Below, piece after piece: positions 1 to 64,000 of a stretch of 64,000 bases of DNA. The position numbers were made by a program, and so were the translations under genes. Source of the stretch: an uncultured Planctomycetota bacterium. GTDB taxonomy: Bacteria > Planctomycetota > Brocadiia > CAIUPP01. The DNA lies in NCBI GenBank assembly GCA_903901045.1, contig CAIUPP010000118.1:1-64000 (forward strand). Direction: 5' to 3'. Position 1 is the stretch's first letter; every line of letters begins with the position of its first letter. The notes under the pieces were generated by a model. It saw only the letters and a list, made by a program, of their open reading frames with translations, searched no databases and was not told the origin of the DNA.

Positions 1-129
1 AAAGTCGAGCGCACGTTCTCCTGGCTCAACAACTTTCGCCGTTTGGTCGTTCGTTGGGACCGCACCCTGACGATCTATAGTGGATTCTTTCATGTCGCTT
101 GCCTCATCATCACCTTGAGGCAGTTATGA
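1..129 (+). CDS. IS5-family transposase, C-terminal fragment (cut by window start)
   Basis: The first 43 codons read through to a TGA at 127-129. They encode the end of a DDE transposase: VERTFSWLNNFRRLVVRWDR, followed by a stretch ending IITLRQL. The E-R-T-F-S-W-L-N-N-F-R-R-L pattern holds the last catalytic glutamate of the IS5/IS427-type DDE domain. The gene continues upstream of the window, so it cannot be judged intact or decayed. No clear terminal inverted repeat was identified just after the stop. The next 130 bp hold only short degenerate repeats of the type CGCAATTCGCTATTCGCC. It marks an insertion sequence border beside the rsmB operon. Confidence 0.85.
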   Translation, partial: KVERTFSWLNNFRRLVVRWDRTLTIYSGFFHVACLIITLRQL

Positions 130-267
130 AACCGGTTCTAGTCGCGAAACCAGCGCCTGATTACAGATTGCAGAACTCAGCGGAGTGCGCTTGTCGTTGT
201 GCCCGCTAATTCGCAATTCGCTATTCGCCAATCGCCAATCGCAAATCATCCGTTCCCGGCATTCTTC

Positions 268-1734
268 TCAGCCGTTCCGGACGATCCGCGCCATGTAAAG
301 CCCATCTCCCCCGTCGCGGGAGGGGAATAGCTGCCGCTCCTCTTCGAGGCGGAAGGCGGGGCGCTCGGCCAGGAGGGCGGAAACCAGCCCGGTGTTCTCC
401 TCCGCTTCCAGGCTGCACGTGCTGTAGACCAGCGCGCCGCCCGCCTTGACGGCCTGCAGCGCCGCATCCAGCAGCCGGCGCTGGATGGCGACCAGTTCCG
501 CCAGCGATTCCGCAGAGAAACGCCAACGCGCCTCGACGCGCCGGCGCAGGACGCCGGTGTTGGAGCAGGGAGCGTCTAGAAGCACGCGGTCGAACTTCCC
601 TGCATTCAGCCGGGCGAACTCCGCGCCATCCCCCTCCACGCTGGCGATGATCGGCAAGTCCAGCCGCTGCATATTCTCCGTCACGCGCGTCAACCGCTTG
701 GCCGAGGAGTCCACGGCGATGATCTGCCCGCGCCGCTGCATCCGCTCCGCCATGGCGCAGCTCTTCCCCCCCGGCGCGGCACACAGGTCGAGCACCTGCA
801 TCTCCGGCGCGACGCCGATGAATTCCGCAATGGCGGCGCTGGAATCGTCCTGCACCTGGAAGAGCCCTTCCGCAAAGCATTTGAGTTTGGCCACTTGAAC
901 GTGCGGCGGCAGGCGCAGGGTGCGCCCCGAGGGAGAAGGCGCGGCCTCGACCCCCTCCTCTTTCAGCCTGTTCCGGAGTTGTTCGAGAGTGACCTTCGTG
1001 CTGTTGGGGCGCGCGAAGGTGGGCGGGATGTCGTTGACCGTGGCGCACACGCCCCGCGCGCGTTCCACTCCGTAGCGCTCGATCCAACGCCGCACCAGCG
1101 CCGTGGGGAGCGAGTGGACGGCCGCGAGCCAGTCCGCGCTCGTCGGCGGCCCCACTTGCAAAGGCTTGTTCAGCTCTTCGCCGGGTTCGGTGGCGCGGGT
1201 TTCGAACGGCTCCGGCAGGATGTCGCGCGCGAAGGTGACGGCGCGCGCGTCGGTGATGGCGAAGGAGCGGCGCGGTTGCGCGGCGTCGGGAAGAGGCGAG
1301 AAGACCGCCTCGCGGGCCGCCGTGCGCAGGATGGCGTTCACGAAACCGGTGGCGGTGCGCTTGCCGGTGACGCGCGCGAGGCGGACCGATTCGTCCACCG
1401 CGGCATGCGCCGGGATGCGCTCCATGAAGATCAACTGGTACAACCCGAGCCGCAGCACCTGCCGCACGGAGGGGTCCAGCTGAGTCCGTTGCGCGTACGC
1501 GGCGAGGATGGCATCCAGCGTTCGCAGACGCCGGATGACGCCGAAGGAGAGCTCCGCCGTGAGCCGCCGGTCCTCGGGGCTGAGGCGGGCGCATTCCAGC
1601 CGCTCTTCGAGCAACTCCTGCGCGAAGCCGCGCCCCGTGGGGGAGAGCGCCTCGCTGACCACTTCCAGTGCATGGCGGCGCGGGTTCTGGGAATAGGAGT
1701 GCGCGGAATGGCGCGTCAGGTCACGTCTCGCCAC
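268..1734 (-). CDS. rsmB: 16S rRNA m5C967 methyltransferase RsmB
   Basis: 488 aa. Transfers a methyl group from SAM to C5 of cytidine 967 of 16S rRNA. The N-terminal third is a NusB-like RNA-binding domain (about residues 15-150, with RQVLRLGLYQLIFMERIPAH). The Rossmann methyltransferase core carries the SAM motif LDLCAAPGGKS, the DAPCSNTGVLRR motif with one catalytic Cys, and STCSLEAEEN with the other. It is longer than the usual roughly 430 aa because a segment of about 60-70 residues, starting near EAVFSPLPDAAQPRR, lies between the NusB-like and methyltransferase parts. The start is a GTG at 1734 preceded by GGGAG at a 9-nt spacing. It overlaps the end of fmt by 14 nt and is the last gene of def-fmt-rsmB. 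Confidence 0.93.
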   Translation of the reverse strand: MARRDLTRHSAHSYSQNPRRHALEVVSEALSPTGRGFAQELLEERLECARLSPEDRRLTAELSFGVIRRLRTLDAILAAYAQRTQLDPSVRQVLRLGLYQLIFMERIPAHAAVDESVRLARVTGKRTATGFVNAILRTAAREAVFSPLPDAAQPRRSFAITDARAVTFARDILPEPFETRATEPGEELNKPLQVGPPTSADWLAAVHSLPTALVRRWIERYGVERARGVCATVNDIPPTFARPNSTKVTLEQLRNRLKEEGVEAAPSPSGRTLRLPPHVQVAKLKCFAEGLFQVQDDSSAAIAEFIGVAPEMQVLDLCAAPGGKSCAMAERMQRRGQIIAVDSSAKRLTRVTENMQRLDLPIIASVEGDGAEFARLNAGKFDRVLLDAPCSNTGVLRRRVEARWRFSAESLAELVAIQRRLLDAALQAVKAGGALVYSTCSLEAEENTGLVSALLAERPAFRLEEERQLFPSRDGGDGLYMARIVRNG

Positions 1735-2686
1735 GGAATTGATCTCCCGGTTTGATGGAATGGCCGCGCACCCAGGCGGCGGCTTCCATGGGCCGCGAGC
1801 CTTCCGGCTTCACCTGGAGCAGTCTCACGCAGCCGCGCCCGCAGGCGACCCGCGGCTCCGAACCGGCGCTGAGAATCGTGCCCGGCGCGGCGGCGCCCGG
1901 CGGACATTCGGCGATCCGCGCGGAAAGAATGATCACGCGCCGGCCGCCCGACCTTGGTTCTCCCCCGGCCCGATGATGGAAGGTGAATGCTCCGGGCCAG
2001 GGGGTCATGGCGCGCAGAAGGTTATGCACCGCCGCGGCATCGCGCTCCCAGGGAATCAGCCCGTCGGACTTGGCCAGCTTGGAGGCGTAGGTCACTTGCG
2101 ATTCATCCTGGGGGGTATCCGTCACGCGATGTTCCTCGATGGCGTCCAGGCCGGGCACGATGATCTCCGCCGCCAGCGCCGCCAGCCGCTGGTTCAGTTG
2201 CCCGGCATCCTCCTCCGCCCCGATCTCCAGCGAGCGCTGCATCAGGACCGGCCCGGTGTCCACCCCAAGCGCCACGCGCTGGAGGGTGACTCCGGTTTCT
2301 CGCTCGCCGTGAAAGATGGCGCGCGAGATGGGCGCCGCGCCGCGGTACTTCGGCAGGAGGGAGGCGTGAATGTTGATCGTTCCGTGCTCCGCGAAGTCGA
2401 TCACGCGCCGGGTGAGTATCTTGCCGTAGGCAACCACGAGCAGGACGTCCGGGGCGGCTTCCTCCAGGCTCACCAGCGCTTCGCGCCGGTTGATGCTCTC
2501 CGGCTGGATGACCGGCACGCCATGCTCCAGAGCCGCCTGCTTCACCGGGGGCGGCGCCGGGCGGCTGCTGCGCCCGACGGGGCGGTCCGGCTGAGTGACC
2601 ACCAGGACGACGCGGTGCCGACTGGCAAGGATGGCTTCGAGCGTGGGAACGGCGAATTCCGGTGTGCCCGCAAAAGCGACGTTCAT
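1721..2686 (-). CDS. fmt: Methionyl-tRNA formyltransferase
   Basis: 321 aa, the normal family length. Formylates the amino group of Met-tRNAfMet using 10-formyl-tetrahydrofolate, giving the initiator tRNA. The protein opens with MNVAFAGTPEFAVPTLEAIL, the usual start of the formyl-transfer Rossmann domain. It carries the folate-binding and catalytic signature NIHASLLPKYRGAAPI near residue 110, with the Asn-His pair, and further on GVTLQRVALGVDTGPVLMQ. The C-terminal tRNA-binding OB-like domain follows from about residue 205. Its ATG overlaps the def stop by 4 nt. With Def it forms the formylation/deformylation couple usual in bacteria. Confidence 0.97.
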   Translation of the reverse strand: MNVAFAGTPEFAVPTLEAILASRHRVVLVVTQPDRPVGRSSRPAPPPVKQAALEHGVPVIQPESINRREALVSLEEAAPDVLLVVAYGKILTRRVIDFAEHGTINIHASLLPKYRGAAPISRAIFHGERETGVTLQRVALGVDTGPVLMQRSLEIGAEEDAGQLNQRLAALAAEIIVPGLDAIEEHRVTDTPQDESQVTYASKLAKSDGLIPWERDAAAVHNLLRAMTPWPGAFTFHHRAGGEPRSGGRRVIILSARIAECPPGAAAPGTILSAGSEPRVACGRGCVRLLQVKPEGSRPMEAAAWVRGHSIKPGDQFRGET

Positions 2687-3219
2687 TTCTTCTTCTTCGC
2701 CTCGTCGGAGGGCAGGAGCAACTTGTACTCTTTTTCCAGACTGTGCAGGCGCGGCCGCAGAAGAATCTTCGCGGCGGCGCCGACGCGGTCCACGAAGAGC
2801 CCCCCCTCCAGATGGTCAATCTCATGCTGCCAGGCGCGCGCGGCGAGCCCCTCGGCGTCGAACTCCACCACTTCGCCATCCGCGCGGGTCGCGCGCACGC
2901 GCACGCGCTCGGCGCGGCGCACCTTGGCCCACAGGCCCGGCAGGCTCAGGCAGCCCTCCTCGGCAACCACCTTCCCCTCCCGGGCGATTATTTCCGGATT
3001 CAGGTACGCCTCGATCTTCCCCGGCTCGCCGGTGGTGTTCAGCACGACGAAGCGGTAAGGCCAGCCGACCTGCGTGGCCGCCAGCCCCACCCCGCCGGCC
3101 TCCCCCATGAGTTCCGCCATGCGCAGGGTGATTTCCTTGACGAGGCTGCCGGTATCCTTGAGATCGCCGGCGTGGTCGCGCAGCCGGGGGTCCGGATAAC
3201 AGAGAATACGAAGTTTCAT
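2683..3219 (-). CDS. def: Peptide deformylase
   Basis: 178 aa from the ATG at 3219 (MKLRILCYPDPRLR). This start matches the family; an ATG 21 nt further upstream is in frame but adds residues that relatives lack. Removes the N-formyl group from new proteins. All three metal-site motifs are present: GVGLAATQVG (motif I), EEGCLSLPG (motif II, metal Cys) and QHEIDHLEG (motif III, two metal His and the catalytic Glu). It is the first gene of the def-fmt-rsmB operon and overlaps fmt by 4 nt, so translation is probably coupled. The C-terminus is lysine-rich (DEAKKKK). Confidence 0.96.
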   Translation of the reverse strand: MKLRILCYPDPRLRDHAGDLKDTGSLVKEITLRMAELMGEAGGVGLAATQVGWPYRFVVLNTTGEPGKIEAYLNPEIIAREGKVVAEEGCLSLPGLWAKVRRAERVRVRATRADGEVVEFDAEGLAARAWQHEIDHLEGGLFVDRVGAAAKILLRPRLHSLEKEYKLLLPSDEAKKKK

Positions 3220-3397
3220 CACGTCGGGAAAACGGGACAAAGTTTTGCCTTCCTATAGCTCAAGTGATTCTGCTCAATGTATCAGAGGGCGCTGAAGTGC
3301 GCAAGAACGGGCGCGCGAACACTGCCGCCGCGCTTCCATTTTGCTATACTTCTCTCCGTCAGTTGCGTTGGACCGGTTCAGCATGGGATGGAGGGTT

Positions 3398-4774
3398 ATG
3401 GGGACGGAACGGAAGGCGACACGCCGTTTTCGCAGCGCGCTTCAGGAGGAGTTGCGCCTCTGGCGCGCGGAGGGGATCGTCAGCGACGACCAGGCCAAAA
3501 CGCTGGAGCGGCGCTACGCCCTGGGCGAGCTCGCAGCGGAGGGGACGTCGCTGCTGATGACGGTGATCTACACGATCGGCGCGCTGCTGATCGCCGGGGG
3601 CGTCATCAGCTTCATCGCGGCGCACTGGACCTTCATTCCCAAACCGGCCAAGGTCGCCCTTCTTCTTGCGGCCATGATCGGCGCGCACGGAAGCGGCTAC
3701 TGGCTCTGGCGCGTGCGCGGGAGCAAGCCGAAGCTCGGCCATGCGCTGGTGATCCTGGGCACGCTCATCTTCGGCGCGAACATCGGCCTCATGGCGCAGA
3801 TCTTCCACATCGAGAGCCACTACTATAACGGGTTCCTCGCCTGGAGCCTCGGCGCGGCGGCGGTCGCCTACGCGCTCGGCAGCGCGCCGAACGCCGTCAT
3901 CGCCATCGCCACCTCCTTCATCTGGTACTGCGGATGGAAGAGCGATTACCACTTCGAGCACGCGCTCAGCCTCTATCCCCCGCTCATTGCCGCATGCGGC
4001 CTGCCCTTCATCTACTGGCGCAAGGCGGGCTTCACGTACCTGCTGCTGGCGCTGGCGGTCTCCATTTCGTTCCTGATGGACGTGGGCGCGGCAACGGATT
4101 CCTTCCAGGGATGGATGCTCGGCGGCGCGGCCCTTGCGCTGCTGCTCACGGCGTACGGCGCATGGCATCGCGTGGTCCATCCGCTGCCCGAGATCGGCGT
4201 CGTCTCGCTTTGGCTCGGGGGGATCGCGCTGGCCACCTTCGCCTACCTCCTTTCCTTCGGCGAAATGGCGCACTCCCTCACCCGCGAAATCTGGCGTCAC
4301 TACGGAGATCAGGCCGATCTCTTCCTGATCGTCGGGGCGTTCTGCGTTGTCGCGATGGCCGGCCTGAGCTTTGCGATTCTCTCGGCGATGGAGAGCTGGC
4401 GCGACCCTGTGCTGCGCCGGTACAGCCTCCCGCTCATGGCGGGCATGGCGCTGTTTCTGCTGGCCGTGAGCGGTTGGACGGGGCAGATGGCGACGGTCTT
4501 CCTGGCCAACCTCGCCTGCCTCGCGCTGGGGGTGGGGCTGATCTGGAGCGGCGTGGCCGCCGAGCGGCGCAGTCTCTTCTGGCTCGGCGCGGCGTTCTTC
4601 GCCCTGCTGATCCTGAGCCGTTTCTTGGAGTACCGGACCGGGCTGATGCTGAAGGCGGTCGCATTCCTGGCCTGCGGCGCGGGGGTCATTTACGGCGGAA
4701 TCAAGTTCGAGGGCTACCTGCGCGTCCGGCGCGCGGCGCGCGCGCTCCGCAGCACGGAAGGAGGCCCGGCATGA
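3398..4774 (+). CDS. DUF2157 multi-pass membrane protein
   Basis: About 458 aa. The N-terminal ~60 residues are soluble and helical (ALQEELRLWRAEGIVSDDQAKTLERRYAL), the hallmark of DUF2157. About a dozen hydrophobic helices follow, starting at TSLLMTVIYTIGALLIAGGVISFIAAHW. The function of this family is unknown; an inner-membrane location is clear. The ATG at 3398 is chosen because GGAGGG precedes it at a short spacing; an in-frame ATG at 3383 lies inside that ribosome site. The gene overlaps the next by ATGA. DUF2157 proteins are often followed by a GDYXXLXY protein, exactly as here, which supports the call and suggests a two-part complex. Confidence 0.85.
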   Translation: MGTERKATRRFRSALQEELRLWRAEGIVSDDQAKTLERRYALGELAAEGTSLLMTVIYTIGALLIAGGVISFIAAHWTFIPKPAKVALLLAAMIGAHGSGYWLWRVRGSKPKLGHALVILGTLIFGANIGLMAQIFHIESHYYNGFLAWSLGAAAVAYALGSAPNAVIAIATSFIWYCGWKSDYHFEHALSLYPPLIAACGLPFIYWRKAGFTYLLLALAVSISFLMDVGAATDSFQGWMLGGAALALLLTAYGAWHRVVHPLPEIGVVSLWLGGIALATFAYLLSFGEMAHSLTREIWRHYGDQADLFLIVGAFCVVAMAGLSFAILSAMESWRDPVLRRYSLPLMAGMALFLLAVSGWTGQMATVFLANLACLALGVGLIWSGVAAERRSLFWLGAAFFALLILSRFLEYRTGLMLKAVAFLACGAGVIYGGIKFEGYLRVRRAARALRSTEGGPA

Positions 4775-5295
4775 CCCGCAAACACTGGCTCTTCCTGCTG
4801 GCGGTTCTTGTGCAAACGGCCATCCTTGCCGTCGTTCCCGCCTCGCGCATACACACGCTGATGACCGGGCGCACCATTTTTCTGAAGACCGCCCCGGTGG
4901 ATCCATACGATATCATGGCCGGCTACTACGTGACGCTCCGGTACGAAATCGGCAACTTGAGCAAGGTGCCCGGATACTCCAACGAGGGAGTGGAGGGACC
5001 GGTGTACATCTTCCTCACGGAAGGGTCTGACGGCGCCTGGCAGGCAACGCGGGTGGACAAGAAGAAGCCGGCCGCCGATGCGGCGAGCAAAGGGGTCTTC
5101 ATCCAGGGGACCAGGACGTGGAATGGCGCGTTGTACGGGATCGAGCGGTACTATATCCCCGAAGGGAAGGGGCAGGAGATCGAAGAGGCGCTCAGGAAAC
5201 ACCGCAACGAGACGCGCGTCGAAGTGCGCGTGGACAGTTCCGGCCACGCCGCGCTGGTCAGCCTGCACATCGGATCGAAGGTTTACGAGTACTGA
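4771..5295 (+). CDS. GDYXXLXY-domain membrane-anchored protein
   Basis: 174 aa. One N-terminal membrane helix (WLFLLAVLVQTAILAVVPAS) is followed by an extracytoplasmic domain. That domain contains the family signature around residues 45-60 (VDPYDIMAGYYVTLRYEI): the usual GDY triplet reads AGYY here, with LRY as the LxY part. The C-terminal half (GALYGIERYYIPEGKGQEIEEAL, then RVEVRVDSSGHAALVSLHI) is typical of the family. The start has a perfect AAGGAGG ribosome site and overlaps the DUF2157 stop by 4 nt. It probably works with the DUF2157 protein; no biochemical role is known. Confidence 0.82.
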   Translation: MTRKHWLFLLAVLVQTAILAVVPASRIHTLMTGRTIFLKTAPVDPYDIMAGYYVTLRYEIGNLSKVPGYSNEGVEGPVYIFLTEGSDGAWQATRVDKKKPAADAASKGVFIQGTRTWNGALYGIERYYIPEGKGQEIEEALRKHRNETRVEVRVDSSGHAALVSLHIGSKVYEY

Positions 5296-5324
5296 GCGCG
5301 CGGCAGAGTGCGCTCTTCAGCCGT

Positions 5325-5690
5325 TCATGATGCATCCTCAGCGGGCTGAGCGCAGGGGGCGGGTTCCGCCGGCTGCGGCGGTTTCGGCATCAGCAGAGGC
5401 GCTACGCTCAGCGCGACCTGCAGGAGCGTCCCCCAGGGAATGCCGCCGCGCGAGGCCTGAGGCTCCGCCGCCGGCGCCTCCTGTTCGGGCATCTTCTTGC
5501 TCAGTTGGCGCGCCGCAAAGAACCCGAGGCCCATGGCGAGCGCCGCGGCCCCCAGCGGATGCCGCGCGGCCAGGCGCGCCGGGTCGCAGTTGTCGCGCAC
5601 GATCCGCGCGGCGCAATCCAGTTCGGCGAACATCTTGTCCAGATGCTCGGCGGCGATGCTGCCGGAGGGCCCGTTTTCAACCTGCCGCAT
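5325..5690 (-). CDS. Small membrane-associated protein, YqjK-like position
   Basis: 121 aa. The N-terminal half is soluble (MRQVENGPSGSIAAEHLDKM) with three Cys within residues 25-40 (DCAARIVRDNCD). A hydrophobic stretch HPLGAAALAMGLGFFAARQL resembles the glycine-rich C-terminal helix of the YqjD/ElaB group. A second, LLQVALSVAPLLMPK, precedes a Pro-rich tail. I do not recognise a named domain. GGAG precedes the ATG at 5690. It lies 3 bp after the upstream holin-like gene and ends the three-gene minus-strand unit. By position it corresponds to the third gene of the enterobacterial yqjD-yqjE-yqjK set, which is inference only. Confidence 0.65.
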   Translation of the reverse strand: MRQVENGPSGSIAAEHLDKMFAELDCAARIVRDNCDPARLAARHPLGAAALAMGLGFFAARQLSKKMPEQEAPAAEPQASRGGIPWGTLLQVALSVAPLLMPKPPQPAEPAPCAQPAEDAS

Positions 5691-5693
5691 CGT

Positions 5694-6026
5694 TCATCTC
5701 CTTCCGCAACGGTGATGAACGAGAAGCACCGTCAGCGCCACCGCCACCAAAACCGCCCCGACGATCATGTTCCCCGCGCCCGGCACAGGGATGCGCGACT
5801 GAAGAAAGTCCGAGAATCCCGAGGCCACCACCACCACCCCCACCAGCCCGAGAACCCCCGCCAGCAGGGGATAAAGCACCGCCTGCACGGCGGCCCGGAG
5901 ACGCCGATGAAGTTCGTCGCCGGCCTTTTCCATGTAGCAGCGGAAAAGGTTCTCGGCGTGCACCCAGGACTGCTTAAGATGCCCCAATGCGCTGTCCGTG
6001 GGGGGCGGCGTCTCCGGTTCCGACAT
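5694..6026 (-). CDS. Phage-holin-superfamily/YqjE-like membrane protein
   Basis: 110 aa. A short acidic N-terminus and an amphipathic helix (SALGHLKQSWVHAENLFRCYMEKAGDEL) precede two transmembrane helices (about residues 50-70 and 86-103), separated by a short loop with GAGNMIVGAVLV. This layout fits the YqjE/Actinobacterial holin superfamily III type of small inner-membrane protein. A GGAAAGGA ribosome site precedes the ATG. It lies between a YqjD-like and a YqjK-like gene, the same order as in enterics, where the products associate with membranes and ribosomes in stationary phase. The role here is inferred from context. Confidence 0.6.
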   Translation of the reverse strand: MSEPETPPPTDSALGHLKQSWVHAENLFRCYMEKAGDELHRRLRAAVQAVLYPLLAGVLGLVGVVVVASGFSDFLQSRIPVPGAGNMIVGAVLVAVALTVLLVHHRCGRR

Positions 6027-6057
6027 GCTGTTCCTTTCCAGAACTCACCCTGACCTG

Positions 6058-6285
6058 TCAGCCCTTGTTGTTGCGGCCGATCATGAGTCCCACCGCCAGG
6101 CCGATGCTCGCGGCCACCGCCGCAACGATCGCGATGCTGGCGACCGGATGCTCCTTACACCAGTCGGTCGTGCCGGTGACCACGCGGTCCTTGGCGCATT
6201 TCGCCACGTCACCGAAATCCTTCTTCAACGCGCAGAGCTTCTCACGCAGCTCGCTTGCCTCCGCTTTCGTGATGGTCTCTTCCAT
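6058..6285 (-). CDS. DUF883/ElaB-YqjD-like membrane-tail protein
   Basis: About 75 aa (MEETITKAEASELREKL start). A charged helical N-terminal part with Cys in KCAKDRV and WCKEHP leads into one C-terminal transmembrane helix, VASIAIVAAVAASIGLAVGL, and a basic end (IGRNNKG). A helix of this kind after HP or NP is the mark of the ElaB/YqjD family, which tethers ribosomes to the membrane in stationary phase in E. coli. The start is chosen at 6285 because GAGAAAGG lies 9 nt upstream; an ATG 9 nt earlier abuts that site. First gene of the three-gene unit ending at 5325. Confidence 0.62.
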   Translation of the reverse strand: MEETITKAEASELREKLCALKKDFGDVAKCAKDRVVTGTTDWCKEHPVASIAIVAAVAASIGLAVGLMIGRNNKG

Positions 6286-6658
6286 GGCCCACATCCTTTC
6301 TCCGCGCCCCAACTGAGTTCTCCGGCGGGAGGCCCACCTCCCGCTCCAACCTGAGTATAGAACTCGATACCGGGGCAAACAAGAATTTTTCAGCGAAGAT
6401 ATCGGAATTCGGAACGCTCGATTCCGCAGGCGCGGAGCCGCATGGAGGAACGCATGCCCGGCCGACGTTCAACGAGATGCGGCATAACTACTTTCCATTA
6501 GGCGCATTCACCTACGGCAAATACGGAAGTCCGCCCGAGTGCCACGCCATGGCATCGGCTGGCACAATTACCTGACACAAGGCCGCGCGGGACGGGGGCC
6601 GGCGGAAACCGGCTTCACGCGGCCTCACCAGGACCCGCTACGGTGAAAGGAGACTACC
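6286..6658. other. Intergenic region between divergent genes
   Basis: About 370 bp between the minus-strand YqjD-like gene and the plus-strand multicopper oxidase. It must hold both promoters, but I see no convincing consensus pair. The part 6370-6420 is locally AT-richer. An AAAGGAG ribosome site for the oxidase lies at 6645-6651. No gene, RNA or clear repeat was seen. Confidence 0.5.
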
Positions 6659-8791
6659 GTGAGTGCAGGAGTATTGTCGGCAAGCGCCGTCGCACGAGTC
6701 GGTTGGAAGCGCTCGGACAGGGGGCGGCTCGCCTCGGGAGCGTTGGGAATCTTCGCCGCGTTGGCCCTGGTGGCCGGAGCGTCGCTCGACGCGCGGGCCC
6801 AGCCCGTGCCCGGCGGCTCGCTGGACCCCAACACGATTCCGAAGTATGTCACGCCTCTGTTGATTCCCCCCGCCATGCCCAAGACGATGACCCTCAAGGA
6901 GGGGAAGAAGGAGCTTGTGGACTACTACGAGATCGCCGTGCGGCGGTTCCAGCAGCAGGTCCTCCCCGTCACCAACACAATGGGCGCGCCTCTGGGCCTC
7001 ACCACGGTGTTCGGCTACGGCGCCATCAGCGATTCCACCACCTTCAGCTATCCCGGAGCGACCATCGAAGCCAAGGTCGATCAACGGGTGCGCGTGCGGT
7101 GGATCAACGACCTGAAGGACCCCGTGACGGGCAATTACCTGCCGCCGCTCCTGCCGATTGACCAGACGCTGCACTGGGCCAATCCCCCCGGGCCGCGCGA
7201 TGACTTCGGCACCGACCAGGCCCCCTACACGGGCCCCGTGCCGATCATCACCCATCTGCACGGAGCGCACACGACTCAGGAGAGCGATGGCTTCCCGGAA
7301 GCATGGTACCTGCCCGCCGCAAACAACATTCCCGAGGGTTACTCCACGACCGGCACCTATTATGACCTCAACATTGAGACCTCTCCTCTGGGGGACCTCT
7401 GGACGACCGGCACCGCCGTGTTCGAGTACCCCAACGACCAGCGCGCCACGGCGCTGTGGTACCACGATCACGCCCTGGGCATGACGCGCGTGAATGTGTA
7501 TTCCGGCCTCGCGGGCTTCTACCTGCTGCGCGGCGGCAATACGGACCTGAGCGGCAACAAGCTGCCCGGCCCGGCCCCGGCGGCCGGCGACCAGCCCGGC
7601 AAGAGCTATTACGAAATCCCGCTCGTGCTGCAGGACCGCTCTTTCAACGCGGACGCCTCGCTGTTCTACCCGGATAACCGCGCATTCTTCGAGGGGTTGA
7701 CGGTGGATCAATTGGAGATCCCCTTCACCCCGGCCCCGGCGGTTGGCGGAACCCCCAGCGATGTCGCCCCTATCTGGAACCCGGAATTCTTCGGCAATAC
7801 CGTGGTGGTCAACGGCAGGACCTGGCCGGTCCTTCAGGTGGAGCCGCGCCGTTACCGCCTCCGCTTCCTGGACGGAGCAGACTCGCGCACGTTCATCCTG
7901 AAGCTCACCACCGGCGACCCGACCGCCCGGCCCGCGGCCCCGGCGCTGCCCTTCTGGATCATCGGCTCCGATGGCGGCTTCCTGCCCAAGCCGGTGCAGA
8001 CGAACCAATTGATCATCGCTCCGGCTGAGCGCTACGACGTGATCCTGGATTTCACCGACCAGCCCGTCGGCACGGCGTTCTACCTGGTCAATGAAGGACC
8101 GGACTTCCCCTTCCAGGGCGGAGTGGCAGGGGTCAACTTCCCGTATGCGGACCCGGGCACCAGCGGCCAGGTGATGAAGTTCGTCGTCTCCCCGCTGGCC
8201 TCCAAGGACAAGAGCACGCCGCCGGAGCGGCTGAAGCTGCCGAAGATCAAGCCCATCGGCGCGGAAGGGAGCACGCGCACCCTCTCGCTGAACGAGCTGG
8301 ACTCCTCGAACGTGTTCATCGAGGTCGATCCTGAGACCGGCGCCGTCGAGTTCAACCCCGAAAGCACGGTCCCGTTCGGCCCCGTCCAGTCCCGGCTGGG
8401 CACGCTCACGTTTGACCAGTTCGGCACGCCGGTTCCGACCCCGCTGATGTGGGGAGCGCCCGTCACGGAGAACCCGGCTTTGGGCGCCACGGAAGTCTGG
8501 GAGTTCTACAACTTCACCGCCGACGCGCATCCCATCCACGTCCACGTGGTTCAGTTCCAGGTGGTGAACCGTCAGCCCATGGGCGGCGGCGCAGTCGTGC
8601 TTCCGGCGCCGTGGGAGACGGGATTCAAGGACACCGTGATCGCTTTGCCCGGCTGGATCACGCGCGTCCGCGCGAAGTTCGACATCCCCGGCCTGTTCGT
8701 CTGGCACTGCCACATCCTGTCCCATGAGGACAACGAAATGATGCGGCCATACACCATCGGCAACGTTCAGGAGCCCGGGGTCGCGAAGTAG
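6659..8791 (+). CDS. Secreted multicopper oxidase (CotA/bilirubin-oxidase type)
   Basis: 710 aa. Oxidises phenols, pigments or metal ions while reducing O2 to water with four coppers. The GTG start has AAAGGAG 8 nt upstream. The N-terminus has an Arg-rich segment and a hydrophobic core (GALGIFAALALVAGASL) ending ARA-QP, so it is an export signal. All four copper motifs are visible: THLHGAH near residue 200, WYHDHALG near 270, HPIHVHVVQF near 625, and WHCHILSHEDNEMM near 685, with the type 1 Cys and axial Met. The T1 Met suggests a moderate redox potential. The CotA-like start (PKYVTPLLIPP) sets it apart from CueO. It is a single-gene unit ended by the terminator at 8815. Confidence 0.93.
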   Translation: MSAGVLSASAVARVGWKRSDRGRLASGALGIFAALALVAGASLDARAQPVPGGSLDPNTIPKYVTPLLIPPAMPKTMTLKEGKKELVDYYEIAVRRFQQQVLPVTNTMGAPLGLTTVFGYGAISDSTTFSYPGATIEAKVDQRVRVRWINDLKDPVTGNYLPPLLPIDQTLHWANPPGPRDDFGTDQAPYTGPVPIITHLHGAHTTQESDGFPEAWYLPAANNIPEGYSTTGTYYDLNIETSPLGDLWTTGTAVFEYPNDQRATALWYHDHALGMTRVNVYSGLAGFYLLRGGNTDLSGNKLPGPAPAAGDQPGKSYYEIPLVLQDRSFNADASLFYPDNRAFFEGLTVDQLEIPFTPAPAVGGTPSDVAPIWNPEFFGNTVVVNGRTWPVLQVEPRRYRLRFLDGADSRTFILKLTTGDPTARPAAPALPFWIIGSDGGFLPKPVQTNQLIIAPAERYDVILDFTDQPVGTAFYLVNEGPDFPFQGGVAGVNFPYADPGTSGQVMKFVVSPLASKDKSTPPERLKLPKIKPIGAEGSTRTLSLNELDSSNVFIEVDPETGAVEFNPESTVPFGPVQSRLGTLTFDQFGTPVPTPLMWGAPVTENPALGATEVWEFYNFTADAHPIHVHVVQFQVVNRQPMGGGAVVLPAPWETGFKDTVIALPGWITRVRAKFDIPGLFVWHCHILSHEDNEMMRPYTIGNVQEPGVAK

Positions 8792-8814
8792 GAGAGGTTA
8801 CTTGTGAGCGCGAA

Positions 8815-8844
8815 GGGGCCGGCATCTGCCGGCCCCTTCTTTTT
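8815..8844 (+). terminator. Rho-independent terminator after the multicopper oxidase
   Basis: A perfect stem of GGGGCCGGCA with TGCCGGCCCC (8815-8824 and 8827-8836; at least nine pairs around a 4-nt loop) is followed at once by TTCTTTTT. It lies 24 bp after the oxidase stop and just before the 3' end of the convergent transporter gene. Textbook form. Confidence 0.95.
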
Positions 8845-8871
8845 GGCCCGTAACAGTCTGATACGGAAAGT

Positions 8872-10884
8872 TTACGGCACCCGGGCAGGCAGGATGACCA
8901 TCGTATGCCCGGCGAAGTGCAGACGCTTCTGCACCGCGAAAGCGGTCTCGTTATGCAGGATCGGCTGGTACCAGCGCTCGCGCTGGAAGACCAGCTGCCC
9001 GGCGAAGAAGGTGGCCGGATGGAACTCCCGGCCCACGCTCAGGCAAAGCTGCTCCAACTCCGAGATCACGTCCGTGCCGAACGTCATCCGGTACGTGGAG
9101 GCAAAGCCCTGGTCGTTCGCCAGCTTCACATACCGCGCCAGGTTCTCTTCCGTCGCCTTGCGCAGCCGGGCCAGCGGGTCCTCTTCCCTCAGCGCCGCGG
9201 AGTCCACCACCCCCGCCGAGACGAAGACGATGTTCTTGAACTGCCCCGGGAACATGCGCATCAAGGTCAGCGTGGAGTGGATGCCCAGCCCGGAATAGCC
9301 GCCGACCATCACCACGGCGGTCGGCTTCTCCCGGTCCAGCGGAGGCGGAGGCCCGACCACCGCCTGCGGCATGTCCACCAGGCTCTGGAACAGCTTGGCG
9401 AGCCGCGCGTTCATGGCGGCATAGTGATGCCGCACGATGAAACAGAGGGCGACCAGCAGCGCCGTAACCAGCAGCGTGAGCCAGCCCCCCTCGGTGAATT
9501 TCTCCACGGTGGTCAGCGCAAGAATCGTGGCGCAGAACAGCAGGCCGACGACGAAGAGCAGGAAGCGCCGCTTCCAGGGCTTGCCCGTCCGGCGCTGCCC
9601 GAAATGCCAGCGCGACATGGAGAGCATGGAGAGCGAGAACGTGAGGAAGACGTTGATGCTGTACATCACCACGAGGCGGCGCACGTCGCCGTGCGAGTAC
9701 AGGAGGGTGGCCATGGCCGCGAGCCCCATGAGCAGCACGCCGTCGCGCGTGGTCAACCGCTCCGAGAGCGTCGCGAAACGGCGCGGCATCCAGGAGTCGA
9801 TCGCCATGTTGGCGAGCACGCGCGGACCGTCGATGAACCCGGCCTGCGCCGCGACCACGAGCAGCGCCCCCTCGGAGAACAGCGTCAGGATCACCAGCAG
9901 GCCGCCGAACGGCAGGCCGCCCATCACCCGCTCGGCCAGGACGGCGTTGAGCGTCTTGTCCGGCGAAATCTGCACCCGGAAGAGCAGGTAGCAGAAGAGC
10001 AGGCCGGAGGCCGTGATGGCCAGCGAGAGCGCCATGTAGATCATCGTGCGCTGGGCGGTCTGAACGCGCGGCTCGCGCATGATCGGCAGGCCGTTGGAGA
10101 CGGCCTCGATCCCGGTGTACGTGCCGCCCCCCAGCGAGTATGCATGGATGAAGAGGAAGAACATGCCGCCGAGTCCCAGCGTGGCCAGGCCGGAGTGGAA
10201 GCCGCCGGTCACCTGCGTGGTGACGCTCGGCAGCGCCGGCGCGCACGCCAGCACGCCCCCGATCACCAGCACGGCATGCGTCGCCAGGAACAACAGGAAC
10301 ACCGGCAGCAGAATGAGGATGGACTCCTTCACTCCGCGGATATTGATGGTGATGAGACCGAGGATCAGGCCCGCTTCCACGGGAAGTTTAGTCCCCTGCC
10401 AGCCGGGGGGCATGAAACTGAAAAGCGCATCCCCCGCCGCCGCGATGGAGACCGTAATCGTCAGGATGTAGTCCACCAGCAGCGCCGACCCGGAGACCAC
10501 ACCCGCACGCTCCCCCAGCAGCGCCGTGGCAACCAGGTACCCGCCGCCGCCGTGCGGAAACCGCTCGATGATCCGGCTGTAGCAGGCCGAAATGATGAAC
10601 ACCGTGGCCATCACCAGCAGGGCCAGCGGAACGGCCAGGTACGTATGCTCCCCCAGCGTGCGGTAAGCTTCTTCAGGACCATAGGAGGAGGAGGAGAGGC
10701 CGTCGGCCCCCAGCCCCACCCAGGCCAGAAACGCAAAGACCGAGAGATGGCTGAAAACGCGGGAGTCGGTCAGGTCGTGGCGCTTGCCGAAGACCAGGCG
10801 CTTGGCGCGGCCGAACATCGAGGGACATTCCTCTGGCGGAGGGACCGGCGTGTGGGATGGGTCAGGCAAATTGGCGTTGCCCAT
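8872..10884 (-). CDS. kimA: KimA-type APC-superfamily potassium transporter
   Basis: 670 aa: about a dozen transmembrane helices, then a cytoplasmic C-terminal domain of about 170 residues. KimA (formerly YdaO) is a high-affinity K+/H+ symporter of the APC superfamily. Matching blocks are ADGLSSSSYGPEEAY in helix 1, FPHGGGGYLVATALLGE, and SGSALLVDYILTITVSIAAA in helix 3. The C-terminal end has RWYQPILHNETAF, like the KimA tail. The start at 10884 has GGAG 8 nt upstream; an in-frame ATG 66 nt inside (MFGRAKRLVFGK) also has a fair site and fits the family start better, so the N-terminus is uncertain. The mRNA leader carries a c-di-AMP riboswitch, the regulator expected for K+ importers, and this strengthens the substrate call. 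Confidence 0.87.
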   Translation of the reverse strand: MGNANLPDPSHTPVPPPEECPSMFGRAKRLVFGKRHDLTDSRVFSHLSVFAFLAWVGLGADGLSSSSYGPEEAYRTLGEHTYLAVPLALLVMATVFIISACYSRIIERFPHGGGGYLVATALLGERAGVVSGSALLVDYILTITVSIAAAGDALFSFMPPGWQGTKLPVEAGLILGLITINIRGVKESILILLPVFLLFLATHAVLVIGGVLACAPALPSVTTQVTGGFHSGLATLGLGGMFFLFIHAYSLGGGTYTGIEAVSNGLPIMREPRVQTAQRTMIYMALSLAITASGLLFCYLLFRVQISPDKTLNAVLAERVMGGLPFGGLLVILTLFSEGALLVVAAQAGFIDGPRVLANMAIDSWMPRRFATLSERLTTRDGVLLMGLAAMATLLYSHGDVRRLVVMYSINVFLTFSLSMLSMSRWHFGQRRTGKPWKRRFLLFVVGLLFCATILALTTVEKFTEGGWLTLLVTALLVALCFIVRHHYAAMNARLAKLFQSLVDMPQAVVGPPPPLDREKPTAVVMVGGYSGLGIHSTLTLMRMFPGQFKNIVFVSAGVVDSAALREEDPLARLRKATEENLARYVKLANDQGFASTYRMTFGTDVISELEQLCLSVGREFHPATFFAGQLVFQRERWYQPILHNETAFAVQKRLHFAGHTMVILPARVP

Positions 10885-10942
10885 GAGCAGGCTCCGAGCG
10901 GTCGCTTGTGGGAGAGTCGGCCTTCGACCTGTTCGGAAGGGT

Positions 10943-11068
10943 CTCTCCTTCGACGCCTGCGAGGTTAGCTGACGGGCTCGGGCCGAAGAAGTTGCCCTTC
11001 GCTTGGTAGCGATACGCCCCGGAGAATTGGTTCCCCCGCTCCCGCCATGGCGGGATTCGGCGCGACAA
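10943..11068 (-). promoter_or_regulatory. c-di-AMP riboswitch (ydaO/yuaA class)
   Basis: Read on the minus strand, this leader has the ydaO core in order: CCGAATCC (about 11060), a CCCGCCATGGCGGG hairpin, GGGGGAACCAATTC (11037-11024), GGGGCGTATC (11020-11011), AGGGCAA, then CGTCAGCTAACCTCGCAGGC (10974-10955) followed by GAAGGAGAG. These match the conserved blocks of the c-di-AMP-sensing class, including the pseudoknot-forming GCTAACCTCG segment. It lies 60-180 nt upstream of the kimA-like start. Downstream, GGAGAG (10948-10943) can pair with CTCTCC (10916-10911) around an inner CCTTC/GAAGG stem, which may be part of the switching region. High c-di-AMP is expected to turn the transporter off. 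Confidence 0.92.
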
Positions 11069-11152
11069 CAAAACTATAACAACTGGGCAGGGATGGGTCA
11101 ACCGTACCTGTGCGTTGGGAAGTGTATCGCCTGCGCGCGGAAAGCGCCCCGC

Positions 11153-12022
11153 TCACTTGCGTTTGAACAGGAAGTGCGCCAGTTCCTCAAGCTTCGGCAG
11201 GACGGCGGCATACAAGACCAGCAGCGCGCCGAGGGTGATCACCAGCACCAGGCCGATTTCCTGGCTCAGCGGCCCCTCGAACAGCAGCGAGGAGAGCCCC
11301 GCCAGCAGCAGAACGCAGGCGACGACCACGAACGCGCTGAAGGCGGCAACGGCGCCGCGCGTCTGCCGCACCTCCAGCGTGACCATCTTGAACCGGAGCA
11401 TCAGGTACATGGCGACCTGCGCCATGGCCATCGTCCAGAAGACCAGCGTGGGGGTGGTTTCGCGCCGCAGCCAGGCGGCTCCCAGCACCAGCAGGAGGCC
11501 CGCCGCCAGCGGGAGCATCACGAGGCGGAAGACCCAGCCATCCTCCTCGCGCCGGCGCGCGGCAACGTAGGAGACGACCAGCGCCGCGCCGACGTACAGC
11601 GCCGCGAACAGGACGAAGATGACGGCGGCGTCGTGGGTGACGTTGTAGAAGCCGCGCCGCAGCGCGTGGCGCGTCATGTCCTGGGCGCCCACCTTGGTCA
11701 GCAGCCCGACCAGCAGGGCCGGGATGAAGAGAAAGAGACGTCCGTAACGGCCGCTCGGCGCCGGGTCGAGCGCGGAGAGCGCCAGCGACAGGAAGGCGGC
11801 CGGCGCGAGGGACATTCCCAGGAAGGCCAGGCGCAGCCAGATGGCCGGCTCCCCACGGCTGTGAGGGAACCGCTCCCCAAGGTTCCAGAGCAGCAGGCTC
11901 AGGGCGAAGAGCGCAAATAGCCGGTAGGCGGGCTGCCGCGCTCCGCGCGCCAGCGCCCACGCTCCCAGCGGCAGGTTCACCGCCGTCACAATGACCGGCC
12001 CGATAACGTTCAGCGGCAGCAT
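11153..12022 (-). CDS. 7-TM membrane protein resembling histidine-kinase N-terminal sensor regions
   Basis: 289 aa with eight or so hydrophobic helices and no soluble catalytic domain. The order of short polar turns (LFALSLLLWNLGERFPH, WLRLAFLGMSLAPAAFLSLALS, GFYNVTHDAAVIFVLFAALY) resembles the N-terminal 7TM sensor region of many bacterial histidine kinases. Here the chain stops after the last helices with FKRK, so no kinase is attached. GGGGAGAGG precedes the ATG at close range. It stands alone between the riboswitch leader and the UroD-like gene. Function unknown; it could be a free-standing sensor or a remnant, although the frame is open and intact. Confidence 0.65.
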   Translation of the reverse strand: MLPLNVIGPVIVTAVNLPLGAWALARGARQPAYRLFALFALSLLLWNLGERFPHSRGEPAIWLRLAFLGMSLAPAAFLSLALSALDPAPSGRYGRLFLFIPALLVGLLTKVGAQDMTRHALRRGFYNVTHDAAVIFVLFAALYVGAALVVSYVAARRREEDGWVFRLVMLPLAAGLLLVLGAAWLRRETTPTLVFWTMAMAQVAMYLMLRFKMVTLEVRQTRGAVAAFSAFVVVACVLLLAGLSSLLFEGPLSQEIGLVLVITLGALLVLYAAVLPKLEELAHFLFKRK

Positions 12023-12113
12023 GCGCCTCTCCCCGGCAGGAATTCCACCTGTATCATACTCGTCCGCCGATGGGAATCAAGTGGCCGGCCGCTGCAAAGC
12101 CTCTTTCAGCGCC

Positions 12114-13271
12114 TCACTCTTTATAGTGCGGCGTCAGATCCCCGGCGTTGAACATCTCGCGCTTGAGTTTCAGGTAGAACTTGTAGTTCGCCAGCGAGAC
12201 GTCGGCGGGGCAGCGATGGTCCACGTGCGGAATGAACCCGCCCTCCTCCACCAGCGGCTTGAGGCGCAGCATCTCGCGCTCGATGGCCTTGGGGCCCTCG
12301 CGCAGCGGCATCTTGTCCATCCCGCCGTGCAGCAGCACGCGCCGGCCGTACTTCTGGCGGATCGCCACCGGGTCGCTCCCGCCGGCAACTTCCAGCGGGA
12401 ACATGCAATTGATGCCGCCATCCAGGAACTGGTCCAGGATCGGCATGATGTTCCCGTCGCAATCGGTCCAGATGATGTTGACCCCGTGCGCATGGAGCAG
12501 ATCCGTGATCCGCTTGTAGCGCGGAACGACCAGTTTCTCGAACATTTTCGGGCTGATGATCGGCCCGTTCTTGAAGCAGACATCCTCCCAGCCCGCGCCG
12601 AAGTCGAACTGCACCTGCTCCAGCGCCGGCTTGATCGTCTCGCAGACGCAGACGCAGCAGGTTTCGACGATCTCTTCGAGCAAGGCCGGGTCGTCGTACG
12701 CCATCAAGCCGATGTTCTCGAAGCCGATCCAGTTGCGCGGCATGCCGAGCATACTGCCGATGGTGATGCACAGCGGGGCCTCGCGGGTGCGATATTCTTC
12801 GACGCGCTGCGCCCAGTCCTCGGGGTAGCGGCCCGGCGTCTCGGGGTTGAGCCGCTCCTTGATGATGTTCCAATCCTCGCGGTTCTTGATGCCGTACTCG
12901 AGGTAGTGCGGAATGCTGCGGGTCCCTTCGCGGCGCTCCTTGCGGATGGCGCGGTCGCCATCGCGCACGATGGTATAGTCCGGCCCCGTCTCCAGCACCT
13001 CCGTCTCGAATGCCGGGTGCACCCCCGGATTGACGTACGCCCGGAGCCAATCCTCGATGCCGAAGTAGGCGTAGGCGTCCCTTTCATATATGACGCTGCG
13101 CGGCAGCCCCTGCTCATGCCAGGCGGGAAGGGTCTCAGCCCAGTAGCCGAATTCCATCAGCGGCAGCCGGTCCGGCTTCTGAAACGACATCGCGCGCATC
13201 CAGCGTTCGCGCAAGGTCTGGCGGGAGCGATGGGCGGGGATCGGCGTCCAGGCGGCTTTCGGTGCACTCAT
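12114..13271 (-). CDS. Uroporphyrinogen-decarboxylase-like (UroD/MtaA superfamily) protein
   Basis: About 385 aa. It has the UroD-like TIM-barrel pattern: PDRLPLMEFGYWAE near the start, DFGAGWEDVCFKNGPIISP in the middle (active-site cleft strand), HAHGVNIIWTDCDGNI, and the late HGGMDKMPLREGP and GGFIPHVDHRCPADVS. The late His/Cys pair (HVDHRCP) and the DCDGN segment resemble Zn-dependent methyltransferase-like members (MtaA/CmuA) more than haem-pathway HemE. No haem genes are nearby. Such proteins abound in carbohydrate-rich or demethylating loci of uncultured bacteria and mostly have no known substrate. The start at 13271 is a choice among several in-frame ATGs (also 13295). Confidence 0.72.
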   Translation of the reverse strand: MSAPKAAWTPIPAHRSRQTLRERWMRAMSFQKPDRLPLMEFGYWAETLPAWHEQGLPRSVIYERDAYAYFGIEDWLRAYVNPGVHPAFETEVLETGPDYTIVRDGDRAIRKERREGTRSIPHYLEYGIKNREDWNIIKERLNPETPGRYPEDWAQRVEEYRTREAPLCITIGSMLGMPRNWIGFENIGLMAYDDPALLEEIVETCCVCVCETIKPALEQVQFDFGAGWEDVCFKNGPIISPKMFEKLVVPRYKRITDLLHAHGVNIIWTDCDGNIMPILDQFLDGGINCMFPLEVAGGSDPVAIRQKYGRRVLLHGGMDKMPLREGPKAIEREMLRLKPLVEEGGFIPHVDHRCPADVSLANYKFYLKLKREMFNAGDLTPHYKE

Positions 13272-13422
13272 GGTTCGGCATATCCTCATGAACAAGAACA
13301 GGTCCGTCGGAAATGTCCACCGGCGGCAATAGCATAGCGGAACCGGGCGGGAATTTCACACCGTGCGCTGAGGACCTCGCCGGCGTTCCGCACGAAGCCG
13401 AGAATTTGCCCCAAGCGGTCCC

Positions 13423-13451
13423 TTGACATACTCCGTGCGCGCGCCTACAGT
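13423..13451 (+). promoter_or_regulatory. Sigma70-type promoter for the gspF/pseudopilin operon
   Basis: TTGACA at 13423-13428 and TACAGT at 13446-13451, 17 bp apart, lie about 28 bp upstream of the first gspF start at 13480. A GGGGAGGG ribosome site follows at 13468-13475. Seen directly; activity is inferred. Confidence 0.7.
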
Positions 13452-13479
13452 TACATAGCGAGTCATAGGGGAGGGCGTG

Positions 13480-14508
13480 ATGTTTCGTCTCTCAAAGTCG
13501 AACCTGGAATGGCTCTGGGCGGAACTGAGCCTGGCGGTCCGCCAGGAGAAGTCGGTCCCGGGGGCTCTGGACAAACTTTCGCAGCGCGCCTTTGAGGGCC
13601 CGCGGGCGCGGCTGGCGCAGCAGCTCGCCGCGGCGGTGAACTCCGGCAAGCCTCTTTCCCAGGCGGTGGCGGAGCAGGGGCGGCGATTCCCTCCCGGCAC
13701 CGCGGAAATCCTCGCCGCAGGCGAACGCACCGGCAGGCTCTCCGAAGTGCTCGACTCCCTCGCGCAGGATGCCCGCATGGTGGACACGCTGCGCTACAAC
13801 ATCACCTACGCCATCCTCTATCCCTGCATCCTCGCCCTGTTCGCGTTGGGGCTTCTCGTATACATGCGGGTGGTGGTGTTCCCGATGTTCTATCGGATGT
13901 TCGTGGAATTGGATGTCTGCCTGCCGACCCTGACCCTCTTGATGCCAACTATCGCGCAGGTTGAAATCGGAGTACTCCTGATCTTCCCTGCGCTCGTGTT
14001 GATGGTTCTCTATGTTATGCCGTTCACCATCCCGGTCGCACTGGACGGAATGCGGCTGAAGGTCCCCGTCATCGGCCGGCTGATCCACCGGATGCTGCTG
14101 GCGCGCTGGTGCCGGATGGCGGGGCTGCTGTTCAGTGCAGGGGTGCCGGAGCCGGAGGCGGTGCGGATTATCGGCCGCGCGTCCGGCAACCGCATCGTGC
14201 AGAAGATGGCCGACCGGATGGCTCTCCGACTTGAGGCGGGCGAGCCGCTGGAGCAGGTGATGGCCACCGAGCATTTCTTCTTCCCCCCCATGCTCACCTG
14301 GAGCGCGGGCGCGGCTTCCGCCTCCGGCGGCCATGCCCGAATCTGGCCGATGGCCGAGGAACTCTACCGCCGCCAGGCGCAGACACGATCCGTAGTCGTG
14401 AGCGCCGTGTTGAGGTTGTACTTCCCCCTGGTGGTATACCAAGTGATCGGGCTGGCTCTGGTTGCGCTGTTTCTCCCGTTTACCAAAATATTCTGGTCTA
14501 TAGGATAG
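13480..14508 (+). CDS. GspF/PilC-type inner-membrane platform protein (copy 1)
   Basis: About 342 aa. Type II secretion/type IV pilus platform protein with the family layout. A helical cytoplasmic domain is near the start (KPLSQAVAEQGRRFPPGTAEILAAGERTGRLSEVLDSLAQDA, the diagnostic GE-sG-L motif). Then come a membrane hairpin (YAILYPCILALFALGLLVYM), a second GspF repeat (CRMAGLLFSAGVPEPEAVRII) and a C-terminal membrane helix (YFPLVVYQVIGLALVALFLPF). The C-terminal domain has a less typical segment with WSAGAASASGGHARIWP. GGGGAGGG lies before the ATG at 13480; a GTG 3 nt upstream is also possible. First of three gspF genes in tandem, 7 bp before the next. Confidence 0.82.
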   Translation: MFRLSKSNLEWLWAELSLAVRQEKSVPGALDKLSQRAFEGPRARLAQQLAAAVNSGKPLSQAVAEQGRRFPPGTAEILAAGERTGRLSEVLDSLAQDARMVDTLRYNITYAILYPCILALFALGLLVYMRVVVFPMFYRMFVELDVCLPTLTLLMPTIAQVEIGVLLIFPALVLMVLYVMPFTIPVALDGMRLKVPVIGRLIHRMLLARWCRMAGLLFSAGVPEPEAVRIIGRASGNRIVQKMADRMALRLEAGEPLEQVMATEHFFFPPMLTWSAGAASASGGHARIWPMAEELYRRQAQTRSVVVSAVLRLYFPLVVYQVIGLALVALFLPFTKIFWSIG

Positions 14509-14515
14509 CGACCTC

Positions 14516-15769
14516 ATGTTGAGTTTCGACGGCGGCGGCAGCGTTTCGGCGGCGGTGATTCACCACTCAGCCAGCGGTGGGATCACGATGACGGCAGCGC
14601 TGCTTCTGGCCCTGCTGGCCGCGTTCCTGGTGACCCTCGTCTGGGGGCTGGGGCTGACGCTGCTGGTGGACACCATTGTCGGCGCGCGCCGCAGGCTGCT
14701 CGGGGTCTTCCTGCTGGAGCACCTGTACGCGCTGGCGCGGATGGAGCTCCCGCTGGGACGCGGGCTGGGGGAGTGCGCCACGCGGATGTGGGCGAACTCC
14801 CGGCACGACGTGTCGCTCATCGCCCGCAGCCTGAACGCCGGCGTGCCGCTGGGAGATGCGTTGTCGCTCACCACCGCCGAGAACCCCGCAGGCCCCATCC
14901 CGCCGCGTCGGCTCATCAGCCCGGCGGAGGCGGAGATCCTGCGCATCGGAGAGAGCAGCGGCAACCTCGTCGAAGCGCTCCGTCTGGTCACGCAGGAGCG
15001 CCGCCGCAGCGCCGAAGCGCGCAGCCTTCTCTTCGCAGGCTTCCTCTATCCGATGCTGGTCATCATCCTCACCAGCGGTGTCGTGGCGCTTATTTTCTGG
15101 CAGATTCTTCCCAAGTTCCGCAAGATGTTTGAGGAACTCGACGTCCAGGCGCCGAGCATCCTTATGCTGAACCACTTGGGGCTGCTCTGGCGGATACTGC
15201 CCTTCATCGGCTTCGTCCTGATGCTCTTCTTCGTCCTGCTGCTCTTTCTCCCGGCGCTGCACCGACCGCTCCAGCGCGCGCGCGGACATATCAGCGATCT
15301 GGTTCTGCGGCTCGGTTCTTTCCTCCCCGGCATCGGCGGGAACATGCGCCGCGCCGCGCTGGGGGAGTTCTGCTACGAATTGGCGATGCTCGTGCGCGCC
15401 GGGGTCCCCGCTCCCCACGCGCTGCAAACCATCGCCTCCGGGACGATCCACCCCTGGCTGCGCGACCGCATCCAGCTTGCCGCCGAGAAGGCCGGGCAGG
15501 GCTCGACACTGGCGGAGGCGCTGGACCAGGCGAAGGTGGACCCGCGCGCCGCCTGGTTCGCGCGCGGCCTGGCAGGATCGGAGGAGTTGTCGCGCGCGCT
15601 GACGCGTCTGGGCGAAGATTACTCCGTCCAGACCAGTTGGACCGCCGCGATGGTCAGCCAGTTGCTGCCTGCGCTGGCGATTATGGGGGTGGGCGTCGCA
15701 GTCGCATTGATCGTTCTGGGGGTCTTCACCCCGTTACTCAAGATCGTTTACGGCCTGACGGGATGGTAG
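14516..15769 (+). CDS. GspF/PilC-type inner-membrane platform protein (copy 2)
   Basis: 417 aa. Begins with a hydrophobic segment (LLLALLAAFLVTLVWGLGLTLLVD) not seen in copies 1 and 3, so it has an extra N-terminal helix. Two GspF domains follow: SPAEAEILRIGESSGNLVEALRLV (the diagnostic motif) and YPMLVIILTSGVVALIFWQILPKFRKMFEELDVQ in the first, then ELAMLVRAGVPAPHALQTIASG in the second, with a terminal membrane helix. Start at 14516 with a weak upstream site; ATG 14588 (MTAALLLALL) is an alternative. The lack of similarity in detail to its neighbours shows old duplication or separate recruitment, not a recent tandem copy. Confidence 0.82.
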   Translation: MLSFDGGGSVSAAVIHHSASGGITMTAALLLALLAAFLVTLVWGLGLTLLVDTIVGARRRLLGVFLLEHLYALARMELPLGRGLGECATRMWANSRHDVSLIARSLNAGVPLGDALSLTTAENPAGPIPPRRLISPAEAEILRIGESSGNLVEALRLVTQERRRSAEARSLLFAGFLYPMLVIILTSGVVALIFWQILPKFRKMFEELDVQAPSILMLNHLGLLWRILPFIGFVLMLFFVLLLFLPALHRPLQRARGHISDLVLRLGSFLPGIGGNMRRAALGEFCYELAMLVRAGVPAPHALQTIASGTIHPWLRDRIQLAAEKAGQGSTLAEALDQAKVDPRAAWFARGLAGSEELSRALTRLGEDYSVQTSWTAAMVSQLLPALAIMGVGVAVALIVLGVFTPLLKIVYGLTGW

Positions 15770-15804
15770 ACGCAATTCTCATGTAGCGCGGGGCCGTTGC
15801 CGTT

Positions 15805-15875
15805 GTAGGGGCGCAGCATGCTGCGCCCTGGCGGAAGAGACGAGCAATGATCGCGGGTTTGATAACCCGCGCTAC
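15805..15875. repeat. Two palindromic repeats (families A and C) between gspF genes
   Basis: The 136-bp gap holds the family A palindrome GGGCGCAGCATGCTGCGCCC (to 15828) and, in reverse, the family C palindrome GCGGGTTTGATAACCCGC (15853-15870). Both recur in many intergenic spaces of this window, including the 163-bp array at 40192. Each can form a stable RNA hairpin inside the operon mRNA. Confidence 0.9.
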
Positions 15876-15905
15876 ACGGTTTGCCCGTAGTTACTGGGAC
15901 GCACC

Positions 15906-17117
15906 ATGGCAAAGGACGCGGACATTTCGATGGAACTGATCGGCACGGACGCCACCGGCGCGCCACTGCGCAAGGAAGTGCCGCCCGGCCAGGATGCTTC
16001 GCGGTTGGAAGCGGAGATCCGGGCCGCAGGCGGGCGCGTCCTGCGCACGGACCTTCGCCGCGCGGCGCGCACCCCGGCGGCGATTCCGCCCGAGGATTTC
16101 GCGCGGTTCAATGAAATGCTCGGCGACGCGCTGCGCCGGCAGATGCCGCTGCCCGACGGACTGCGCCGGCTCTGCTTCGCCAGCCGGGGCGGGCGGTTCC
16201 GCCGCAGCGTCGAGGCCACTGCCTCGCGCCTGGAGCAGGGGATGCCGCTGGCACAGGCCATCGAGGCGGAAGGGACGGCCTTCCCCCCCTTCTACGGCCG
16301 GCTGCTCAAGGCAGGCGCGGCGGCGGGCAATCTCTCCGAGGTGCTGCTGAACCTCAGCCGCAACGTGCGCATGAACATCTCTTTCCGCCGCGCGCTCCTG
16401 ACCAACGTGGTCTATCCGCTGCTCCTGCTGGCCTTTTCCGCCGCGCTGTTGACCGCCGCGGCGCTCGTCCTGATTCCGCGCTCCTTCGCCCCCGTGGCCG
16501 GCAGCGTGGAGATGTCGATGCCGACGCTCACCGAGTTCATGACCGGCCAGACGCTCCAGGGCCGAATCACTCTGATCGTCCTCGCCCTGCTGCTCCTGGG
16601 GGGCGCGCTGGCGTGGGGGACGCTGCGTCGCCGCCTGGAATCTTCCCGCATCACCGACGCCGTGGCGCGGCGGCTGCCGTACTTCCGCAGCTTCTACGAG
16701 GCCGCCCTCTGGTCCAACGTCGCGGACATCACGGCACTGCTGGTGCGCGCGCAGGTGCCCGCCCCGGAGGCGTTCCGGCTGGCGGGGGATGCACTGGGCC
16801 GCCCCTGGGTGAGCGAGGCGATGAACCAGATCGCTGCGCGGCAGGAGCGCGGAGAGTCCGCCGGCGCCGCGGCCGACGGACTGCCGCTGGTGCCGCGCCG
16901 CTTCGCGCGCGCGCTGCTGGCCGCCGACGTCAGCAGCGGGATGGATGAGAAACTGGAGGCGCTGGCGCAGGAGTACCGCAGCGAGGCGGAACGCCGCGCG
17001 GAGAATTTCATCCGCTACCTCCCCGTCGGCGCCGCGCTGGTGATGGGATTGCTGGTGATGCTGGTGGCGCTCACGCTGCTCGGCCCGTATTTCAGGTTCT
17101 GGGGGGCGCGATGGTGA
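15906..17117 (+). CDS. GspF/PilC-type inner-membrane platform protein (copy 3)
   Basis: 403 aa, the canonical GspF length. The N-terminal ~45 residues (MELIGTDATGAPLRKEVP, then ASRLEAEIRAAGGRVL) match the small beta-rich start of classical GspF/PilC. Domain 1 has the pattern FPPFYGRLLKAGAAAGNLSEVL, then the membrane hairpin NVVYPLLLLAFSAALLTAAALVLIPRSFAP. Domain 2 has ALLVRAQVPAPEAFRLAGDALG and the diagnostic RFARALLAADVSSGMDEKLEALA. The C-terminal helix is GAALVMGLLVMLVALTLLGPY. It is preceded by a 136-bp gap of palindromic repeats and overlaps the next gene by 7 nt. Confidence 0.87.
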   Translation: MAKDADISMELIGTDATGAPLRKEVPPGQDASRLEAEIRAAGGRVLRTDLRRAARTPAAIPPEDFARFNEMLGDALRRQMPLPDGLRRLCFASRGGRFRRSVEATASRLEQGMPLAQAIEAEGTAFPPFYGRLLKAGAAAGNLSEVLLNLSRNVRMNISFRRALLTNVVYPLLLLAFSAALLTAAALVLIPRSFAPVAGSVEMSMPTLTEFMTGQTLQGRITLIVLALLLLGGALAWGTLRRRLESSRITDAVARRLPYFRSFYEAALWSNVADITALLVRAQVPAPEAFRLAGDALGRPWVSEAMNQIAARQERGESAGAAADGLPLVPRRFARALLAADVSSGMDEKLEALAQEYRSEAERRAENFIRYLPVGAALVMGLLVMLVALTLLGPYFRFWGARW

Positions 17118-17596
17118 GAAAAGTCGGGACACAATACTTTCCTCCGCGCAAACGACCCGCCAAGCGGGGACACCCCCTTTTCGGACAAAAGTATTGTGTC
17201 CCCACTTTCACGGCTGGCTTCCTGCTGATGGACGCCATGGTGGCGCTGGCGGTACTCTCCAGCGGCGTTCTGCTGCTGGTGGCGTACCACCGCGCCGAGG
17301 TGCGCGACCTGCGCCTGACGCAGGAGACGCAGTGCGCGACGCTGATCGCCGAGAGCGAAATCGAACGGCTGATCACGCTGCCGTTCGGGGAGATTCCACC
17401 GGGCGCGGCGCAGCCGCTGACGCTCTCCCTCCCCTCGGCCGCGAAGCTGAAAGGGGCGCGCGGAACGCTGACGGTGAATGAGACCGAGCCGGGGCTGAAG
17501 GGGGCGGTGGTCGAAGTCTTCTGGCAGCCCCTGCGCGGGCCTGAGCGATGCATCTCCTTCCAACGCAGCTTCGCAAAGGAAGGGAGCGCGCCATGA
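17111..17596 (+). CDS. Pseudopilin-like protein (PilV/GspI type) with a repeat-encoded leader
   Basis: 161 aa. After an odd 35-residue leader, G|FLLMDAMVALAVLSSGVLLL is a class III signal: Gly at -1, a Phe at +1 and a long hydrophobic helix. Residue +5 is Asp instead of the usual Glu. The remainder (QETQCATLIAESEIERLITLP) is like PilV/GspI minor pseudopilins. The leader is encoded by a REP-like inverted repeat (17119-17208), in frame and without any later start that would keep the cleavage site. The start overlaps the gspF stop by 7 nt. The leader should be removed by prepilin peptidase, which could explain why the insertion is tolerated. Confidence 0.72.
   Translation: MVRKVGTQYFPPRKRPAKRGHPLFGQKYCVPTFTAGFLLMDAMVALAVLSSGVLLLVAYHRAEVRDLRLTQETQCATLIAESEIERLITLPFGEIPPGAAQPLTLSLPSAAKLKGARGTLTVNETEPGLKGAVVEVFWQPLRGPERCISFQRSFAKEGSAP
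17119..17208. repeat. REP-like inverted repeat inside a pseudopilin gene
   Basis: Left arm at 17120-17140 (contains GTCGGGACACAATACTTT) and right arm at 17188-17208 (contains AAAGTATTGTGTCCCCAC) are reverse complements with one mismatch in 21. Between them is a small CCCGCCAAGCGGG hairpin. The GGGACACAATACTTT core resembles REP sequences mobilised by TnpA-REP (RAYT, Y1) transposases. No such transposase is in the window. Confidence 0.85.
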
Positions 17597-18225
17597 ACCT
17601 TCGCCCTGTCGACAACGCAGTGCGACCGCTCAACCCTGTAGCGCGGGTTATCAAACCCGCGGTATCGCTCGTTCCTTCCGCTCACTCTTTCCCCGCGCCT
17701 GTCGAGGCAATTGTCCGCGCCACTCGCGGCCCCCGCCGCGGCTTTGCGCTGATCGAGTTGCTGACGGTGATGGCGCTGCTCACCATCATCCTCGGCATCG
17801 GCGGCATCGCCTACCACGACGTGATGGGTCTCAACAGTGCCCAGGCGCATTACCGGCAGCGCCGCGCCTCCGCGGAATATTTCCTGCGCCACTTCGCGCA
17901 GGACGTGCGCAGCGCTTCGAACGTCACCCGGCCGCCGCTCCCCACGGCGGGAGTGCCGACATTCTGCCTTGAAAGGCCGGACGGCGCGTGGGTGGTCTAC
18001 GTCGCGGAGGGGCATACTCTCCAGCGGGTGGTCGCCACGCCGAAGCAGACCGACCAGAAGATGCCGCTCCTGAGCGACCCGGGGATGGCCGTGAAGTTCG
18101 ACGTCGAAAGCCGCGATGGGCGCGCGCGCGCCGTCGTCGCGACCGTGGAGTGGGAGGAGCCGCCGCGCATCGGCATTTCCCACCCGATCCTGAGCCTGCG
18201 CGTGGCGCTGAGGGGGCAGCCATGA
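17593..18225 (+). CDS. Pseudopilin-like protein (GspJ/GspH type) with a repeat in its leader
   Basis: 210 aa from the ATG at 17593, which overlaps the previous stop by 4 nt. A canonical prepilin site RRG|FALIELLTVMALLTIIL (Gly -1, Phe +1, Glu +5) follows a very long leader of 50 residues. Bases 17638-17662 of the leader are the family C palindrome, read in frame as VARVIKPAV. No in-frame ATG, GTG or TTG lies between the repeat and the cleavage site, so the repeat must be translated if the gene is active. The mature part (AEYFLRHFAQDVRSASNV, then FDVESRDGRARAVVATVEWEEPPRIG) fits a GspJ-like minor pseudopilin. Confidence 0.75.
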   Translation: MNLRPVDNAVRPLNPVARVIKPAVSLVPSAHSFPAPVEAIVRATRGPRRGFALIELLTVMALLTIILGIGGIAYHDVMGLNSAQAHYRQRRASAEYFLRHFAQDVRSASNVTRPPLPTAGVPTFCLERPDGAWVVYVAEGHTLQRVVATPKQTDQKMPLLSDPGMAVKFDVESRDGRARAVVATVEWEEPPRIGISHPILSLRVALRGQP

Positions 18226-18644
18226 AAATGAAATGGAAACAGGCCCCGCTGCGCGGGATGGCTTTGCTGCCGACGCTGATACTGATGTCCATCATCGCCA
18301 CCACGATCGCCGCCGTGCTCCGCGAGAACATCGCCCAGCGCGCGCACCTGAAGACGCAGGTGGATTCATTGCAGGGGTTTTACCTGGCGGAGTCGGGCGC
18401 GCAGGAAGCGCTGCACCGGCTGGCCGCCAACCCCGCGGCCGGGTCGCTGGCGCGCGACGTGGAGTCCGGCTCCATCGCGGCGCAATGGACGCCCGTCGGC
18501 AATGGGTTCCGGATCGTGTCGGTCGGCGTCGGACGGCGCACCGCGCCGGAAGTCACGCGTCGCAGGGTGACACTGGAGGTGCAGCGAGTTCAGGGAAAAC
18601 CAGGCGCCGCGACGCTGCGCGTGATCGAATGGAAGCAGGACTAA
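18222..18644 (+). CDS. PilX/GspK-like minor pseudopilin
   Basis: 140 aa. Short basic leader, then LRG|MALLPTLILMSIIATTIAAVL: a pilin-type helix with Pro instead of Glu at +5. Loss of Glu5 is usual for GspK-type tip pseudopilins. The segment LKTQVDSLQGFYLAESGAQEALHRLAANP has the A-E-S-G-A signature of PilX/GspK N-terminal helices. It is much shorter than GspK (about 300 aa) and so closer to PilX. The ATG overlaps the previous stop by 4 nt. It is the last gene of the cluster; the sequence after it contains the simple repeat ATTCTGCACTCTGC (18720-18752). Confidence 0.72.
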   Translation: MKMKWKQAPLRGMALLPTLILMSIIATTIAAVLRENIAQRAHLKTQVDSLQGFYLAESGAQEALHRLAANPAAGSLARDVESGSIAAQWTPVGNGFRIVSVGVGRRTAPEVTRRRVTLEVQRVQGKPGAATLRVIEWKQD

Positions 18645-18770
18645 TTGATGATTGATGATTTGAACGGCGGCAGCTTCCCGAAGCAAGAGCGCGCCACTTA
18701 GGGCAATGCTGCTGGCCGTTCATTCTGCACTCTGCATTCTGCACTCTGCACTCGCGGGCTCGTCCGCCGC

Positions 18771-20033
18771 TCACTTCCCTCGCTTGCCCGTCTTGCTCTT
18801 TCCGCCCTTCCGCCGATTCAGCATCTTTTCGTACGCGCGCGACTCCTTTTCCGCTTGCGCGGCCGCCTTGGCGGGGGCAATGCGCGCGCGTCCCTTTGCG
18901 GCGGCGGCGCGGACCTTGCCCAGGAACTTCTCCGGCAGCGGCTCGTTGCCCCAGGGGTTCCCCCCCTGCATCTGCCGCCACACTCCGCGCCAGCGGTGGA
19001 TATCGCTCGGCGAAATTGCCGGCATGTTCGCCCGGCCCGCGCGCTCCGGAAACGCCGCGAACGGCTTGTGCGGCTCCGTCTGATACCAATACGCCACCGT
19101 CACCAGGTCCAGCGTCAGGCTGTCGGCATGCCCGCACTCGATGCTCCCGCGCAGACTTTTCTGGAACAGCACGGGATCGGGCAGGTGGAAACGATAGCAG
19201 TGCGTGCGCCCGAGCCAGCCGGTCTCACCGGCGTTCACCCGAGGATATCCGAACAGCGGCGCGCAGTACGCCTCCTTCGGACAGTAGGAGCTGTTGAAGT
19301 AGTCCTCCGTCCCGGTTCCATGCAGACTGGGAGGCCAGCTTTCCCCGTCGATGAAGAACATATCGTCCCCCTCGCCGTACCACATCGGCGTGGGGCATTC
19401 GACGTAATAATTGATGCCGACGTAGTGCCCCCGCCCCACGGCGTCAATGAAAAGGTGGTTGGCGGCGTCGGTGAGGTTCTTCGCCGGCTGGTCGAACGCG
19501 CGCCATTCGTTCTCCATCGCTTCAGCGGGATGGTTCAGCCGGCGGCGCCACTCGGCATGGAACCGCCCTTCCTCCTCCCCGACTTCCCGTTCCTCGTAAT
19601 CCACGTAATAGTAGAAGGCAAGACAGTCGCTGGCGCTGTCATTTTCCAATTCGATGCGCGCGCCGTCGGAGAAGGGCATCGGGAAATAGCTCACCACGGA
19701 GCGCTTGGGCGTGGCGCAGAGCGGCAGCGAAGTGACGGGGTAATTCTCCCCCCACCCCTGGCCGAACAGGTCCCCCAGCGGCGACTGGACGGAGGGGCGT
19801 TTCTCCCCGTCCCAATACATCCGCACGATCATGTTGCGCAGGGCCATCGGGTCGTCGTGTCCGTAGGTGATCCAGATGTGCCGGATGACCCCGGAGCCCC
19901 GGATATCGGCGAGGTTCACCGTTTCGCCTGCGGCGAGGAAGATGCGATCGGCGTTTCCGCCGGTGCGGTCGTAACTGGAAATGCGGCGGTTGCGGCCCTT
20001 GCTGAAACGCGGCAGGTCGTCGAACAGGCTCAT
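18771..20033 (-). CDS. DUF2961 / GH172-family glycoside hydrolase
   Basis: 420 aa from ATG 20033 (GGAGG upstream). DUF2961 proteins are glycoside hydrolases of family 172, acting on fructo- or arabino-furanosidic bonds, as trimers or hexamers of jelly-roll units. Signatures: the ISSYDRTGGNADRI start, GVIRHIWITYG, FFIDGESWPPSLHGTGTEDYFNSSY (the diagnostic G-T-G-T-E-D-Y-F block with the catalytic acids) and RFHLPDPVLFQKSLRGSIECGH. There is no export signal, so it probably works in the cytoplasm. The last ~45 residues are Lys/Ala-rich (KAAAQAEKESRAYEKMLNRR) and look disordered. Substrate cannot be read from sequence. Confidence 0.87.
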   Translation of the reverse strand: MSLFDDLPRFSKGRNRRISSYDRTGGNADRIFLAAGETVNLADIRGSGVIRHIWITYGHDDPMALRNMIVRMYWDGEKRPSVQSPLGDLFGQGWGENYPVTSLPLCATPKRSVVSYFPMPFSDGARIELENDSASDCLAFYYYVDYEEREVGEEEGRFHAEWRRRLNHPAEAMENEWRAFDQPAKNLTDAANHLFIDAVGRGHYVGINYYVECPTPMWYGEGDDMFFIDGESWPPSLHGTGTEDYFNSSYCPKEAYCAPLFGYPRVNAGETGWLGRTHCYRFHLPDPVLFQKSLRGSIECGHADSLTLDLVTVAYWYQTEPHKPFAAFPERAGRANMPAISPSDIHRWRGVWRQMQGGNPWGNEPLPEKFLGKVRAAAAKGRARIAPAKAAAQAEKESRAYEKMLNRRKGGKSKTGKRGK

Positions 20034-21131
20034 CACCAACCCTCCCTGAGAACACGGGATATGCCCGACACAGGGAGTATAGGTTGAGCGGGGGGAAAGA
20101 TGCAAGGCTCGCGGGAGGCGAGCGGGGGTTCACTGAGAAGCGGCGTCATGGCGAGGAGCGCAGTGACGAGACGCCGCGCCTCAGTGAACTTCCGCTCGGA
20201 ATCGTCGCCTTGCGAAGGGCCGCGCACCTTCGCAAGGTCAGGTCGCAGGTGAAGCCCGGGCCGAAGCGCTATGGAGCAAAATACCCTTCAAAGCGCCTGC
20301 GGCCCGGCAATACGAAGGCTGCGGATCGTCTCTACCTTGGATGCCCAGAGATACGTATCCTGGCAGCAGCCGCGCACCGCCCGAACGTCCAGCCATGCCT
20401 TCGCGCGCTGCAGCCAAGGGGTCCGCTTCCGCTCCTCTTCCACACAACCGGCGCTTTCATTGCCGAACACTTCCACGTTGCGCATTTCTGGACATCCTAC
20501 TAAAAGGGTGAGAACTTAAGCACGCTGCCCATACTAAAGCAATCCCCGTGCCAATCAGTAAACTCTCGCAATGTGTCGTAAGTCGTTTGGAGACGGCGCA
20601 AAACAGAACGCCAGATTATAGGACTGTCTCAAATGTCCCACATTCGAGCAGACAACGGCCCTGGATTGAGCCAGAATGGGACGAGGCAGGCTTTATGCTG
20701 ACACTCAGCGGAGAAGGGCTCTACTTTGCAGCAGCCCCGAGACAGAGGCTCGGCATTGGATCAGTAGTCATCGCGAGCCATTCGACGTTGCTCATGGCCC
20801 TGAGTGCATCGACGGGAGAGCGCCGGGAAGAAACGTGTTGGCCTGCGGAAGGCCATCGGCGCGAACGTGGCGATCTTCCTGATCATCACCCCCTGCGAAG
20901 GCCGAATAGTCCCTCCGCGCCGATGGGGTCTGAAAGCTGGAGGATTGCCGCAGTCGGCGCGATTGCCGGACTGACCGCGCAACCCCCGCAACGCGCCTCC
21001 TTCGCAATGACGGCCCATTTGTCGCCGCCGCGCAGCCCATTGCCAGGGGTGTGATTTCTGTGGGACCAGTCGACAAATTGGTGACTGGGAACTTGGGTGG
21101 CTGGATATCCGTGAGGGAACGCGCGGAACGC
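20034..21131. other. Gene-poor 1.1-kb stretch with degenerate repeats
   Basis: No supportable gene. It holds copies of widespread bacterial repeats: a GCGTCATGGCGAGGAGCGCA-type element near 20144-20170, and an unusually degenerate TTCGAC...GGCCCTGAG...TCGAC element near 20779-20815. A block near 20855-21010 has GCGAACGTGGCGATCTTCCT and ends TTCGCAATGACGG. A 65-codon minus-strand frame (20288-20485) has no family I recognise and was not called. The stretch 20490-20760 is visibly lower in GC than its surroundings. Confidence 0.55.
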
Positions 21132-22478
21132 TTACGGGGTTGCGGGCGGACGTTCGTTCGTTCCGCATTCCGCACTCGCTTCTCCCACCAGCGTCAGGGG
21201 CGTGGCGCTGAGGATGCGCACGCGCAGGAGCTTGCCGGTCAGTTCCTCGCCTCCGGGGAACACGACGATCTGGTTGGTCCGCAGACGCCCGGTGACGCGC
21301 CTGGCATCGCGCGCGCTGACCCCCTCCACCAGCACCTCCACCTCGCGGCCGACGAGCGCGGCATGCTCCTCGCGGTTCACGCGCAACTGAATCTCCAGCA
21401 GTTCCAGATTGCGACGCTTCTTCTCCTCGGGGAGAACGTCGTCGGAAAGCTTGGCCGCCGCCGTGCCCGGGCGCGGCGAATACTTGAAGACGAAGCTGTT
21501 CTGGAACCGCAGGTCGCGCACGAGGTCGGCGGTCTGGTCGAACTCCCCTTCCGTCTCACCGGGGAAGCCGACAATGAAGTCGCTGGCGATGGCGATCCCC
21601 GGCACGATCTCGCGCGCCATCGCGACCAGCTCGCGATAATGCGCCGCAGTGTACTTCCGGTTCATCGCCTTGAGGATGCGGTCGCTGCCGGACTGGGCGG
21701 GCATGTGAAGATGCTCGCAGACGCGCGGCAAATCGCGCACCGCCTGAAGGATTTCACGGCTCATGTCCTTCGGATGGCTCGTGACGAAGCGGATGCGCGC
21801 GAGGCCGTTCAGCCGGTCCAGCCGTTCGAGCAATTCCACCAGCACCCCCGGCCGGCCGAAGGATTTTCCATAGCTGTTCACATTCTGCCCCAGCAGCGTA
21901 ATCTCCACCACCCCGTCATCCACCAGTCGCCGCGCCTCGGCGACCACCTCGCCCAGCGGGCGGCTCGTCTCGCGCCCGCGCACGCTGGGGACGATGCAGT
22001 ACGCGCAGAAATTGTCGCAGCCGCGCATAATCGTCAGGAACGCCTGAGTGCGGTTCGGGCGCACAGCCGGGTCGCGCGCTTCATCCACCGGCGCCTCCTC
22101 GCTGCAGGCCAGCAGATGCTTGCGCGTCGTGCGCGCCTCCTCGACCAGTTCGGCAATGCGCGGGAACTCGCGCGTCCCCACCACCAGGTCCACGTGCGGC
22201 AGCCGCTCGAAAATCGCCCCGCGGTCCTTCTGCGCCATGCAGCCCATGATGCCGATGACAATCTCCGGCCGCCGCCGCTTCAGGAACTTCAGCTTCCCCA
22301 CGTTGCTGTAAACCCGTTCCTCGGCGTGCTCGCGCACGGAGCAGGTGTGGTAGAGGATCACATCAGCCTCCTCGACGTTCTCCGTCGGCTCCCCCCCCGC
22401 GCGGCGCAGCGCCCCCATCGCAAGCTCGGCGTCGAGCTTGTTCATCTGGCAGCCGAAGGCGTGGATGAAAACTTTCAT
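21132..22478 (-). CDS. miaB: tRNA-2-methylthio-N6-dimethylallyladenosine synthase MiaB
   Basis: 448 aa. Radical SAM methylthiotransferase that adds a methylthio group at C2 of i6A37 in tRNAs reading U-start codons. Domain order: the UPF0004 domain with its three auxiliary-cluster Cys (HAFGCQMNKLD, YHTCSVREHAEERV, IGIMGCMAQKD); the radical SAM core with GCDNFCAYCIVPSVRGRE; then a C-terminal TRAM domain with GREVEVLVEGVS. The start at 22478 gives the family N-terminus MKVFIHAFGCQMN; an open frame extends 55 codons upstream but through intergenic repeats. It stands alone. Confidence 0.96.
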   Translation of the reverse strand: MKVFIHAFGCQMNKLDAELAMGALRRAGGEPTENVEEADVILYHTCSVREHAEERVYSNVGKLKFLKRRRPEIVIGIMGCMAQKDRGAIFERLPHVDLVVGTREFPRIAELVEEARTTRKHLLACSEEAPVDEARDPAVRPNRTQAFLTIMRGCDNFCAYCIVPSVRGRETSRPLGEVVAEARRLVDDGVVEITLLGQNVNSYGKSFGRPGVLVELLERLDRLNGLARIRFVTSHPKDMSREILQAVRDLPRVCEHLHMPAQSGSDRILKAMNRKYTAAHYRELVAMAREIVPGIAIASDFIVGFPGETEGEFDQTADLVRDLRFQNSFVFKYSPRPGTAAAKLSDDVLPEEKKRRNLELLEIQLRVNREEHAALVGREVEVLVEGVSARDARRVTGRLRTNQIVVFPGGEELTGKLLRVRILSATPLTLVGEASAECGTNERPPATP

Positions 22479-23076
22479 AGTCGATCTTCGTATGAAGGAC
22501 GGATGGCTCACGCAAAGCCGCAAAGGCGCAAAGCCAAGAGAAACGGAAGCGACACCATTGACCATTTTAGACGGTGCGGGGGAAATTGTGAAATGTGCGG
22601 AGGGGCGGCATCGGTACCGTGATCGTTGGTAGGGGCAAGGCATGCCTTGCCCTTACGGCGAATAGCGGCTTCACGCGGAAGCCCCAGCCGAAACAATTGA
22701 CCGTGCGCCGCCCATAATGAATTGTCATCGCGAGGCCGACCGCCCCTGGACGGTTATGAGCAGGAAAGAGTGCGCGCGGTCGGCCGTGGCGATCTCCCGC
22801 TTTCAACAACCTCCTCCAGAGCGAACGTTCCCGCGGCGAGTGGGTGGGTAATAAGGAAGATTGCCACGGCTGGCGCGATGACGCCACATCGCATGAGACG
22901 GTTATCGGCGCGCCAGCCTCGCAATGACATTCTATTGACTGCTGGCGCGGTATACATGCCCCGCTTGCGGGCGCCGTTCAAATCGCTAATCATCCGTTAC
23001 TTGAATGTTCCCGCCCCCCTGCGCTACACTGCCCTAACGTGCGGGAAGTCCCCTCGACCGGAGATTGGAGCGCGCC
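22479..23076. other. Gene-free region with palindromes and a REP-like block
   Basis: About 600 bp with no gene. 22630-22652 is the palindrome GGGCAAGGCATGCCTTGCCC. 22722-22930 has the form of the common TGTCATCGCGAGG...CCTCGCAATGACA element; inside it GGCCGACCGC and GCGGTCGGCC face each other. The pyrD promoter should lie near 22980-23040, but I see no clear consensus boxes. Confidence 0.6.
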
Positions 23077-23991
23077 GTGGCCGACCTGTCCGTGAGCCTT
23101 TGCGGAATCAAGCTGGCGAACCCGACGGTGATGGCCTCCGGCATCCTCGGGACCACCCGGCTGCTGCTGCGCCGCGCCGCCGCCTCGGGCGCGGGGGCGG
23201 TGACGATGAAATCCGTCAGCCTCCTGTCGCGCGGCGGGCATCCCAATCCCACCATCCTCAGCTTCGACGCGGGAATGATCAACGCCGTCGGCTACAGCAA
23301 CCCCGGGCTGGAGGAGACGCTCAAGGAATTCGCGGACCTGTCCGACATCCCCGCGCCGCTTTTCGCCAGCGTGGTGGGTCAGAACGCCGACGAGTTCAGC
23401 CGCGTCGCGGAGCGCATCACGAAACTTCCTTTCGCCGCCATCGAGCTTCCGCTGAGCTGCCCCCACACCCCCGGCTACGGCACGCTGGCGGGCCAGAGCA
23501 CGCCGGAGGCGACGTTCGAGATCACCGCCGCCGTGCGCAAGGTGACGGACAAGCCCATCTTCGTGAAAGTGTCCCCCAATGTCCCCGCCATCGGCGAGGT
23601 CGCCAGCGCGGCGGAGAAGGGCGGGGCTAGCGCGATCACCGCGGTCAATTCCATGGGGCCGGGCATGCTCATCAACATCGAGGCGCGCCGCCCGATGCTG
23701 GCGTTCAAGATGGGCGGAGTGACCGGCGCGGCGCTGCGCCCGGTCGCCGTGCGCTGCGTGTACGACATCTACAAGACGGTGAAGATCCCCATCATCGGCA
23801 CCGGCGGCGTCTCCTGCGGGGCGCACGCCATCGAAATGATGATGGCCGGCGCGACGGCGGTGGGAGTCGGCAGCGCGGTCTTCGACGGCGGCATGGGCGT
23901 GTTCGCCCAGATCGCCCGCGAGATGGAGGATTGGATGGACCGCAATGGCGTCGAGAAGGTGGAGGAGTTGATCGGTGCGGCACACCGTTGA
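23077..23991 (+). CDS. pyrD: Dihydroorotate dehydrogenase, catalytic subunit (class 1B)
   Basis: About 304 aa. Oxidises dihydroorotate to orotate in pyrimidine synthesis, with FMN in a TIM barrel. Class 1B features are the pairing with pyrK and the active-site Cys in AIELPLSCPHTPGYGTLAG, in place of Ser of class 2. Other motifs: VMASGILGTTRLLLRRAAASG, KPIFVKVSPNV, ITAVNSMGPGMLI, and the phosphate-binding IIGTGGVSCGAHAIEMMMAGATAVGVGSAV. The GTG at 23077 is preferred: TTGGAG lies 6 nt upstream; a TTG at 23065 is an alternative. The end overlaps pyrK by 17 nt. Confidence 0.93.
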   Translation: MADLSVSLCGIKLANPTVMASGILGTTRLLLRRAAASGAGAVTMKSVSLLSRGGHPNPTILSFDAGMINAVGYSNPGLEETLKEFADLSDIPAPLFASVVGQNADEFSRVAERITKLPFAAIELPLSCPHTPGYGTLAGQSTPEATFEITAAVRKVTDKPIFVKVSPNVPAIGEVASAAEKGGASAITAVNSMGPGMLINIEARRPMLAFKMGGVTGAALRPVAVRCVYDIYKTVKIPIIGTGGVSCGAHAIEMMMAGATAVGVGSAVFDGGMGVFAQIAREMEDWMDRNGVEKVEELIGAAHR

Positions 23992-24769
23992 ACAGCCGGT
24001 CATGGCGCGCGTGATGGAGGTGTTGGACGACGCCCCCGAACTGCGCACGCTCTGGCTCGAACGCAAGATGAAGTTCCAGCCGGGCCAGTTCGTGATGATC
24101 TGGATCCCCGAGTTGGACGAGAAGCCCTACGCCGTCAGCGCGCAGGCGCCCGGGCACATCGCCATCACGGTGCGCAAACGCGGCCCCTTCAGCACGCGGT
24201 TGATGGAGATGCGCCCCGGCGAGACGGTGGGCGTGCGCGGCCCGTACGGCCACGGCTTCGTCCCCAAGCCGAATGGCGCAATCATCGCCGGGGGCTGCGG
24301 CCTGGCGATGGTGGCGACGCTCAAGGAGGCGCGCCCGGAGATGCCCCTCTTCTTCGGCGCGAAGACCGCCGACGAAGTCATTTACCGCGACCGCTTCCCG
24401 GACATGGAAGTCTGCACCGACGACGGCACCACCGGCTATCGCTGCTTCCCCACCGACCGCCTCCGCCCGCGCCTGGAGCGCGGCGAGTTCAAGGTGGTGT
24501 ACACCTGCGGCCCCGAGGTGATGATGCGCGCCGTCTTCGACCTCTGCGAAAAGCACGGCGTGGAGTGCCAGGCCGCGCTGGAGCGCTACATGAAATGCGG
24601 CTTCGGCCTGTGCGGCCAGTGCACCTGCGGCGACCAGCTGGTCTGCCAGGATGGCCCGGTGTTCGACTCGAAGGCGCTGCGGCGCATGGAGGAGTTCGGC
24701 CGCTCCGCGCGCCTCAAGAGCGGCCAGAAAGTCACCCTGAAACAATACGCCGACGGGCGAAGCTGCTGA
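23975..24769 (+). CDS. pyrK: Dihydroorotate dehydrogenase electron-transfer subunit PyrK
   Basis: 264 aa. FAD- and 2Fe-2S-containing subunit that passes electrons from dihydroorotate via PyrD to NAD+. The FAD-binding barrel has FQPGQFVMIWIPELDEKPYAVS (R/K-P-Y-S type site). The NAD domain has AIIAGGCGLAMVATLK and YTCGPEVMMRAV. The C-terminal iron-sulfur cluster is CGFGLCGQCTCGDQLVCQDGPVF, with the C-x4-C-x2-C-x(n)-C spacing of the family. GTG start inside the end of pyrD, so translation is coupled. No other pyrimidine genes are adjacent, although carB lies 38 kb away at the end of the window. Confidence 0.95.
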   Translation: MRHTVEQPVMARVMEVLDDAPELRTLWLERKMKFQPGQFVMIWIPELDEKPYAVSAQAPGHIAITVRKRGPFSTRLMEMRPGETVGVRGPYGHGFVPKPNGAIIAGGCGLAMVATLKEARPEMPLFFGAKTADEVIYRDRFPDMEVCTDDGTTGYRCFPTDRLRPRLERGEFKVVYTCGPEVMMRAVFDLCEKHGVECQAALERYMKCGFGLCGQCTCGDQLVCQDGPVFDSKALRRMEEFGRSARLKSGQKVTLKQYADGRSC

Positions 24770-24775
24770 CGGCTT

Positions 24776-25020
24776 TTTTCAAACACGGAGGGCCACGAAA
24801 GACGGCGAGGCCGGGAAACCACAGATGAACACGGATGGACACGGATCAGGGCGAGCACGAAACGTAAGAGCCGTCATAAAACGTCGCCTTCATCATTCTC
24901 CGCCGTATCCGTGTATATCCGTGCTTATCCGTGGTTCCTGACTCTGTCGTTCGCCGCCATTGCACTTTAGCGCCGTTCTCCGTGGTTCTCCGTGGCCCTC
25001 CGTGGTGAACCACTTATTGT
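24776..25020. repeat. Inverted 'CACGGAG' repeat block
   Basis: AAACACGGAGGGCCACGAAAG and ACCACAGATGAACACGGATG on the left (24781-24845) face CCGTGTATATCCGTGCTTATCCGTGG and CTCCGTGGTTCTCCGTGGCC on the right (24908-25010). The two halves can fold into one long imperfect hairpin. The same element type occurs at 26426, 33397, 35899 and 44325. Confidence 0.85.
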
Positions 25021-25035
25021 TCTCTCGGTATTGCC

Positions 25036-26421
25036 GTGGCGAATTACCATTTTGTCGGCGTAGCCGGTATCGGCATGAGCGCGCTGGCGCAACTGGCGCG
25101 GGCGCGCGGAGACACTGTCACCGGCTCGGACCGGTATTTCGACCAGGGGGACATGCCCGACCGCCGCGCGCGCCTGGAGGCGCAGGGCATCCGCATCTTT
25201 CCGCAGGACGGCAGCGCCATCCGCCGCGACATCACCCACCTGGTGGTCTCCACCGCCATCGAGGACCAGAACCTGGACCTGGCCCGCGCCCGCGAACTGG
25301 GGCTGACGACCATCCACCGTTCGCGCGTGCTCTCCAATTTCTTCCAGGAATGCCACCGCGGCGTCGCCGTCACCGGCAGCTTCGGCAAGACCACCATCAC
25401 CGCCCTCATCGGCTGGGGGCTGGCCAGCGCCGGGCTGAAGCCGATGGTGGTCAACGGCGGCATCATGCGCAACTTCGAGAATGAAAAGATGATCGGCAAC
25501 GCCGTCCCCGGCGACGGGGAATACGCCTGCATCGAAGCGGATGAGAGCGACGGCACCTGCATCAACTACCGCTCCAGCGTGGGCGTCATCACCGGCATCG
25601 CGCGCGACCACAAGGAGCCGGACGAACTGCAGCGCATCTTCATCACCTTCGCCGCCAACACGCGCGACGCGCTCGTGGTCAGCCCGCAGGCCGGCGCGAT
25701 ATTGATCGGGCAGCCGGGGCCGCGCCGCGTGACCTTCGGGTTGCAGGATGGCGACGTGCGCCCCCGGCGGATCCACCTGGGCAGCCGCGACGTCCGTTTC
25801 AACGTCGGCAACACCCGCTTCACCCTGCGGCAGATCGGCGCGTACAGCGTCTTCAACGCGCTGGCGGCCATCGCCGCGCTTCGCGAGATGGGGGTAACCG
25901 ACCACAGCATCGAGAACGCGCTGCGGCGTTTCGAGGGGGTCGGGCGGCGGATGGAGCTCATCAACCGGGTGCGCGGCGTGCGCATCTTCGACGACTTCGC
26001 GCACAACCCCAGCAAGATCGAGGCGGCGGTGGAGGCGGTGCGCCGCGCCGGCGCGCGCCGCGTGCTGGGGGTCTTCCAGTTCCACGGCTTCGGCCCGGCG
26101 CGCTTCATGCGGCAGGAACTGGTGGAGGTGCTCGCCCGCTGCCTGGGGAAGGAGGATCGGCTCTGGCTGCTGCCGATCTACTACGCCGGCGGGACGGCGG
26201 CGAAAGACATCAGCGCGGCGGAGATCGCCGCCGAAGCCGCCGCGCGCAGCGCGCCGGTCAGCGCCGCCGCCGACCGCGCAGAACTGCTTTCCGCACTCCG
26301 CCAGACCGCGCAGGAGAAGGACACCATCCTCGTCATGGGCGCGCGCGACGACACTCTCACCGCCCTCTGCCGCGAAATCGCCCAGGCGCTGGAATCCGCC
26401 CCGCCCGTGAAAGGCGCGTGA
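25036..26421 (+). CDS. Divergent MurC/Mpl-like Mur ligase
   Basis: 461 aa with the three Mur domains. The Rossmann start YHFVGVAGIGMSALAQLARARG is as in MurC. The central ATPase has GSFGKTTIT as P-loop (about residue 115; MurC and Mpl normally have GTHGKTTT) and ACIEADESDGTCINY. The C-terminal domain has FDDFAHNPSKIEAAVEAVR (MurC: DDYGHHPTEI). The DHLD-type segment of MurC is replaced by IARDHKEPDELQ. MurC joins L-Ala to UDP-MurNAc; Mpl reuses a tripeptide. The changed motifs and the lack of other mur or ddl genes beside it suggest a non-standard substrate or recycling role. GTG start; no good ribosome site. Confidence 0.72.
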   Translation: MANYHFVGVAGIGMSALAQLARARGDTVTGSDRYFDQGDMPDRRARLEAQGIRIFPQDGSAIRRDITHLVVSTAIEDQNLDLARARELGLTTIHRSRVLSNFFQECHRGVAVTGSFGKTTITALIGWGLASAGLKPMVVNGGIMRNFENEKMIGNAVPGDGEYACIEADESDGTCINYRSSVGVITGIARDHKEPDELQRIFITFAANTRDALVVSPQAGAILIGQPGPRRVTFGLQDGDVRPRRIHLGSRDVRFNVGNTRFTLRQIGAYSVFNALAAIAALREMGVTDHSIENALRRFEGVGRRMELINRVRGVRIFDDFAHNPSKIEAAVEAVRRAGARRVLGVFQFHGFGPARFMRQELVEVLARCLGKEDRLWLLPIYYAGGTAAKDISAAEIAAEAAARSAPVSAAADRAELLSALRQTAQEKDTILVMGARDDTLTALCREIAQALESAPPVKGA

Positions 26422-26471
26422 GTCACCACGGAGGGCCACGGAGAACCACGGAGGACAGAAGAATTCAGAGT

Positions 26472-26507
26472 GGTGGAGCGCGCTGTCCCAGCGCGCTTGC
26501 CGTCTAA
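26472..26507. repeat. Palindromic repeat (family D)
   Basis: The sequence contains GGAGCGCGCTGTCCCAGCGC, with inverted arms AGCGCGCT around GTCCC. The same 31-bp sequence occurs in reverse orientation at 34493-34529. It ends 1 bp before the stop codon of the NERD gene and could act as its terminator. Confidence 0.85.
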
Positions 26508-27251
26508 CTAAGAGACTTTCGTCCGTACCGTGAAGTCCTTGTCCAACCGGCCAATTTCCTGAAATGCCTGCGCAATTGCGTCTACTTCGTTGGGAGAAAG
26601 CGGCTTCGACGGTCTCTGCATCTTCGTGAAATAGTCAGGAATGCTATCAATCGAAATGCAGTTGATGCTTTGCGTCGTACCCCAAGGCGCATCTTCATAG
26701 GCGGAAGCAAACACCATCACGCCCTGAATGTACCTGTCCGTCTTCGTTAGGCGCCCCTTAACTCCCATGATACGGTTGTAGAGAGTCCGCACATGGTTTC
26801 CCACTGGCTTCCCATTTACCAGAAGCTCCCCTTTCCCGTCCGGCGTGACCCATCCTCGCCAGTTCTTTGTCTCAACGGCAAAGACACCTGTGGGACCAAC
26901 TACCACATGGTCAAAATTCCCAAGAGGTGTTTGTATGTCGTTAATGACCCAGAAAGTATTGGGTAGTTCGTCAATCAGTTTCTTGGCTACCAGCACCTCC
27001 CCCTTGTAGCCCTTCCACCACGATGCAGCTTCTTTGTCCATCTTGCGGACGAAGGCGCAGACTACCAGCAATATTCCAAGTTGTATTGCTATCGCTGTGA
27101 TGCCCTTCCATAAGGCCCACTTGGCAAGTGACAATCCGTAGACGAAACTCACCAATACTCCGGCAATGTACAGAACGACAGTACCTCGCGCCCATTTTTC
27201 GGAAACTTGCGAAGACGCGTAGCGTCCCGCTTTTCCCGCAACTCGCGCCAT
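26508..27251 (-). CDS. NERD-domain membrane protein
   Basis: About 247 aa from the ATG at 27251 (GGGAG 5 nt upstream). Two membrane helices near the start (GTVVLYIAGVLVSFVYGLSLA, then ITAIAIQLGILLVVCAF). A NERD domain follows: GYKGEVLVAKKLIDELPNTFWVINDIQTPLGNFDHVVVGPTGVFAVETKNWRG, laid out with the usual E-K-K-L, D-H and E-x-K residues of a nuclease-related (PD-(D/E)XK-like) fold. NERD proteins are thought to process DNA or serve mobile elements; the role is unproven. Its GC content and codon choice are visibly lower than the neighbours', suggesting recent transfer. Confidence 0.83.
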   Translation of the reverse strand: MARVAGKAGRYASSQVSEKWARGTVVLYIAGVLVSFVYGLSLAKWALWKGITAIAIQLGILLVVCAFVRKMDKEAASWWKGYKGEVLVAKKLIDELPNTFWVINDIQTPLGNFDHVVVGPTGVFAVETKNWRGWVTPDGKGELLVNGKPVGNHVRTLYNRIMGVKGRLTKTDRYIQGVMVFASAYEDAPWGTTQSINCISIDSIPDYFTKMQRPSKPLSPNEVDAIAQAFQEIGRLDKDFTVRTKVS

Positions 27252-27412
27252 GTTGTCTCCCTCAAGACGGTTCGGGTGCGCCACGCTCAAGGAGCATAAG
27301 GGAAGGACTACGGCCGTGGCTGCCGCCCCAATCGCAAATCGCTATTCAGTAATCAAGAGGGGGTCGCAAGCGCCCCCGAGTAATCCACAATCATCCGTAC
27401 ACCTGCCCCGTC

Positions 27413-27910
27413 TCACTCCATGACCTTGACGAAGATCAGCTTCCCATCCTCCGGCGCGTAGAAATCCGCCAGCGTGGCTTCCAGCTTGTAGCCGCAGCGC
27501 AGGTAGAACTGGCGGGTGGGTTCGTATTGGGTCTTGCTGGAGGTCTCGACGTAGATTCGCTTCCCCGCGGCCGCGCGAACGCGCTCCTCGGTCGCCGCCA
27601 TCAGCTTGCGCCCGATGCCGGCGCGCTGCAGGGTGGGCTCCACGGCGATCCAGTACAGGTCGTAGCTGTGGACGCTGCAGGCGATCAGCCCGTAGCAGCA
27701 GTAGCCGACCACCTTCCCCTCGCGCTCGACCACGATGAAGCGGTACTCGCTCTTCTCCCCCTTGGTGAGCCGGTCGTCCATCAGTTCGAGCGCCACCGGC
27801 ACTTCGTCGGTGCGGAAGTACTTGCTGTCGATCAGAATCCGCTCCAGCTCGGGGCGGTCGGACGCGCGAAGCTCGTCGCGCAGTATCAGTTCGGTTGCCG
27901 CGGCAGACAT
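27413..27910 (-). CDS. GNAT-family N-acetyltransferase
   Basis: 165 aa. Acyl-CoA-dependent transferase with the GNAT motif A intact: DLYWIAVEPTLQRAGIGRKLMAATEERVRAAAG (Q/R-x2-G-I-G, acetyl-CoA phosphate site), then motif B YEPTRQFYLRCGYKLEATLADFYAPEDGK. Last gene of the kamA operon; its ATG (GGAGG upstream) overlaps the ATP-grasp stop by 25 nt. Next to kamA, the obvious precedent is AblB, which acetylates beta-lysine to N-epsilon-acetyl-beta-lysine. This protein is shorter than AblB (about 270 aa), so the role may differ, for example capping a ligated product. Confidence 0.8.
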   Translation of the reverse strand: MSAAATELILRDELRASDRPELERILIDSKYFRTDEVPVALELMDDRLTKGEKSEYRFIVVEREGKVVGYCCYGLIACSVHSYDLYWIAVEPTLQRAGIGRKLMAATEERVRAAAGKRIYVETSSKTQYEPTRQFYLRCGYKLEATLADFYAPEDGKLIFVKVME

Positions 27911-28935
27911 ACTGCATCCTCCAGGATGTGCCGTACCATTCGCTCCGGCGGGATCGCGGCGCGCTCGGCGGCGGCGGCGAACCCCGCGTCGGGGCTGAGG
28001 CAGGGGTTGGTGTTGATTTCGATGACGTAAGGCTTTCCACTATCGTCCACGCGCAGGTCCACGCGGGCATAGCCGCGCAGACCGAAAAGTCCCCAGCAGG
28101 CCAGCGAAGTCCGGCGCACGCGCTCGACGAGCGCCGCGTCGGCGGCGGGGTGGTCATAGGAACGGCGGGTGTTCTTGTACTCGGGTGAGGCGCTGTCCCA
28201 CTTCGCGCGGAAGCCCAGCACGCGTTCCTTGCCCGGGCCGTAACCGTCGAACACGATCTCCGCGACGGGAAGCGCCTGCGCTCCTCCGGGAGCGGCCAGC
28301 AGCGAGACGTTGAACTCGCGCCCTTCGATGTACCGCTCCACCAGGATCGGCTGGGTGGGGAAGCGTTGCCGCATCTGCGCCAGTTTGACGGGCAACGCCG
28401 CGGGGTCGCGCACGACGGAGTCCTCGTCAATCCCGATGGAGGCGTCCTCCTGCGCGGGCTTGAGGATCCAGGGGCCGGGCACACCGCGGAAAGCGCCGTC
28501 GTTTGTAGGGGCGCAGCATGCTGCGCCCTTGCCCGGAGACGCTTCGCCCCCGCCGCCGCAGGAGACCCACTCCGGCGTCGGCACGCCGGCGGCGTGCAGG
28601 AGCACCTTGCTCAGATGCTTGTCGGTGGAAAGTTCCAGGGCGCGGGCGGGGGAGCCGGTGTGCGCAATGCCGAGCAATTCGAAGAAGGCGGCGGCGGCCG
28701 GGTGGAGGCGCGCATCCCCCTCCACCGACTCGACCAGATTGAATATCATATCCGGCCGGGCGCGCTCGATTCGCTCCAGGACGGCGCGCAGATCGCGGTC
28801 GAACGGCAGCGGCTCGGCGCGATGCCCCGCGCGCGTCAATGCCTCGGAGATGTGGCGCACCTGCTCCAGAACGTCCAGAGTGGAAGGATCCGACTCGGTC
28901 GCGGCCACGGCATTATGGGCGACCAGGAGTTTCAC
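27886..28935 (-). CDS. ATP-grasp ligase, D-Ala-D-Ala ligase-like (copy 2), with in-frame repeat
   Basis: 349 aa from the GTG at 28935 (GGAGG upstream), overlapping the previous stop by GTGA. Joins a carboxylate to an amine using ATP. Motifs: FDRDLRAVLERIERARPDMIFNLVES, PWILKPAQEDASIGIDEDSVV (ATP-grasp glycine-poor loop), ILVERYIEGREFNVSLLA, and GYARVDLRVDDSGKPYVIEINTNPCLSPDAG (metal-binding E-I-N-x-N). Residues about 130-148 (GGGGEASPGKGAACCAPTND) are partly encoded by a copy of the family A palindrome (28505-28528), in frame, in a loop before the ATP-binding strand. Normal D-Ala-D-Ala ligase activity is unlikely given the context. Confidence 0.85.
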   Translation of the reverse strand: MKLLVAHNAVAATESDPSTLDVLEQVRHISEALTRAGHRAEPLPFDRDLRAVLERIERARPDMIFNLVESVEGDARLHPAAAAFFELLGIAHTGSPARALELSTDKHLSKVLLHAAGVPTPEWVSCGGGGEASPGKGAACCAPTNDGAFRGVPGPWILKPAQEDASIGIDEDSVVRDPAALPVKLAQMRQRFPTQPILVERYIEGREFNVSLLAAPGGAQALPVAEIVFDGYGPGKERVLGFRAKWDSASPEYKNTRRSYDHPAADAALVERVRRTSLACWGLFGLRGYARVDLRVDDSGKPYVIEINTNPCLSPDAGFAAAAERAAIPPERMVRHILEDAVCLPRQPN

Positions 28936-29918
28936 GGCCTGCCTCCGGCGCGCTTCATCGCGGATTTCACGATATCGTCGACCAACTGCGCGTAGCTGCG
29001 CCCGGTCAGGCCGTTGAGAATCGGCAGGTCGGAGTACTCCGGGGTCATGCCCGCCAGCGGGTTCACTTCGAGGAAATGCGGCCGCCCCTGCGCATCGGCG
29101 CGCAGATCCACTCGCCCGGCGTCGCGGCAACCCAGCAGGCGGTAGCTTGCCAGCGCGAGCGCGGCGCACTCGTCGCTGAACGCCCCCGCTTCGGCCAGCC
29201 GGTAATCCACCAGCCCGTGCCAGTTCTCCTTGTTGTGGAAGGAGTACACCCCCTTCTCCGCCTTCTCCAGCAGCACCACCTCCATCACGCCGAGCACGCG
29301 CGCATCGTTCCCGCTGCCAACGATGCCCACGGTGGTTTCGCGCCCGGGGAGGAATTCCTCGATCAGCACCGGCTGGCGATGCTTCGCCAGAAGCGCCTTG
29401 CAGGTGCGTTCGAGGGAGGCGCGGTCGCGGACGATGGAGGTCGTGTCAATCCCCTTGCCCGTCCCCTCCGCCAGCGGCTTGGCGAACAGCGGGAAGGGAA
29501 GCGTCAGGCGCTCCAGGTCGGAGAGGCTCTCGACGACGAAGAACGCGGGGGTGCGCAGGCCGCCGTCGCGCACCACGCGCTTGGTCATCGCCTTGTCCAG
29601 CGTCAGAGCCGCCGTCAGCGGGTCGCAGAAGGTGTACAACTGGTCGAACAGCTCGCACAACGCCGGGGCCTGCGCCTCGCGGCTGCGCCCCCAGGCTCCC
29701 TCGCAGATGTTGAACACGAGTTCCCAGCGCTGCCCGGCGACGAGGCGTTTGGCCAGTTCGACGCAGCGGCCGACGCGCTCCGTGGCATGGCCCAGTTGCC
29801 GGAGGGCCCCTTCGATGCCGGCCAGCGTGGCTTCGCTATCGAACTCCGCCGCCTCGGCGGGGGTCCAGCCCAGGGCGATATAGTCGGATTTCAGGTCGTA
29901 ACTCAGGGCGATCTTCAT
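28932..29918 (-). CDS. ATP-grasp ligase, D-Ala-D-Ala ligase-like (copy 1)
   Basis: 328 aa. Motifs: ELVFNICEGAWGRSREAQAPALCELF (substrate loop with N-I-C-E-G), TLDKAMTKRVVRDGGLRTPAFFVVES, LFAKPLAEGTGKGIDTTSIV, PVLIEEFLPGRETTVGIVGSG, and DAGRVDLRADAQGRPHFLEVNPLAGMTPEYSDLPI (metal-binding E-V-N). The end, PEYSDLPI, is unlike Ddl, which usually has S-L-x-P. A GGAG site precedes the ATG. It follows kamA by 115 bp and overlaps the second ligase by 4 nt. Two different ligases in one unit suggest two successive bond formations or a heteromeric enzyme. Confidence 0.85.
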   Translation of the reverse strand: MKIALSYDLKSDYIALGWTPAEAAEFDSEATLAGIEGALRQLGHATERVGRCVELAKRLVAGQRWELVFNICEGAWGRSREAQAPALCELFDQLYTFCDPLTAALTLDKAMTKRVVRDGGLRTPAFFVVESLSDLERLTLPFPLFAKPLAEGTGKGIDTTSIVRDRASLERTCKALLAKHRQPVLIEEFLPGRETTVGIVGSGNDARVLGVMEVVLLEKAEKGVYSFHNKENWHGLVDYRLAEAGAFSDECAALALASYRLLGCRDAGRVDLRADAQGRPHFLEVNPLAGMTPEYSDLPILNGLTGRSYAQLVDDIVKSAMKRAGGRP

Positions 29919-29982
29919 GCCATGCTCCGTGCAATGCGGGGGCGCAGAACAGGATTATCCCCGGCGGGTCTTCATAACGCAA

Positions 29983-30018
29983 ATGTGCCACCCCCGGGCA
30001 AGGCCGGGGATGGCACAT
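29983..30018. repeat. Strong hairpin between kamA and the first ATP-grasp gene
   Basis: ATGTGCCA plus CCCCGG (29983-29997) pairs with CCGGGG and TGGCACAT (30004-30018) with one mismatch; the loop is GCAAGG. There is no T-run, so a simple terminator is unlikely. It may be a transcript-processing or repeat element that sets relative expression of kamA and the ligases. Confidence 0.75.
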
Positions 30019-30033
30019 GGTTCGCTTCAGGCG

Positions 30034-31278
30034 TCAAATTTCCGGATAGGCGTACAGATTTCCGGCCCAGTTGCGCATCGTCACCTTGTCGGCGCCGTGC
30101 TCCACGATGTAGTCCGAATTCACCGGGGTCTTGCCGCCGCCGCCAGGAGCGTCGATGACGTAGGTCGGCACGGCGTAGCCGCTGGTGAAGCCGCGGACGC
30201 GGCGCATAATCTCGACGCCGGCGGCCACGCTGGTGCGGAAATGCGAAGTGCCCATCACCGGGTCGCACTGGTACAGGTAGTACGGTCGGACGCGGTTGGC
30301 CAGCAGGCGCTGCCAGAGCCGCTTGAGCGTCTCGGCGTCGTCGTTGATCCCGCGCAGCAGCACCGTCTGCGACCCCAGGACCACGCCGCCGTCGGCGATG
30401 GTTGCCAATGCGCGCTCGACCTCGGGGGTGACTTCCCGCGGGTGGCTGAAATGGACGGAGAGGTAGAAGGCGCCGTTGGAGCGCAGCGTCCGCACCAGGC
30501 GCGGCGTGATGCGCTGCGGCAGGTAGCTCGGGACGCGGCTGCCCAGGCGCACCATCTCGATGTGGGGAATGGAGCGGAAGCGGCGGATGATCCGCGCCAG
30601 CACCGTCTCGCTCAGCAGGAGCGGGTCGCCGCCGCTGATCAGCACGTCGCGCACCTGCGGCTGGCCCTCCACATATGCAGCGGCCAACTCCAGCCTCTGC
30701 AGCACCGAGCCCAGTTCGCCGTTGCCCACCAGCCGGCTGCGCGTGCAGTAACGGCAGTAGGAGGCGCACTTGTCGGAGGAGAGGAAAAGCACACGGTCCG
30801 GGTAGCGATGCACCAGCCCCGGGGTCTTCATGTCGTGATCTTCACCGCAGGGGTCTTCCATATCGGTGGGGGAGCAATAGAGCTCCTTGACCGAGGGGAC
30901 GACCTGGCGGCGGATCGGGCACTCCGCGTTGTCGCGCTCCATGAGCGAGGCCCAGTACGGGGTGACGCCGACGACGAACTTGTTGCAGGCGATGGTCAGG
31001 CCGTCGATCTCCTCGCCGCTGAGCTCCAGAATGCGCTGGAAGTCCTGCAGGGAGCGAAGACGATGGCTCATCTGCCAGCGCCAGTCGGACCATTGTTCAT
31101 CCGTGGCGTCAAAGGCGGCGCGGCCAACGAGGCGGTGGCCGGAGGCGGGTGCGCGAGCGACTTCTTGTACGGCGGTGAGTGGGCGCAATGCGCCCGGAGG
31201 TTCCGGCACGTCATCCGCGCCGGACGTTTCGGCAACTTCTTCCACGACCACAGGCAACCTCTGAGCAGAGGTCTCCAT
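30034..31278 (-). CDS. kamA: Lysine 2,3-aminomutase (KamA family radical SAM)
   Basis: 414 aa, the normal length. Moves the amino group of L-lysine from C2 to C3, giving beta-lysine, using SAM, a 4Fe-4S cluster and PLP. Motifs: KCASYCRYCTRSRLVG (CxxxCxxC cluster, about residue 170), VLISGGDPLLL (SAM), and SGYAVPTYVIDAPGGGGKTPV with the PLP Lys. The substrate Asp pair seen in true KamA appears to sit in the YYLYQCDPVMGTSHFRTSVAAG and APGGGGK regions, consistent with lysine. ATG at 31278 has AGGAG 7 nt upstream; upstream codons to 31350 are an open extension. First gene of the kamA-ligase-ligase-GNAT operon. Confidence 0.9.
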   Translation of the reverse strand: METSAQRLPVVVEEVAETSGADDVPEPPGALRPLTAVQEVARAPASGHRLVGRAAFDATDEQWSDWRWQMSHRLRSLQDFQRILELSGEEIDGLTIACNKFVVGVTPYWASLMERDNAECPIRRQVVPSVKELYCSPTDMEDPCGEDHDMKTPGLVHRYPDRVLFLSSDKCASYCRYCTRSRLVGNGELGSVLQRLELAAAYVEGQPQVRDVLISGGDPLLLSETVLARIIRRFRSIPHIEMVRLGSRVPSYLPQRITPRLVRTLRSNGAFYLSVHFSHPREVTPEVERALATIADGGVVLGSQTVLLRGINDDAETLKRLWQRLLANRVRPYYLYQCDPVMGTSHFRTSVAAGVEIMRRVRGFTSGYAVPTYVIDAPGGGGKTPVNSDYIVEHGADKVTMRNWAGNLYAYPEI

Positions 31279-31971
31279 CCGACATCTCCTGGCATAAACC
31301 GGGGCCCGCGACGAAACCGCTTCGTCCGGCGCCCTTCTATCGGGCCTCACTCCGTCCCGCAGGACGGATTACTTCCTTTTCGCGTCCGTCAGAAAAAACG
31401 TCTTCCCCGACCGCTCATCTCAAATGAGTGAATCGAATGCGGGGGTTGATTTCGAGAGGTAGAGATACCGCTTCCCAGCGTGCTGCCCCATCTTGCCCGG
31501 CAACGAGTCTTCTGCGTCCACCTTCGTGAACCTGTTTAATGGTCCGCGCGTCCTCACCGCAGATACACACTGCGAATCAGAGTTACGACACGCCAGCCAT
31601 CGTCGATAAAGTTACCATCATCACGCGGGTGTGTCAAGAGAACTTGGGCCGATAGTCGCGAGGCGATGGAAGCGTAACACGCTGTTGGAATATCAGTTGC
31701 AATCGCTCTGTGAAAATCTGCGATGATTTTGAATTTTCCCTGAAATGCGTTGTTGAAATCCTGTTGAAATCCACCCCCTACACCGTGTTGTGGGTCGCGC
31801 GGCCATGACGCTACCTAATGTGGTATCTCAGGGCGGAAAAATGGGCGGGTTGCCGTAAGTATTTTCGGAAAGGATTTGACGTATCTACAATGACTGGTTG
31901 CACTCACGGAAAATCGCGCCCGTACTGAACGTCTTCCGTTTCCGGGGCGGCGCGGCACGCATGGCAAGACC
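31279..31971. other. Long gene-free region upstream of kamA
   Basis: About 690 bp, lower in GC than the coding regions from about 31380 onward. It must hold the kamA promoter and leader. In the leader, TCCGTCC and GGACGGA form a tight hairpin (31350-31369) and GGCCC...GGGC a second just downstream. No known riboswitch class was recognised. No gene was found; 31560-31880 is relatively AT-rich and has no repeat of the families seen elsewhere. Confidence 0.5.
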
Positions 31972-32232
31972 TCACGTCACGCGGAATCGGCCGCCACCCT
32001 CATTGCGCAGCGTCTTGAAGCCGTGGCGCTTCAGATTGGCGTCGCTCAGCGTGCTTTTCTCATTATATCGCGTCACCAGCCCCGGCGGGGTAAAACGGCG
32101 CATCACCTTGCCGCCGCAGCGCGGGCAAAGCGCCGGCCCCGGCTCGCTCATCCGATGCACCACGTCGAAGCCCACGTTGCACGCCGGGCAGCCCTTTTCC
32201 CCCTCCGCGGCACAATACTCATAAGTCGGCAT
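31972..32232 (-). CDS. FmdB-family zinc-ribbon protein
   Basis: 86 aa. Starts MPTYEYCAAEGEKGCPACNVGFDVVHRM and has a Zn ribbon made by CPAC and CPRC, then GGKVMRRFTPPGLV. This is the FmdB/CxxC-CxxC-SSSS regulatory-type pattern, often annotated as a putative regulatory protein. Relatives usually begin MPTYEY and have CxxC pairs near residues 9 and 35; here the first pair is preceded by an extra Cys (EYCAAE). GGAGGA lies before the ATG at 32232. Function not established. Confidence 0.83.
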   Translation of the reverse strand: MPTYEYCAAEGEKGCPACNVGFDVVHRMSEPGPALCPRCGGKVMRRFTPPGLVTRYNEKSTLSDANLKRHGFKTLRNEGGGRFRVT

Positions 32233-32591
32233 ATCTTTCTCCTCCACTTCCTATGATAGGGAGAGGCGGCATGTCGGTCAAGCGTTCGCTGAAGACAAGG
32301 TGCGACGGAGGACATTTGGTAGCGTAACGGTTGCGCGGGAAGTCCGCAGGAGTGGCGCGGGTTATCCAACCCGCGATCATCGTGCGTTCTTCCGCGCACG
32401 TTCGCGGGACTTCGTCCCGCGACGCGGACTGGCCGTTCGACTCCGCTCACGGCCCCGAGCCAGCCGAGGGGATAGTCCGCGCCACTTTGCTTCTCCTCAC
32501 CCTCCAGGGTGCCTATCCAAGCGCTTGCTGTTCCGCTCAAAATGAGCTAGTGTAAGTGAAACGACACCCTTTCATTTCGGACCGGCCACGC
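32233..32591. other. Intergenic repeat region
   Basis: Holds a family C palindrome variant GCGGGTTATCCAACCCGC (near 32358), a hairpin CGCGGGACTTCGTCCCGCG (32402-32420), and a TTCGACTCCGCTCACGGCCC-type element (32435-32475) of the same family as the block near 20779. No gene seen. Confidence 0.7.
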
Positions 32592-33365
32592 ATGATCGCC
32601 GTATCACTTCAATCCGGCAGCAACGGCAACTGCATCTACGTCGAGGCGGCGGGCGCGCGGCTGCTGTTCGACGCGGGGATCAGCGGCGTACAGGCGGAGC
32701 GCCGGCTGGCCGCCTTCGGGCGCGACATCCGCAAAGTGGACGCCGTCATCATCTCCCACGACCACTCCGACCATATCCGATGCGCCGGCGTGCTCCACCG
32801 CAAATACGGCCTCCCGCTTTTCGCCAGCCGCCCCACCCTGAAAGCGGCGGAGAAGTACCAGAACCTCGGCGCGATACAGTCGGCGCGCGACTTCACCTCC
32901 GGCGGCGCCTTGCACTTCGGGAAGGTGACCGTCGAGACCGTCCGCACGCCGCACGACGCGGAGGATGGCGTCGTCTTCGTGGTCTGCGCCGAGGGGAAGC
33001 GGCTGGGAATTCTCACCGACCTGGGGCACATCTTCGACGGCCTGCCGGCGCTGATCGGATCGCTCGACGCGGTTTTCCTCGAGAGCAACTACGATCCGGA
33101 AATGCTCGAGAACGGCCCCTACCCGGCGTTCCTGAAAGCGCGCATCCGCGGGCCGCGCGGGCACATCTCCAACATCGAATCGGCCGAGCTGCTGCGCGGC
33201 AGCGCCTCCCCCGCGCTGCAATGGGCCTGCCTGGCGCATCTCTCCGAGCAGAACAACCGCCCCGATCTCGCCCTGCGCACGCACAAAGAGATCCTCGGCG
33301 ACGCCTTCCCCCTCCGCGCCGCCAGCCGCTACGAGCCCACGGGGCTGTTCGAGGTGCGGACGTAG
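32592..33365 (+). CDS. MBL-fold metallohydrolase (YycJ/WalJ-like)
   Basis: 257 aa. Metallo-beta-lactamase-fold hydrolase. The start SLQSGSNGNCIYVEAAGARLLFDAG and the metal motif ISHDHSDHIRCAGVL (H-x-H-x-D-H) are typical of the YycJ/WalJ group, thought to be nucleases in DNA repair or cell-wall signalling. Further metal ligands: RTPHDAEDGVVFVV (His), GILTDLGHIFDG (Asp/His), LESNYDPEMLENGPYPAFLKARIRGPRGHISN, and LAHLSEQNNRPDLA, the diagnostic late His. The ATG at 32592 is chosen from alignment memory of the family start; a GTG at 32556 adds 12 residues. Confidence 0.86.
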   Translation: MIAVSLQSGSNGNCIYVEAAGARLLFDAGISGVQAERRLAAFGRDIRKVDAVIISHDHSDHIRCAGVLHRKYGLPLFASRPTLKAAEKYQNLGAIQSARDFTSGGALHFGKVTVETVRTPHDAEDGVVFVVCAEGKRLGILTDLGHIFDGLPALIGSLDAVFLESNYDPEMLENGPYPAFLKARIRGPRGHISNIESAELLRGSASPALQWACLAHLSEQNNRPDLALRTHKEILGDAFPLRAASRYEPTGLFEVRT

Positions 33366-33396
33366 AGGCGCGGAAAACAAACGACGATGGGGGAAA

Positions 33397-33530
33397 CCAC
33401 AGATGACACCGATGGACACTGTACGACGCGGAATCGGGCTGATGAGACAGAACCCCCCTCGTATTGATCCCGAGTAGCCGTTGCCTCTTCTTCCTGACTG
33501 TGTACATCCGTGTGCATCTGTGGTTCCCCC
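33397..33530. repeat. Inverted 'ACCACAGATG' repeat block
   Basis: GGAAACCACAGATGACACCG (33399-33418) faces GTGCATCTGTGGTTCCCC (33511-33528), with CGATGGACACTGTAC also matched by GTGTACATCCG. A long hairpin of the same kind as at 24776. It ends the MBL gene transcript region and lies between convergent genes. Confidence 0.8.
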
Positions 33531-33586
33531 GTTCGTTTCCGTCGCCGTCATATCGCAAATCAGAATTCAGAAATCGTCCCTCGCCC

Positions 33587-34429
33587 TCACTCCTCGCGCG
33601 GGCTCATCGCTCCGGCCAACGCGGTCTCGCTGAACCCCGCCGGGGCGCGGCCCTCGCGCGCGTAGAGGTAGAGCGCGGCCTGGAAGATCGCCGCCAGCGC
33701 GCTCTGCACGAGGACCAGAATCAGAAGGTAGATGCCGACGAAGGAGAGCATCACGATCTTGAGCGCCAGCATCGGCGACAGGATGGCGATGATCAGCGGC
33801 ACCACGCCGATGAGCGCGAGTATGAAAAAGATCACTCCGAAACTGAAGTTCCCCACCAACTGCTGCCCCCAGGTCTTGCGCAGCATGGCGGCGGATTCCC
33901 GGATGGCGTCGATCGGCCCCTTGCGCTCGACGACGAGGATGGGGATGACCATGAAGGTGATGACCGACCAGGCCATTCCCAGCAGCCCCACCAGGATGTT
34001 CCCCGTCCTGCGTCCGCGCCCCTGCAGAATGCGCAGAATCATGCCCACGCTGGCGGCGACCAGCGCCCAGCCGGCGATCTGCGGCCACCGCGCCAGCGCG
34101 GCGCGGAAGCCGGTCATCAGGTCCGGGTCGCCCCCGCGCATCCGGAAGATGGCGCAGGCGACGATGGCGGAGTTGAAGAAGATGATAATGAAGTACGTGA
34201 TGTAGTAGAAGGCGAACATCACGGCGTACCGCCCCACCTGCTCCCCCTGGGTCAATTCCCCTGAGGCGGGATGCAGAAAGTCGCTGTGGAACACCGGGAT
34301 GGCGAACGACAGCGCCGCGACCAGGCAGCAGAGACCGCTGAACAGCGGGAAGAGCAGCAGCTCCTTGTCCTTGCGCAGGACATCCAGCGAAGCTTTCATG
34401 ATGGTGAACGTGTAGGCCAGGTTGCCCAT
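33587..34429 (-). CDS. DUF6159-type membrane protein
   Basis: 280 aa. Six membrane helices with short loops. The start FTIMKASLDVLRKDKELLLFPLFSGLCCLVAALSFAIP and the middle YYITYFIIIFFNSAIVACAIFRMRGGDPDLMTGFRAALARWPQIAGWALVAAS match the uncharacterised DUF6159 family, as does LVVERKGPIDAIRESAAMLRKTWGQQL. AGGAGAA precedes the ATG. It stands alone. A membrane organiser or stress role is often guessed for this family; nothing here proves it. Confidence 0.77.
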   Translation of the reverse strand: MGNLAYTFTIMKASLDVLRKDKELLLFPLFSGLCCLVAALSFAIPVFHSDFLHPASGELTQGEQVGRYAVMFAFYYITYFIIIFFNSAIVACAIFRMRGGDPDLMTGFRAALARWPQIAGWALVAASVGMILRILQGRGRRTGNILVGLLGMAWSVITFMVIPILVVERKGPIDAIRESAAMLRKTWGQQLVGNFSFGVIFFILALIGVVPLIIAILSPMLALKIVMLSFVGIYLLILVLVQSALAAIFQAALYLYAREGRAPAGFSETALAGAMSPREE

Positions 34430-34492
34430 GAAGTTCTCCTTCTTCTAATACGGATGTTCACCGCGGAGACGCGGGAAACGGCGATTTATAAT

Positions 34493-34529
34493 CTAACGGC
34501 AAGCGCGCTGGGACAGCGCGCTCCACCAG
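34493..34529. repeat. Palindromic repeat (family D, reverse copy)
   Basis: Reverse copy of the sequence at 26472, with the AGCGCGCT arms around GGGAC. It lies between the DUF6159 start and the kinase stop. Confidence 0.85.
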
Positions 34530-34595
34530 GAGTGCGCGGTTCGGCACGCAGGCGCGCCTGATGCCGCGCACGACATTCCGCGTTCTGCATCCCGT

Positions 34596-35819
<1,224 letters not shown>

Positions 35820-35898
35820 GCTTCCCTCGCACTGGCGCCCGCCGGACGCAGGATATCATAGACCACCCCAAGGCCACGCGCAAGACAACGACGGCTTT

Positions 35899-36004
35899 CA
35901 CCACGGAGACACGGAGAGGGCATTCTTTCAGTTCTCAGTTCTCAGTTCTCAGTCTTCGGTTCCCGCCGTTCTCCGTGTCTCCGTGTCTCCGTGCCTCCGT
36001 GGTG
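35899..36004. repeat. Inverted 'CACGGAG' repeat with short tandem TTCTCAG units
   Basis: CACCACGGAGACACGGAGAG (35899-35918) faces CTCCGTGTCTCCGTGCCTCC (35979-35998) around a tandem TTCTCAG run (35937-35958). Same repeat class as at 24776 and 44325, between divergent genes. Confidence 0.85.
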
Positions 36005-36103
36005 AACAACAGCCCCCTGTTGCGCTCGACTCACTTGCAGATTTCAGCCGGGCGGGTATCATGGTGCGGTACCCGTTTATTCAAGAACAGGAAAGGGAAG
36101 CCG

Positions 36104-37072
36104 ATGCCGATGGTGGATATGCCGCTCGCCGAACTTAAGAATTACCAGGGTCGCAACCCGCGGCCGACCGATTTCGACAAGTTCTGGGATGCGTCGCTGC
36201 GCGAAATGCGCGCCGTGGATGCGAAGCTGGACCTCAAACCCGCCGAGTTCCAGACCTCCTTCGCCGAATGCTTCGACCTGACCTTCACCGGCGTGCGCGG
36301 CGCGCGCATCTACGCCAAGTACCTGCGCCCGCGCGCCGCGAAGAAGAAGCACCCCGCCGTGGTGCTCTTCCACGGCTACTCCGGCCACTCCGGGGATTGG
36401 AACGACAAGCTCGCCTACGTGGCGGCCGGCTACAGTTTCGCGGCGATGGACGTGCGCGGCCAGGGCGGGCGCTCCGAGGACACCGGCGGAGTGAAGGGGA
36501 CGACCTATCGCGGCCACATCATCCGCGGACTGGATGACGAGCCCAAGAACATGCTCTTCCGCCACATCTTCCTCGACACCGCGCAACTGGCCGGGCTCGT
36601 CATGGAGATGCCGGAAGTGGACGCCAAGCGCGTCGGCGCCTGGGGCGGTTCGCAGGGGGGTGGCCTAACGCTGGCCTGCGCCTCGCTGGAGCCGCGCATC
36701 TGCCGGGCCGCGTCGACCTTCCCGTTCCTCACCGACTACCGCCGCGTCTGGGAGATGGATCAGGCCAAAGACGCCTACGAGGAACTGCGCTCCTTCTTCC
36801 GTCATTACGACCCGCGCCACGAGCGCGAGGAGGAACTCTGGACCAAGCTGGGCTACATCGACGTGCAGTACCTCGTCCGGCGCATCAAGGCGAAGGTGCT
36901 GATGGGGACCGGGCTGATGGACACCATCTGCCCCCCTTCCACCCAGTTCGCCGCCTACAACAAGATCACCGCGCCGAAGGAGATGAAGCTCTACCCCGAC
37001 TTCGGGCACGAAACCCTCCCCGGATTCAACGACACCGTGTACCAGTTCATGATGGGGATGAACAAGGGATGA
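36104..37072 (+). CDS. CE7-family acetyl esterase (acetyl xylan esterase / cephalosporin-C deacetylase)
   Basis: 322 aa, the usual CE7 length. Removes acetyl groups from xylo-oligosaccharides or related sugars in the cytoplasm. Motifs: PRPTDFDKFWDASL near the start, VVLFHGYSGHSGDWNDKLAYVAAGYSFAAMDVRGQGG (the CE7 R-G-Q-G), RRVGAWGGSQGGG-type nucleophile block (AWGGSQGGGLTLA), PTF-like FPFLTDYRRVWEM, and PDFGHE with the catalytic His. The ATG at 36104 follows GGAAAGGGAAG at 4 nt. No signal peptide. It may serve carbohydrate use with the GH172 protein, but they are not linked. Confidence 0.9.
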   Translation: MPMVDMPLAELKNYQGRNPRPTDFDKFWDASLREMRAVDAKLDLKPAEFQTSFAECFDLTFTGVRGARIYAKYLRPRAAKKKHPAVVLFHGYSGHSGDWNDKLAYVAAGYSFAAMDVRGQGGRSEDTGGVKGTTYRGHIIRGLDDEPKNMLFRHIFLDTAQLAGLVMEMPEVDAKRVGAWGGSQGGGLTLACASLEPRICRAASTFPFLTDYRRVWEMDQAKDAYEELRSFFRHYDPRHEREEELWTKLGYIDVQYLVRRIKAKVLMGTGLMDTICPPSTQFAAYNKITAPKEMKLYPDFGHETLPGFNDTVYQFMMGMNKG

Positions 37073-37096
37073 TGGAAAGGGACGAATAGCGGATAG

Positions 37097-37217
37097 TGGG
37101 GCTGTTGAAAAGGTGCAGCGCGGGTTATCAAACCCGCGTGCGCAGACCGAGAAGTCCGCGCCATTTACGCATTGATCTTGCGAGAAGGTGCGTTCGCAGG
37201 GCTTTTTCAACAGTCCC
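37097..37217. mobile_element. Small inverted-repeat element (MITE-like) with a nested palindrome
   Basis: GGGGCTGTTGAAAAGG at the left (37098) and CTTTTTCAACAGTCCC at the right (37202-37217) are inverted repeats with two mismatches. The 120-bp interior has no coding potential. Terminal sequences of the GGNCTGTTGAAAA type mark IS termini in several families, so this may be a non-autonomous element. A family C palindrome (37115-37138) sits inside the left part, as if inserted later. Confidence 0.6.
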
Positions 37218-37314
37218 ATAGTCCATTATTCACAAGTCGCTATTTTGCATTCGCTATTGCTCCGCTTTGCGTTCCCGGAGCCCCCATTCTGCCGTCAGCG
37301 GAGGACGATAGATC

Positions 37315-38481
37315 ATGAAGTGCACAAGCGAGTTTGAGTGCGGCAGCGGCAAGGAATTCGCGCAGGCCGGCCCGATGCGCTGGCGGATGACCCTCCGCGC
37401 CGACCAGCCCGGCTACGACCATTACTTCCTGATCCGCCTGAGCGCCGAAGAGTCCTCCGGCATCGCGGAGATCGAGGTGCATCCCGATCCGGCGACGCCC
37501 CCCTCCCAGGGAGCGGAGGCGTTTGACCCCATCCGCCCCTCCTCACTCTGGAGGCGTCGCGGCTCCGACGGACCCTGGGAGCGAATCCCGGCGGAGTTGT
37601 TCGAGACGGTGGAAGGATTCCTCCTGGTGCGCCAGCCGGTGCGCCCCGGGGAGGTTTGGGATATCGGCGAGGTCTGCCCGGCCCCCTTCTCGGACCTGGC
37701 GCGCCACGCCCAGGACCTGCCCACCCACTGCCCGCACGTGCGCGCGGTGCAATTCGGCGAGACGCCCGAGAAGCGCCCGATGCTCTTGGCGCGCGTGACC
37801 GACCCGGACGTGCCCGCGGCGGAGAAGGGGCGCATCTTCATCCTGGCCGGGCAGCATGGGACGGAGTTCGCCGGGAGCTTCGCCGCCAAGGGGGCGCTGG
37901 ATTTCCTGGCCAGCCGCCTGCCGGAAGCGCTCGCGCTGCGCCGTCGCTACGTCTTCGACGCGCTCCTGTGCGCCAACCCCGATGGCAACGCGCACGGCTT
38001 TTCCTGCTTCAACTCCGAGGGGAAAGACCAGTTGGGCGCCTTCATGAACGCCGCGACCGTCGAGACGCCCGCCACCGTCGAGGCCGACCTGATCTGGCGT
38101 CACTTGACGAACAACTCGCCCGACCTGATCCTCAATTTCCACGCCTACGCGCAGCCGCGCCCCTTCGGCGATCCGCCGCACGAGGCGATCTACGTCCCCG
38201 ACCCGGGCTGGTTCACCGATCCGGAGCGCAGCCGGCAGCAGCACGTGTTGAACCACGCGCTGTTCTACCTGACCGGCGGCGGGTCGCAGCATCGCCGCCC
38301 CTGCCCCGCGCGCATCGGCACTCTGGAGCATGCGGCGGCCATGGCGTGGGATTCCCTTTCCGCCCTCTACCAGGTGCAGGCGCAGCAGGGCCCCCACCAG
38401 AACCTGCTCACCGGCGTCCACGTCCTGCGCACGATCATCGAAGCGCTGGAGATGGCGCAGGCGGAAAGCGAAGGAATTTAA
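37315..38481 (+). CDS. M14-family zinc carboxypeptidase-like protein
   Basis: 388 aa. A beta-sandwich-like N-terminal segment (about 1-120) precedes the peptidase domain, a frequent layout in this M14 branch. Zinc ligands in LAGQHGTEFAGS (H-x-x-E), and LLCANPDGNAHGFSCFN just after. A later LILNFHAYAQPRPF provides the third ligand His. The catalytic Glu is expected near TLEHAAAMAWD. No signal peptide is seen. Substrate may be a modified sugar-peptide or small amide. GGAGG lies 9 nt upstream of the ATG. A convergent terminator follows at 38485. Confidence 0.82.
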   Translation: MKCTSEFECGSGKEFAQAGPMRWRMTLRADQPGYDHYFLIRLSAEESSGIAEIEVHPDPATPPSQGAEAFDPIRPSSLWRRRGSDGPWERIPAELFETVEGFLLVRQPVRPGEVWDIGEVCPAPFSDLARHAQDLPTHCPHVRAVQFGETPEKRPMLLARVTDPDVPAAEKGRIFILAGQHGTEFAGSFAAKGALDFLASRLPEALALRRRYVFDALLCANPDGNAHGFSCFNSEGKDQLGAFMNAATVETPATVEADLIWRHLTNNSPDLILNFHAYAQPRPFGDPPHEAIYVPDPGWFTDPERSRQQHVLNHALFYLTGGGSQHRRPCPARIGTLEHAAAMAWDSLSALYQVQAQQGPHQNLLTGVHVLRTIIEALEMAQAESEGI

Positions 38482-38484
38482 ACG

Positions 38485-38521
38485 ACAAATCCGACGGATC
38501 GGCCTGATCCGTCGGATTTGT
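38485..38521. terminator. Bidirectional-type hairpin between convergent genes
   Basis: ACAAATCCGACGGATC (38485-38500) and GATCCGTCGGATTTGT (38506-38521) are perfect reverse complements around GGCCT. The stem ends in A and T runs on both sides, so it can end transcription from both the M14 gene (+) and the isomerase-like gene (-). Long U-runs are lacking. Confidence 0.78.
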
Positions 38522-38539
38522 CCTATCCCCCCGGCTTCT

Positions 38540-39967
38540 TCAGCAGCACTCACACTGCGGCACGGACACCTCGTATCCCAGGTAGTACTGCAGCGCCTCG
38601 GTCACCGGGCCCATGACGTGGCCGCGGGTGATGCTGGTGTGATGGCGGTGGCCTTCGCGCCCGACGTGCAGAAGCACCTGCTGCAGGTCGGGAATCTCGG
38701 CGACGCCGGCGCAGCCGAAAAATTCCTTCGGGATGGGGTCCTTGGTGAAGCGCCCTTCGCCGACGTAGAACTTCAGCTTGCCCGCGTCGGTGGCGAGGCT
38801 GGAGAAGGTCATCGGCATCGGGGCGATGCGTCCGACGTTGCAGCCATACCCCTTCTCCTTCCCGACGCTGTTGCAGATGATCAGGTGGTCGCTGATCCGC
38901 CCCTTCCCGGTCATCAGACCCGGCGGCACCGGGCCGCAGTGGAAGAGGATGCACTTGTCCTCCTCGTCGCCGTAGTTGTTGTTCCAGTCCAGGCAGGCGG
39001 TCAGGTCATCGCTGGCGCAGCCCAGGGCGTACATGGCGATGGCGTTGCCCACGTCCACCTCGCAGGCGGCGGGGATCTTGCGCTCGGTGAACTCGCTCAT
39101 CACCGTGCAGGGGGAGATGTGGAGCTGCTGCTGCATCTCGACCCAGCAGCGCACCGCCAGCGCGCCCATCTTGTACTCCGTGACGATCTGGTCCAGCACG
39201 ACGCCCAGCCGGGCGGCGGTTTCGAGCGCCGCGGCGGGAGCGTGGCTCCAATCGCTCATCCCCTTCAGACGGTGCGCCTTCTCCTTGTACGCGGAGGCGG
39301 CGGGGCTGACGGACTTGACGCGCGCGAAAATGTCGGACAGGTCGAAGGTCTCAATCGTAATCCCATGCCGCTGGAGCGCGAGTTCGTCGAAGCGGACGGT
39401 CTTGAACGCCGAGGTGCGCGCCCCGACCGCGCCGACCACCAGCCCGTGCATCCCGCGCACCACGCGGCAGACGCGCATGAAGTGGTCGATCTGCGCGGCG
39501 AACCCCTTGGAGGAGGGGGCCAGCGTGTGCGGCGGCATCGCGCTGAACTTGAGGCCGTACTGGCAGAAGACGTCCATGATGGAGAACTTGCCGCAGAAGC
39601 TGTCGCGGCGGACCGCCGGGGCCATCTTGTCCAGTTCGTCCGGGTACGCCTGGATGAGGATCGGCGTGCCGCAGTCCTTCAGCGCGCTCACCGCGCCGGT
39701 CTCGTCGCCGAAGTTCGGCAGCGAGAGAATCACCCCGTCATATTTTCCTTCGTGCGTCTTGAGCCAGCGCGCGTACTTCTCCCCTTCGGCGGGGGTTTCC
39801 ACGGCGCCGTGGCGCGTGGCCGACTCGTCCATCATCAGCCAGCCGTAGCCGTTCTTTTCGAGGATGCGCGGCAATTCCTTGCGCGCGGACGCCATGAGCG
39901 ACGCGGGGAAGAATCCCCGGTTGCCGAAGAACAGCGCAAACGTCGCCTTGACCGGTTTGTTCGACAT
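38540..39967 (-). CDS. L-fucose/L-arabinose isomerase-like protein
   Basis: 475 aa. The fold class is suggested by ALFFGNRGFFPASLMASARKELPRILEKNGY at the start and VVRGMHGLVVGAVGARTSAFKTVRFDELALQRHGITIETFDLSDI in the middle, seen in FucI/AraA-related proteins. Later ACEVDVGNAIAMYAL and CLDWNNNYGDEEDKCILFHCGPVPPGLM carry the acidic metal-site residues (E-x-D, D-W-N-N) typical of the group. Very Cys-rich at the C-terminus (VPQCECC). Expected role: aldose-ketose isomerisation of an unknown deoxy or pentose sugar with Mn2+. AGGAG precedes the ATG at 39967. It lies alone, upstream of the 163-bp array. Confidence 0.75.
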   Translation of the reverse strand: MSNKPVKATFALFFGNRGFFPASLMASARKELPRILEKNGYGWLMMDESATRHGAVETPAEGEKYARWLKTHEGKYDGVILSLPNFGDETGAVSALKDCGTPILIQAYPDELDKMAPAVRRDSFCGKFSIMDVFCQYGLKFSAMPPHTLAPSSKGFAAQIDHFMRVCRVVRGMHGLVVGAVGARTSAFKTVRFDELALQRHGITIETFDLSDIFARVKSVSPAASAYKEKAHRLKGMSDWSHAPAAALETAARLGVVLDQIVTEYKMGALAVRCWVEMQQQLHISPCTVMSEFTERKIPAACEVDVGNAIAMYALGCASDDLTACLDWNNNYGDEEDKCILFHCGPVPPGLMTGKGRISDHLIICNSVGKEKGYGCNVGRIAPMPMTFSSLATDAGKLKFYVGEGRFTKDPIPKEFFGCAGVAEIPDLQQVLLHVGREGHRHHTSITRGHVMGPVTEALQYYLGYEVSVPQCECC

Positions 39968-40191
39968 GACAACTCTCCTGTATCTGAAATTGTAAGCCGC
40001 TGGATGAAGTTAGCGCATGGGGGGGCGGCAAGTCAATCGTGCTGAACACTTTGTCCTCCCCCGGTTCTATCACGGGGCGAGTGCGGCCTCGCGCGACAGC
40101 GATAGACCGCCGTCATCGCGAGAGAGCGCCATTGAAGCCCGTGTTTGAGGCTGGACGGTTCCCGGCGCGAACGTGGCGATCTTCCTGACAA

Positions 40192-40606
40192 GGGGTGGCT
40201 CCATCGGGGCGGCACGCGCGCGCAAGGGCGCAGCATGCTGCGCCCCTACCACCATCGCGGGCTGAAGCCCGCGCTACATGCCGCTTGGAGAGCCTACCGT
40301 GTAGCGCGGGTTATCAAACCCGCGGTCAACATTCGTTCCTGCCGCTTCCACACGGGGGTGGCCCCATCGGGGCGCCACTTGCGCGCAAGGGCGCGGCATG
40401 CTGCGCCCCTATAACCATCGCGGGCTGAAGCCCGCGCTACATGCCGCTTGGCGAGCCTGCCGTGTAGCGCGGGTTATCAAACCCGCGGTCAATATTCGTT
40501 CCTGCCGCTTCCACACGGGGGTGGCCCCATCGGGGCGACGCGCGCTCGCAAGGGCGCAGCATGCTGCGCCCCTACAACCATCGCGGGCTGAAGCCCGCGC
40601 TACACC
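40192..40606. repeat. 163-bp tandem repeat array made of three palindrome families
   Basis: Units start at 40192, 40355 and 40518 (GGGGTGGCxCCATCGGGGC), exactly 163 bp apart; the third is cut short near 40606. Each full unit contains family A (GGGCGCAGCATGCTGCGCCC at 40226, 40389, 40552), family B (GCGGGCTGAAGCCCGC) and family C (GCGGGTTATCAAACCCGC, from 40306 and 40469). The whole gap between the isomerase and phosphatase genes is repeat-derived. The GTAG of the last family B copy supplies the stop codon of the phosphatase gene (40600-40602). Confidence 0.95.
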
Positions 40607-41727
40607 GGCCGCGCGATGGAGAGCATGAGGACGTCGTCCGGGAGAACGACGTCGCCGCAGGCGTCGAGGGCGTCGCGGTAGATGTGGTCGAGCATCGCCG
40701 CGCCGGCGCGCTGCGCGTAGCGCTGAAGGGCGGCGGAGAGCCAGGAGGTTCCGAGCATCTTCCCGGCGCGGTCGTTCACCTCGACGATGCCGTCCGTATA
40801 GCACAGCAGCAGGTCGCCGGGGGCGAGTTGCATCGCTCCTTCGGAATAGCCGCCGCCGGCGGCGATCCCCAGCGGCAGGCCGTGGGTGTCCAGTTCGGTG
40901 ATCGCTCCGCCGTCGCGGTGGAAGTGCATCGGCGCGGGATGGCCGGCGTTGGTGTAACGCAGGCTTCCGCGCGCCACGTCCACCACCGCATAGAAAGCGG
41001 TGGCGAAGCTCTCATCCACCACGTAGCGGCTCAACTCCGCATTGACGGCGGCCAGGAAGCGCGCCGGCTCCGAGGCGCGCGAATGCATCTGCTCCTCCAG
41101 GCTCTTGAGCATCATCGTGTACAGGCCGGCGCTGACGCCGTGCCCGCGCACGTCGGCCAGCAGCACGCCGTAGCGCCCCTCGCCCACCGGGCGCACGTCG
41201 TAGAAATCGCCGCTGACCAGGTCGTGCGGGAAGTGGCGCACTGCAAAACGCACCACCCCCTCCTGCGGGAGCGATTCGGGCGCCAGCCGCTGCTGCACCG
41301 TGCGGGCGAACTCCAGGTCGCGCACCTGCGCGCTCTCGTCGCGGAAGGCTTCGATGCCGCCCACCACGTTCCCCTTCTCGTCGCGCAAGGGGGCCACCGT
41401 GACCGACACGGCGATGCGCTTCCCATCCGCCTTGCTCGCATAGACCAGGATGGGCTCGCGGCTGTCCCGGTTGACTTCCATCGCCCGGTAGAGCGGGCAC
41501 ATCTGCGTCGAGCAGAGCGGCTGGCCGTTGCGGTCCACGTGGTTGAGGATGTGGTCGCGGCAGGACTTGCCGATCACCTGTTCCGCGCGCCAGCCGGTGA
41601 TCTCCTCCGCCTTGCGGTTCCAGAGCAGGATGCGGCGGTCGCGGTCGGTGATGTAGACCCCCATGTTCAGATGGTCCAGCGCGCTGCGCAGATGCGTGAC
41701 GTCGAGCGGCAGAACGTTCTCCGGCAT
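40600..41727 (-). CDS. PAS-domain SpoIIE-type Ser/Thr phosphatase
   Basis: 375 aa. An N-terminal PAS domain (about 10-130: MGVYITDRDRRILLWNRKAEEITGW, then EQVIGKSCRDHIL) leads into a short linker helix and a PP2C/SpoIIE phosphatase domain (about 145-375). Metal motifs: HDLVSGDFYDV, LADVRGHGVSAGLYT, NAGHPAPM, LLCYTDGIVEVND. The PAS domain has several Cys and His (NHVDRNGQPLCSTQMCPLY), possibly a ligand site. Such proteins commonly control anti-anti-sigma switches; none is adjacent. The stop codon lies inside the tandem repeat array, and the last residues ARPV are repeat-adjacent. GGAG precedes the ATG. Confidence 0.92.
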   Translation of the reverse strand: MPENVLPLDVTHLRSALDHLNMGVYITDRDRRILLWNRKAEEITGWRAEQVIGKSCRDHILNHVDRNGQPLCSTQMCPLYRAMEVNRDSREPILVYASKADGKRIAVSVTVAPLRDEKGNVVGGIEAFRDESAQVRDLEFARTVQQRLAPESLPQEGVVRFAVRHFPHDLVSGDFYDVRPVGEGRYGVLLADVRGHGVSAGLYTMMLKSLEEQMHSRASEPARFLAAVNAELSRYVVDESFATAFYAVVDVARGSLRYTNAGHPAPMHFHRDGGAITELDTHGLPLGIAAGGGYSEGAMQLAPGDLLLCYTDGIVEVNDRAGKMLGTSWLSAALQRYAQRAGAAMLDHIYRDALDACGDVVLPDDVLMLSIARPV

Positions 41728-41923
41728 CTTGTTCTCCTCGCGAGATGAATCCCCATTCCGATTCTATGGGGCAAGGGTGCGGGATACAAGCCCGCCCCCT
41801 CGCTTTACACTCCTTCCGCGACGCGCTATCATCGTAAGACCGTTGTGGTTTGTCGCCGAGGGGCGCGAGAGGATGCCAACCGCGGGCGGATTGACCAGCC
41901 CCGGCAGGTTTGGAAGGAACGGC

Positions 41924-42418
41924 ATGCGCAGGTCAGAATTCACCGATCTCAGGAACTATATATTCGGAAGCACGGCGGCCATTATCACGAACGTCAGCCT
42001 GATTGTGGGGCTGGGGTCGGCCGGGACGCATAAGGGGCCCATCCTCGGCGGGTTGCTCACCATCGCGCTGGCGGACAATATCTCCGACTCCCTGGGCATT
42101 CACATGTACAAGGAGGCCGAAGGGGGAGGGATGCGGCTCTCGTGGGCGGCGACCGCGCTGAACTTCCTGGCGCGCCTGCTGGTCTCCTTCAGCTTCGTGG
42201 CGATTGTCCTGCTCTTCTCCGTCGTGCGCGCCATTCCCGTGGCGATTGGCTGGGGGCTTCTGCTGGTGGTCCTGCTGAGCTACTGGGTGACCGCCAGCGC
42301 CAAACCGGCCACCTCAAACCGGGCGCTGGAGATCGGCAAGCATCTGCTGATCGCGCTGATCGTGATCGCCGCAAGCCGTTACGTCGGCACGCTGATCGCC
42401 GGGTATTTTCCGCAGTAA
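41924..42418 (+). CDS. VIT/CCC1-like small membrane protein
   Basis: 164 aa with four or five membrane helices. The start EFTDLRNYIFGSTAAIITNVSLIVGLGSAGTHKGPILGGLLTIALADNISDSLGIHMYKEAEG has the shape and small-residue pattern of VIT1/CCC1 (Fe2+/Mn2+ vacuolar-type transporter) family members, in which an acidic loop after the second helix binds metal (here YKEAEGG). It is shorter than classical VIT proteins (about 220-250 aa) and lacks a long metal-binding domain. GGAAGGA precedes the ATG. Metal transport is inferred. Confidence 0.62.
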   Translation: MRRSEFTDLRNYIFGSTAAIITNVSLIVGLGSAGTHKGPILGGLLTIALADNISDSLGIHMYKEAEGGGMRLSWAATALNFLARLLVSFSFVAIVLLFSVVRAIPVAIGWGLLLVVLLSYWVTASAKPATSNRALEIGKHLLIALIVIAASRYVGTLIAGYFPQ

Positions 42419-42447
42419 TTTCCCGGCCTGAGTCGGCGGCGCGTTCG

Positions 42448-43167
42448 CTACTTCGTCTCCGCGCTGCCGCACGGGATGGGGAGCCAGAGGAACTGGAAGT
42501 AGCTCCGGCCATTCGCCTCCCCTCCTCCCACCAGGCCGAACAACGCCACCCAGGCCTTGCGGTAGTGGTACGGCGCATCGGCGGCCAACTCGCTCCTGGT
42601 GACCGGACCGACCCCGTCGGAAGCGAAGAGCGCCTCAACCCAACTGCGCTGCCGCTCATGCACCGCGTCCCAGGATCCCGGCCACGCCTCGACACCGCGC
42701 GTCCAGAGCCACGGCTCCAGGCAACTCTGCCGCCGGTATTGCAGCGGCTTGCGCGTGGAAGTGTCGTAGAACGCCACCTCCTCGCGTGTGTGAATAATCA
42801 GGAGGACGGAGGCGGTCTCCCCCTGTTGAAGGACGGGCCGCGCCTTCGCCTGCGGGTAGAGCAGCCAGAAAGTGTGCCGGCCATAGAACGGGAAGATGAG
42901 CTTGGAGCCATGGCAGACCATCATGCGGTCCGGGCGCGATTTCATCCCCCAAATGCCCGGCTCCGGCGCGTTCTTCTTCGACAGCGCCAGCGTGACGTCC
43001 TCCTGCGACACATCCGCCAGGAGGCACGGGACCGCGCTGCGCGGGAGCGTCGCCGAGCTGTTCAACGACCAGAAGGTGCAGGTCTGCAGGTTGCAGCCGG
43101 CGAGAAGGGCGAGCATGAGCGCGGTCGCCGGCAATGCGAGCTTCCCGACCGGTTTGAAGGTTCCCAT
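42448..43167 (-). CDS. Lipoprotein of unknown function
   Basis: 239 aa. Lipoprotein signal: short basic start (MGTFKPVGKLA), hydrophobic core, and lipobox LLAGC|N at about residue 24. The mature part is globular: AVPCLLADVSQEDVTLALSKKN, RPDRMMVCHGSKLIFPFYGRHTFWLLYPQAKARP, TASVLLIIHTREEVAFYDTSTRKPLQYRRQ, and a C-terminus WVALFGLVGGGEANGRSYFQFLWLPI. I recognise no family. Many Trp and Tyr residues suggest a stable beta-rich fold. GGAGCAGGAA precedes the ATG at 43167. The protein would be anchored to a membrane on the periplasmic side. Confidence 0.72.
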   Translation of the reverse strand: MGTFKPVGKLALPATALMLALLAGCNLQTCTFWSLNSSATLPRSAVPCLLADVSQEDVTLALSKKNAPEPGIWGMKSRPDRMMVCHGSKLIFPFYGRHTFWLLYPQAKARPVLQQGETASVLLIIHTREEVAFYDTSTRKPLQYRRQSCLEPWLWTRGVEAWPGSWDAVHERQRSWVEALFASDGVGPVTRSELAADAPYHYRKAWVALFGLVGGGEANGRSYFQFLWLPIPCGSAETK

Positions 43168-43574
43168 TTCCTGCTCCTTGACTGAACCCGTGCACGGCAG
43201 CGCCCAGTGCTGCGACATTCTACGCCCCGGGAGTAGGACGCTCAAGTCCGGGACTGGGAACTTCAGGCCGCCGCATGCCGCGCCCCTGCAATGGCCAGGC
43301 CGCCGGGCAAGAGGGCGCCCAATGTCGGGGAACGGATTCAACTTTCAGTGCAGTGCGTACTGCGCACCCGATTCGACATCCGACATCCAACGTTCAATTA
43401 ACAGAAACAACTGCGCTCCTCGAGCATCGTCTGCTCGTTGTTTGTCGTTCGTCGTTCATTGGACGTTGGACGTCGGATGTCGAATGTTGAACGTTGAATC
43501 CGTTCGTCCATCCAGTTGCAGCTTTCTCTCCGCGGGGGCTATAATGGCGCTACGCATTTTTGGAAGAGGCCGAG
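43168..43574. other. Intergenic region dominated by a long imperfect palindrome
   Basis: ATTCGACATCCGACATCCAA, which continues CGTTCAATTAAC (43371-43402), faces its near-complement with GGACGTTGGACGTCGGATGT (43454-43485, three mismatches). A second outer pair GGATTCAAC (43334) and GTTGAATCC (43493-43501) closes the structure. This AT-richer element is of a different class from the GC-rich palindromes. No gene seen. Confidence 0.75.
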
Positions 43575-44318
43575 ATGAACCTGCTGGAAGTAAAAGATCT
43601 GCGCAAGACCTACAACCGCCGCGAAGTGGTGAAGGGGGTCAGCTTCAACGTCACCGCGGGGGAGATCGTGGGACTGCTCGGCCAGAACGGCGCGGGCAAG
43701 ACGACGGCCTTCCGCATGACGATGGGGATGATCAGCCGCGACGGCGGGGCGATTTTCTTCCAGGGGGAGGATGTCAGCGGCCTGCCGATGTATCAGCGCG
43801 CGCGCCGGGGGATGGGGTACCTGTCGCAGGAGCCCTCGGTGTTCACGCGGCTGTCGGTGGCCGATAACGTGATGGCGATTCTGGAAACGCTGCGCCTTTC
43901 GCGCGCCGAGCGCAAGAAGCGCCTGGGGGAACTGCTCGACCGGCTGGGGCTGACCCGCCTGTCCAAGTCCAAGGCGTTCACTCTCTCCGGCGGCGAGCGC
44001 CGCCGCCTGGAGATTACCCGCGCCATGGTGACCGACCCGCGCCTGATCCTCCTGGACGAGCCGTTCAGCGGCGTGGACCCCAAGGCGGTGAACGAAATCC
44101 AGGAGATCATCCTGCAACTGCGCTCCATCGGGATCGGCATTCTGCTCACCGACCACAACGTCCACGATACGCTGAGCGTGACGGACCGCTCCTACATCAT
44201 CAGCGACGGGCGCATTGAGGCCAGCGGCACCCCCGAGGAGTTGCTCTCCAACGCCCGCGCCCGCGAGCTGTACTTCGGGGACAAGCTCCAGATCGACCAT
44301 ATCGTGCGGAACCGATAG
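43575..44318 (+). CDS. lptB: LPS-transport ABC ATPase LptB-like
   Basis: 247 aa. ABC ATPase that powers LPS extraction from the inner membrane with LptFGC. Motifs: Walker A GQNGAGKTT, Q-loop GMGYLSQEPSVFTRLSVADNV (the characteristic LptB segment), signature LSGGERRRLEI, Walker B RLILLDEPFSGVDPKAV, and switch His in LTDHNVHDTL. The LSGGERRR, FSGVDP and DHNVxxTL wording and the C-terminal end are those of LptB, not of the related LivG/LivF group. ATG 43575 follows GGAAGAGG at 5 nt; an ATG 15 nt upstream is less well placed. LptFG and LptA/C are not nearby. Confidence 0.92.
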   Translation: MNLLEVKDLRKTYNRREVVKGVSFNVTAGEIVGLLGQNGAGKTTAFRMTMGMISRDGGAIFFQGEDVSGLPMYQRARRGMGYLSQEPSVFTRLSVADNVMAILETLRLSRAERKKRLGELLDRLGLTRLSKSKAFTLSGGERRRLEITRAMVTDPRLILLDEPFSGVDPKAVNEIQEIILQLRSIGIGILLTDHNVHDTLSVTDRSYIISDGRIEASGTPEELLSNARARELYFGDKLQIDHIVRNR

Positions 44319-44324
44319 GGCCTT

Positions 44325-44543
44325 CTCACCACGGAGGCACGGAGAACGGCATTCAAAGGTAACGACAACGAACTTCATCCACAGATGAACGCAGATGCGC
44401 ACTGACAAGAAAACGCCATACCTCCGTTGTCATATCTCCTGGCTTCGTTCGTTCTCTGCGTCCTCTGTGTCTCTGCGGTGAAAGTCGTTGTTGTTGCTCT
44501 CACGACGCCGTTCTCCGTGCCTCCGTGTCTCCGTGGTGAACTT
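44325..44543. repeat. Inverted 'CACGGAG' repeat block
   Basis: CTCACCACGGAGGCACGGAG (44324-44343) faces CTCCGTGTCTCCGTGG (44520-44535), with ATCCACAGATG and CTCTGTGTCTCTGCGG between. Same class as at 24776, 35899 and 33397. It separates lptB from the flippase. Confidence 0.85.
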
Positions 44544-44575
44544 CCGCTGATTTCTCTCACGGACGCCAACAACCG

Positions 44576-46120
44576 ATGACCTCGCCTCGTGGCGCCGAAC
44601 TGATCGCGCAGGACCGGAGCCGGCTGCTGGGCAGCGTGAGCCTGGCGCTGTTCGGCCAGGGAGCCGCGTTCGCCTTCGGCCTGCTCTGCATGGTGCTGAC
44701 CGTGCGGCTGCTGGGGCCGGAGAACTACGGCCGGCTGGCGATGTTCTTCCTCATCCTCGCCGTGCTCTCGCAGCTGCTGGTCTCCTGGCCCAACATGGGG
44801 CTGGTGCGCTTCGGGCGCGAAGAGCTGGCGGAGCGCGGCGCGGCGGCGGCGAGCTTCTGGGCGCGCGCGGTGATCTTCCTGGCCACCCTCCTGCTGGCGG
44901 CGGGCCTGCTCTGGATCTTCCGCGGGCCGCTGGAGCGATACCTGGGGCTGGGCTTCGCTCCGCACTTCCTGCTGCTGGCCTACCTGGCGCTCAACGAGGC
45001 GATTGCCCTCTGCCGCGCTCTCTTCCAAACCGTCAGCCGTTTCCGCTCCTATGCGCTCAGCAACTCGCTGGTGCGGTTGTTCATTCTCACCGGCCTGACG
45101 TTGCTGTACCTCCTGCTCTCTCGATCAGGCAAGCCGGCCGGGGCGGCGGTGGTTCTGGAGGTGCACGTCGCGGCGTTGACCGCGGTGACGCTGGTCTGCC
45201 TGACGCTGCTGCCCTGGAGCCGGTTGAAGCCGCCGGGACTGAACACGGCGCAGGCGCGCCGGATGCTGAGCTACTCCTGGCCGCTGATGCTGGGCGGGCT
45301 TTCCGTGCTGGTGGTGGACTGGGTGGACCTGGCGGTGATCAAGCATTTCCGCAGCGGGGCGGAGGTGGGTCTGTACGCCGTGGCATACCAGCCGGTGACG
45401 GTGCTTTCCCAGTTGCGCGTGGCCGTCATTGCGGCGCTGCTGCCGCTGCTGATCTCCATGGGGATCGAGAAGCGCCACGAATCGCTGACCTGGTTCCTCG
45501 ACGACGCCGCGCCGCAGGCGGCGTGGGGCATCGGGCTGTGCTGCACGGTGGCGGCGGGGCTGGCAGAACTGATTCCGCCGGTGCTGGGCGAGAAGTTCGC
45601 CCCCTCCATCGTCCCCGCGCAAGTGCTGATGGCGGGGGTCGCCTTCTCCATGTTCGGGGCGATCCAGACGGCCGTGGCGCAGGCATTCGACAAATTGCGC
45701 GCCGCGGCGGCGGTGCTTATCGCGCTGGCGCTGTTCAACACGGCGGGAGATCTGCTGCTGGTGCCGGTGATCGGCATCCTGGGCGCGGCCATCGCCACCA
45801 CCGCGGCGTTCGCAATCAGCGGGCTGCTTTACTTCCCGGTCCTGAACGCCATCGAGCCGCTGCGCTCGGGCGCTTCCGGCAGACGCTACCTCGCGCTGGC
45901 GGGCCTCCTGCCCGCCCTCCTGTTCGCCATTCTGGCGGTCCTCCTGAACAACCCCGCCCAGCGGCTGATCGCCTGCGCCGCGGTGCTCCTGGTCGCCCTG
46001 CTGGCGGCGAAATGGATCGGCGTGTTCAAGCGCGCGACGATGGACAGAATGGAGCGCGTGCAGATGCCCGGCTGGGCAAGGGAAGGATTGAGGAAGTTCT
46101 ACGCCATCCTGGGGCGATAG
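44576..46120 (+). CDS. Polysaccharide flippase (Wzx/MATE-like, MOP superfamily)
   Basis: 514 aa with about 13-14 membrane helices. Start GSVSLALFGQGAAFAFGLLCMVLTVRLLGPENYGRLAMFFLILAV is the usual first pair of helices of polysaccharide-biosynthesis flippases (RLLGPENYG). Later ARRMLSYSWPLMLGGLSVLVVDWVDLAVIKHFRSGAEVGLYAVAYQPVTVL, with YSWP, W-V-D and EVGLYAVAY, is diagnostic. It moves an undecaprenyl-linked glycan unit across the inner membrane. No strong ribosome site before ATG 44576. The two glycosyltransferases at 53-57 kb could supply its substrate, but are not in the same unit. Confidence 0.85.
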   Translation: MTSPRGAELIAQDRSRLLGSVSLALFGQGAAFAFGLLCMVLTVRLLGPENYGRLAMFFLILAVLSQLLVSWPNMGLVRFGREELAERGAAAASFWARAVIFLATLLLAAGLLWIFRGPLERYLGLGFAPHFLLLAYLALNEAIALCRALFQTVSRFRSYALSNSLVRLFILTGLTLLYLLLSRSGKPAGAAVVLEVHVAALTAVTLVCLTLLPWSRLKPPGLNTAQARRMLSYSWPLMLGGLSVLVVDWVDLAVIKHFRSGAEVGLYAVAYQPVTVLSQLRVAVIAALLPLLISMGIEKRHESLTWFLDDAAPQAAWGIGLCCTVAAGLAELIPPVLGEKFAPSIVPAQVLMAGVAFSMFGAIQTAVAQAFDKLRAAAAVLIALALFNTAGDLLLVPVIGILGAAIATTAAFAISGLLYFPVLNAIEPLRSGASGRRYLALAGLLPALLFAILAVLLNNPAQRLIACAAVLLVALLAAKWIGVFKRATMDRMERVQMPGWAREGLRKFYAILGR

Positions 46121-46185
46121 GTCCAACAGAGCCATTGCATTTCAACGGCGCATTGCCCGCGATCGACGTTCTCTGCGCTATGGCG

Positions 46186-47010
46186 TCACGCCTTGTGCCG
46201 CCGTTCTTCGCCGGGCGGATGGCCGGTGATCTGGCGGAAGACGCGGTAGAAATGCGACAGGTCTTCGAACCCCGACTCGAAGCAGACCGTGGCGATCTGC
46301 GCGTCGCTTTCCCGCAGCAACGTTTGGGCCTTCTCAACGCGCTTGCGGCTCAGGAACTGCACGAAGCTCGCGTCGAACTGTCTGCGAAACCCATCACTGA
46401 AGCTGCGTACGCTCATCCCCGCCAGGTGGGCCGCCTGCGGCAGAGACCAGGGCTCGTAAACGCGCGAGGCGATGTATCCCCCCGCCTCGCGAATGCGCTT
46501 TGCGCTGGAATGCTCCGCAGCCGATGGTTGCGCCTGCCGCGACCGCCGCATGACCACCAGCAACTCCGCGATGGTCGCCGGGATGAGGAACTCCTTGCCG
46601 GGCAGGTCGTGTGACTGCTCATGCAGCGCCTGGCGCAGAAGTCGGCGCACCTCGACGGTCCCCTGACGGGAAATGGTCATGTGCCGGGGCGCGGACCGTG
46701 AAGAGGCCTCCAACAGCGTGGCGCACTGCTGCGCCATGCTTCCGCCCAAATACAGGACAAACAGCACCAACGGCGCTCGCGGCTCGTCCGACACATGATG
46801 CTTGACCCCCGCCGGCAGCAGGAGGATGTCATTCTCCCTGAGGTGGAAGCCGGCCGCCGCCGCAGCGCAACTTCCCTCGCCGGCCACCGGAACCAGAAGG
46901 GAGAGACAATTGTGGCTGTGCGGGGGCATCGAGAACCCGGATTCGTGCCGCGATTCCTGCACCAGCGCCTGGAAGGAGGGAAGGCTGATCGGCGCTATTC
47001 CTGCGCGCAT
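46186..47010 (-). CDS. AraC-family transcription regulator with cupin-like sensor domain
   Basis: 274 aa from ATG 47010 (GGAG 7 nt upstream); a TTG at 47076 is possible. N-terminal domain (about 1-130) has the double-stranded cupin pattern PPHSHNCLSLLVPVAGEG and FHLRENDILLLPAGVKHHV with metal- or ligand-type His. C-terminal domain (about 170-270) is a double helix-turn-helix: WSLPQAAHLAGMSVRSFSDGFRRQF and DAQIATVCFESGFEDLSHFYRVFRQITGHPPGE (classic AraC end). It is divergent from the OYE-SDR-flavoprotein operon 190 bp away and is the natural regulator of it. Confidence 0.9.
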   Translation of the reverse strand: MRAGIAPISLPSFQALVQESRHESGFSMPPHSHNCLSLLVPVAGEGSCAAAAAGFHLRENDILLLPAGVKHHVSDEPRAPLVLFVLYLGGSMAQQCATLLEASSRSAPRHMTISRQGTVEVRRLLRQALHEQSHDLPGKEFLIPATIAELLVVMRRSRQAQPSAAEHSSAKRIREAGGYIASRVYEPWSLPQAAHLAGMSVRSFSDGFRRQFDASFVQFLSRKRVEKAQTLLRESDAQIATVCFESGFEDLSHFYRVFRQITGHPPGEERRHKA

Positions 47011-47198
47011 CCGGATACTCCATCGAGAGAAGGAGGGCGTCACGTCGTCTCGTGGGGGCCATTGTAGATTGCCCAAAGTGGCAATTCAACGCTGCCGGAA
47101 AGCCCAAGAACCGGAATCCGGGATGCGCTAGCATAATAAGCGAACTATTTCCGGCGGCTCAGCGGCCGGATTCCTGAGACTTGTGGGAGATTGCAGCC

Positions 47199-49814
47199 GT
47201 GGTTGGCATGGAAGTGACCGATCTGCGCGCGCTGGCGCAGTCGCTTGGCGTCAAGATCGAGCTCTCTGAAGACACCAGCGTCCTGGCCCAGCCGGTCAAG
47301 GTGGGGCCGTTCACCGCGCCGAACTCACTGGCGGTGCATCCGATGGAGGGATGCGACGCCGACGCACAGGGCCGTCCGGAGGAGCTGACGCTGCGCCGCT
47401 ACGAGCGTTTCGCCGGAGGAGGCGCCGGGTTGCTGTGGGCCGAGGCCATCGCCGTCGTCCCCGAAGGCCGCGCCAATCCCAGGCAGCTATGGATTAACCC
47501 GGAAAGCCGACCGGCGTTCACCGCCATGGTGGAGATGATGCGGTCGGTTGCCGCGCGAAATTTCGGGGAAGGCCATCGCCCGATCATCGTCGCGCAGTTG
47601 ACCCACTCCGGGCGCTACTCGCGCCCCATCGCCAAGCCGCACCCGCTGATCCCTCAGCGCGACCCCTACCGCGACGCGAGAATCAAACTGCCGAAGGATT
47701 GGCCCGTTCTGGCCGATGACTACCTGGACCAGCTTCAGGAAAAGTACGTCGAAGCGGCCGCCCTGGCCTTTGACGCGGGCTTCGACGCGGTGGATATCAA
47801 AGCCTGCCACGGCTATCTCATCAATGAACTCTTCGCATGCCACCAGCGTCCCGGCAAGTACGGCGGCTCCTTCGAGAACCGCACGCGCTTCCTGCTCGAG
47901 GTGATTGACCGCATTCACAACCGCCTCGGCCAGGACAAAATGGTCGTCACTCGGATGGGCTGCTTCGACGGCATCCCCCACCCCTACGGCTGGGCGGTGG
48001 ACAAGGGCGATGCATCCAGGCCGGACCTGACCGAGCCGAAGAAGCTCGTCGAGCAGTTGGTCCGGCGCGGCGTGCCGATGGTCAACGTGACCATCGCAAA
48101 TCCCTACTACAACCCGCATTACAACCGCCCCTTCAACGAGCCGGTCGCGGGGCAGAGCCCCTCGCCCGAACACCCGCTGGTCGGCGTGGAACGCATCACG
48201 CGCGTTCATGGGGAAATGCAGAAGAGCTTCCCCCAGGTCGCCATCGTCGGCACAGGGTATAGCTGGCTTCGCACCTGGATGCCCTTCGTCGCCGCCGCGG
48301 CGAAGAAGAACGGTCTGGCCACGTTCATCGGCGGCGGACGCCTCGCCTTCGCCTATCCGGACTTCGCGCGCGACATCGTGCAGGGCCGCGGCCTCGATCC
48401 CAACAAGGTCTGCGTGGCCTGCAGCGGCTGCACGCAGATCATGCGCGACGGAGGCCGGGCGGGCTGCGTTGTGCGCGACAATGCTATCTATGGGCCGATC
48501 TTCCGGCATGGGCGCATGAGCAACCGCGACAACCTCGCGCGCCTGGCCGCCTCCTGCCGCCAGTGCCGCGATTCCACCTGCCGCATGGGCTGCCCTGCCG
48601 GAATGAACATTCCGCAATTCATCAAGCTGTTTCTTGACGGCGACGACCGGGCCGCGTATGAGGTCATGCGCGAGTCGAACATCTTCCCGGAAGTCTGCGC
48701 CTGGCTCTGCCCCGTCGAGCAGCAGTGCCAGGGACACTGCCTGGCGAAAGTCATCGGCGATGGCCCCCTCCCCATCGCGGACATCCAGCGCTATCTGGCC
48801 GAGCAGGCCAACCGCAACGGCTGGTCGCGGCTGCGCATTCCGGAGAAGCCGCTCGGCAGACGCGTTGCGATTATCGGCGCCGGGCCGGCCGGTCTCGCCT
48901 GCGCGGCGAAACTGATCGAAGCGGGAGTCCATGTCACCCTCTTCGACAAGAGCAGTGATCGAGGCGGCATGATCGCCTCCGTGATCCCCGCCGACCGCCA
49001 GAGTTCGGCGCTTGGCAATGAGATCGCCGCCATCTTCAAGGACCTCCCCGAGGAGCGCGCCTCTTTCCTCTTCGGCCGGGCGATCGGGGAGAACTTCACC
49101 CTCGACGACGTGCTCCGGCAGGGGTTCGACGCGGTCTTCATCGGCATGGGCCTCTCGCAGTCCAGCGGCGAGGCCGGCAGCCGCCGTCTCAAGGGGCTCT
49201 GGAGCGCGCTGAAGTTCCTCAGCGCCGCGAAGAAAGCGCCGTCGATGGACCTGTCGGGGCAGACCGTCGCCGTCATCGGCGGCGGGAACACCGCCATGGA
49301 CGCCGCCTCCGCCGCGCGCAAACTCGGCGCGAAGGACGTCTACCTCATCTACCGCCGCTCCTTCGAGCAGATGCCCGCGTGGCCCGCCGAGCGCGACCGC
49401 GCCCTGAACGCCGGGGTCCATTTCCTCATTCTCACCCAGCAACTCGACTACCTCGAAAAGGAGGGCCGCATCGCCGGGATCAAGCTTTGCCCGACGCGGC
49501 TCGGCGCGCCGGACGCCTCCGGACGCCGCGCACCCGAGGCGCAGCCCTTGGACTGCTACACCCTCGATCTGGACGACGTTGTCGAGGCCATCGGCCAGCA
49601 GGCGCCGGTGGAACTCGCTCAGGCGCTTCCGGATGTCGAGCTGGCGAAGGGACTCATCAAGCTCCGGAAGGGGTCGTATCGGACTTCGCGCGAGAGGGTC
49701 TTCGCCGGGGGCGACCTGGTCCACGGCGCTTCCACGGTCGTCGCCGCCGTCGCCGATGGGATGCGCGCGGCGGCTGAAATCACTGAAATGTTGAAAGGAA
49801 ACCGCCATGATTGA
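47199..49814 (+). CDS. Old-yellow-enzyme / GltD-like fusion oxidoreductase
   Basis: About 871 aa in two halves. Residues about 30-430 form an OYE-type TIM barrel: VKVGPFTAPNSLAVHPMEGCDAD, IIVAQLTHSGRYSRP and FDAVDIKACHGYLINELFACHQRPGKYGGSFENRTRFLLEVIDRI (the OYE signature H-G-Y-L...F). A Cys-rich linker (VCVACSGCTQIM, CRQCRDSTCRMGCPAGMNIPQF, CAWLCPVEQQCQGHCL) suggests Fe-S clusters. Residues about 565-871 are a GltD-like FAD/NAD(P) domain: RVAIIGAGPAGLACAAKLIEAG, VAVIGGGNTAMDAASAARKLG, VFAGGDLVHGASTVV. GTG 47199 is preferred (GGGAG 9 nt before); ATG 47208 is an option. First gene of a three-gene operon. Confidence 0.9.
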   Translation: MVGMEVTDLRALAQSLGVKIELSEDTSVLAQPVKVGPFTAPNSLAVHPMEGCDADAQGRPEELTLRRYERFAGGGAGLLWAEAIAVVPEGRANPRQLWINPESRPAFTAMVEMMRSVAARNFGEGHRPIIVAQLTHSGRYSRPIAKPHPLIPQRDPYRDARIKLPKDWPVLADDYLDQLQEKYVEAAALAFDAGFDAVDIKACHGYLINELFACHQRPGKYGGSFENRTRFLLEVIDRIHNRLGQDKMVVTRMGCFDGIPHPYGWAVDKGDASRPDLTEPKKLVEQLVRRGVPMVNVTIANPYYNPHYNRPFNEPVAGQSPSPEHPLVGVERITRVHGEMQKSFPQVAIVGTGYSWLRTWMPFVAAAAKKNGLATFIGGGRLAFAYPDFARDIVQGRGLDPNKVCVACSGCTQIMRDGGRAGCVVRDNAIYGPIFRHGRMSNRDNLARLAASCRQCRDSTCRMGCPAGMNIPQFIKLFLDGDDRAAYEVMRESNIFPEVCAWLCPVEQQCQGHCLAKVIGDGPLPIADIQRYLAEQANRNGWSRLRIPEKPLGRRVAIIGAGPAGLACAAKLIEAGVHVTLFDKSSDRGGMIASVIPADRQSSALGNEIAAIFKDLPEERASFLFGRAIGENFTLDDVLRQGFDAVFIGMGLSQSSGEAGSRRLKGLWSALKFLSAAKKAPSMDLSGQTVAVIGGGNTAMDAASAARKLGAKDVYLIYRRSFEQMPAWPAERDRALNAGVHFLILTQQLDYLEKEGRIAGIKLCPTRLGAPDASGRRAPEAQPLDCYTLDLDDVVEAIGQQAPVELAQALPDVELAKGLIKLRKGSYRTSRERVFAGGDLVHGASTVVAAVADGMRAAAEITEMLKGNRHD

Positions 49815-50604
49815 GAGACCCGTCGCGCTCGTCACTGGGGCCAGCCGCGGAATCGGCAGGGCCATCGCGCTCGAACTGGCCCGCCTCGGCTACGATGTGG
49901 CGATTAGCCATTTCGACTTCGCCCCCGATGGCAAGCCGGATGAGTCCGCCGCGCAGCAGACCCTGCGCGACCTCGCCGCCGCCGGCGCACGCTGCTCGGC
50001 GCTGCGGGCCGACGTGAGCAATCCGGAGGACCGGCGCAAGCTTGTGGATCTCACGCGCAGCCAATTCGGCCGCTGCGACTTCCTGATGAACAACGCCGGG
50101 GTCGCCCCCCTCAAGCGCACGGACATCCTCGAAGCCACCGAAGAGAGCTTCGACCGCGTGCTCAAGATCAACCTCAAGGGGCCGTACTTCCTCACCCAGC
50201 TCGTCGCCAACTGGATGGTGCAGCAGAGGAAGGAGCATCCCGGGCGCGCGTTCCGCATCTGCAACACCGCCTCCATGTCCTCCTACACCAGCTCCACGGG
50301 GCGCGGCGAGTACTGCATCAGCAAGGCGGGCGTCAGCATGGCCACGATGCTCTGGGCCGACCGGCTGGCGGAGTTCAACATCGGCGTCTTCGAGGTGCGC
50401 CCCGGCATCATCGCCACCGACATGACCTCCACGGTCAAGGAGAAGTACGACAAGCTGATCGCCGAGGGGCTCACCCCCACTAAACGCTGGGGGCAGGCCG
50501 AGGACGTGGCCCGGGCCGTCGGCGCGATTGCCGAAGGGCGGCTCGACTTCTCGACCGGTCAGGTCATCAACGTCGATGGCGGCTTTCATCTCAGGCGGCT
50601 CTAA
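49807..50604 (+). CDS. Short-chain dehydrogenase/reductase
   Basis: 265 aa. NAD(P)-dependent alcohol/ketone oxidoreductase. Motifs: LVTGASRGIGRAIALELARLGYDV (cofactor TGxxxGIG), NNAGVAPL (NNAG), NTASMSSYTSSTGRGEYCISKAGVSM (catalytic Ser, Y-C-I-S-K), and RPGIIATDMTS. The lack of a clear Arg/Lys pair in the first loop leaves NAD versus NADP open. AAAGGAAACCGCC precedes the ATG, which overlaps the OYE stop by 8 nt. It likely oxidises a hydroxyl made available to the OYE or the flavoprotein. Confidence 0.92.
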   Translation: MIERPVALVTGASRGIGRAIALELARLGYDVAISHFDFAPDGKPDESAAQQTLRDLAAAGARCSALRADVSNPEDRRKLVDLTRSQFGRCDFLMNNAGVAPLKRTDILEATEESFDRVLKINLKGPYFLTQLVANWMVQQRKEHPGRAFRICNTASMSSYTSSTGRGEYCISKAGVSMATMLWADRLAEFNIGVFEVRPGIIATDMTSTVKEKYDKLIAEGLTPTKRWGQAEDVARAVGAIAEGRLDFSTGQVINVDGGFHLRRL

Positions 50605-50622
50605 GCACGAAATGGAGAACCC

Positions 50623-52680
50623 ATGATCCCGCAGACACAGTTCAAACTCAATGACAAGGTGAGCATCCCCGTCTATCGCCTCAACACCGTCGTGCTGGGA
50701 GCCGGCGCGGCGGGGATGAATTGCGCCGTGCACCTGTGCGAGTTCCTGGCGGCCCGGGGCGTCGCCCGCCCGCAGGACCGCATCGCCATCGTGACGGCGG
50801 GGCGCGGGCTGGGCGCATCGCGCATGAGCGGTTCGGACAAGCAGACCTATTACAAGATGGGCACCAGCCCCGCCGTGGCCGATTCCGCGCTGGAGTTCAT
50901 CAAGTCCCTGACCGCCGCAGGCTGCATGCACGGCGACCTGGCGCTCGCCGAGGGGGAAAATTCGCTGCGCGAGTTCTACCACCTCGTGCAGGCGGGCGTT
51001 CCCTTTCCGCATGACCCCGAAGGAGCCTATATCGGCTACAAGACCGATCACGATCCCTTCGAGCGCGCCACCTCCGCCGGACCCAAGACCAGCAAATTCA
51101 TGAGCGAATGCCTGGAAGCGCAGGCTCAGCGGTACGGCCTCCGCCTCTTCGACCGGCAGGAGGCCGTCCACTTCCTGACCAGCCGCCACGAAGGACAGCG
51201 CCGGATCGTCGGCATTGTCACCATCGACCGGCGCAGGCTGAAGGAGGCGGGCTTCGGACTCACCCTCTTCCTGGCGCAGAACGTCGTCCTCGCCGCGGGC
51301 GGGCCGGGCGCACTGTTCGAGGTCAGCGTCTATCCGCTCGGGCAGATGGGAGTGCATGGGTTGGCCTTCAAGGCCGGGCTGCGCGCGGCGAACATGACCG
51401 AATGGCAGTTCGGCCTCGCCTCGACGAAGTTCCGCTGGAATGTGTCGGGGACGTACATGCAGGCCGTGCCGCGCATTTTCTCCACCGACAAACGCGGACG
51501 CGACGAGCGCGATTTCCTCACCCCCCACTTCCCGACGATGTCCAGGATGGCGACGGACATCTTCCTCAAGGGCTACCAATGGCCTTTCGACGCTCAGCGC
51601 GTGATGGACTACAAGTCCTCGTTGATTGACGTCCTCGTGACGCACGAAACGCGCGGACTGGGCCGCCGGGTCTATCTCGACTTCCGCGAGAACCCCAGGC
51701 CGGGCCCGAATATGAAGCCGTTCGACCTGAACGAGTTGGAACCCGAAGCGCTGACCTACCTGCAGCGCAATGGCGCAATGCAGTCGCTGCCCATCGAGCG
51801 CCTCGCGCACATGAACCAGCCCGCCATCGACATCTACTCCGAGCATGGGATTGATATCGCCCGGGAGCCGCTGGAGATCGACGTCTGCGCGCAGCACCAT
51901 AACGGCGGATTCGCCGTGGACAAATGGTGGCAGTCCTCCATCCCGCACACCTTCGTCGTCGGCGAAATGGCCGGCACGCACGGCGTCAAGCGGCCCGGCG
52001 GGTCGGCGCTGAATTCCGGCCAGGTGGGCGGGCTGCGCGCCGCAGAGTACATCGCGAATGTCTACGGAGGAGAGTTGGCCGACGAGAAGTTCCTCGGCGA
52101 TGAGCAGAAGGAGCAACTCGCCGCCCTCCACGACCGGCTCGGACGGCTCAACTCCGGGCAGGAGGAGGGCGTGTCTCCGAAGAAGGCCATTGAGTCCATC
52201 CAGCGCCGCAGCACGCTCGCGGCCGCACACCTGCGCGAGCGCGGCACCGTCGAGCGCGCGCTGGCGGAAGCGCGCGAATCCTATGCCCGTCTCTCACAAG
52301 GCGGCTTCAAGAGGGCGAATCGTTCGGATATCGTTGCCGCCGTTCAGGCGCAGCATCTTGCGCTGACGCAGATTGCGCTGCTGGAAGCGTTGCTGGATTA
52401 CATGCGGCGCGACGGCGGCAGCAGAGGGTCGTACATGGTGATGTGCGGGCAGGGGACGGTCATCAAGCCGGACCTCGTCTGCCCCTGGACGCAGACGCCG
52501 TACAGCTTCATCCCGGAAAACGAGGAGCTGCGTCAGAGCGTCGCCGAGATTGAACTGGTGGACGCCGAGCGCTCCGCGTTCCGCATCACCCAGGTTCCGC
52601 CCCGCCCCATTCCGCGCCGCGACGTCCCCTTTGAGAAAATGTGGGGGCAGTTCCGGCAGGGGCGCATATTTCAGGACTGA
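50623..52680 (+). CDS. Large FAD-dependent oxidoreductase (fumarate-reductase flavoprotein-like)
   Basis: 685 aa. N-terminal FAD domain LNTVVLGAGAAGMNCAVHLCEF (GAGAAG), then IVTAGRGLGASRMSGSDKQTYYKMG. The covalent-FAD His of fumarate reductase is not obvious in this segment. A capping domain and a return to FAD binding (NVVLAAGGPGALFEVSVYPLGQMGVHGLAFKAGLRA) follow. The late GGFAVDKWWQSSIPHTFVVGEMAGTHGVKRPGGSALNSGQVGGLRAA resembles the SdhA/FrdA end of the FAD site (GE-x-A...HG...GGSALNS). The C-terminal ~180 residues are helical. Third gene of the AraC-linked operon; 18 bp after the SDR. Substrate unknown. Confidence 0.8.
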   Translation: MIPQTQFKLNDKVSIPVYRLNTVVLGAGAAGMNCAVHLCEFLAARGVARPQDRIAIVTAGRGLGASRMSGSDKQTYYKMGTSPAVADSALEFIKSLTAAGCMHGDLALAEGENSLREFYHLVQAGVPFPHDPEGAYIGYKTDHDPFERATSAGPKTSKFMSECLEAQAQRYGLRLFDRQEAVHFLTSRHEGQRRIVGIVTIDRRRLKEAGFGLTLFLAQNVVLAAGGPGALFEVSVYPLGQMGVHGLAFKAGLRAANMTEWQFGLASTKFRWNVSGTYMQAVPRIFSTDKRGRDERDFLTPHFPTMSRMATDIFLKGYQWPFDAQRVMDYKSSLIDVLVTHETRGLGRRVYLDFRENPRPGPNMKPFDLNELEPEALTYLQRNGAMQSLPIERLAHMNQPAIDIYSEHGIDIAREPLEIDVCAQHHNGGFAVDKWWQSSIPHTFVVGEMAGTHGVKRPGGSALNSGQVGGLRAAEYIANVYGGELADEKFLGDEQKEQLAALHDRLGRLNSGQEEGVSPKKAIESIQRRSTLAAAHLRERGTVERALAEARESYARLSQGGFKRANRSDIVAAVQAQHLALTQIALLEALLDYMRRDGGSRGSYMVMCGQGTVIKPDLVCPWTQTPYSFIPENEELRQSVAEIELVDAERSAFRITQVPPRPIPRRDVPFEKMWGQFRQGRIFQD

Positions 52681-52726
52681 CGAAACCTGAAGAGTTGAGT
52701 TCCCTATCGTTCAAAGGAGTGAAGCC

Positions 52727-52870
52727 ATGTCGGCCATCGACATCAATTTGTCCGGTCCAGGCCGGCCCCTGCGGCGCAGTTGGTCCTTCTGCGTTGGAGC
52801 GGGACGCGCGAATGAAGGCCTCCGCGCCGACTGGCAGCGCGACCTGCGGCGCGCCATCGCGGAATTATGA
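52727..52870 (+). pseudogene. Truncated remnant of a GH39-like beta-xylosidase gene
   Basis: 47 codons from ATG (AAAGGAG 7 nt upstream) to TGA. WSFCVGAGRANEGLRADWQRDLRRAI matches, from memory of the family, the N-terminal block of GH39-like xylosidases (FCVGAGRANEGLRADWQ-), where the chain should go on with a GFRYIRFHG-type strand. Here the frame ends with AEL-stop and the following sequence encodes nothing similar. The gene is thus cut 3' to 52870. An alternative, a genuine 47-aa protein, is unlikely because the block is an internal part of a much larger fold. Confidence 0.6.
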
Positions 52871-53211
52871 GCGCCGCAGAAGAGGGGGGCTTTGACACTC
52901 CGCAGAGCCCGCACTATAGTGCGCGGCGTGAGGGGGGATAGGAAGGGGTTAGGGAAACGACTCGTGCGTCCCCGGATATCCCCAGGTGGCAGCGTACTGC
53001 CACCGCGCCGCGCCACACCGGATGCCGCGTGTAGCGCGGGCTTCAGCCCGCGTTGCGCCCCAATCGCCATCGCGGGCAAGGCATGCCCTGCCCCTGCAAC
53101 AGGTTCCGGCCTCGCATCCAACCACGCCCCCCTTGCGCTCCGCCCCAACTCCACCTACAATCCTTTCGCGGAACAACTTAGCTTGCGCGACTCGGTTTCG
53201 CAGGATGCGGC
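52871..53211. other. Intergenic region with palindromes
   Basis: Family B palindrome GCGGGCTTCAGCCCGC at 53036-53051 and GGGCAAGGCATGCCCTGCCC at 53074-53093 (variant of the palindrome at 22632). The end 53190-53205 provides AGGA before the glycosyltransferase start. No gene found. Confidence 0.7.
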
Positions 53212-54441
53212 ATGAAGATTCTGCTCATCAACAAGTTCTACTACCTCGCCGGCGGCGCGGAGCGGTACGTCTTCGACTGGGAGAAACTGCTGCGCGCGCG
53301 GGGACATCACGTCAGCCTCTTCTCCATGCGCCACCCGAAGAACCTCCCCTGCGCGCAGGAGCGCTTCTTCGCCGACCCGGTGGCGTTCGACCTCTCGCAA
53401 TCGGCCCCGGCGAAACTCAAAGCCGCCGCGCACTCCATCTGGAGCGCCCGGGCGGCGGAGCGTCTGGAGGCGCTGTTGGAGGCGGAGGGGCCGCCCGACG
53501 TCGCGCATCTCCACTCCTTCATGTTCCAACTCACCCCGGCGATCCTCGCGCCGCTGACGGCGCGCGGAATTCCCATCGTGCAGACCAACCACGAGTACGC
53601 GCACGTCTGCGTCAACCAGCATTTCTACAACCACCGCATCGACCGCATTTGCGAACAGTGCCTGCATCGCGGGCGGCTCGCGCCGCTCTGGACGCGCTGC
53701 GTGAAGGGGTCGCTCGCTGCGAGCGCCGCGGGCTGCGCGGCGGGGCTGGCGGAAGCGTTCTTCGGCCGGCTGCGGACGCGCGTGAGCCGCTTCATCACTC
53801 CCGGCGAATTCATGCGCCGCAAGTTCATCGAAGGGGGCATGCCGCCGGAGCGGGTGTTCCACATCCCGAATTTCGTCGAGTACTCCGCCATCCCCCCGTC
53901 GGACGCTGCGGGGGATTATCTGCTGTTCTTCGGGCGGCTCGTCGCGCACAAGGGGATTCATTTTTTCCTCGATGCCGCGCGGTTGGCGCCGGAGCTCCCC
54001 TGCAAGGTGGCGGGGGGCGGGCCGCTGGAGGAGGAAGTCCGGCGGCGGATCAGCGCAGAGGGGATTGCGAACGTCGAGCTCCTGGGCCATTGCGAAGGAG
54101 AGCGCTTGTGGGAACTGGTGCGCGGCGCGCGCGCGATGGTGGTCCCCTCCCAGTGGTATGACCCGCAGCCGCTTGTTATTCTGGAGTCGATGGCGGCGGC
54201 GCGGGCGGTGATCGCGGCGGATCTGGCCGGCCCCGCGGAGATGGTGGAGGAGGGGCGCACCGGGCTGCTCGTGCCCCCCTTCGCGCCGGAGCGGCTGGCC
54301 GAGGCGATGCGCCGCCTCTGGGAAGACCCGGAGCGCGCGCGGGAGATGGGCCGCGCAGGCCGGCGGCGCGTCGAGGCGCTGTACGGGCCGGATTTGCACT
54401 ACGAGCGCGTGATGAGGCTCTTCGAAGAGGCGACGCGCTGA
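53212..54441 (+). CDS. Glycosyltransferase family 4
   Basis: 409 aa, GT-B fold. N-terminal Rossmann start MKILLINKFYYLAGGAERYVFDWEKLLRARGHHVSLFSM (acceptor side GGAER). C-terminal nucleotide-sugar domain: YLLFFGRLVAHKGIHFFLDAARLAPELPCKVAGGGPLEEEV (the GRL-x-x-x-KG motif), and EXG-like MVVPSQWYDPQPLVILESMAAARAVIAADLAGPAEMVEEGRTGLLVPP with the E-x7-E pair. Acceptor unknown. Cys-rich patch RICEQCLHRGRLAPLWTRCVKG may bind metal. AGGA precedes ATG. Confidence 0.93.
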   Translation: MKILLINKFYYLAGGAERYVFDWEKLLRARGHHVSLFSMRHPKNLPCAQERFFADPVAFDLSQSAPAKLKAAAHSIWSARAAERLEALLEAEGPPDVAHLHSFMFQLTPAILAPLTARGIPIVQTNHEYAHVCVNQHFYNHRIDRICEQCLHRGRLAPLWTRCVKGSLAASAAGCAAGLAEAFFGRLRTRVSRFITPGEFMRRKFIEGGMPPERVFHIPNFVEYSAIPPSDAAGDYLLFFGRLVAHKGIHFFLDAARLAPELPCKVAGGGPLEEEVRRRISAEGIANVELLGHCEGERLWELVRGARAMVVPSQWYDPQPLVILESMAAARAVIAADLAGPAEMVEEGRTGLLVPPFAPERLAEAMRRLWEDPERAREMGRAGRRRVEALYGPDLHYERVMRLFEEATR

Positions 54442-54449
54442 GCGCTTTG

Positions 54450-54590
54450 CCGTCATTGCGAGCGGAACGAAGTGGCGCGAAGCACTCTTTCGGAGCCACG
54501 TGCGTCGAGGACGCTCTCCGGCTCTCTTGGCGGTCAGCGCGCGAAAAGATTACTTCGTCCCCCGCAACGGCGGGGTCCTCGCAATGACGC
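54450..54590. repeat. CATTGCGAG...CGCAATGAC repeat element
   Basis: CGTCATTGCGAGCGGAACGA at 54451-54470 faces CCTCGCAATGACGC at 54577-54590, with AAGTGGCGCGAAGCACTC and ATTACTTCGTCC inside. This is a form of the widespread bacterial interspersed repeat that ends in CGCAATGAC. Same family as 22722-22930. Confidence 0.8.
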
Positions 54591-54627
54591 CTGTCTCACC
54601 GTGCGCGGAATTCAAGGAGGTGACTGG

Positions 54628-55719
54628 ATGACTCGGGCGATGCCGGTCGACGCCGTCCTGGCGGTTACCTATCGCTGCAACGCGCGCTGCGCGATGTGCG
54701 GCATCTGGGCCAGCCCGCCGGTGCCGGAGCTGGAGCCGGCGGAATTCGAGAAGCTCCCTCCCACGCTGCGCGACGTCAACCTGACCGGCGGCGAGCCCTT
54801 CCTGCGCGACGACCTGCCGGAGGTGCACGCCGCGGTCCGCCGCGCCTGCCCCCGCGCGAAGACGGTGATCAGCACGAACGGCCTGCTCACCGAGCGCATT
54901 GTGAACTTCATGACGCAGATGCGCCTGGTCGAGCCCGGCATCGGCGTGGCGGTCTCCCTCGACGGCCCGGCCGAAGTGCATGACAAGCTGCGCGGCGAGC
55001 CGGGGACGTATGACCGCGCCCTGGCCACTGTGCGCGGTCTCCAGAAGGAGGGATTCACCAACCTGCGGCTCGCCTTCACCGCAACTCCGGCCAATGCGGA
55101 CTGCATGGGAACGGTGTATGCCCTGGCGCGCAAGATGCGAGTGGAATTCACCTGCGCCTTCGAGCACGCCAGCGAGCATTATTTCCACCGCCGGGCGCGT
55201 GCAGGTGCGGGCCTCAGCCCGCACACGAACGGCGGCGGGCTAAAGCCCGCCCTACACACGGCCTATGCGGGCGGCCTGGCCAGCGATGAACTGCGCGCGC
55301 AGTTGCAGCAGGTGATGCGCGCGGAGCTTCGCAGTTTCTCCCCCAAGCGATGGGGACGCGCCTACTTCATGAACGGCATCTGGCAGTTCGTCAGCGGGGA
55401 GGGGCGGCCGCTCCCCTGCCGCGCCGGGCGCGACTTCTTTTTCATGGACCCCAGCGGCAACATTTTCGCCTGCAACGCGATGCCCTTCAAGATGGGGAGC
55501 CTGAAAGAGCGGACGTTCGTCGAGGTCTGGAATTCCCCCGACGCCAAAGGGGCGCGCGCCTCCGCGACCGGCTGCGCGAATGGCTGCTGGATGGTCTGCA
55601 CCGCGCGCACCGCCATCCTGCGCGCCCGCTGGCGCGCGCTGCGCTGGGCGCTGCGAGCCAAGCTGATGGGTCTGCGTCTGCCCCCCGCCGCAGACGCGAC
55701 AGGCAAGGTGAACGCATGA
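54628..55719 (+). CDS. Radical SAM / SPASM-like protein with in-frame repeat
   Basis: 363 aa from ATG 54628 (AAGGAGG just upstream). The radical SAM core has YRCNARCAMCGIW (Cys17, 21, 24), NLTGGEPFLRDDL and ISTNGLL; the C-terminal Cys-rich FACNAMPF and CANGCWMVCTARTA resemble a SPASM/twitch auxiliary cluster site. Such proteins modify peptides or glycan-linked groups. Residues about 190-213 (RARAGAGLSPHTNGGGLKPA) are encoded by two copies of family B palindrome (55195-55262), an in-frame insertion of about 22 codons in a loop. It lies between two glycosyltransferases and overlaps the second by ATGA. Confidence 0.85.
   Translation: MTRAMPVDAVLAVTYRCNARCAMCGIWASPPVPELEPAEFEKLPPTLRDVNLTGGEPFLRDDLPEVHAAVRRACPRAKTVISTNGLLTERIVNFMTQMRLVEPGIGVAVSLDGPAEVHDKLRGEPGTYDRALATVRGLQKEGFTNLRLAFTATPANADCMGTVYALARKMRVEFTCAFEHASEHYFHRRARAGAGLSPHTNGGGLKPALHTAYAGGLASDELRAQLQQVMRAELRSFSPKRWGRAYFMNGIWQFVSGEGRPLPCRAGRDFFFMDPSGNIFACNAMPFKMGSLKERTFVEVWNSPDAKGARASATGCANGCWMVCTARTAILRARWRALRWALRAKLMGLRLPPAADATGKVNA
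55195..55262. repeat. Two family B palindromes inside the radical SAM gene
   Basis: GCGGGCCTCAGCCCGC (55207-55222) and GGCGGGCTAAAGCCCGCC (55235-55252), followed by CTACACAC as in the intergenic copies. Both are read in frame. Direct evidence of a repeat used as coding sequence. Confidence 0.9.
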
Positions 55720-56852
55720 AGATCGCCATGATCGGCGCGAAGGGTGCGCCGGCCACCTACGGCGGGGTCGAGCGCCACGTGGAGGAGCTTTCGCGCCGGC
55801 TCGCCGCACGCGGGCATGAGGTGACGATCTACTGCCGCCGCCATTACACCCCTGCCGGCAGCGCACTGCCGAGGGTGACGCTGCGCATTCTGCCGAGCAT
55901 CCACACTACGCGACTCGACTCGATCTCCCACACCGCGCTGGCCCTGGCGGATGCGGCGCGGGGCGATTTCGACCTGATCCATTTTCACGCCATCGGCCCG
56001 TCGTTGTTGAGCTTTCTGCCGCGCGCATGGCCGGGTCGCCGCGCGGTAGTGGCCACCGTGCATGCGCTGGACTGGCAGCGCCGCAAGTGGGGGCCGGTCG
56101 CGCGCTGGTGGCTGCGGCGCGGGGAATGGGCGGCGACAACCTTCCCGCAGCGCACCATCGTCGTCTCGCGACTGATGGAGGAGCGCTTCCGCAACAGAGG
56201 CAAGCAGGCCATCTACATCCCCAACGGCGTGCCGGAACCGCAGTCCGCGCCCATCTCAGAACTGGCGCGCTACGGAATCGCCGAGCCGGGATTCATCCTC
56301 TGGATGGGCCGGTTCGTCCCGGAGAAGCGGGTGGAGGATCTGATCGGCGCGGTCCGGGAAATGCCCGCCGTTCGGCAACTGGTGCTGGCGGGGGAGGTGG
56401 ATGACTCCGCGTACTGCCGCCGCCTGCGGGAACTTGCGCGCGGCGAGGCGCGCATTCTCTTCCCCGGCGGGTTGTACGGCGCGGCGAAAAGCGCGGCGCT
56501 CAGTCACGCGGGGGCATTCGTGCTGCCGAGCGAGATGGAGGGGTTCCCCATCGCGCTGCTGGAGGCGATGCGTTACGGACTGCCCGTCCTTGCCAGCAAC
56601 ATCCCGGAGAACCTGGAGGCGCTGACGCCCGGCGTCAGCGGATTTGCATTCAGAACCGGCGACGCGGGTTCTCTGCGCGAGCGCTTGGACTGGATGCTCT
56701 CGCACCCGGTCGAGGCGCAGGCCGCCGGCGCGCGGGCGCGGGAAGAGGCCGCGCGGTACGATTGGGAGCGCATCGCGCTGGAGACGGAACGCGTGTACGC
56801 CGAGGCGGCGGCGCTGGCTACCGCCTTAGGGCGCAGCATGGACATGCACTGA
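55716..56852 (+). CDS. Glycosyltransferase family 4 (DUF1972-type start)
   Basis: 378 aa. Start MKIAMIGAKGAPATYGGVERHVEELSRRLAARGHEVTIYCR (the GAKG-P-A-x-Y-G-G-V-E block of DUF1972 proteins, as in rhamnosyl- and related transferases of capsule and exopolysaccharide loci). C-terminal domain: ILWMGRFVPEKRVEDLIGAV, and LPSEMEGFPIALLEAMRYGLPVLASNIPENLEAL (E-x7-E donor site). Translationally coupled by ATGA to the radical SAM gene. A final desaturase follows 101 bp later. Confidence 0.93.
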   Translation: MKIAMIGAKGAPATYGGVERHVEELSRRLAARGHEVTIYCRRHYTPAGSALPRVTLRILPSIHTTRLDSISHTALALADAARGDFDLIHFHAIGPSLLSFLPRAWPGRRAVVATVHALDWQRRKWGPVARWWLRRGEWAATTFPQRTIVVSRLMEERFRNRGKQAIYIPNGVPEPQSAPISELARYGIAEPGFILWMGRFVPEKRVEDLIGAVREMPAVRQLVLAGEVDDSAYCRRLRELARGEARILFPGGLYGAAKSAALSHAGAFVLPSEMEGFPIALLEAMRYGLPVLASNIPENLEALTPGVSGFAFRTGDAGSLRERLDWMLSHPVEAQAAGARAREEAARYDWERIALETERVYAEAAALATALGRSMDMH

Positions 56853-56953
56853 CCTGCAAGGTCGGATACCACACCCATTCCCCCTTGATTGCGCAGCAGT
56901 CCTGAGATATCCTGTTGGAAGAAGCGCCCCAACCTCCATTGAGGACACTCATT

Positions 56954-58090
56954 ATGACAGCCGGTCCGGAGGCCGCGGCACCCGCCAGCCCCCAGCCAGC
57001 ACACGCCTCCAAGCGTGGGCTGAAACTGGAATTCGAGCCAAACGACCCGTTCCGCGCGGAACTGCGCAAGCGCGTGGATGAGTACTTCCAGCGCACCGGC
57101 CGCCCCCGCCAGGACTGCTGGGAAATGTACGCAAAGACGGTCGTTGTCCTCGCCTGCTTCGTGGCCTCTTATCTCCTGCTGGTATTCGTCGCGCAGACCT
57201 GGTGGCAGGGATTGCTGCTGGCGCTGGCGATGGGGCTTTGCACCGCGGGGATCGGCTTCAACATCCAGCACGACGCCGGGCATAAGGCCTATTCAAAACA
57301 TGCCTGGGTGAACGGGCTGATGGCCTTCACGCTGGACCTGATCGGTGGCAGTTCCTACGTATGGCGCTGGAAGCATGCGGTGATCCACCACAACTACGTG
57401 AACATCACCGGCTACGATTACGATATTGACGTCGGCGGCATCGCGCGGTTTACGCCGCGCCAGCCGCAACTCCCGATTCACCGCTGGCAGCATCTGTACA
57501 TGTGGCCCCTCTACGGACTGCTGGTGATCAAGTGGCAACTGGTCACCGACTTCCGTTTCCTGATCACCTCGGCGCTGGGGCCGCACGAACTGCCGCGCCC
57601 CAGGGGTTGGGACCTGGCGGTATTCTTCCTGGGCAAAGCGCTCTTCTTCGGCTGGGCGTTTGTCCTGCCCATGTTCTTCCATCCGGTCTGGGTGGTGCTG
57701 CTGTTCTACGTGGTGGCCGCCAGCTTCCTGGGAGTGCTGATGAGCGTCGTGTTCCAGATACCGCATTGCGCGGAGCAGGCGGACTTCCCCATTCCTTCGC
57801 CGAAGACCGGGCGGATGGAGACGCCGTGGGGAGTGCATCAAGTGAACGTCACGCTCGACTTCGCGCGGAAACGCCGGGCGACGTTCTGGTTCGTCGGCGG
57901 CCTGAATTTCCACCGGGAGCACCACCTGTTCCCCGTGATCTGCCACATCAATTACCCGGCGCTGTCCGGCATTGTCGAGCAGACCTGCCGCGATTTCGGG
58001 TTGAAATCCGAGGAGCATCCGACGTTCTGGGGGGGCGTGGCAGCGCACTACCGCTGGCTCAAGAAGATGGGGCGCGAGGGGGCCGAGTAG
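56954..58090 (+). CDS. Membrane fatty-acid desaturase
   Basis: 378 aa. Di-iron membrane desaturase. Three His boxes: HDAGHKAYSKH, WKHAVIHHNYVN and FHREHHLFPVICHINYP, with membrane helices before and between. Length and GLNFHREHHLF fit front-end or acyl-lipid desaturases such as linoleoyl-CoA desaturase types. No fused cytochrome b5 domain is seen, so an external electron donor is needed. Start at 56954 has GAGG 10 nt upstream. The 3' end of the gene (VAAHYRWLKK) is duplicated 206 bp downstream. Confidence 0.9.
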   Translation: MTAGPEAAAPASPQPAHASKRGLKLEFEPNDPFRAELRKRVDEYFQRTGRPRQDCWEMYAKTVVVLACFVASYLLLVFVAQTWWQGLLLALAMGLCTAGIGFNIQHDAGHKAYSKHAWVNGLMAFTLDLIGGSSYVWRWKHAVIHHNYVNITGYDYDIDVGGIARFTPRQPQLPIHRWQHLYMWPLYGLLVIKWQLVTDFRFLITSALGPHELPRPRGWDLAVFFLGKALFFGWAFVLPMFFHPVWVVLLFYVVAASFLGVLMSVVFQIPHCAEQADFPIPSPKTGRMETPWGVHQVNVTLDFARKRRATFWFVGGLNFHREHHLFPVICHINYPALSGIVEQTCRDFGLKSEEHPTFWGGVAAHYRWLKKMGREGAE

Positions 58091-58397
58091 CGTCCCGCGT
58101 GTAGAGCGGGCTTCAGCCCGCTTTGCCTGTGCGTGCGCAGTCGCGCGGAGACCATACGAAAACGCGGACTTGATAGTCCGCGTTACACACAGCACGCGAA
58201 CCAGACGTGTAGCGCGGGTTATCAAACCCGCTGGGGGGGGGCGTGGCAGCGCACTACCGCTGGCTCAAGAAAATAGGGCCGAGTAGCGTCCCGCGTGTAG
58301 AGCGGGCTTCAGCCCGCTTTGCCTGCGGAAACCGTGTAGCGCGGGTTATCAAACCCGCGATCATCGTTCGTTCTTTCCGACTCCCAGACAGCCGCTG
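58091..58397. repeat. Duplicated desaturase 3' end with palindromes
   Basis: The segment 58028-58128 (last codons of the desaturase, its stop, and a family B palindrome) is repeated at 58234-58324 with an offset of 206 bp. The second copy lacks about 10 bp (GGCGCGAGGG) and has two or three changes, so it is a decaying partial copy. Family C palindromes follow at 58214-58231 and 58341-58358. No gene is called in this stretch. Confidence 0.9.
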
Positions 58398-59624
58398 CTA
58401 TCCCCCCAGCACTTCGGCCGCGACCGAGCGGGTGATGGCCACCCACTTGCGCACGCGTTCGGTGTCCCCCTGCACGGTTTCCACGTCCTTCAGCGTAACG
58501 TCCGCGTGGCAGCCGTTGGCGCGGAAGGCGGAGAAGTCGCGCCGCAGAATATCGCGGATGCGCTTCTCGTCGAACCCATAGCCGACCATGTCCGCCGGGC
58601 TGGGGCGGTAGCTGACGACGTACCGGTCGCCGATCTGTTCGGCGCAGCGCGGCGCATTGGCGAAGGGAGAGACGGCGATGCGCCTGAGGTTGCGGATCTG
58701 GCGCAGCATGCCGATCTTGCGCGTCAAGTCCTCGCAGCATCCGTAGGCGGAGAGGCCGAACTGCTCCAGGATCGGCTTCTGGTAAGTCAGCATGAACTCC
58801 TCATGCTGCGCGGGGCTGACCAGCGCCATCTCCTGCGAAGCCTGATACCCCCACAGGCGGCTGCGCTGGATCCCGTACGCGCTCGCGGCAGGGGCGGGAA
58901 GTTCCTCGGCGTAGGGCATGGCCTGATTCTGGTGGTCGCTGAGCCCCCAGTCGCCGGCAGCCTCCGCCTCGGACTGCGCCTTCAGCACGCCGTCGCGCAG
59001 GAAAGCCACCAGGCGATGCAGCCACTCCGGATTGTCCGTCATATCCAGCATGACGTTCTCGATGCCGCGCAGGAAGCCCAATTGGGTGGAGAGGTCCCCG
59101 GCCCACATCTGGTACGCCGGGCCGCGGTCCAGGAAGACCGGGAGGATGTCCCCCATGATCTCCTGCATCATCTCCACGCGCCGGGCGGAGGCGGGTTCGT
59201 CAATCTCATGGCGCGGCATGCGCAGCTTCTCGACATCCTCCAGCCGCTTGAGGGGGTACTCCCCCTTGAACGCGCCGCCCGGCTCATCGCTGTAATGCCG
59301 CACGATGTCCACGCCCCAGCCGGCGCACTTATGGACGGCGGGGATGGCCAGCCAGGGCTCGAAGATCGAATCGTCGGCGAAGGTGTCCCAGAAGAGGGCC
59401 TGCCGCAGGTGCGATTCCTGCGACTGCAGGAAGGGATCGGCAATCACGCAGCGGCAGGCGGGCATCTCGACCGCGGCGAAAGCGCGGACGTAGATCAGCG
59501 TGCGCGTGCGCTTGAGGCTGTTGTGCCGCGCCCAGTCCGAGCGGCGGCGCGTCTGGTCCGGGTTGCTTGCGGCCTGCCTGTAGCGGCGCGCGAGGTCGCG
59601 CAGAATTTCACGGTCTGTGGGCAT
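58398..59624 (-). CDS. UroD-like (MtaA superfamily) protein, second copy
   Basis: 408 aa. UroD-like TIM barrel: TLIYVRAFAAVEMPACRCVIADPF at the start, DLSTQLGFLRGIENVMLDMTDNPEWLHRLVAFLRDGVLKA, QRSRLWGYQASQEMALVSPAQHEEFMLTYQKPILEQFGLSAYGCCEDLTRKI, and the end ISVSPFANAPRCAEQIG-type region. The CCED motif and YGCCE could hold metal. It differs in detail from the UroD-like protein at 12114. Follows the Gfo/Idh gene by 5 bp, so the two are co-transcribed. Such Gfo-UroD pairs are seen in sugar-use loci of PVC-type bacteria; substrate unknown. Confidence 0.75.
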   Translation of the reverse strand: MPTDREILRDLARRYRQAASNPDQTRRRSDWARHNSLKRTRTLIYVRAFAAVEMPACRCVIADPFLQSQESHLRQALFWDTFADDSIFEPWLAIPAVHKCAGWGVDIVRHYSDEPGGAFKGEYPLKRLEDVEKLRMPRHEIDEPASARRVEMMQEIMGDILPVFLDRGPAYQMWAGDLSTQLGFLRGIENVMLDMTDNPEWLHRLVAFLRDGVLKAQSEAEAAGDWGLSDHQNQAMPYAEELPAPAASAYGIQRSRLWGYQASQEMALVSPAQHEEFMLTYQKPILEQFGLSAYGCCEDLTRKIGMLRQIRNLRRIAVSPFANAPRCAEQIGDRYVVSYRPSPADMVGYGFDEKRIRDILRRDFSAFRANGCHADVTLKDVETVQGDTERVRKWVAITRSVAAEVLGG

Positions 59625-59629
59625 GGGGG

Positions 59630-60877
59630 TTAAAACTCCCTGAACCGCACATGCGCGTTGGCGCCGTACTCGATCACCACCGGGCGACCGCCGTTGAGGA
59701 TGGACATGCGCCCCGCCTCGATCACCAGTTCGTTGTAGGAACTGTTGGCCGGGGTGGCCAGGACATCCTCGGCGTCGATCTGCTTGATCTGCTCGCGGCG
59801 CCTGGCGATGCTGCCAGCCTCGCCCACGCGCAGCGCGGCGCGGGTCAGCGCCTCGATGCTGCGGTAGCCGTACCCCACCGGCTCCAGCCCCTTGCCGCCG
59901 TGGTACACCAGCTTGAAATAGTCCGGGCTCGGCTCATGATAGTTCTTTCCGTCCACCGGGCTCTCGAAGGAATACTTCACCCCGCGGTACTGGTCCTCGT
60001 GGAACACCAGGCAGGCATCCTTGCTCCCCTGGTTGAACATCTTGAGCCCCTGTGCGTTGCCGCCGGGAGCGATGTTCGGATAGCCCATCGCGTCCACCAC
60101 GCTGAGCGACGCGCCGTTGTCCCAGAGCACGCGCCCGTCGGTCCAGAGGAACCCTTCCTTGCCGTTCGGATACTTGTCGCGGATGCCGTGGACGCTCACC
60201 TCGGTCGGCATGAGGCCGGTGATGAAGTGCAACTGGTCGATGTAGTGGCAGCCGACGTAGGTGAACATATCGGAATTTTCGCAGGTGCACCAGTTCTGGA
60301 AATTCGAATCGCGGTAGTAATACGGCTCGATCATCACCGCCTGGCCGAGGCGGAAAGTTCCCAGGTTGCCGGAGCGGTAGTGCTGGCGCGCCATGAGCGC
60401 GCGGTCGTCGAAGCGTTTGTGGTACTCGACGCCCACGAACAGCCCCTTCTCCAGCGCGAGCTTCTCGATCTCCATCGCCTGCGCGTACTTCAGCACCAGC
60501 GGCTTGACGGTCAGCACGTGCTGGTTGGCCTCCAGCGCCTTCTTGATCACCGGGTAGTGAAGCTGGTCGGGCAGCGCGACAAAGACGATGTTGCGCTCCG
60601 GCATCTTCGCCAGGACCTTCTCGAACAGCGCGGGGAATTTCTCATCCGGGTTCACCTTGCGGAAATCCGGGTAGGGAGTGAAGCTCTGGCCGGGGAAGGC
60701 CTCCAGAAGGGTCTTGTCCTCGGCGAGCACCTTGAGCGGCGCGCCGTTGAGCGCGCTGACGGCGATATCGCCGATAACCCCCATGCGCTGGAGCTGGTAC
60801 AGTGCCGGGAGGATCTGGACTCCCGTGATCATCCCGCCGCCCACGACGGTAACCTGCGGCAATTTGCTCTTGGCCAT
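59630..60877 (-). CDS. Gfo/Idh/MocA-family oxidoreductase
   Basis: 415 aa. NAD(P)-dependent sugar or inositol dehydrogenase type. Rossmann start QVTVVGGGMITGVQILPALYQLQ, then NIVFVALPDQLHYPVIKKALEANQHVLTVKPLVLKYAQAMEIEKLA (the conserved KP catalytic Lys), and C-terminal beta-sheet parts (GVEYHKRFDDRALMARQHYRSGNLGTFRLGQAVMIEP). The later YVGCHYIDQLHFITGL has the active-site His and Asp block (C-H-Y-x-D). ATG 60877 with GGAATTC and GAAAGGAA upstream. Start of the Gfo-UroD operon. Confidence 0.88.
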   Translation of the reverse strand: MAKSKLPQVTVVGGGMITGVQILPALYQLQRMGVIGDIAVSALNGAPLKVLAEDKTLLEAFPGQSFTPYPDFRKVNPDEKFPALFEKVLAKMPERNIVFVALPDQLHYPVIKKALEANQHVLTVKPLVLKYAQAMEIEKLALEKGLFVGVEYHKRFDDRALMARQHYRSGNLGTFRLGQAVMIEPYYYRDSNFQNWCTCENSDMFTYVGCHYIDQLHFITGLMPTEVSVHGIRDKYPNGKEGFLWTDGRVLWDNGASLSVVDAMGYPNIAPGGNAQGLKMFNQGSKDACLVFHEDQYRGVKYSFESPVDGKNYHEPSPDYFKLVYHGGKGLEPVGYGYRSIEALTRAALRVGEAGSIARRREQIKQIDAEDVLATPANSSYNELVIEAGRMSILNGGRPVVIEYGANAHVRFREF

Positions 60878-60992
60878 GAGAATTCCTTTCATTCCTGTGT
60901 GTTTATGCGGCGCCTTGCATGGCGCGCCGGGGAACACGCGGCAGGAAGGTATCATACGAAACAGGGGCGGCGGAGGCAACTAACGAGCGCCC

Positions 60993-61021
60993 TTGACATA
61001 TGACGTCTGGACGTCTATACT
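60993..61021 (+). promoter_or_regulatory. Sigma70-type promoter with GACGTC dyad, apparently leaderless
   Basis: TTGACA at 60993-60998 and TATACT at 61016-61021, exactly 17 bp apart. The methyltransferase ATG is at 61030, only 8 bp after the -10 box, so the transcript should start at or within 1-2 nt of the ATG. The spacer holds GACGTCTGGACGTC: two GACGTC palindromes 2 bp apart. This is a likely operator. Confidence 0.82.
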
Positions 61022-61029
61022 GCGCCAGT

Positions 61030-62178
61030 ATGAAGAAGCTGCATACCAAATGCCGGCCGGGCGAGGTGCGGGATGCCATCGTGCGCGCTCTGCGCACCAG
61101 CCCCCGCGCGCTTTCGGCCAAGCAACTCGGACAAGCCGTCTCTGAAAGGCTCGGGGATGTCCCGGCCTCCTCGGTGCGTTCGTATCTGCGGCTTAACACC
61201 CCCGGCATGTTCGTGCGCGAGGTCAGGGGGGTCTATCGCCTGTTCGATGCGCAGGCAACGCTGCCACCGGCGCGCCTGCCGGACGACGCGACGCTGCCTG
61301 AGCCGTTTCGCTATGGGGAGTGCGTACTGTACTGCGACGATTGCTTCGAGTGGCTGGCACAACAGGAAGATGAGACCATCCACGCGGTCGTCACGGACCC
61401 GCCGTACGGACTTCATGAGTACACGCCGGAGCAGCAGACGAAACTGCGCAACGGCAAGGGAGGCGTCTGGCGCATCCCGCCGAGTTTCGACGGCAGCAAG
61501 CGCTCGCCTCTGCCGCGTTTCACCACCCTGACGCCCGAACAGTTGGAGGAACTGAGGGAGTTCTTCCGACTCTTCGGCCGCAGACTCCTGCCCAAGCTTG
61601 TGCCGGGCGCGAATGTCGTGGTGGCATCGAACCCGCTGCTTTCCCACATCGTTTCGGACGGACTGTCCCAGTCGGGCCTCGAACGGCGCGGCGAAATCGT
61701 GCGGCTGGTAATGACCATGCGCGGCGGCGACCGGCCCAAGGCGGCGCACGAGGAGTTCTCCGGCGTAAGCGTCATGCCGCGCTCCATGTGGGAGCCGTGG
61801 CTGGTCTATCGCAAACCGCTCGATGGCCGCGCGCAAGACAACCTGCGCCGCTGGCAGACCGGAGGCTTCCGGCGTCCCCTGGCCGAACGGCCTTTCGGGG
61901 ATGTCATTCGCTCCTCTCCCACGCGCCGCGAGGAGCGGCTGTTGGCCCCGCATCCCAGCCTCAAGCCGCAGGCGTTCATGCGGCAGTTGGTGCGCGGCGT
62001 ACTGCCGCTGGGACAAGGCATCGTGCTCGACCCCTTTGCAGGCTCCGGCTCGACGCTGGCGGCGGCGGAAGCGGTGGGCTATCGCAGTGTGGGGGTGGAA
62101 AAGGACCCGCATTATTTCGGCATGGCCTGCAAGGCGATTCCGAAGCTTGCGGCGCTGGCGGCGCGGAACGGAGACTAG
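61030..62178 (+). CDS. DNA methyltransferase (N4-C or N6-A) with N-terminal HTH-like region
   Basis: 382 aa. C-terminal part is an amino-methyltransferase: motif IV VVTDPPYGLHEY comes first (about residue 125), and motif I VLDPFAGSGSTLAAAEAVGYRSVGVE last, the beta-type order. Between them are the AHEEFSGVSVMPRSMWEPWLVYRKP and HPSLKPQAFMRQLVRGVL elements. Residues 1-75 (RDAIVRALRTSPRALSAKQLGQAVSERLGDVPASSVRSYLRLNTPGMFVREVRGVYRLFD) look like a winged helix-turn-helix. The gene is leaderless. The stop codon overlaps the convergent nuclease stop in CTAG (62175-62178). It is the modification half of a restriction-modification system; target not readable. Confidence 0.88.
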   Translation: MKKLHTKCRPGEVRDAIVRALRTSPRALSAKQLGQAVSERLGDVPASSVRSYLRLNTPGMFVREVRGVYRLFDAQATLPPARLPDDATLPEPFRYGECVLYCDDCFEWLAQQEDETIHAVVTDPPYGLHEYTPEQQTKLRNGKGGVWRIPPSFDGSKRSPLPRFTTLTPEQLEELREFFRLFGRRLLPKLVPGANVVVASNPLLSHIVSDGLSQSGLERRGEIVRLVMTMRGGDRPKAAHEEFSGVSVMPRSMWEPWLVYRKPLDGRAQDNLRRWQTGGFRRPLAERPFGDVIRSSPTRREERLLAPHPSLKPQAFMRQLVRGVLPLGQGIVLDPFAGSGSTLAAAEAVGYRSVGVEKDPHYFGMACKAIPKLAALAARNGD

Positions 62179-62771
62179 AGCCTGTAGACCCAGTTGGCCC
62201 GCAATTTCTGGATACCGTCCTTGTGAAGCGTGGCCGTCCGCGTGCCCAACTCACCGCGCGGATTGCGCCGGAAGTCCGCCACGGTCACTTTTCCCAGATA
62301 CACTTCCGTGAACTTCATCGGCCCGCGCTCGGCACCGGGCTCGGTCTCCGCGTCCACGTCGTAGACGAACACGCACATCCACTGGTCGCGCGCCCCGTGC
62401 GTATCCACCGCCCCGCCTGCCTTGCGCGTTGTCTTGATCTCGATCCCATCCTTCCCCGCCTTCACCGCATTCTTCGGATACACCCCCTGCACGACGAGGT
62501 CGGGATGCCCGTTGAAGTAGCGGTTCTCGACCAGCGCGCGAGAGTGTTTGGCGAGACTGGCGCTGATCATGTCGGAAATCACCCCCGAAAGGATCGCCGG
62601 GCGGAGCATGTCGTCGACCCGATGCAATCCTTTGCGAAGCAGGAAGCCGTTGACGTCGTGGAAGAAGTCGTAGACATCCTGCATTGCCATCTCGAAATCC
62701 GGGAGCCTCAACTCGTAGGGGAGGGTGGCGCGCTTGTTGAACCGCGTCGTATCAACGGTGTTTCTTATCAT
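62175..62771 (-). CDS. Putative type II restriction endonuclease (PD-(D/E)XK-like)
   Basis: 198 aa from ATG 62771. Predicted nuclease core: ENRYFNGHPDLVVQGVYPKNAVKAGKDGIEIKTTRKAGGAVDTHGA, with PD and a downstream E-I-K as the D...ExK pair of the PD-(D/E)XK fold. An all-helical N-terminal part (FEMAMQDVYDFFHDVNGFLL) precedes it. No family was recognised by name; the call rests on this core and on the tail-to-tail position with the methyltransferase. Expected role: cleave DNA not modified by its partner. The stop codon is shared with the methyltransferase stop in CTAG. Confidence 0.75.
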   Translation of the reverse strand: MIRNTVDTTRFNKRATLPYELRLPDFEMAMQDVYDFFHDVNGFLLRKGLHRVDDMLRPAILSGVISDMISASLAKHSRALVENRYFNGHPDLVVQGVYPKNAVKAGKDGIEIKTTRKAGGAVDTHGARDQWMCVFVYDVDAETEPGAERGPMKFTEVYLGKVTVADFRRNPRGELGTRTATLHKDGIQKLRANWVYRL

Positions 62772-62862
62772 GGCGCCCTCGAGACCGAACGGCTTGGACC
62801 ATGCGGACTGGCGTAGTGTAGCTGAAGAAGTTGCGAACGGCAACAGGCTTACGCCTCCTCCC

Positions 62863-62891
62863 TTGACTTCCCGCCCCCGGTCGGATATTGT
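62863..62891 (+). promoter_or_regulatory. Sigma70-type promoter upstream of carB
   Basis: TTGACT at 62863-62868 and TATTGT at 62886-62891, 17 bp apart, point toward carB and leave a leader of roughly 105 nt. Within the leader lies a 19-codon reading frame (62942-63001). The region is shared with the upstream start of the nuclease gene on the other strand. Confidence 0.65.
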
Positions 62892-63004
62892 TCCGTGACC
62901 TCATGCGGTCGCCCCTCGGCGGCCGGGGTCCTGCGACAAACATGAAGAGCGATACCCGACACGCCCAGACTGCATCCGCAGGGCGGGTCCGAGAGCGATA
63001 GACC

Positions 63005-64000
<996 letters not shown>

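Follow-up and report, generated by a model that had tools for sequence, protein, structure and literature searches.

A recurrent gene set for a lysine 2,3-aminomutase, two ATP-grasp ligases and a GNAT acetyltransferase, a candidate pathway to an acetylated beta-lysyl peptide

Four genes, encoding a lysine 2,3-aminomutase (KamA), two ATP-grasp ligases with the fold of D-alanine--D-alanine ligase (Ddl), here called G1 and G2, and a GNAT acetyltransferase, are found together in the window, the 64,000-nucleotide stretch of DNA from an uncultured Planctomycetota bacterium that was analyzed here. This four-gene set is not a product of chance, because the same four genes are found in 56 other loci. 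Fusions, sub-sets and co-occurrence of the genes provide good support for the view that the four enzymes act in one dedicated pathway. Our main reading, to which we assign a probability of roughly 60%, is that the operon directs an intracellular pathway from beta-lysine to an N-acetylated beta-lysyl peptide, most likely a compatible solute, storage compound or stress metabolite.

Organization of the operon and its recurrence

An earlier note on this DNA had described the four genes as one overlapping unit on the minus strand. Searches with Pfam and NCBIfam models recovered all four genes and the families that had been proposed for them (LAM_C and Radical_SAM, Dala_Dala_lig_C twice, and GNAT). 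The features of the region are as follows.

30034-31278, minus strand: kamA, lysine 2,3-aminomutase (radical SAM, PLP), 414 aa, best start ATG at 31278
28932-29918, minus strand: G1, Ddl-fold ATP-grasp ligase, 328 aa, start ATG at 29918
27886-28935, minus strand: G2, second Ddl-fold ATP-grasp ligase, 349 aa, start GTG at 28935
27413-27910, minus strand: GNAT acetyltransferase, 165 aa, start ATG at 27910
29983-30018, no strand assigned: perfect inverted repeat with a 15-bp stem, inside the kamA-G1 gap
28507-28530, minus strand: copy, within G2, of a genome-wide palindromic repeat, GGGCGCAGCATGCTGCGCCC, with 125 copies in the genome

G1 and G2 overlap by 4 bases, and G2 and the GNAT gene by 25 bases; the description as an overlapping unit thus holds for these three genes but not for kamA, which is parted from G1 by a gap of 115 bases that contains the inverted repeat. 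The hairpin has no T-run and is present as a single copy in the window, and the gap as a whole folds with -50.3 kcal/mol (z = -2.1 against shuffled sequences). It is possible that the hairpin is an attenuator, processing or termination element. The kamA reading frame is open from a GTG at 31350, and the ATG at 31278 has a GGAG ribosome-binding site. Third-position GC is 0.83-0.90 across all four genes, a strong codon-position GC bias. The next gene downstream encodes a NERD-domain protein (26508-27290) and lies about 120 bases from the operon. As had been noted earlier, no transporter or NRPS gene adjoins the operon in the window. The repeat copy in G2 is in frame and falls in a loop of low pLDDT, and the G2 of the window is longer than its closest relative (L005); the repeat is not part of the conserved enzyme.

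When one genome per species was scanned with G1, 73 loci were found in many phyla. Using profiles built from these G1 loci, all four genes were detected together in 43 loci and, in addition, in 13 of the 14 Desulfovibrionaceae loci examined, which brings the number to 57 with the window. By their record labels the four-gene loci belong to Planctomycetota, Acidobacteriota, Thermodesulfobacteriota, Bacteroidota, Gammaproteobacteria, Ignavibacteriota, Gemmatimonadota and Omnitrophota, at least eight phyla, although most records are metagenome bins and single phylum labels may be wrong. It is unlikely that contamination accounts for the spread as a whole. KamA-G1-G2-GNAT, the order of the window, is the most common one, and G1-G2-GNAT-KamA and other orders are also seen; the set has therefore been kept together through rearrangement. 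The earlier note had considered that kamA might lie apart from the ligases in all relatives. The gene was linked to the ligases in most loci and co-occurred with them where it was unlinked, and some G1-G2-GNAT loci of Chloroflexota (L059, L060) have no kamA within reach. A search of 11 operon loci for riboswitches, as a clue to osmotic or lysine control, found none. The four operon proteins gave no match in PADLOC, and a role as a defense system was rejected on this basis.

Predicted functions of the encoded enzymes

The KamA of the window matches TIGR00238 with 321 bits (cut-off 199) and the lysine 2,3-aminomutase structure PDB 2A5H with an E value of 1e-118. In 2A5H numbering it retains Cys125, Cys129, Cys132, Arg134, Asp293, Asp330 and Lys337. 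We take the CxxxCxxC cysteines to be those of the radical-SAM cluster, Lys337 to be the PLP lysine and Arg134 to bind the carboxylate. Asp293 and Asp330 bind the epsilon-amine of lysine in the 2A5H structure, and both differ in the glutamate enzyme. Among 52 operon KamAs, the cysteines and Arg134 are invariant, Asp293 is present in 51 (Glu once), and Asp330 and Lys337 are each present in all 51 sequences that reach those positions. Since every lysine 2,3-aminomutase residue that was checked is kept, the KamA of the window should make beta-lysine from lysine, a step that these residues support well. The operon KamAs do not form one clade, with 9 label changes in the tree; either KamA was exchanged or recruited on several occasions, or the tree lacks resolution.

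The two ligases resemble Ddl in fold and in their nucleotide-binding residues. Dala_Dala_lig_C of Pfam matches G1 with 85 bits and G2 with 67 bits, the AlphaFold2 models are confident Ddl-fold ATP-grasps (pLDDT 94 for G1 and 90 for G2), and the best PDB matches of the G1 model are Ddl enzymes. Lys97, Lys144, Glu187, Lys215, Arg255, Asp257 and Asn272, which include the ATP-binding lysines and the Mg-binding Asp, Glu and Asn, are retained in both proteins, and Lys215 and Arg255 are common to G1, G2 and the Ddl/Van enzymes. The motif FNxxEGxxGRxRE is the hallmark of the G1 family. In contrast, the columns of Glu15, Ser150, Tyr216 and Ser281, which bind D-Ala in Ddl (most of the E. coli DdlB reference letters were confirmed), are occupied by Ala, Thr, Glu and Tyr in G1 and by Ser, Ala, Trp and Ala in G2, whereas the Ddl rows of the same alignment retain all four. 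Scores with TIGR01205 are 101 bits for G1 and 91 bits for G2, against a cut-off of 245.65. In the phylogenetic tree G1, G2 and Ddl form three separate groups, with a support of 99 for the Ddl group; the rows were sorted into G1 and G2 by profiles, so the tree speaks independently only for their distinctness from Ddl. The genome of the window encodes a housekeeping Ddl elsewhere (C103, 350 bits). Identity with Ddl is ruled out by the TIGR01205 scores, the tree and the active-site residues, and the grouping with Ddl or VanA that the earlier note had raised as the opposing outcome is not what the tree gives. The specificity of ATP-grasp enzymes is not readable from sequence, and we treat the substrates of G1 and G2 as putative.

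The GNAT protein matches the Pfam families Acetyltransf_7 and Acetyltransf_1. Its nearest relative of solved structure is PDB 2R7H (E=6e-31), which is titled "putative D-alanine N-acetyltransferase" and for which we know of no demonstrated function. Relatives of 2R7H with 64-66% identity lie inside complete operons (L184-L186), and the name of 2R7H may simply echo neighboring Ddl-like genes. We take Desulfovibrio alaskensis G20 to be the source of 2R7H; the exact sequence was absent from 288 genomes of the family, in which the best matches were relatives with 64-67% identity. The earlier note had compared KamA plus GNAT with the AblA/AblB route to N-epsilon-acetyl-beta-lysine of methanogens and Bacillus while pointing out that the GNAT is much shorter than AblB. 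That reservation was justified: the operon GNAT scores 13.9 bits with the AblB model TIGR03827 (cut-off 205), which rules out that it is AblB, and AblB was not found in the genome of the window. In both systems an acetyltransferase follows a lysine 2,3-aminomutase whose catalytic residues are the same, but they differ in that the operon KamA lies under the cut-off of the AblA model TIGR03820 (442.6 bits against 525.4), the GNAT is of another family, and two ligases and an optional deacetylase are integral to the operon pathway.

Gene fusions, co-occurrence and an accessory deacetylase

Single-frame fusions are found at every step of the set: KamA with G1 (L047), G1 with G2 (L032, a Kuenenia record), G2 with GNAT (10 genomes) and deacetylase with GNAT (L010, L030). 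G1 and KamA occur without G2 and GNAT in some Bacillota and Omnitrophota, and G2 and GNAT occur without KamA in Spirochaetota. The KamA-G1 and G2-GNAT fusions together with these two sub-sets suggest that G1 works on the product of KamA, with G2 and GNAT catalyzing consecutive steps.

Co-occurrence was also assessed in the phylum of the window. With a strong G1 defined as a match of E < 1e-60, a threshold picked after viewing the list, all 25 genomes that have one also have a KamA match, compared with 106 of 199 genomes overall (hypergeometric p ~3e-8, not corrected for kinship). KamA is above the cut-off in 81 of the 199 genomes; the larger count of 106 was used because the match in one of the 25 strong-G1 genomes is a sub-cut-off fragment. 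KamA is encoded far from G1 in several strong-G1 genomes. Five such unlinked KamAs were placed in the tree, and all fell within an operon-rich group.

Across phyla, one gene beyond the core recurs. Its product, some 585 aa long, joins a GNAT-like domain at the N terminus to a Hist_deacetyl domain, and the gene is present in 18 of the loci. The Hist_deacetyl domain is closest to the acetylpolyamine amidohydrolases (HDAC fold, PDB 9GKZ and 3Q9B; E ~1e-66), from which the accessory enzyme differs in its N-terminal GNAT-like domain and in its tie to the kamA-ligase operon. The full fusion protein is encoded in 7 of the 199 sampled genomes, 6 of which have a strong G1 (p ~1.4e-5), with several of the genes unlinked; in one genome (G130) it adjoins the G2 that is missing from the main cluster. 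The genome of the window encodes no HDAC-fold protein at all, and the accessory enzyme is thus optional, which fits turnover or reversal of acetylation better than an obligatory deprotection.

Proposed pathway and alternative explanations

In the pathway that we propose, KamA would convert L-lysine to beta-lysine (3,6-diaminohexanoate), and G1 would take beta-lysine as one of its substrates for ATP-dependent amide bond formation. G2, by the same acyl-phosphate chemistry, would add a second residue or supply the partner for G1, and GNAT would acetylate an amine of the substrate or product of G2. The result would be a small N-acetylated beta-lysyl peptide, zwitterionic or neutral, from which the GNAT-like/HDAC-fold fusion protein may strip the acetyl group again in some lineages. 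The families, active-site residues, linkage, fusions and co-occurrence are seen directly in the sequences; from these we infer the substrates of G1, G2 and GNAT, the order of steps, the structure of the product and its role. Enzyme families, fusions and gene partners suggest that other acids are coupled to beta-lysine, as the earlier note had proposed. Neither a transporter nor an NRPS nor a recurring acceptor protein was found in the neighborhood clusters of the loci, and an intracellular small peptide is therefore favored. Its function as a cytoplasmic compatible solute or as a storage or stress metabolite would be a peptide extension of the acetyl-beta-lysine idea of AblA/AblB; the solute role is a first guess, against which stand the presence of organisms presumably from fresh water and peat among the hosts and the lack of an osmotic riboswitch in the 11 loci searched. 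ATP-grasp and GNAT domains, often fused, also cooperate in the synthesis of N-acetylglutaminylglutamine amide (NAGGN), an acetylated dipeptide solute. The operon shares this cooperation but differs in having a beta-amino-acid enzyme and two Ddl-like ligases and in being without an amidotransferase; no asparagine-synthase-like amidotransferase recurred in the neighborhood clusters.

Several other explanations were weighed. The product of the same enzymes could be a small peptide of a cofactor-like, redox or metal-binding type instead of a compatible solute. Synthesis of glutathione and mycothiol also uses ATP-grasp or GNAT steps, two ATP-grasp enzymes and a GNAT without a transporter would suit an intracellular cofactor, and in four planctomycete genomes the gene for a CxxCxxCC metal-binding protein separates kamA from G1. 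However, the neighborhood clusters contain no recurring oxidoreductase or conjugating enzyme, and the patchy spread of G1, which 38 of the 199 sampled genomes in the phylum carry, is unlike that of a core cofactor, so we regard this explanation as unlikely, if worth bearing in mind. It is improbable that the ligases place beta-lysine, with another residue, on a protein, in the manner of EF-P beta-lysylation or RimK tailing, with GNAT and the HDAC-fold enzyme controlling the modification. It is general knowledge that beta-lysine made by a KamA relative goes onto EF-P in other bacteria, and both HDAC-fold enzymes that act on proteins and ATP-grasp ligases that modify proteins exist. Nevertheless, the KamA of the window reaches only 235 bits with the EpmB model TIGR03821 (cut-off 369), the neighborhoods hold no recurring acceptor, and the nearest HDAC relatives, the acetylpolyamine amidohydrolases, act on small molecules.

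The Ddl fold of G1 and G2 also raises the idea that they make special cell wall dipeptides, as Ddl and Van enzymes do, with beta-lysine as a wall component. A genuine Mpl gene adjoins the operon in five Desulfobacterales loci, and a MurC-like gene lies in the window, 1 kb from the end of the operon. The link to Mpl is seen in one lineage only, whose other genes are also syntenic, and the MurC-like gene, which runs opposite to the operon, is only 25% identical to the Desulfobacterales Mpl; a wall role via these neighbors was rejected as lineage synteny. With the D-Ala-binding residues lost, both ligases outside Ddl and a separate Ddl in the genome, a wall function is very unlikely. Hardly any weight is left for a variant of AblA/AblB in which N-epsilon-acetyl-beta-lysine would be the product of GNAT, and the ligases unrelated hitchhikers. 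A lysine-type KamA and a GNAT are indeed present, but the AblB score is 14 of 205 bits, fusions tie GNAT to G2 (10 genomes) and KamA to G1, and the 4 of 199 genomes of the phylum that carry AblB are all without G1.

The beta-lysyl peptide pathway thus remains our preferred reading. Because the set is fixed in at least eight phyla, the product of the four genes is very probably an undescribed small molecule. That this is a novel class of N-acetylated beta-lysyl di- or tripeptides, serving as an intracellular solute or cofactor in a sizeable minority of species from many phyla, with sulfate reducers and planctomycetes among them, is a more tentative idea, which we put somewhat short of an even chance. 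In the open literature we found no description of this pathway; the amidoligase survey of Iyer et al. (2009), the likeliest place for an earlier mention, was outside that search. Predicted pathways of this kind, with operons that combine successive ATP-grasp ligases and a GNAT cap, have been discussed before (PMC4431377), and the beta-lysine version with an optional deacetylase looks like a new form of them.

A set of four to five genes in these phyla, with fusions at every step, points to a nameless metabolite of many environmental bacteria. Its characterization would extend the known uses of beta-lysine, in acetyl-beta-lysine, on EF-P and in antibiotics, and would mend misleading annotations, such as those of the Ddl-like ligases labeled "D-alanine--D-alanine ligase" and of the GNAT relative 2R7H. 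Culturable lineages carry the set, for example, Desulfovibrionaceae and Singulisphaera, and the question is directly testable in them. Fitness data from a study of nitrate in Desulfovibrio (PMC4001038) concern another ATP-grasp protein and were set aside. Two observations on single loci provide small hints of beta-amino-acid peptides. A plasmid of Thioflavicoccus carries a G1-like ligase and KamA beside diaminopropionate genes. Directly after G1 in one locus (L043) lies a gene for a peptidase of family S58, a family that includes beta-aminopeptidases.

Gene sets around KamA and the ligases in other genomes

In four planctomycete genomes, a gene for a CxxCxxCC metal-binding protein, perhaps an iron-sulfur helper for KamA (lysine 2,3-aminomutase), lies between kamA and the gene for G1, the first of the two ATP-grasp ligases of the Ddl fold. 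At another locus, the gene directly 3' of G1, beside kamA, encodes a family S58 peptidase. Some peptidases of this family are able to remove N-terminal beta-amino acids.

Extra genes beside kamA and G1 (coordinates of each locus)
L108, 4488-5072, CxxCxxCC protein
L111, 10535-11116, CxxCxxCC protein
L112, 11387-12100, CxxCxxCC protein
L115, about 9276-9795, CxxCxxCC protein
L043, 5615-6757, family S58 peptidase

A plasmid of Thioflavicoccus mobilis (L234, 1467-6948) harbors genes for a diaminobutyrate aminotransferase, SbnA, an ornithine-cyclodeaminase-like protein and a G1-like ATP-grasp protein, with an adjoining KamA gene, and this set is possibly a related pathway in which diaminopropionate and beta-lysine are coupled. 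In Ignavibacteriota (L066, L067, L069, L070, and L071), a lone ligase resembling G2, the second ATP-grasp ligase, adjoins a divergently oriented gene for a C39-peptidase-like protein (Peptidase_C39 match of 26 bits in L067); this pair is a different system.

Repeats in the operon and beyond it

The perfect 20-bp palindrome GGGCGCAGCATGCTGCGCCC, a portion of a longer dispersed element, is present in 125 copies (at most one mismatch) in the 4.77-Mb genome, in which its reversed control has 0 copies. The copy at 28507-28530 is inside G2 and in frame, and seems to give this ligase an extra loop.

Palindrome copies in the window
15807-15830
28507-28530
40224-40247
40387-40410
40550-40573

A perfect 15-bp inverted repeat without a T-run (29983-30018), located in the kamA-G1 gap, could serve for attenuation or mark a place where the RNA is processed.

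Neighboring genes and a c-di-AMP riboswitch

Features outside the operon
8872-10884, transporter ORF
10939-11072, minus strand, c-di-AMP riboswitch (99 bits)
25036-26421, plus strand, MurC-like Mur ligase (scores 271 bits, short of the 335 required for MurC)
26508-27290, minus strand, NERD-domain protein

The MurC-like gene adjoins the operon on the opposite strand and is separate from the Ddl-linked Mur gene, which is located elsewhere in the genome. The NERD-domain protein, encoded downstream of the GNAT gene, weakly matches the defence proteins MAD6 and PglW. The riboswitch, probably exerting control over ion or osmolyte balance, is directly followed by the transporter ORF, whose multi-pass product of 670 aa looks like an APC-type permease.
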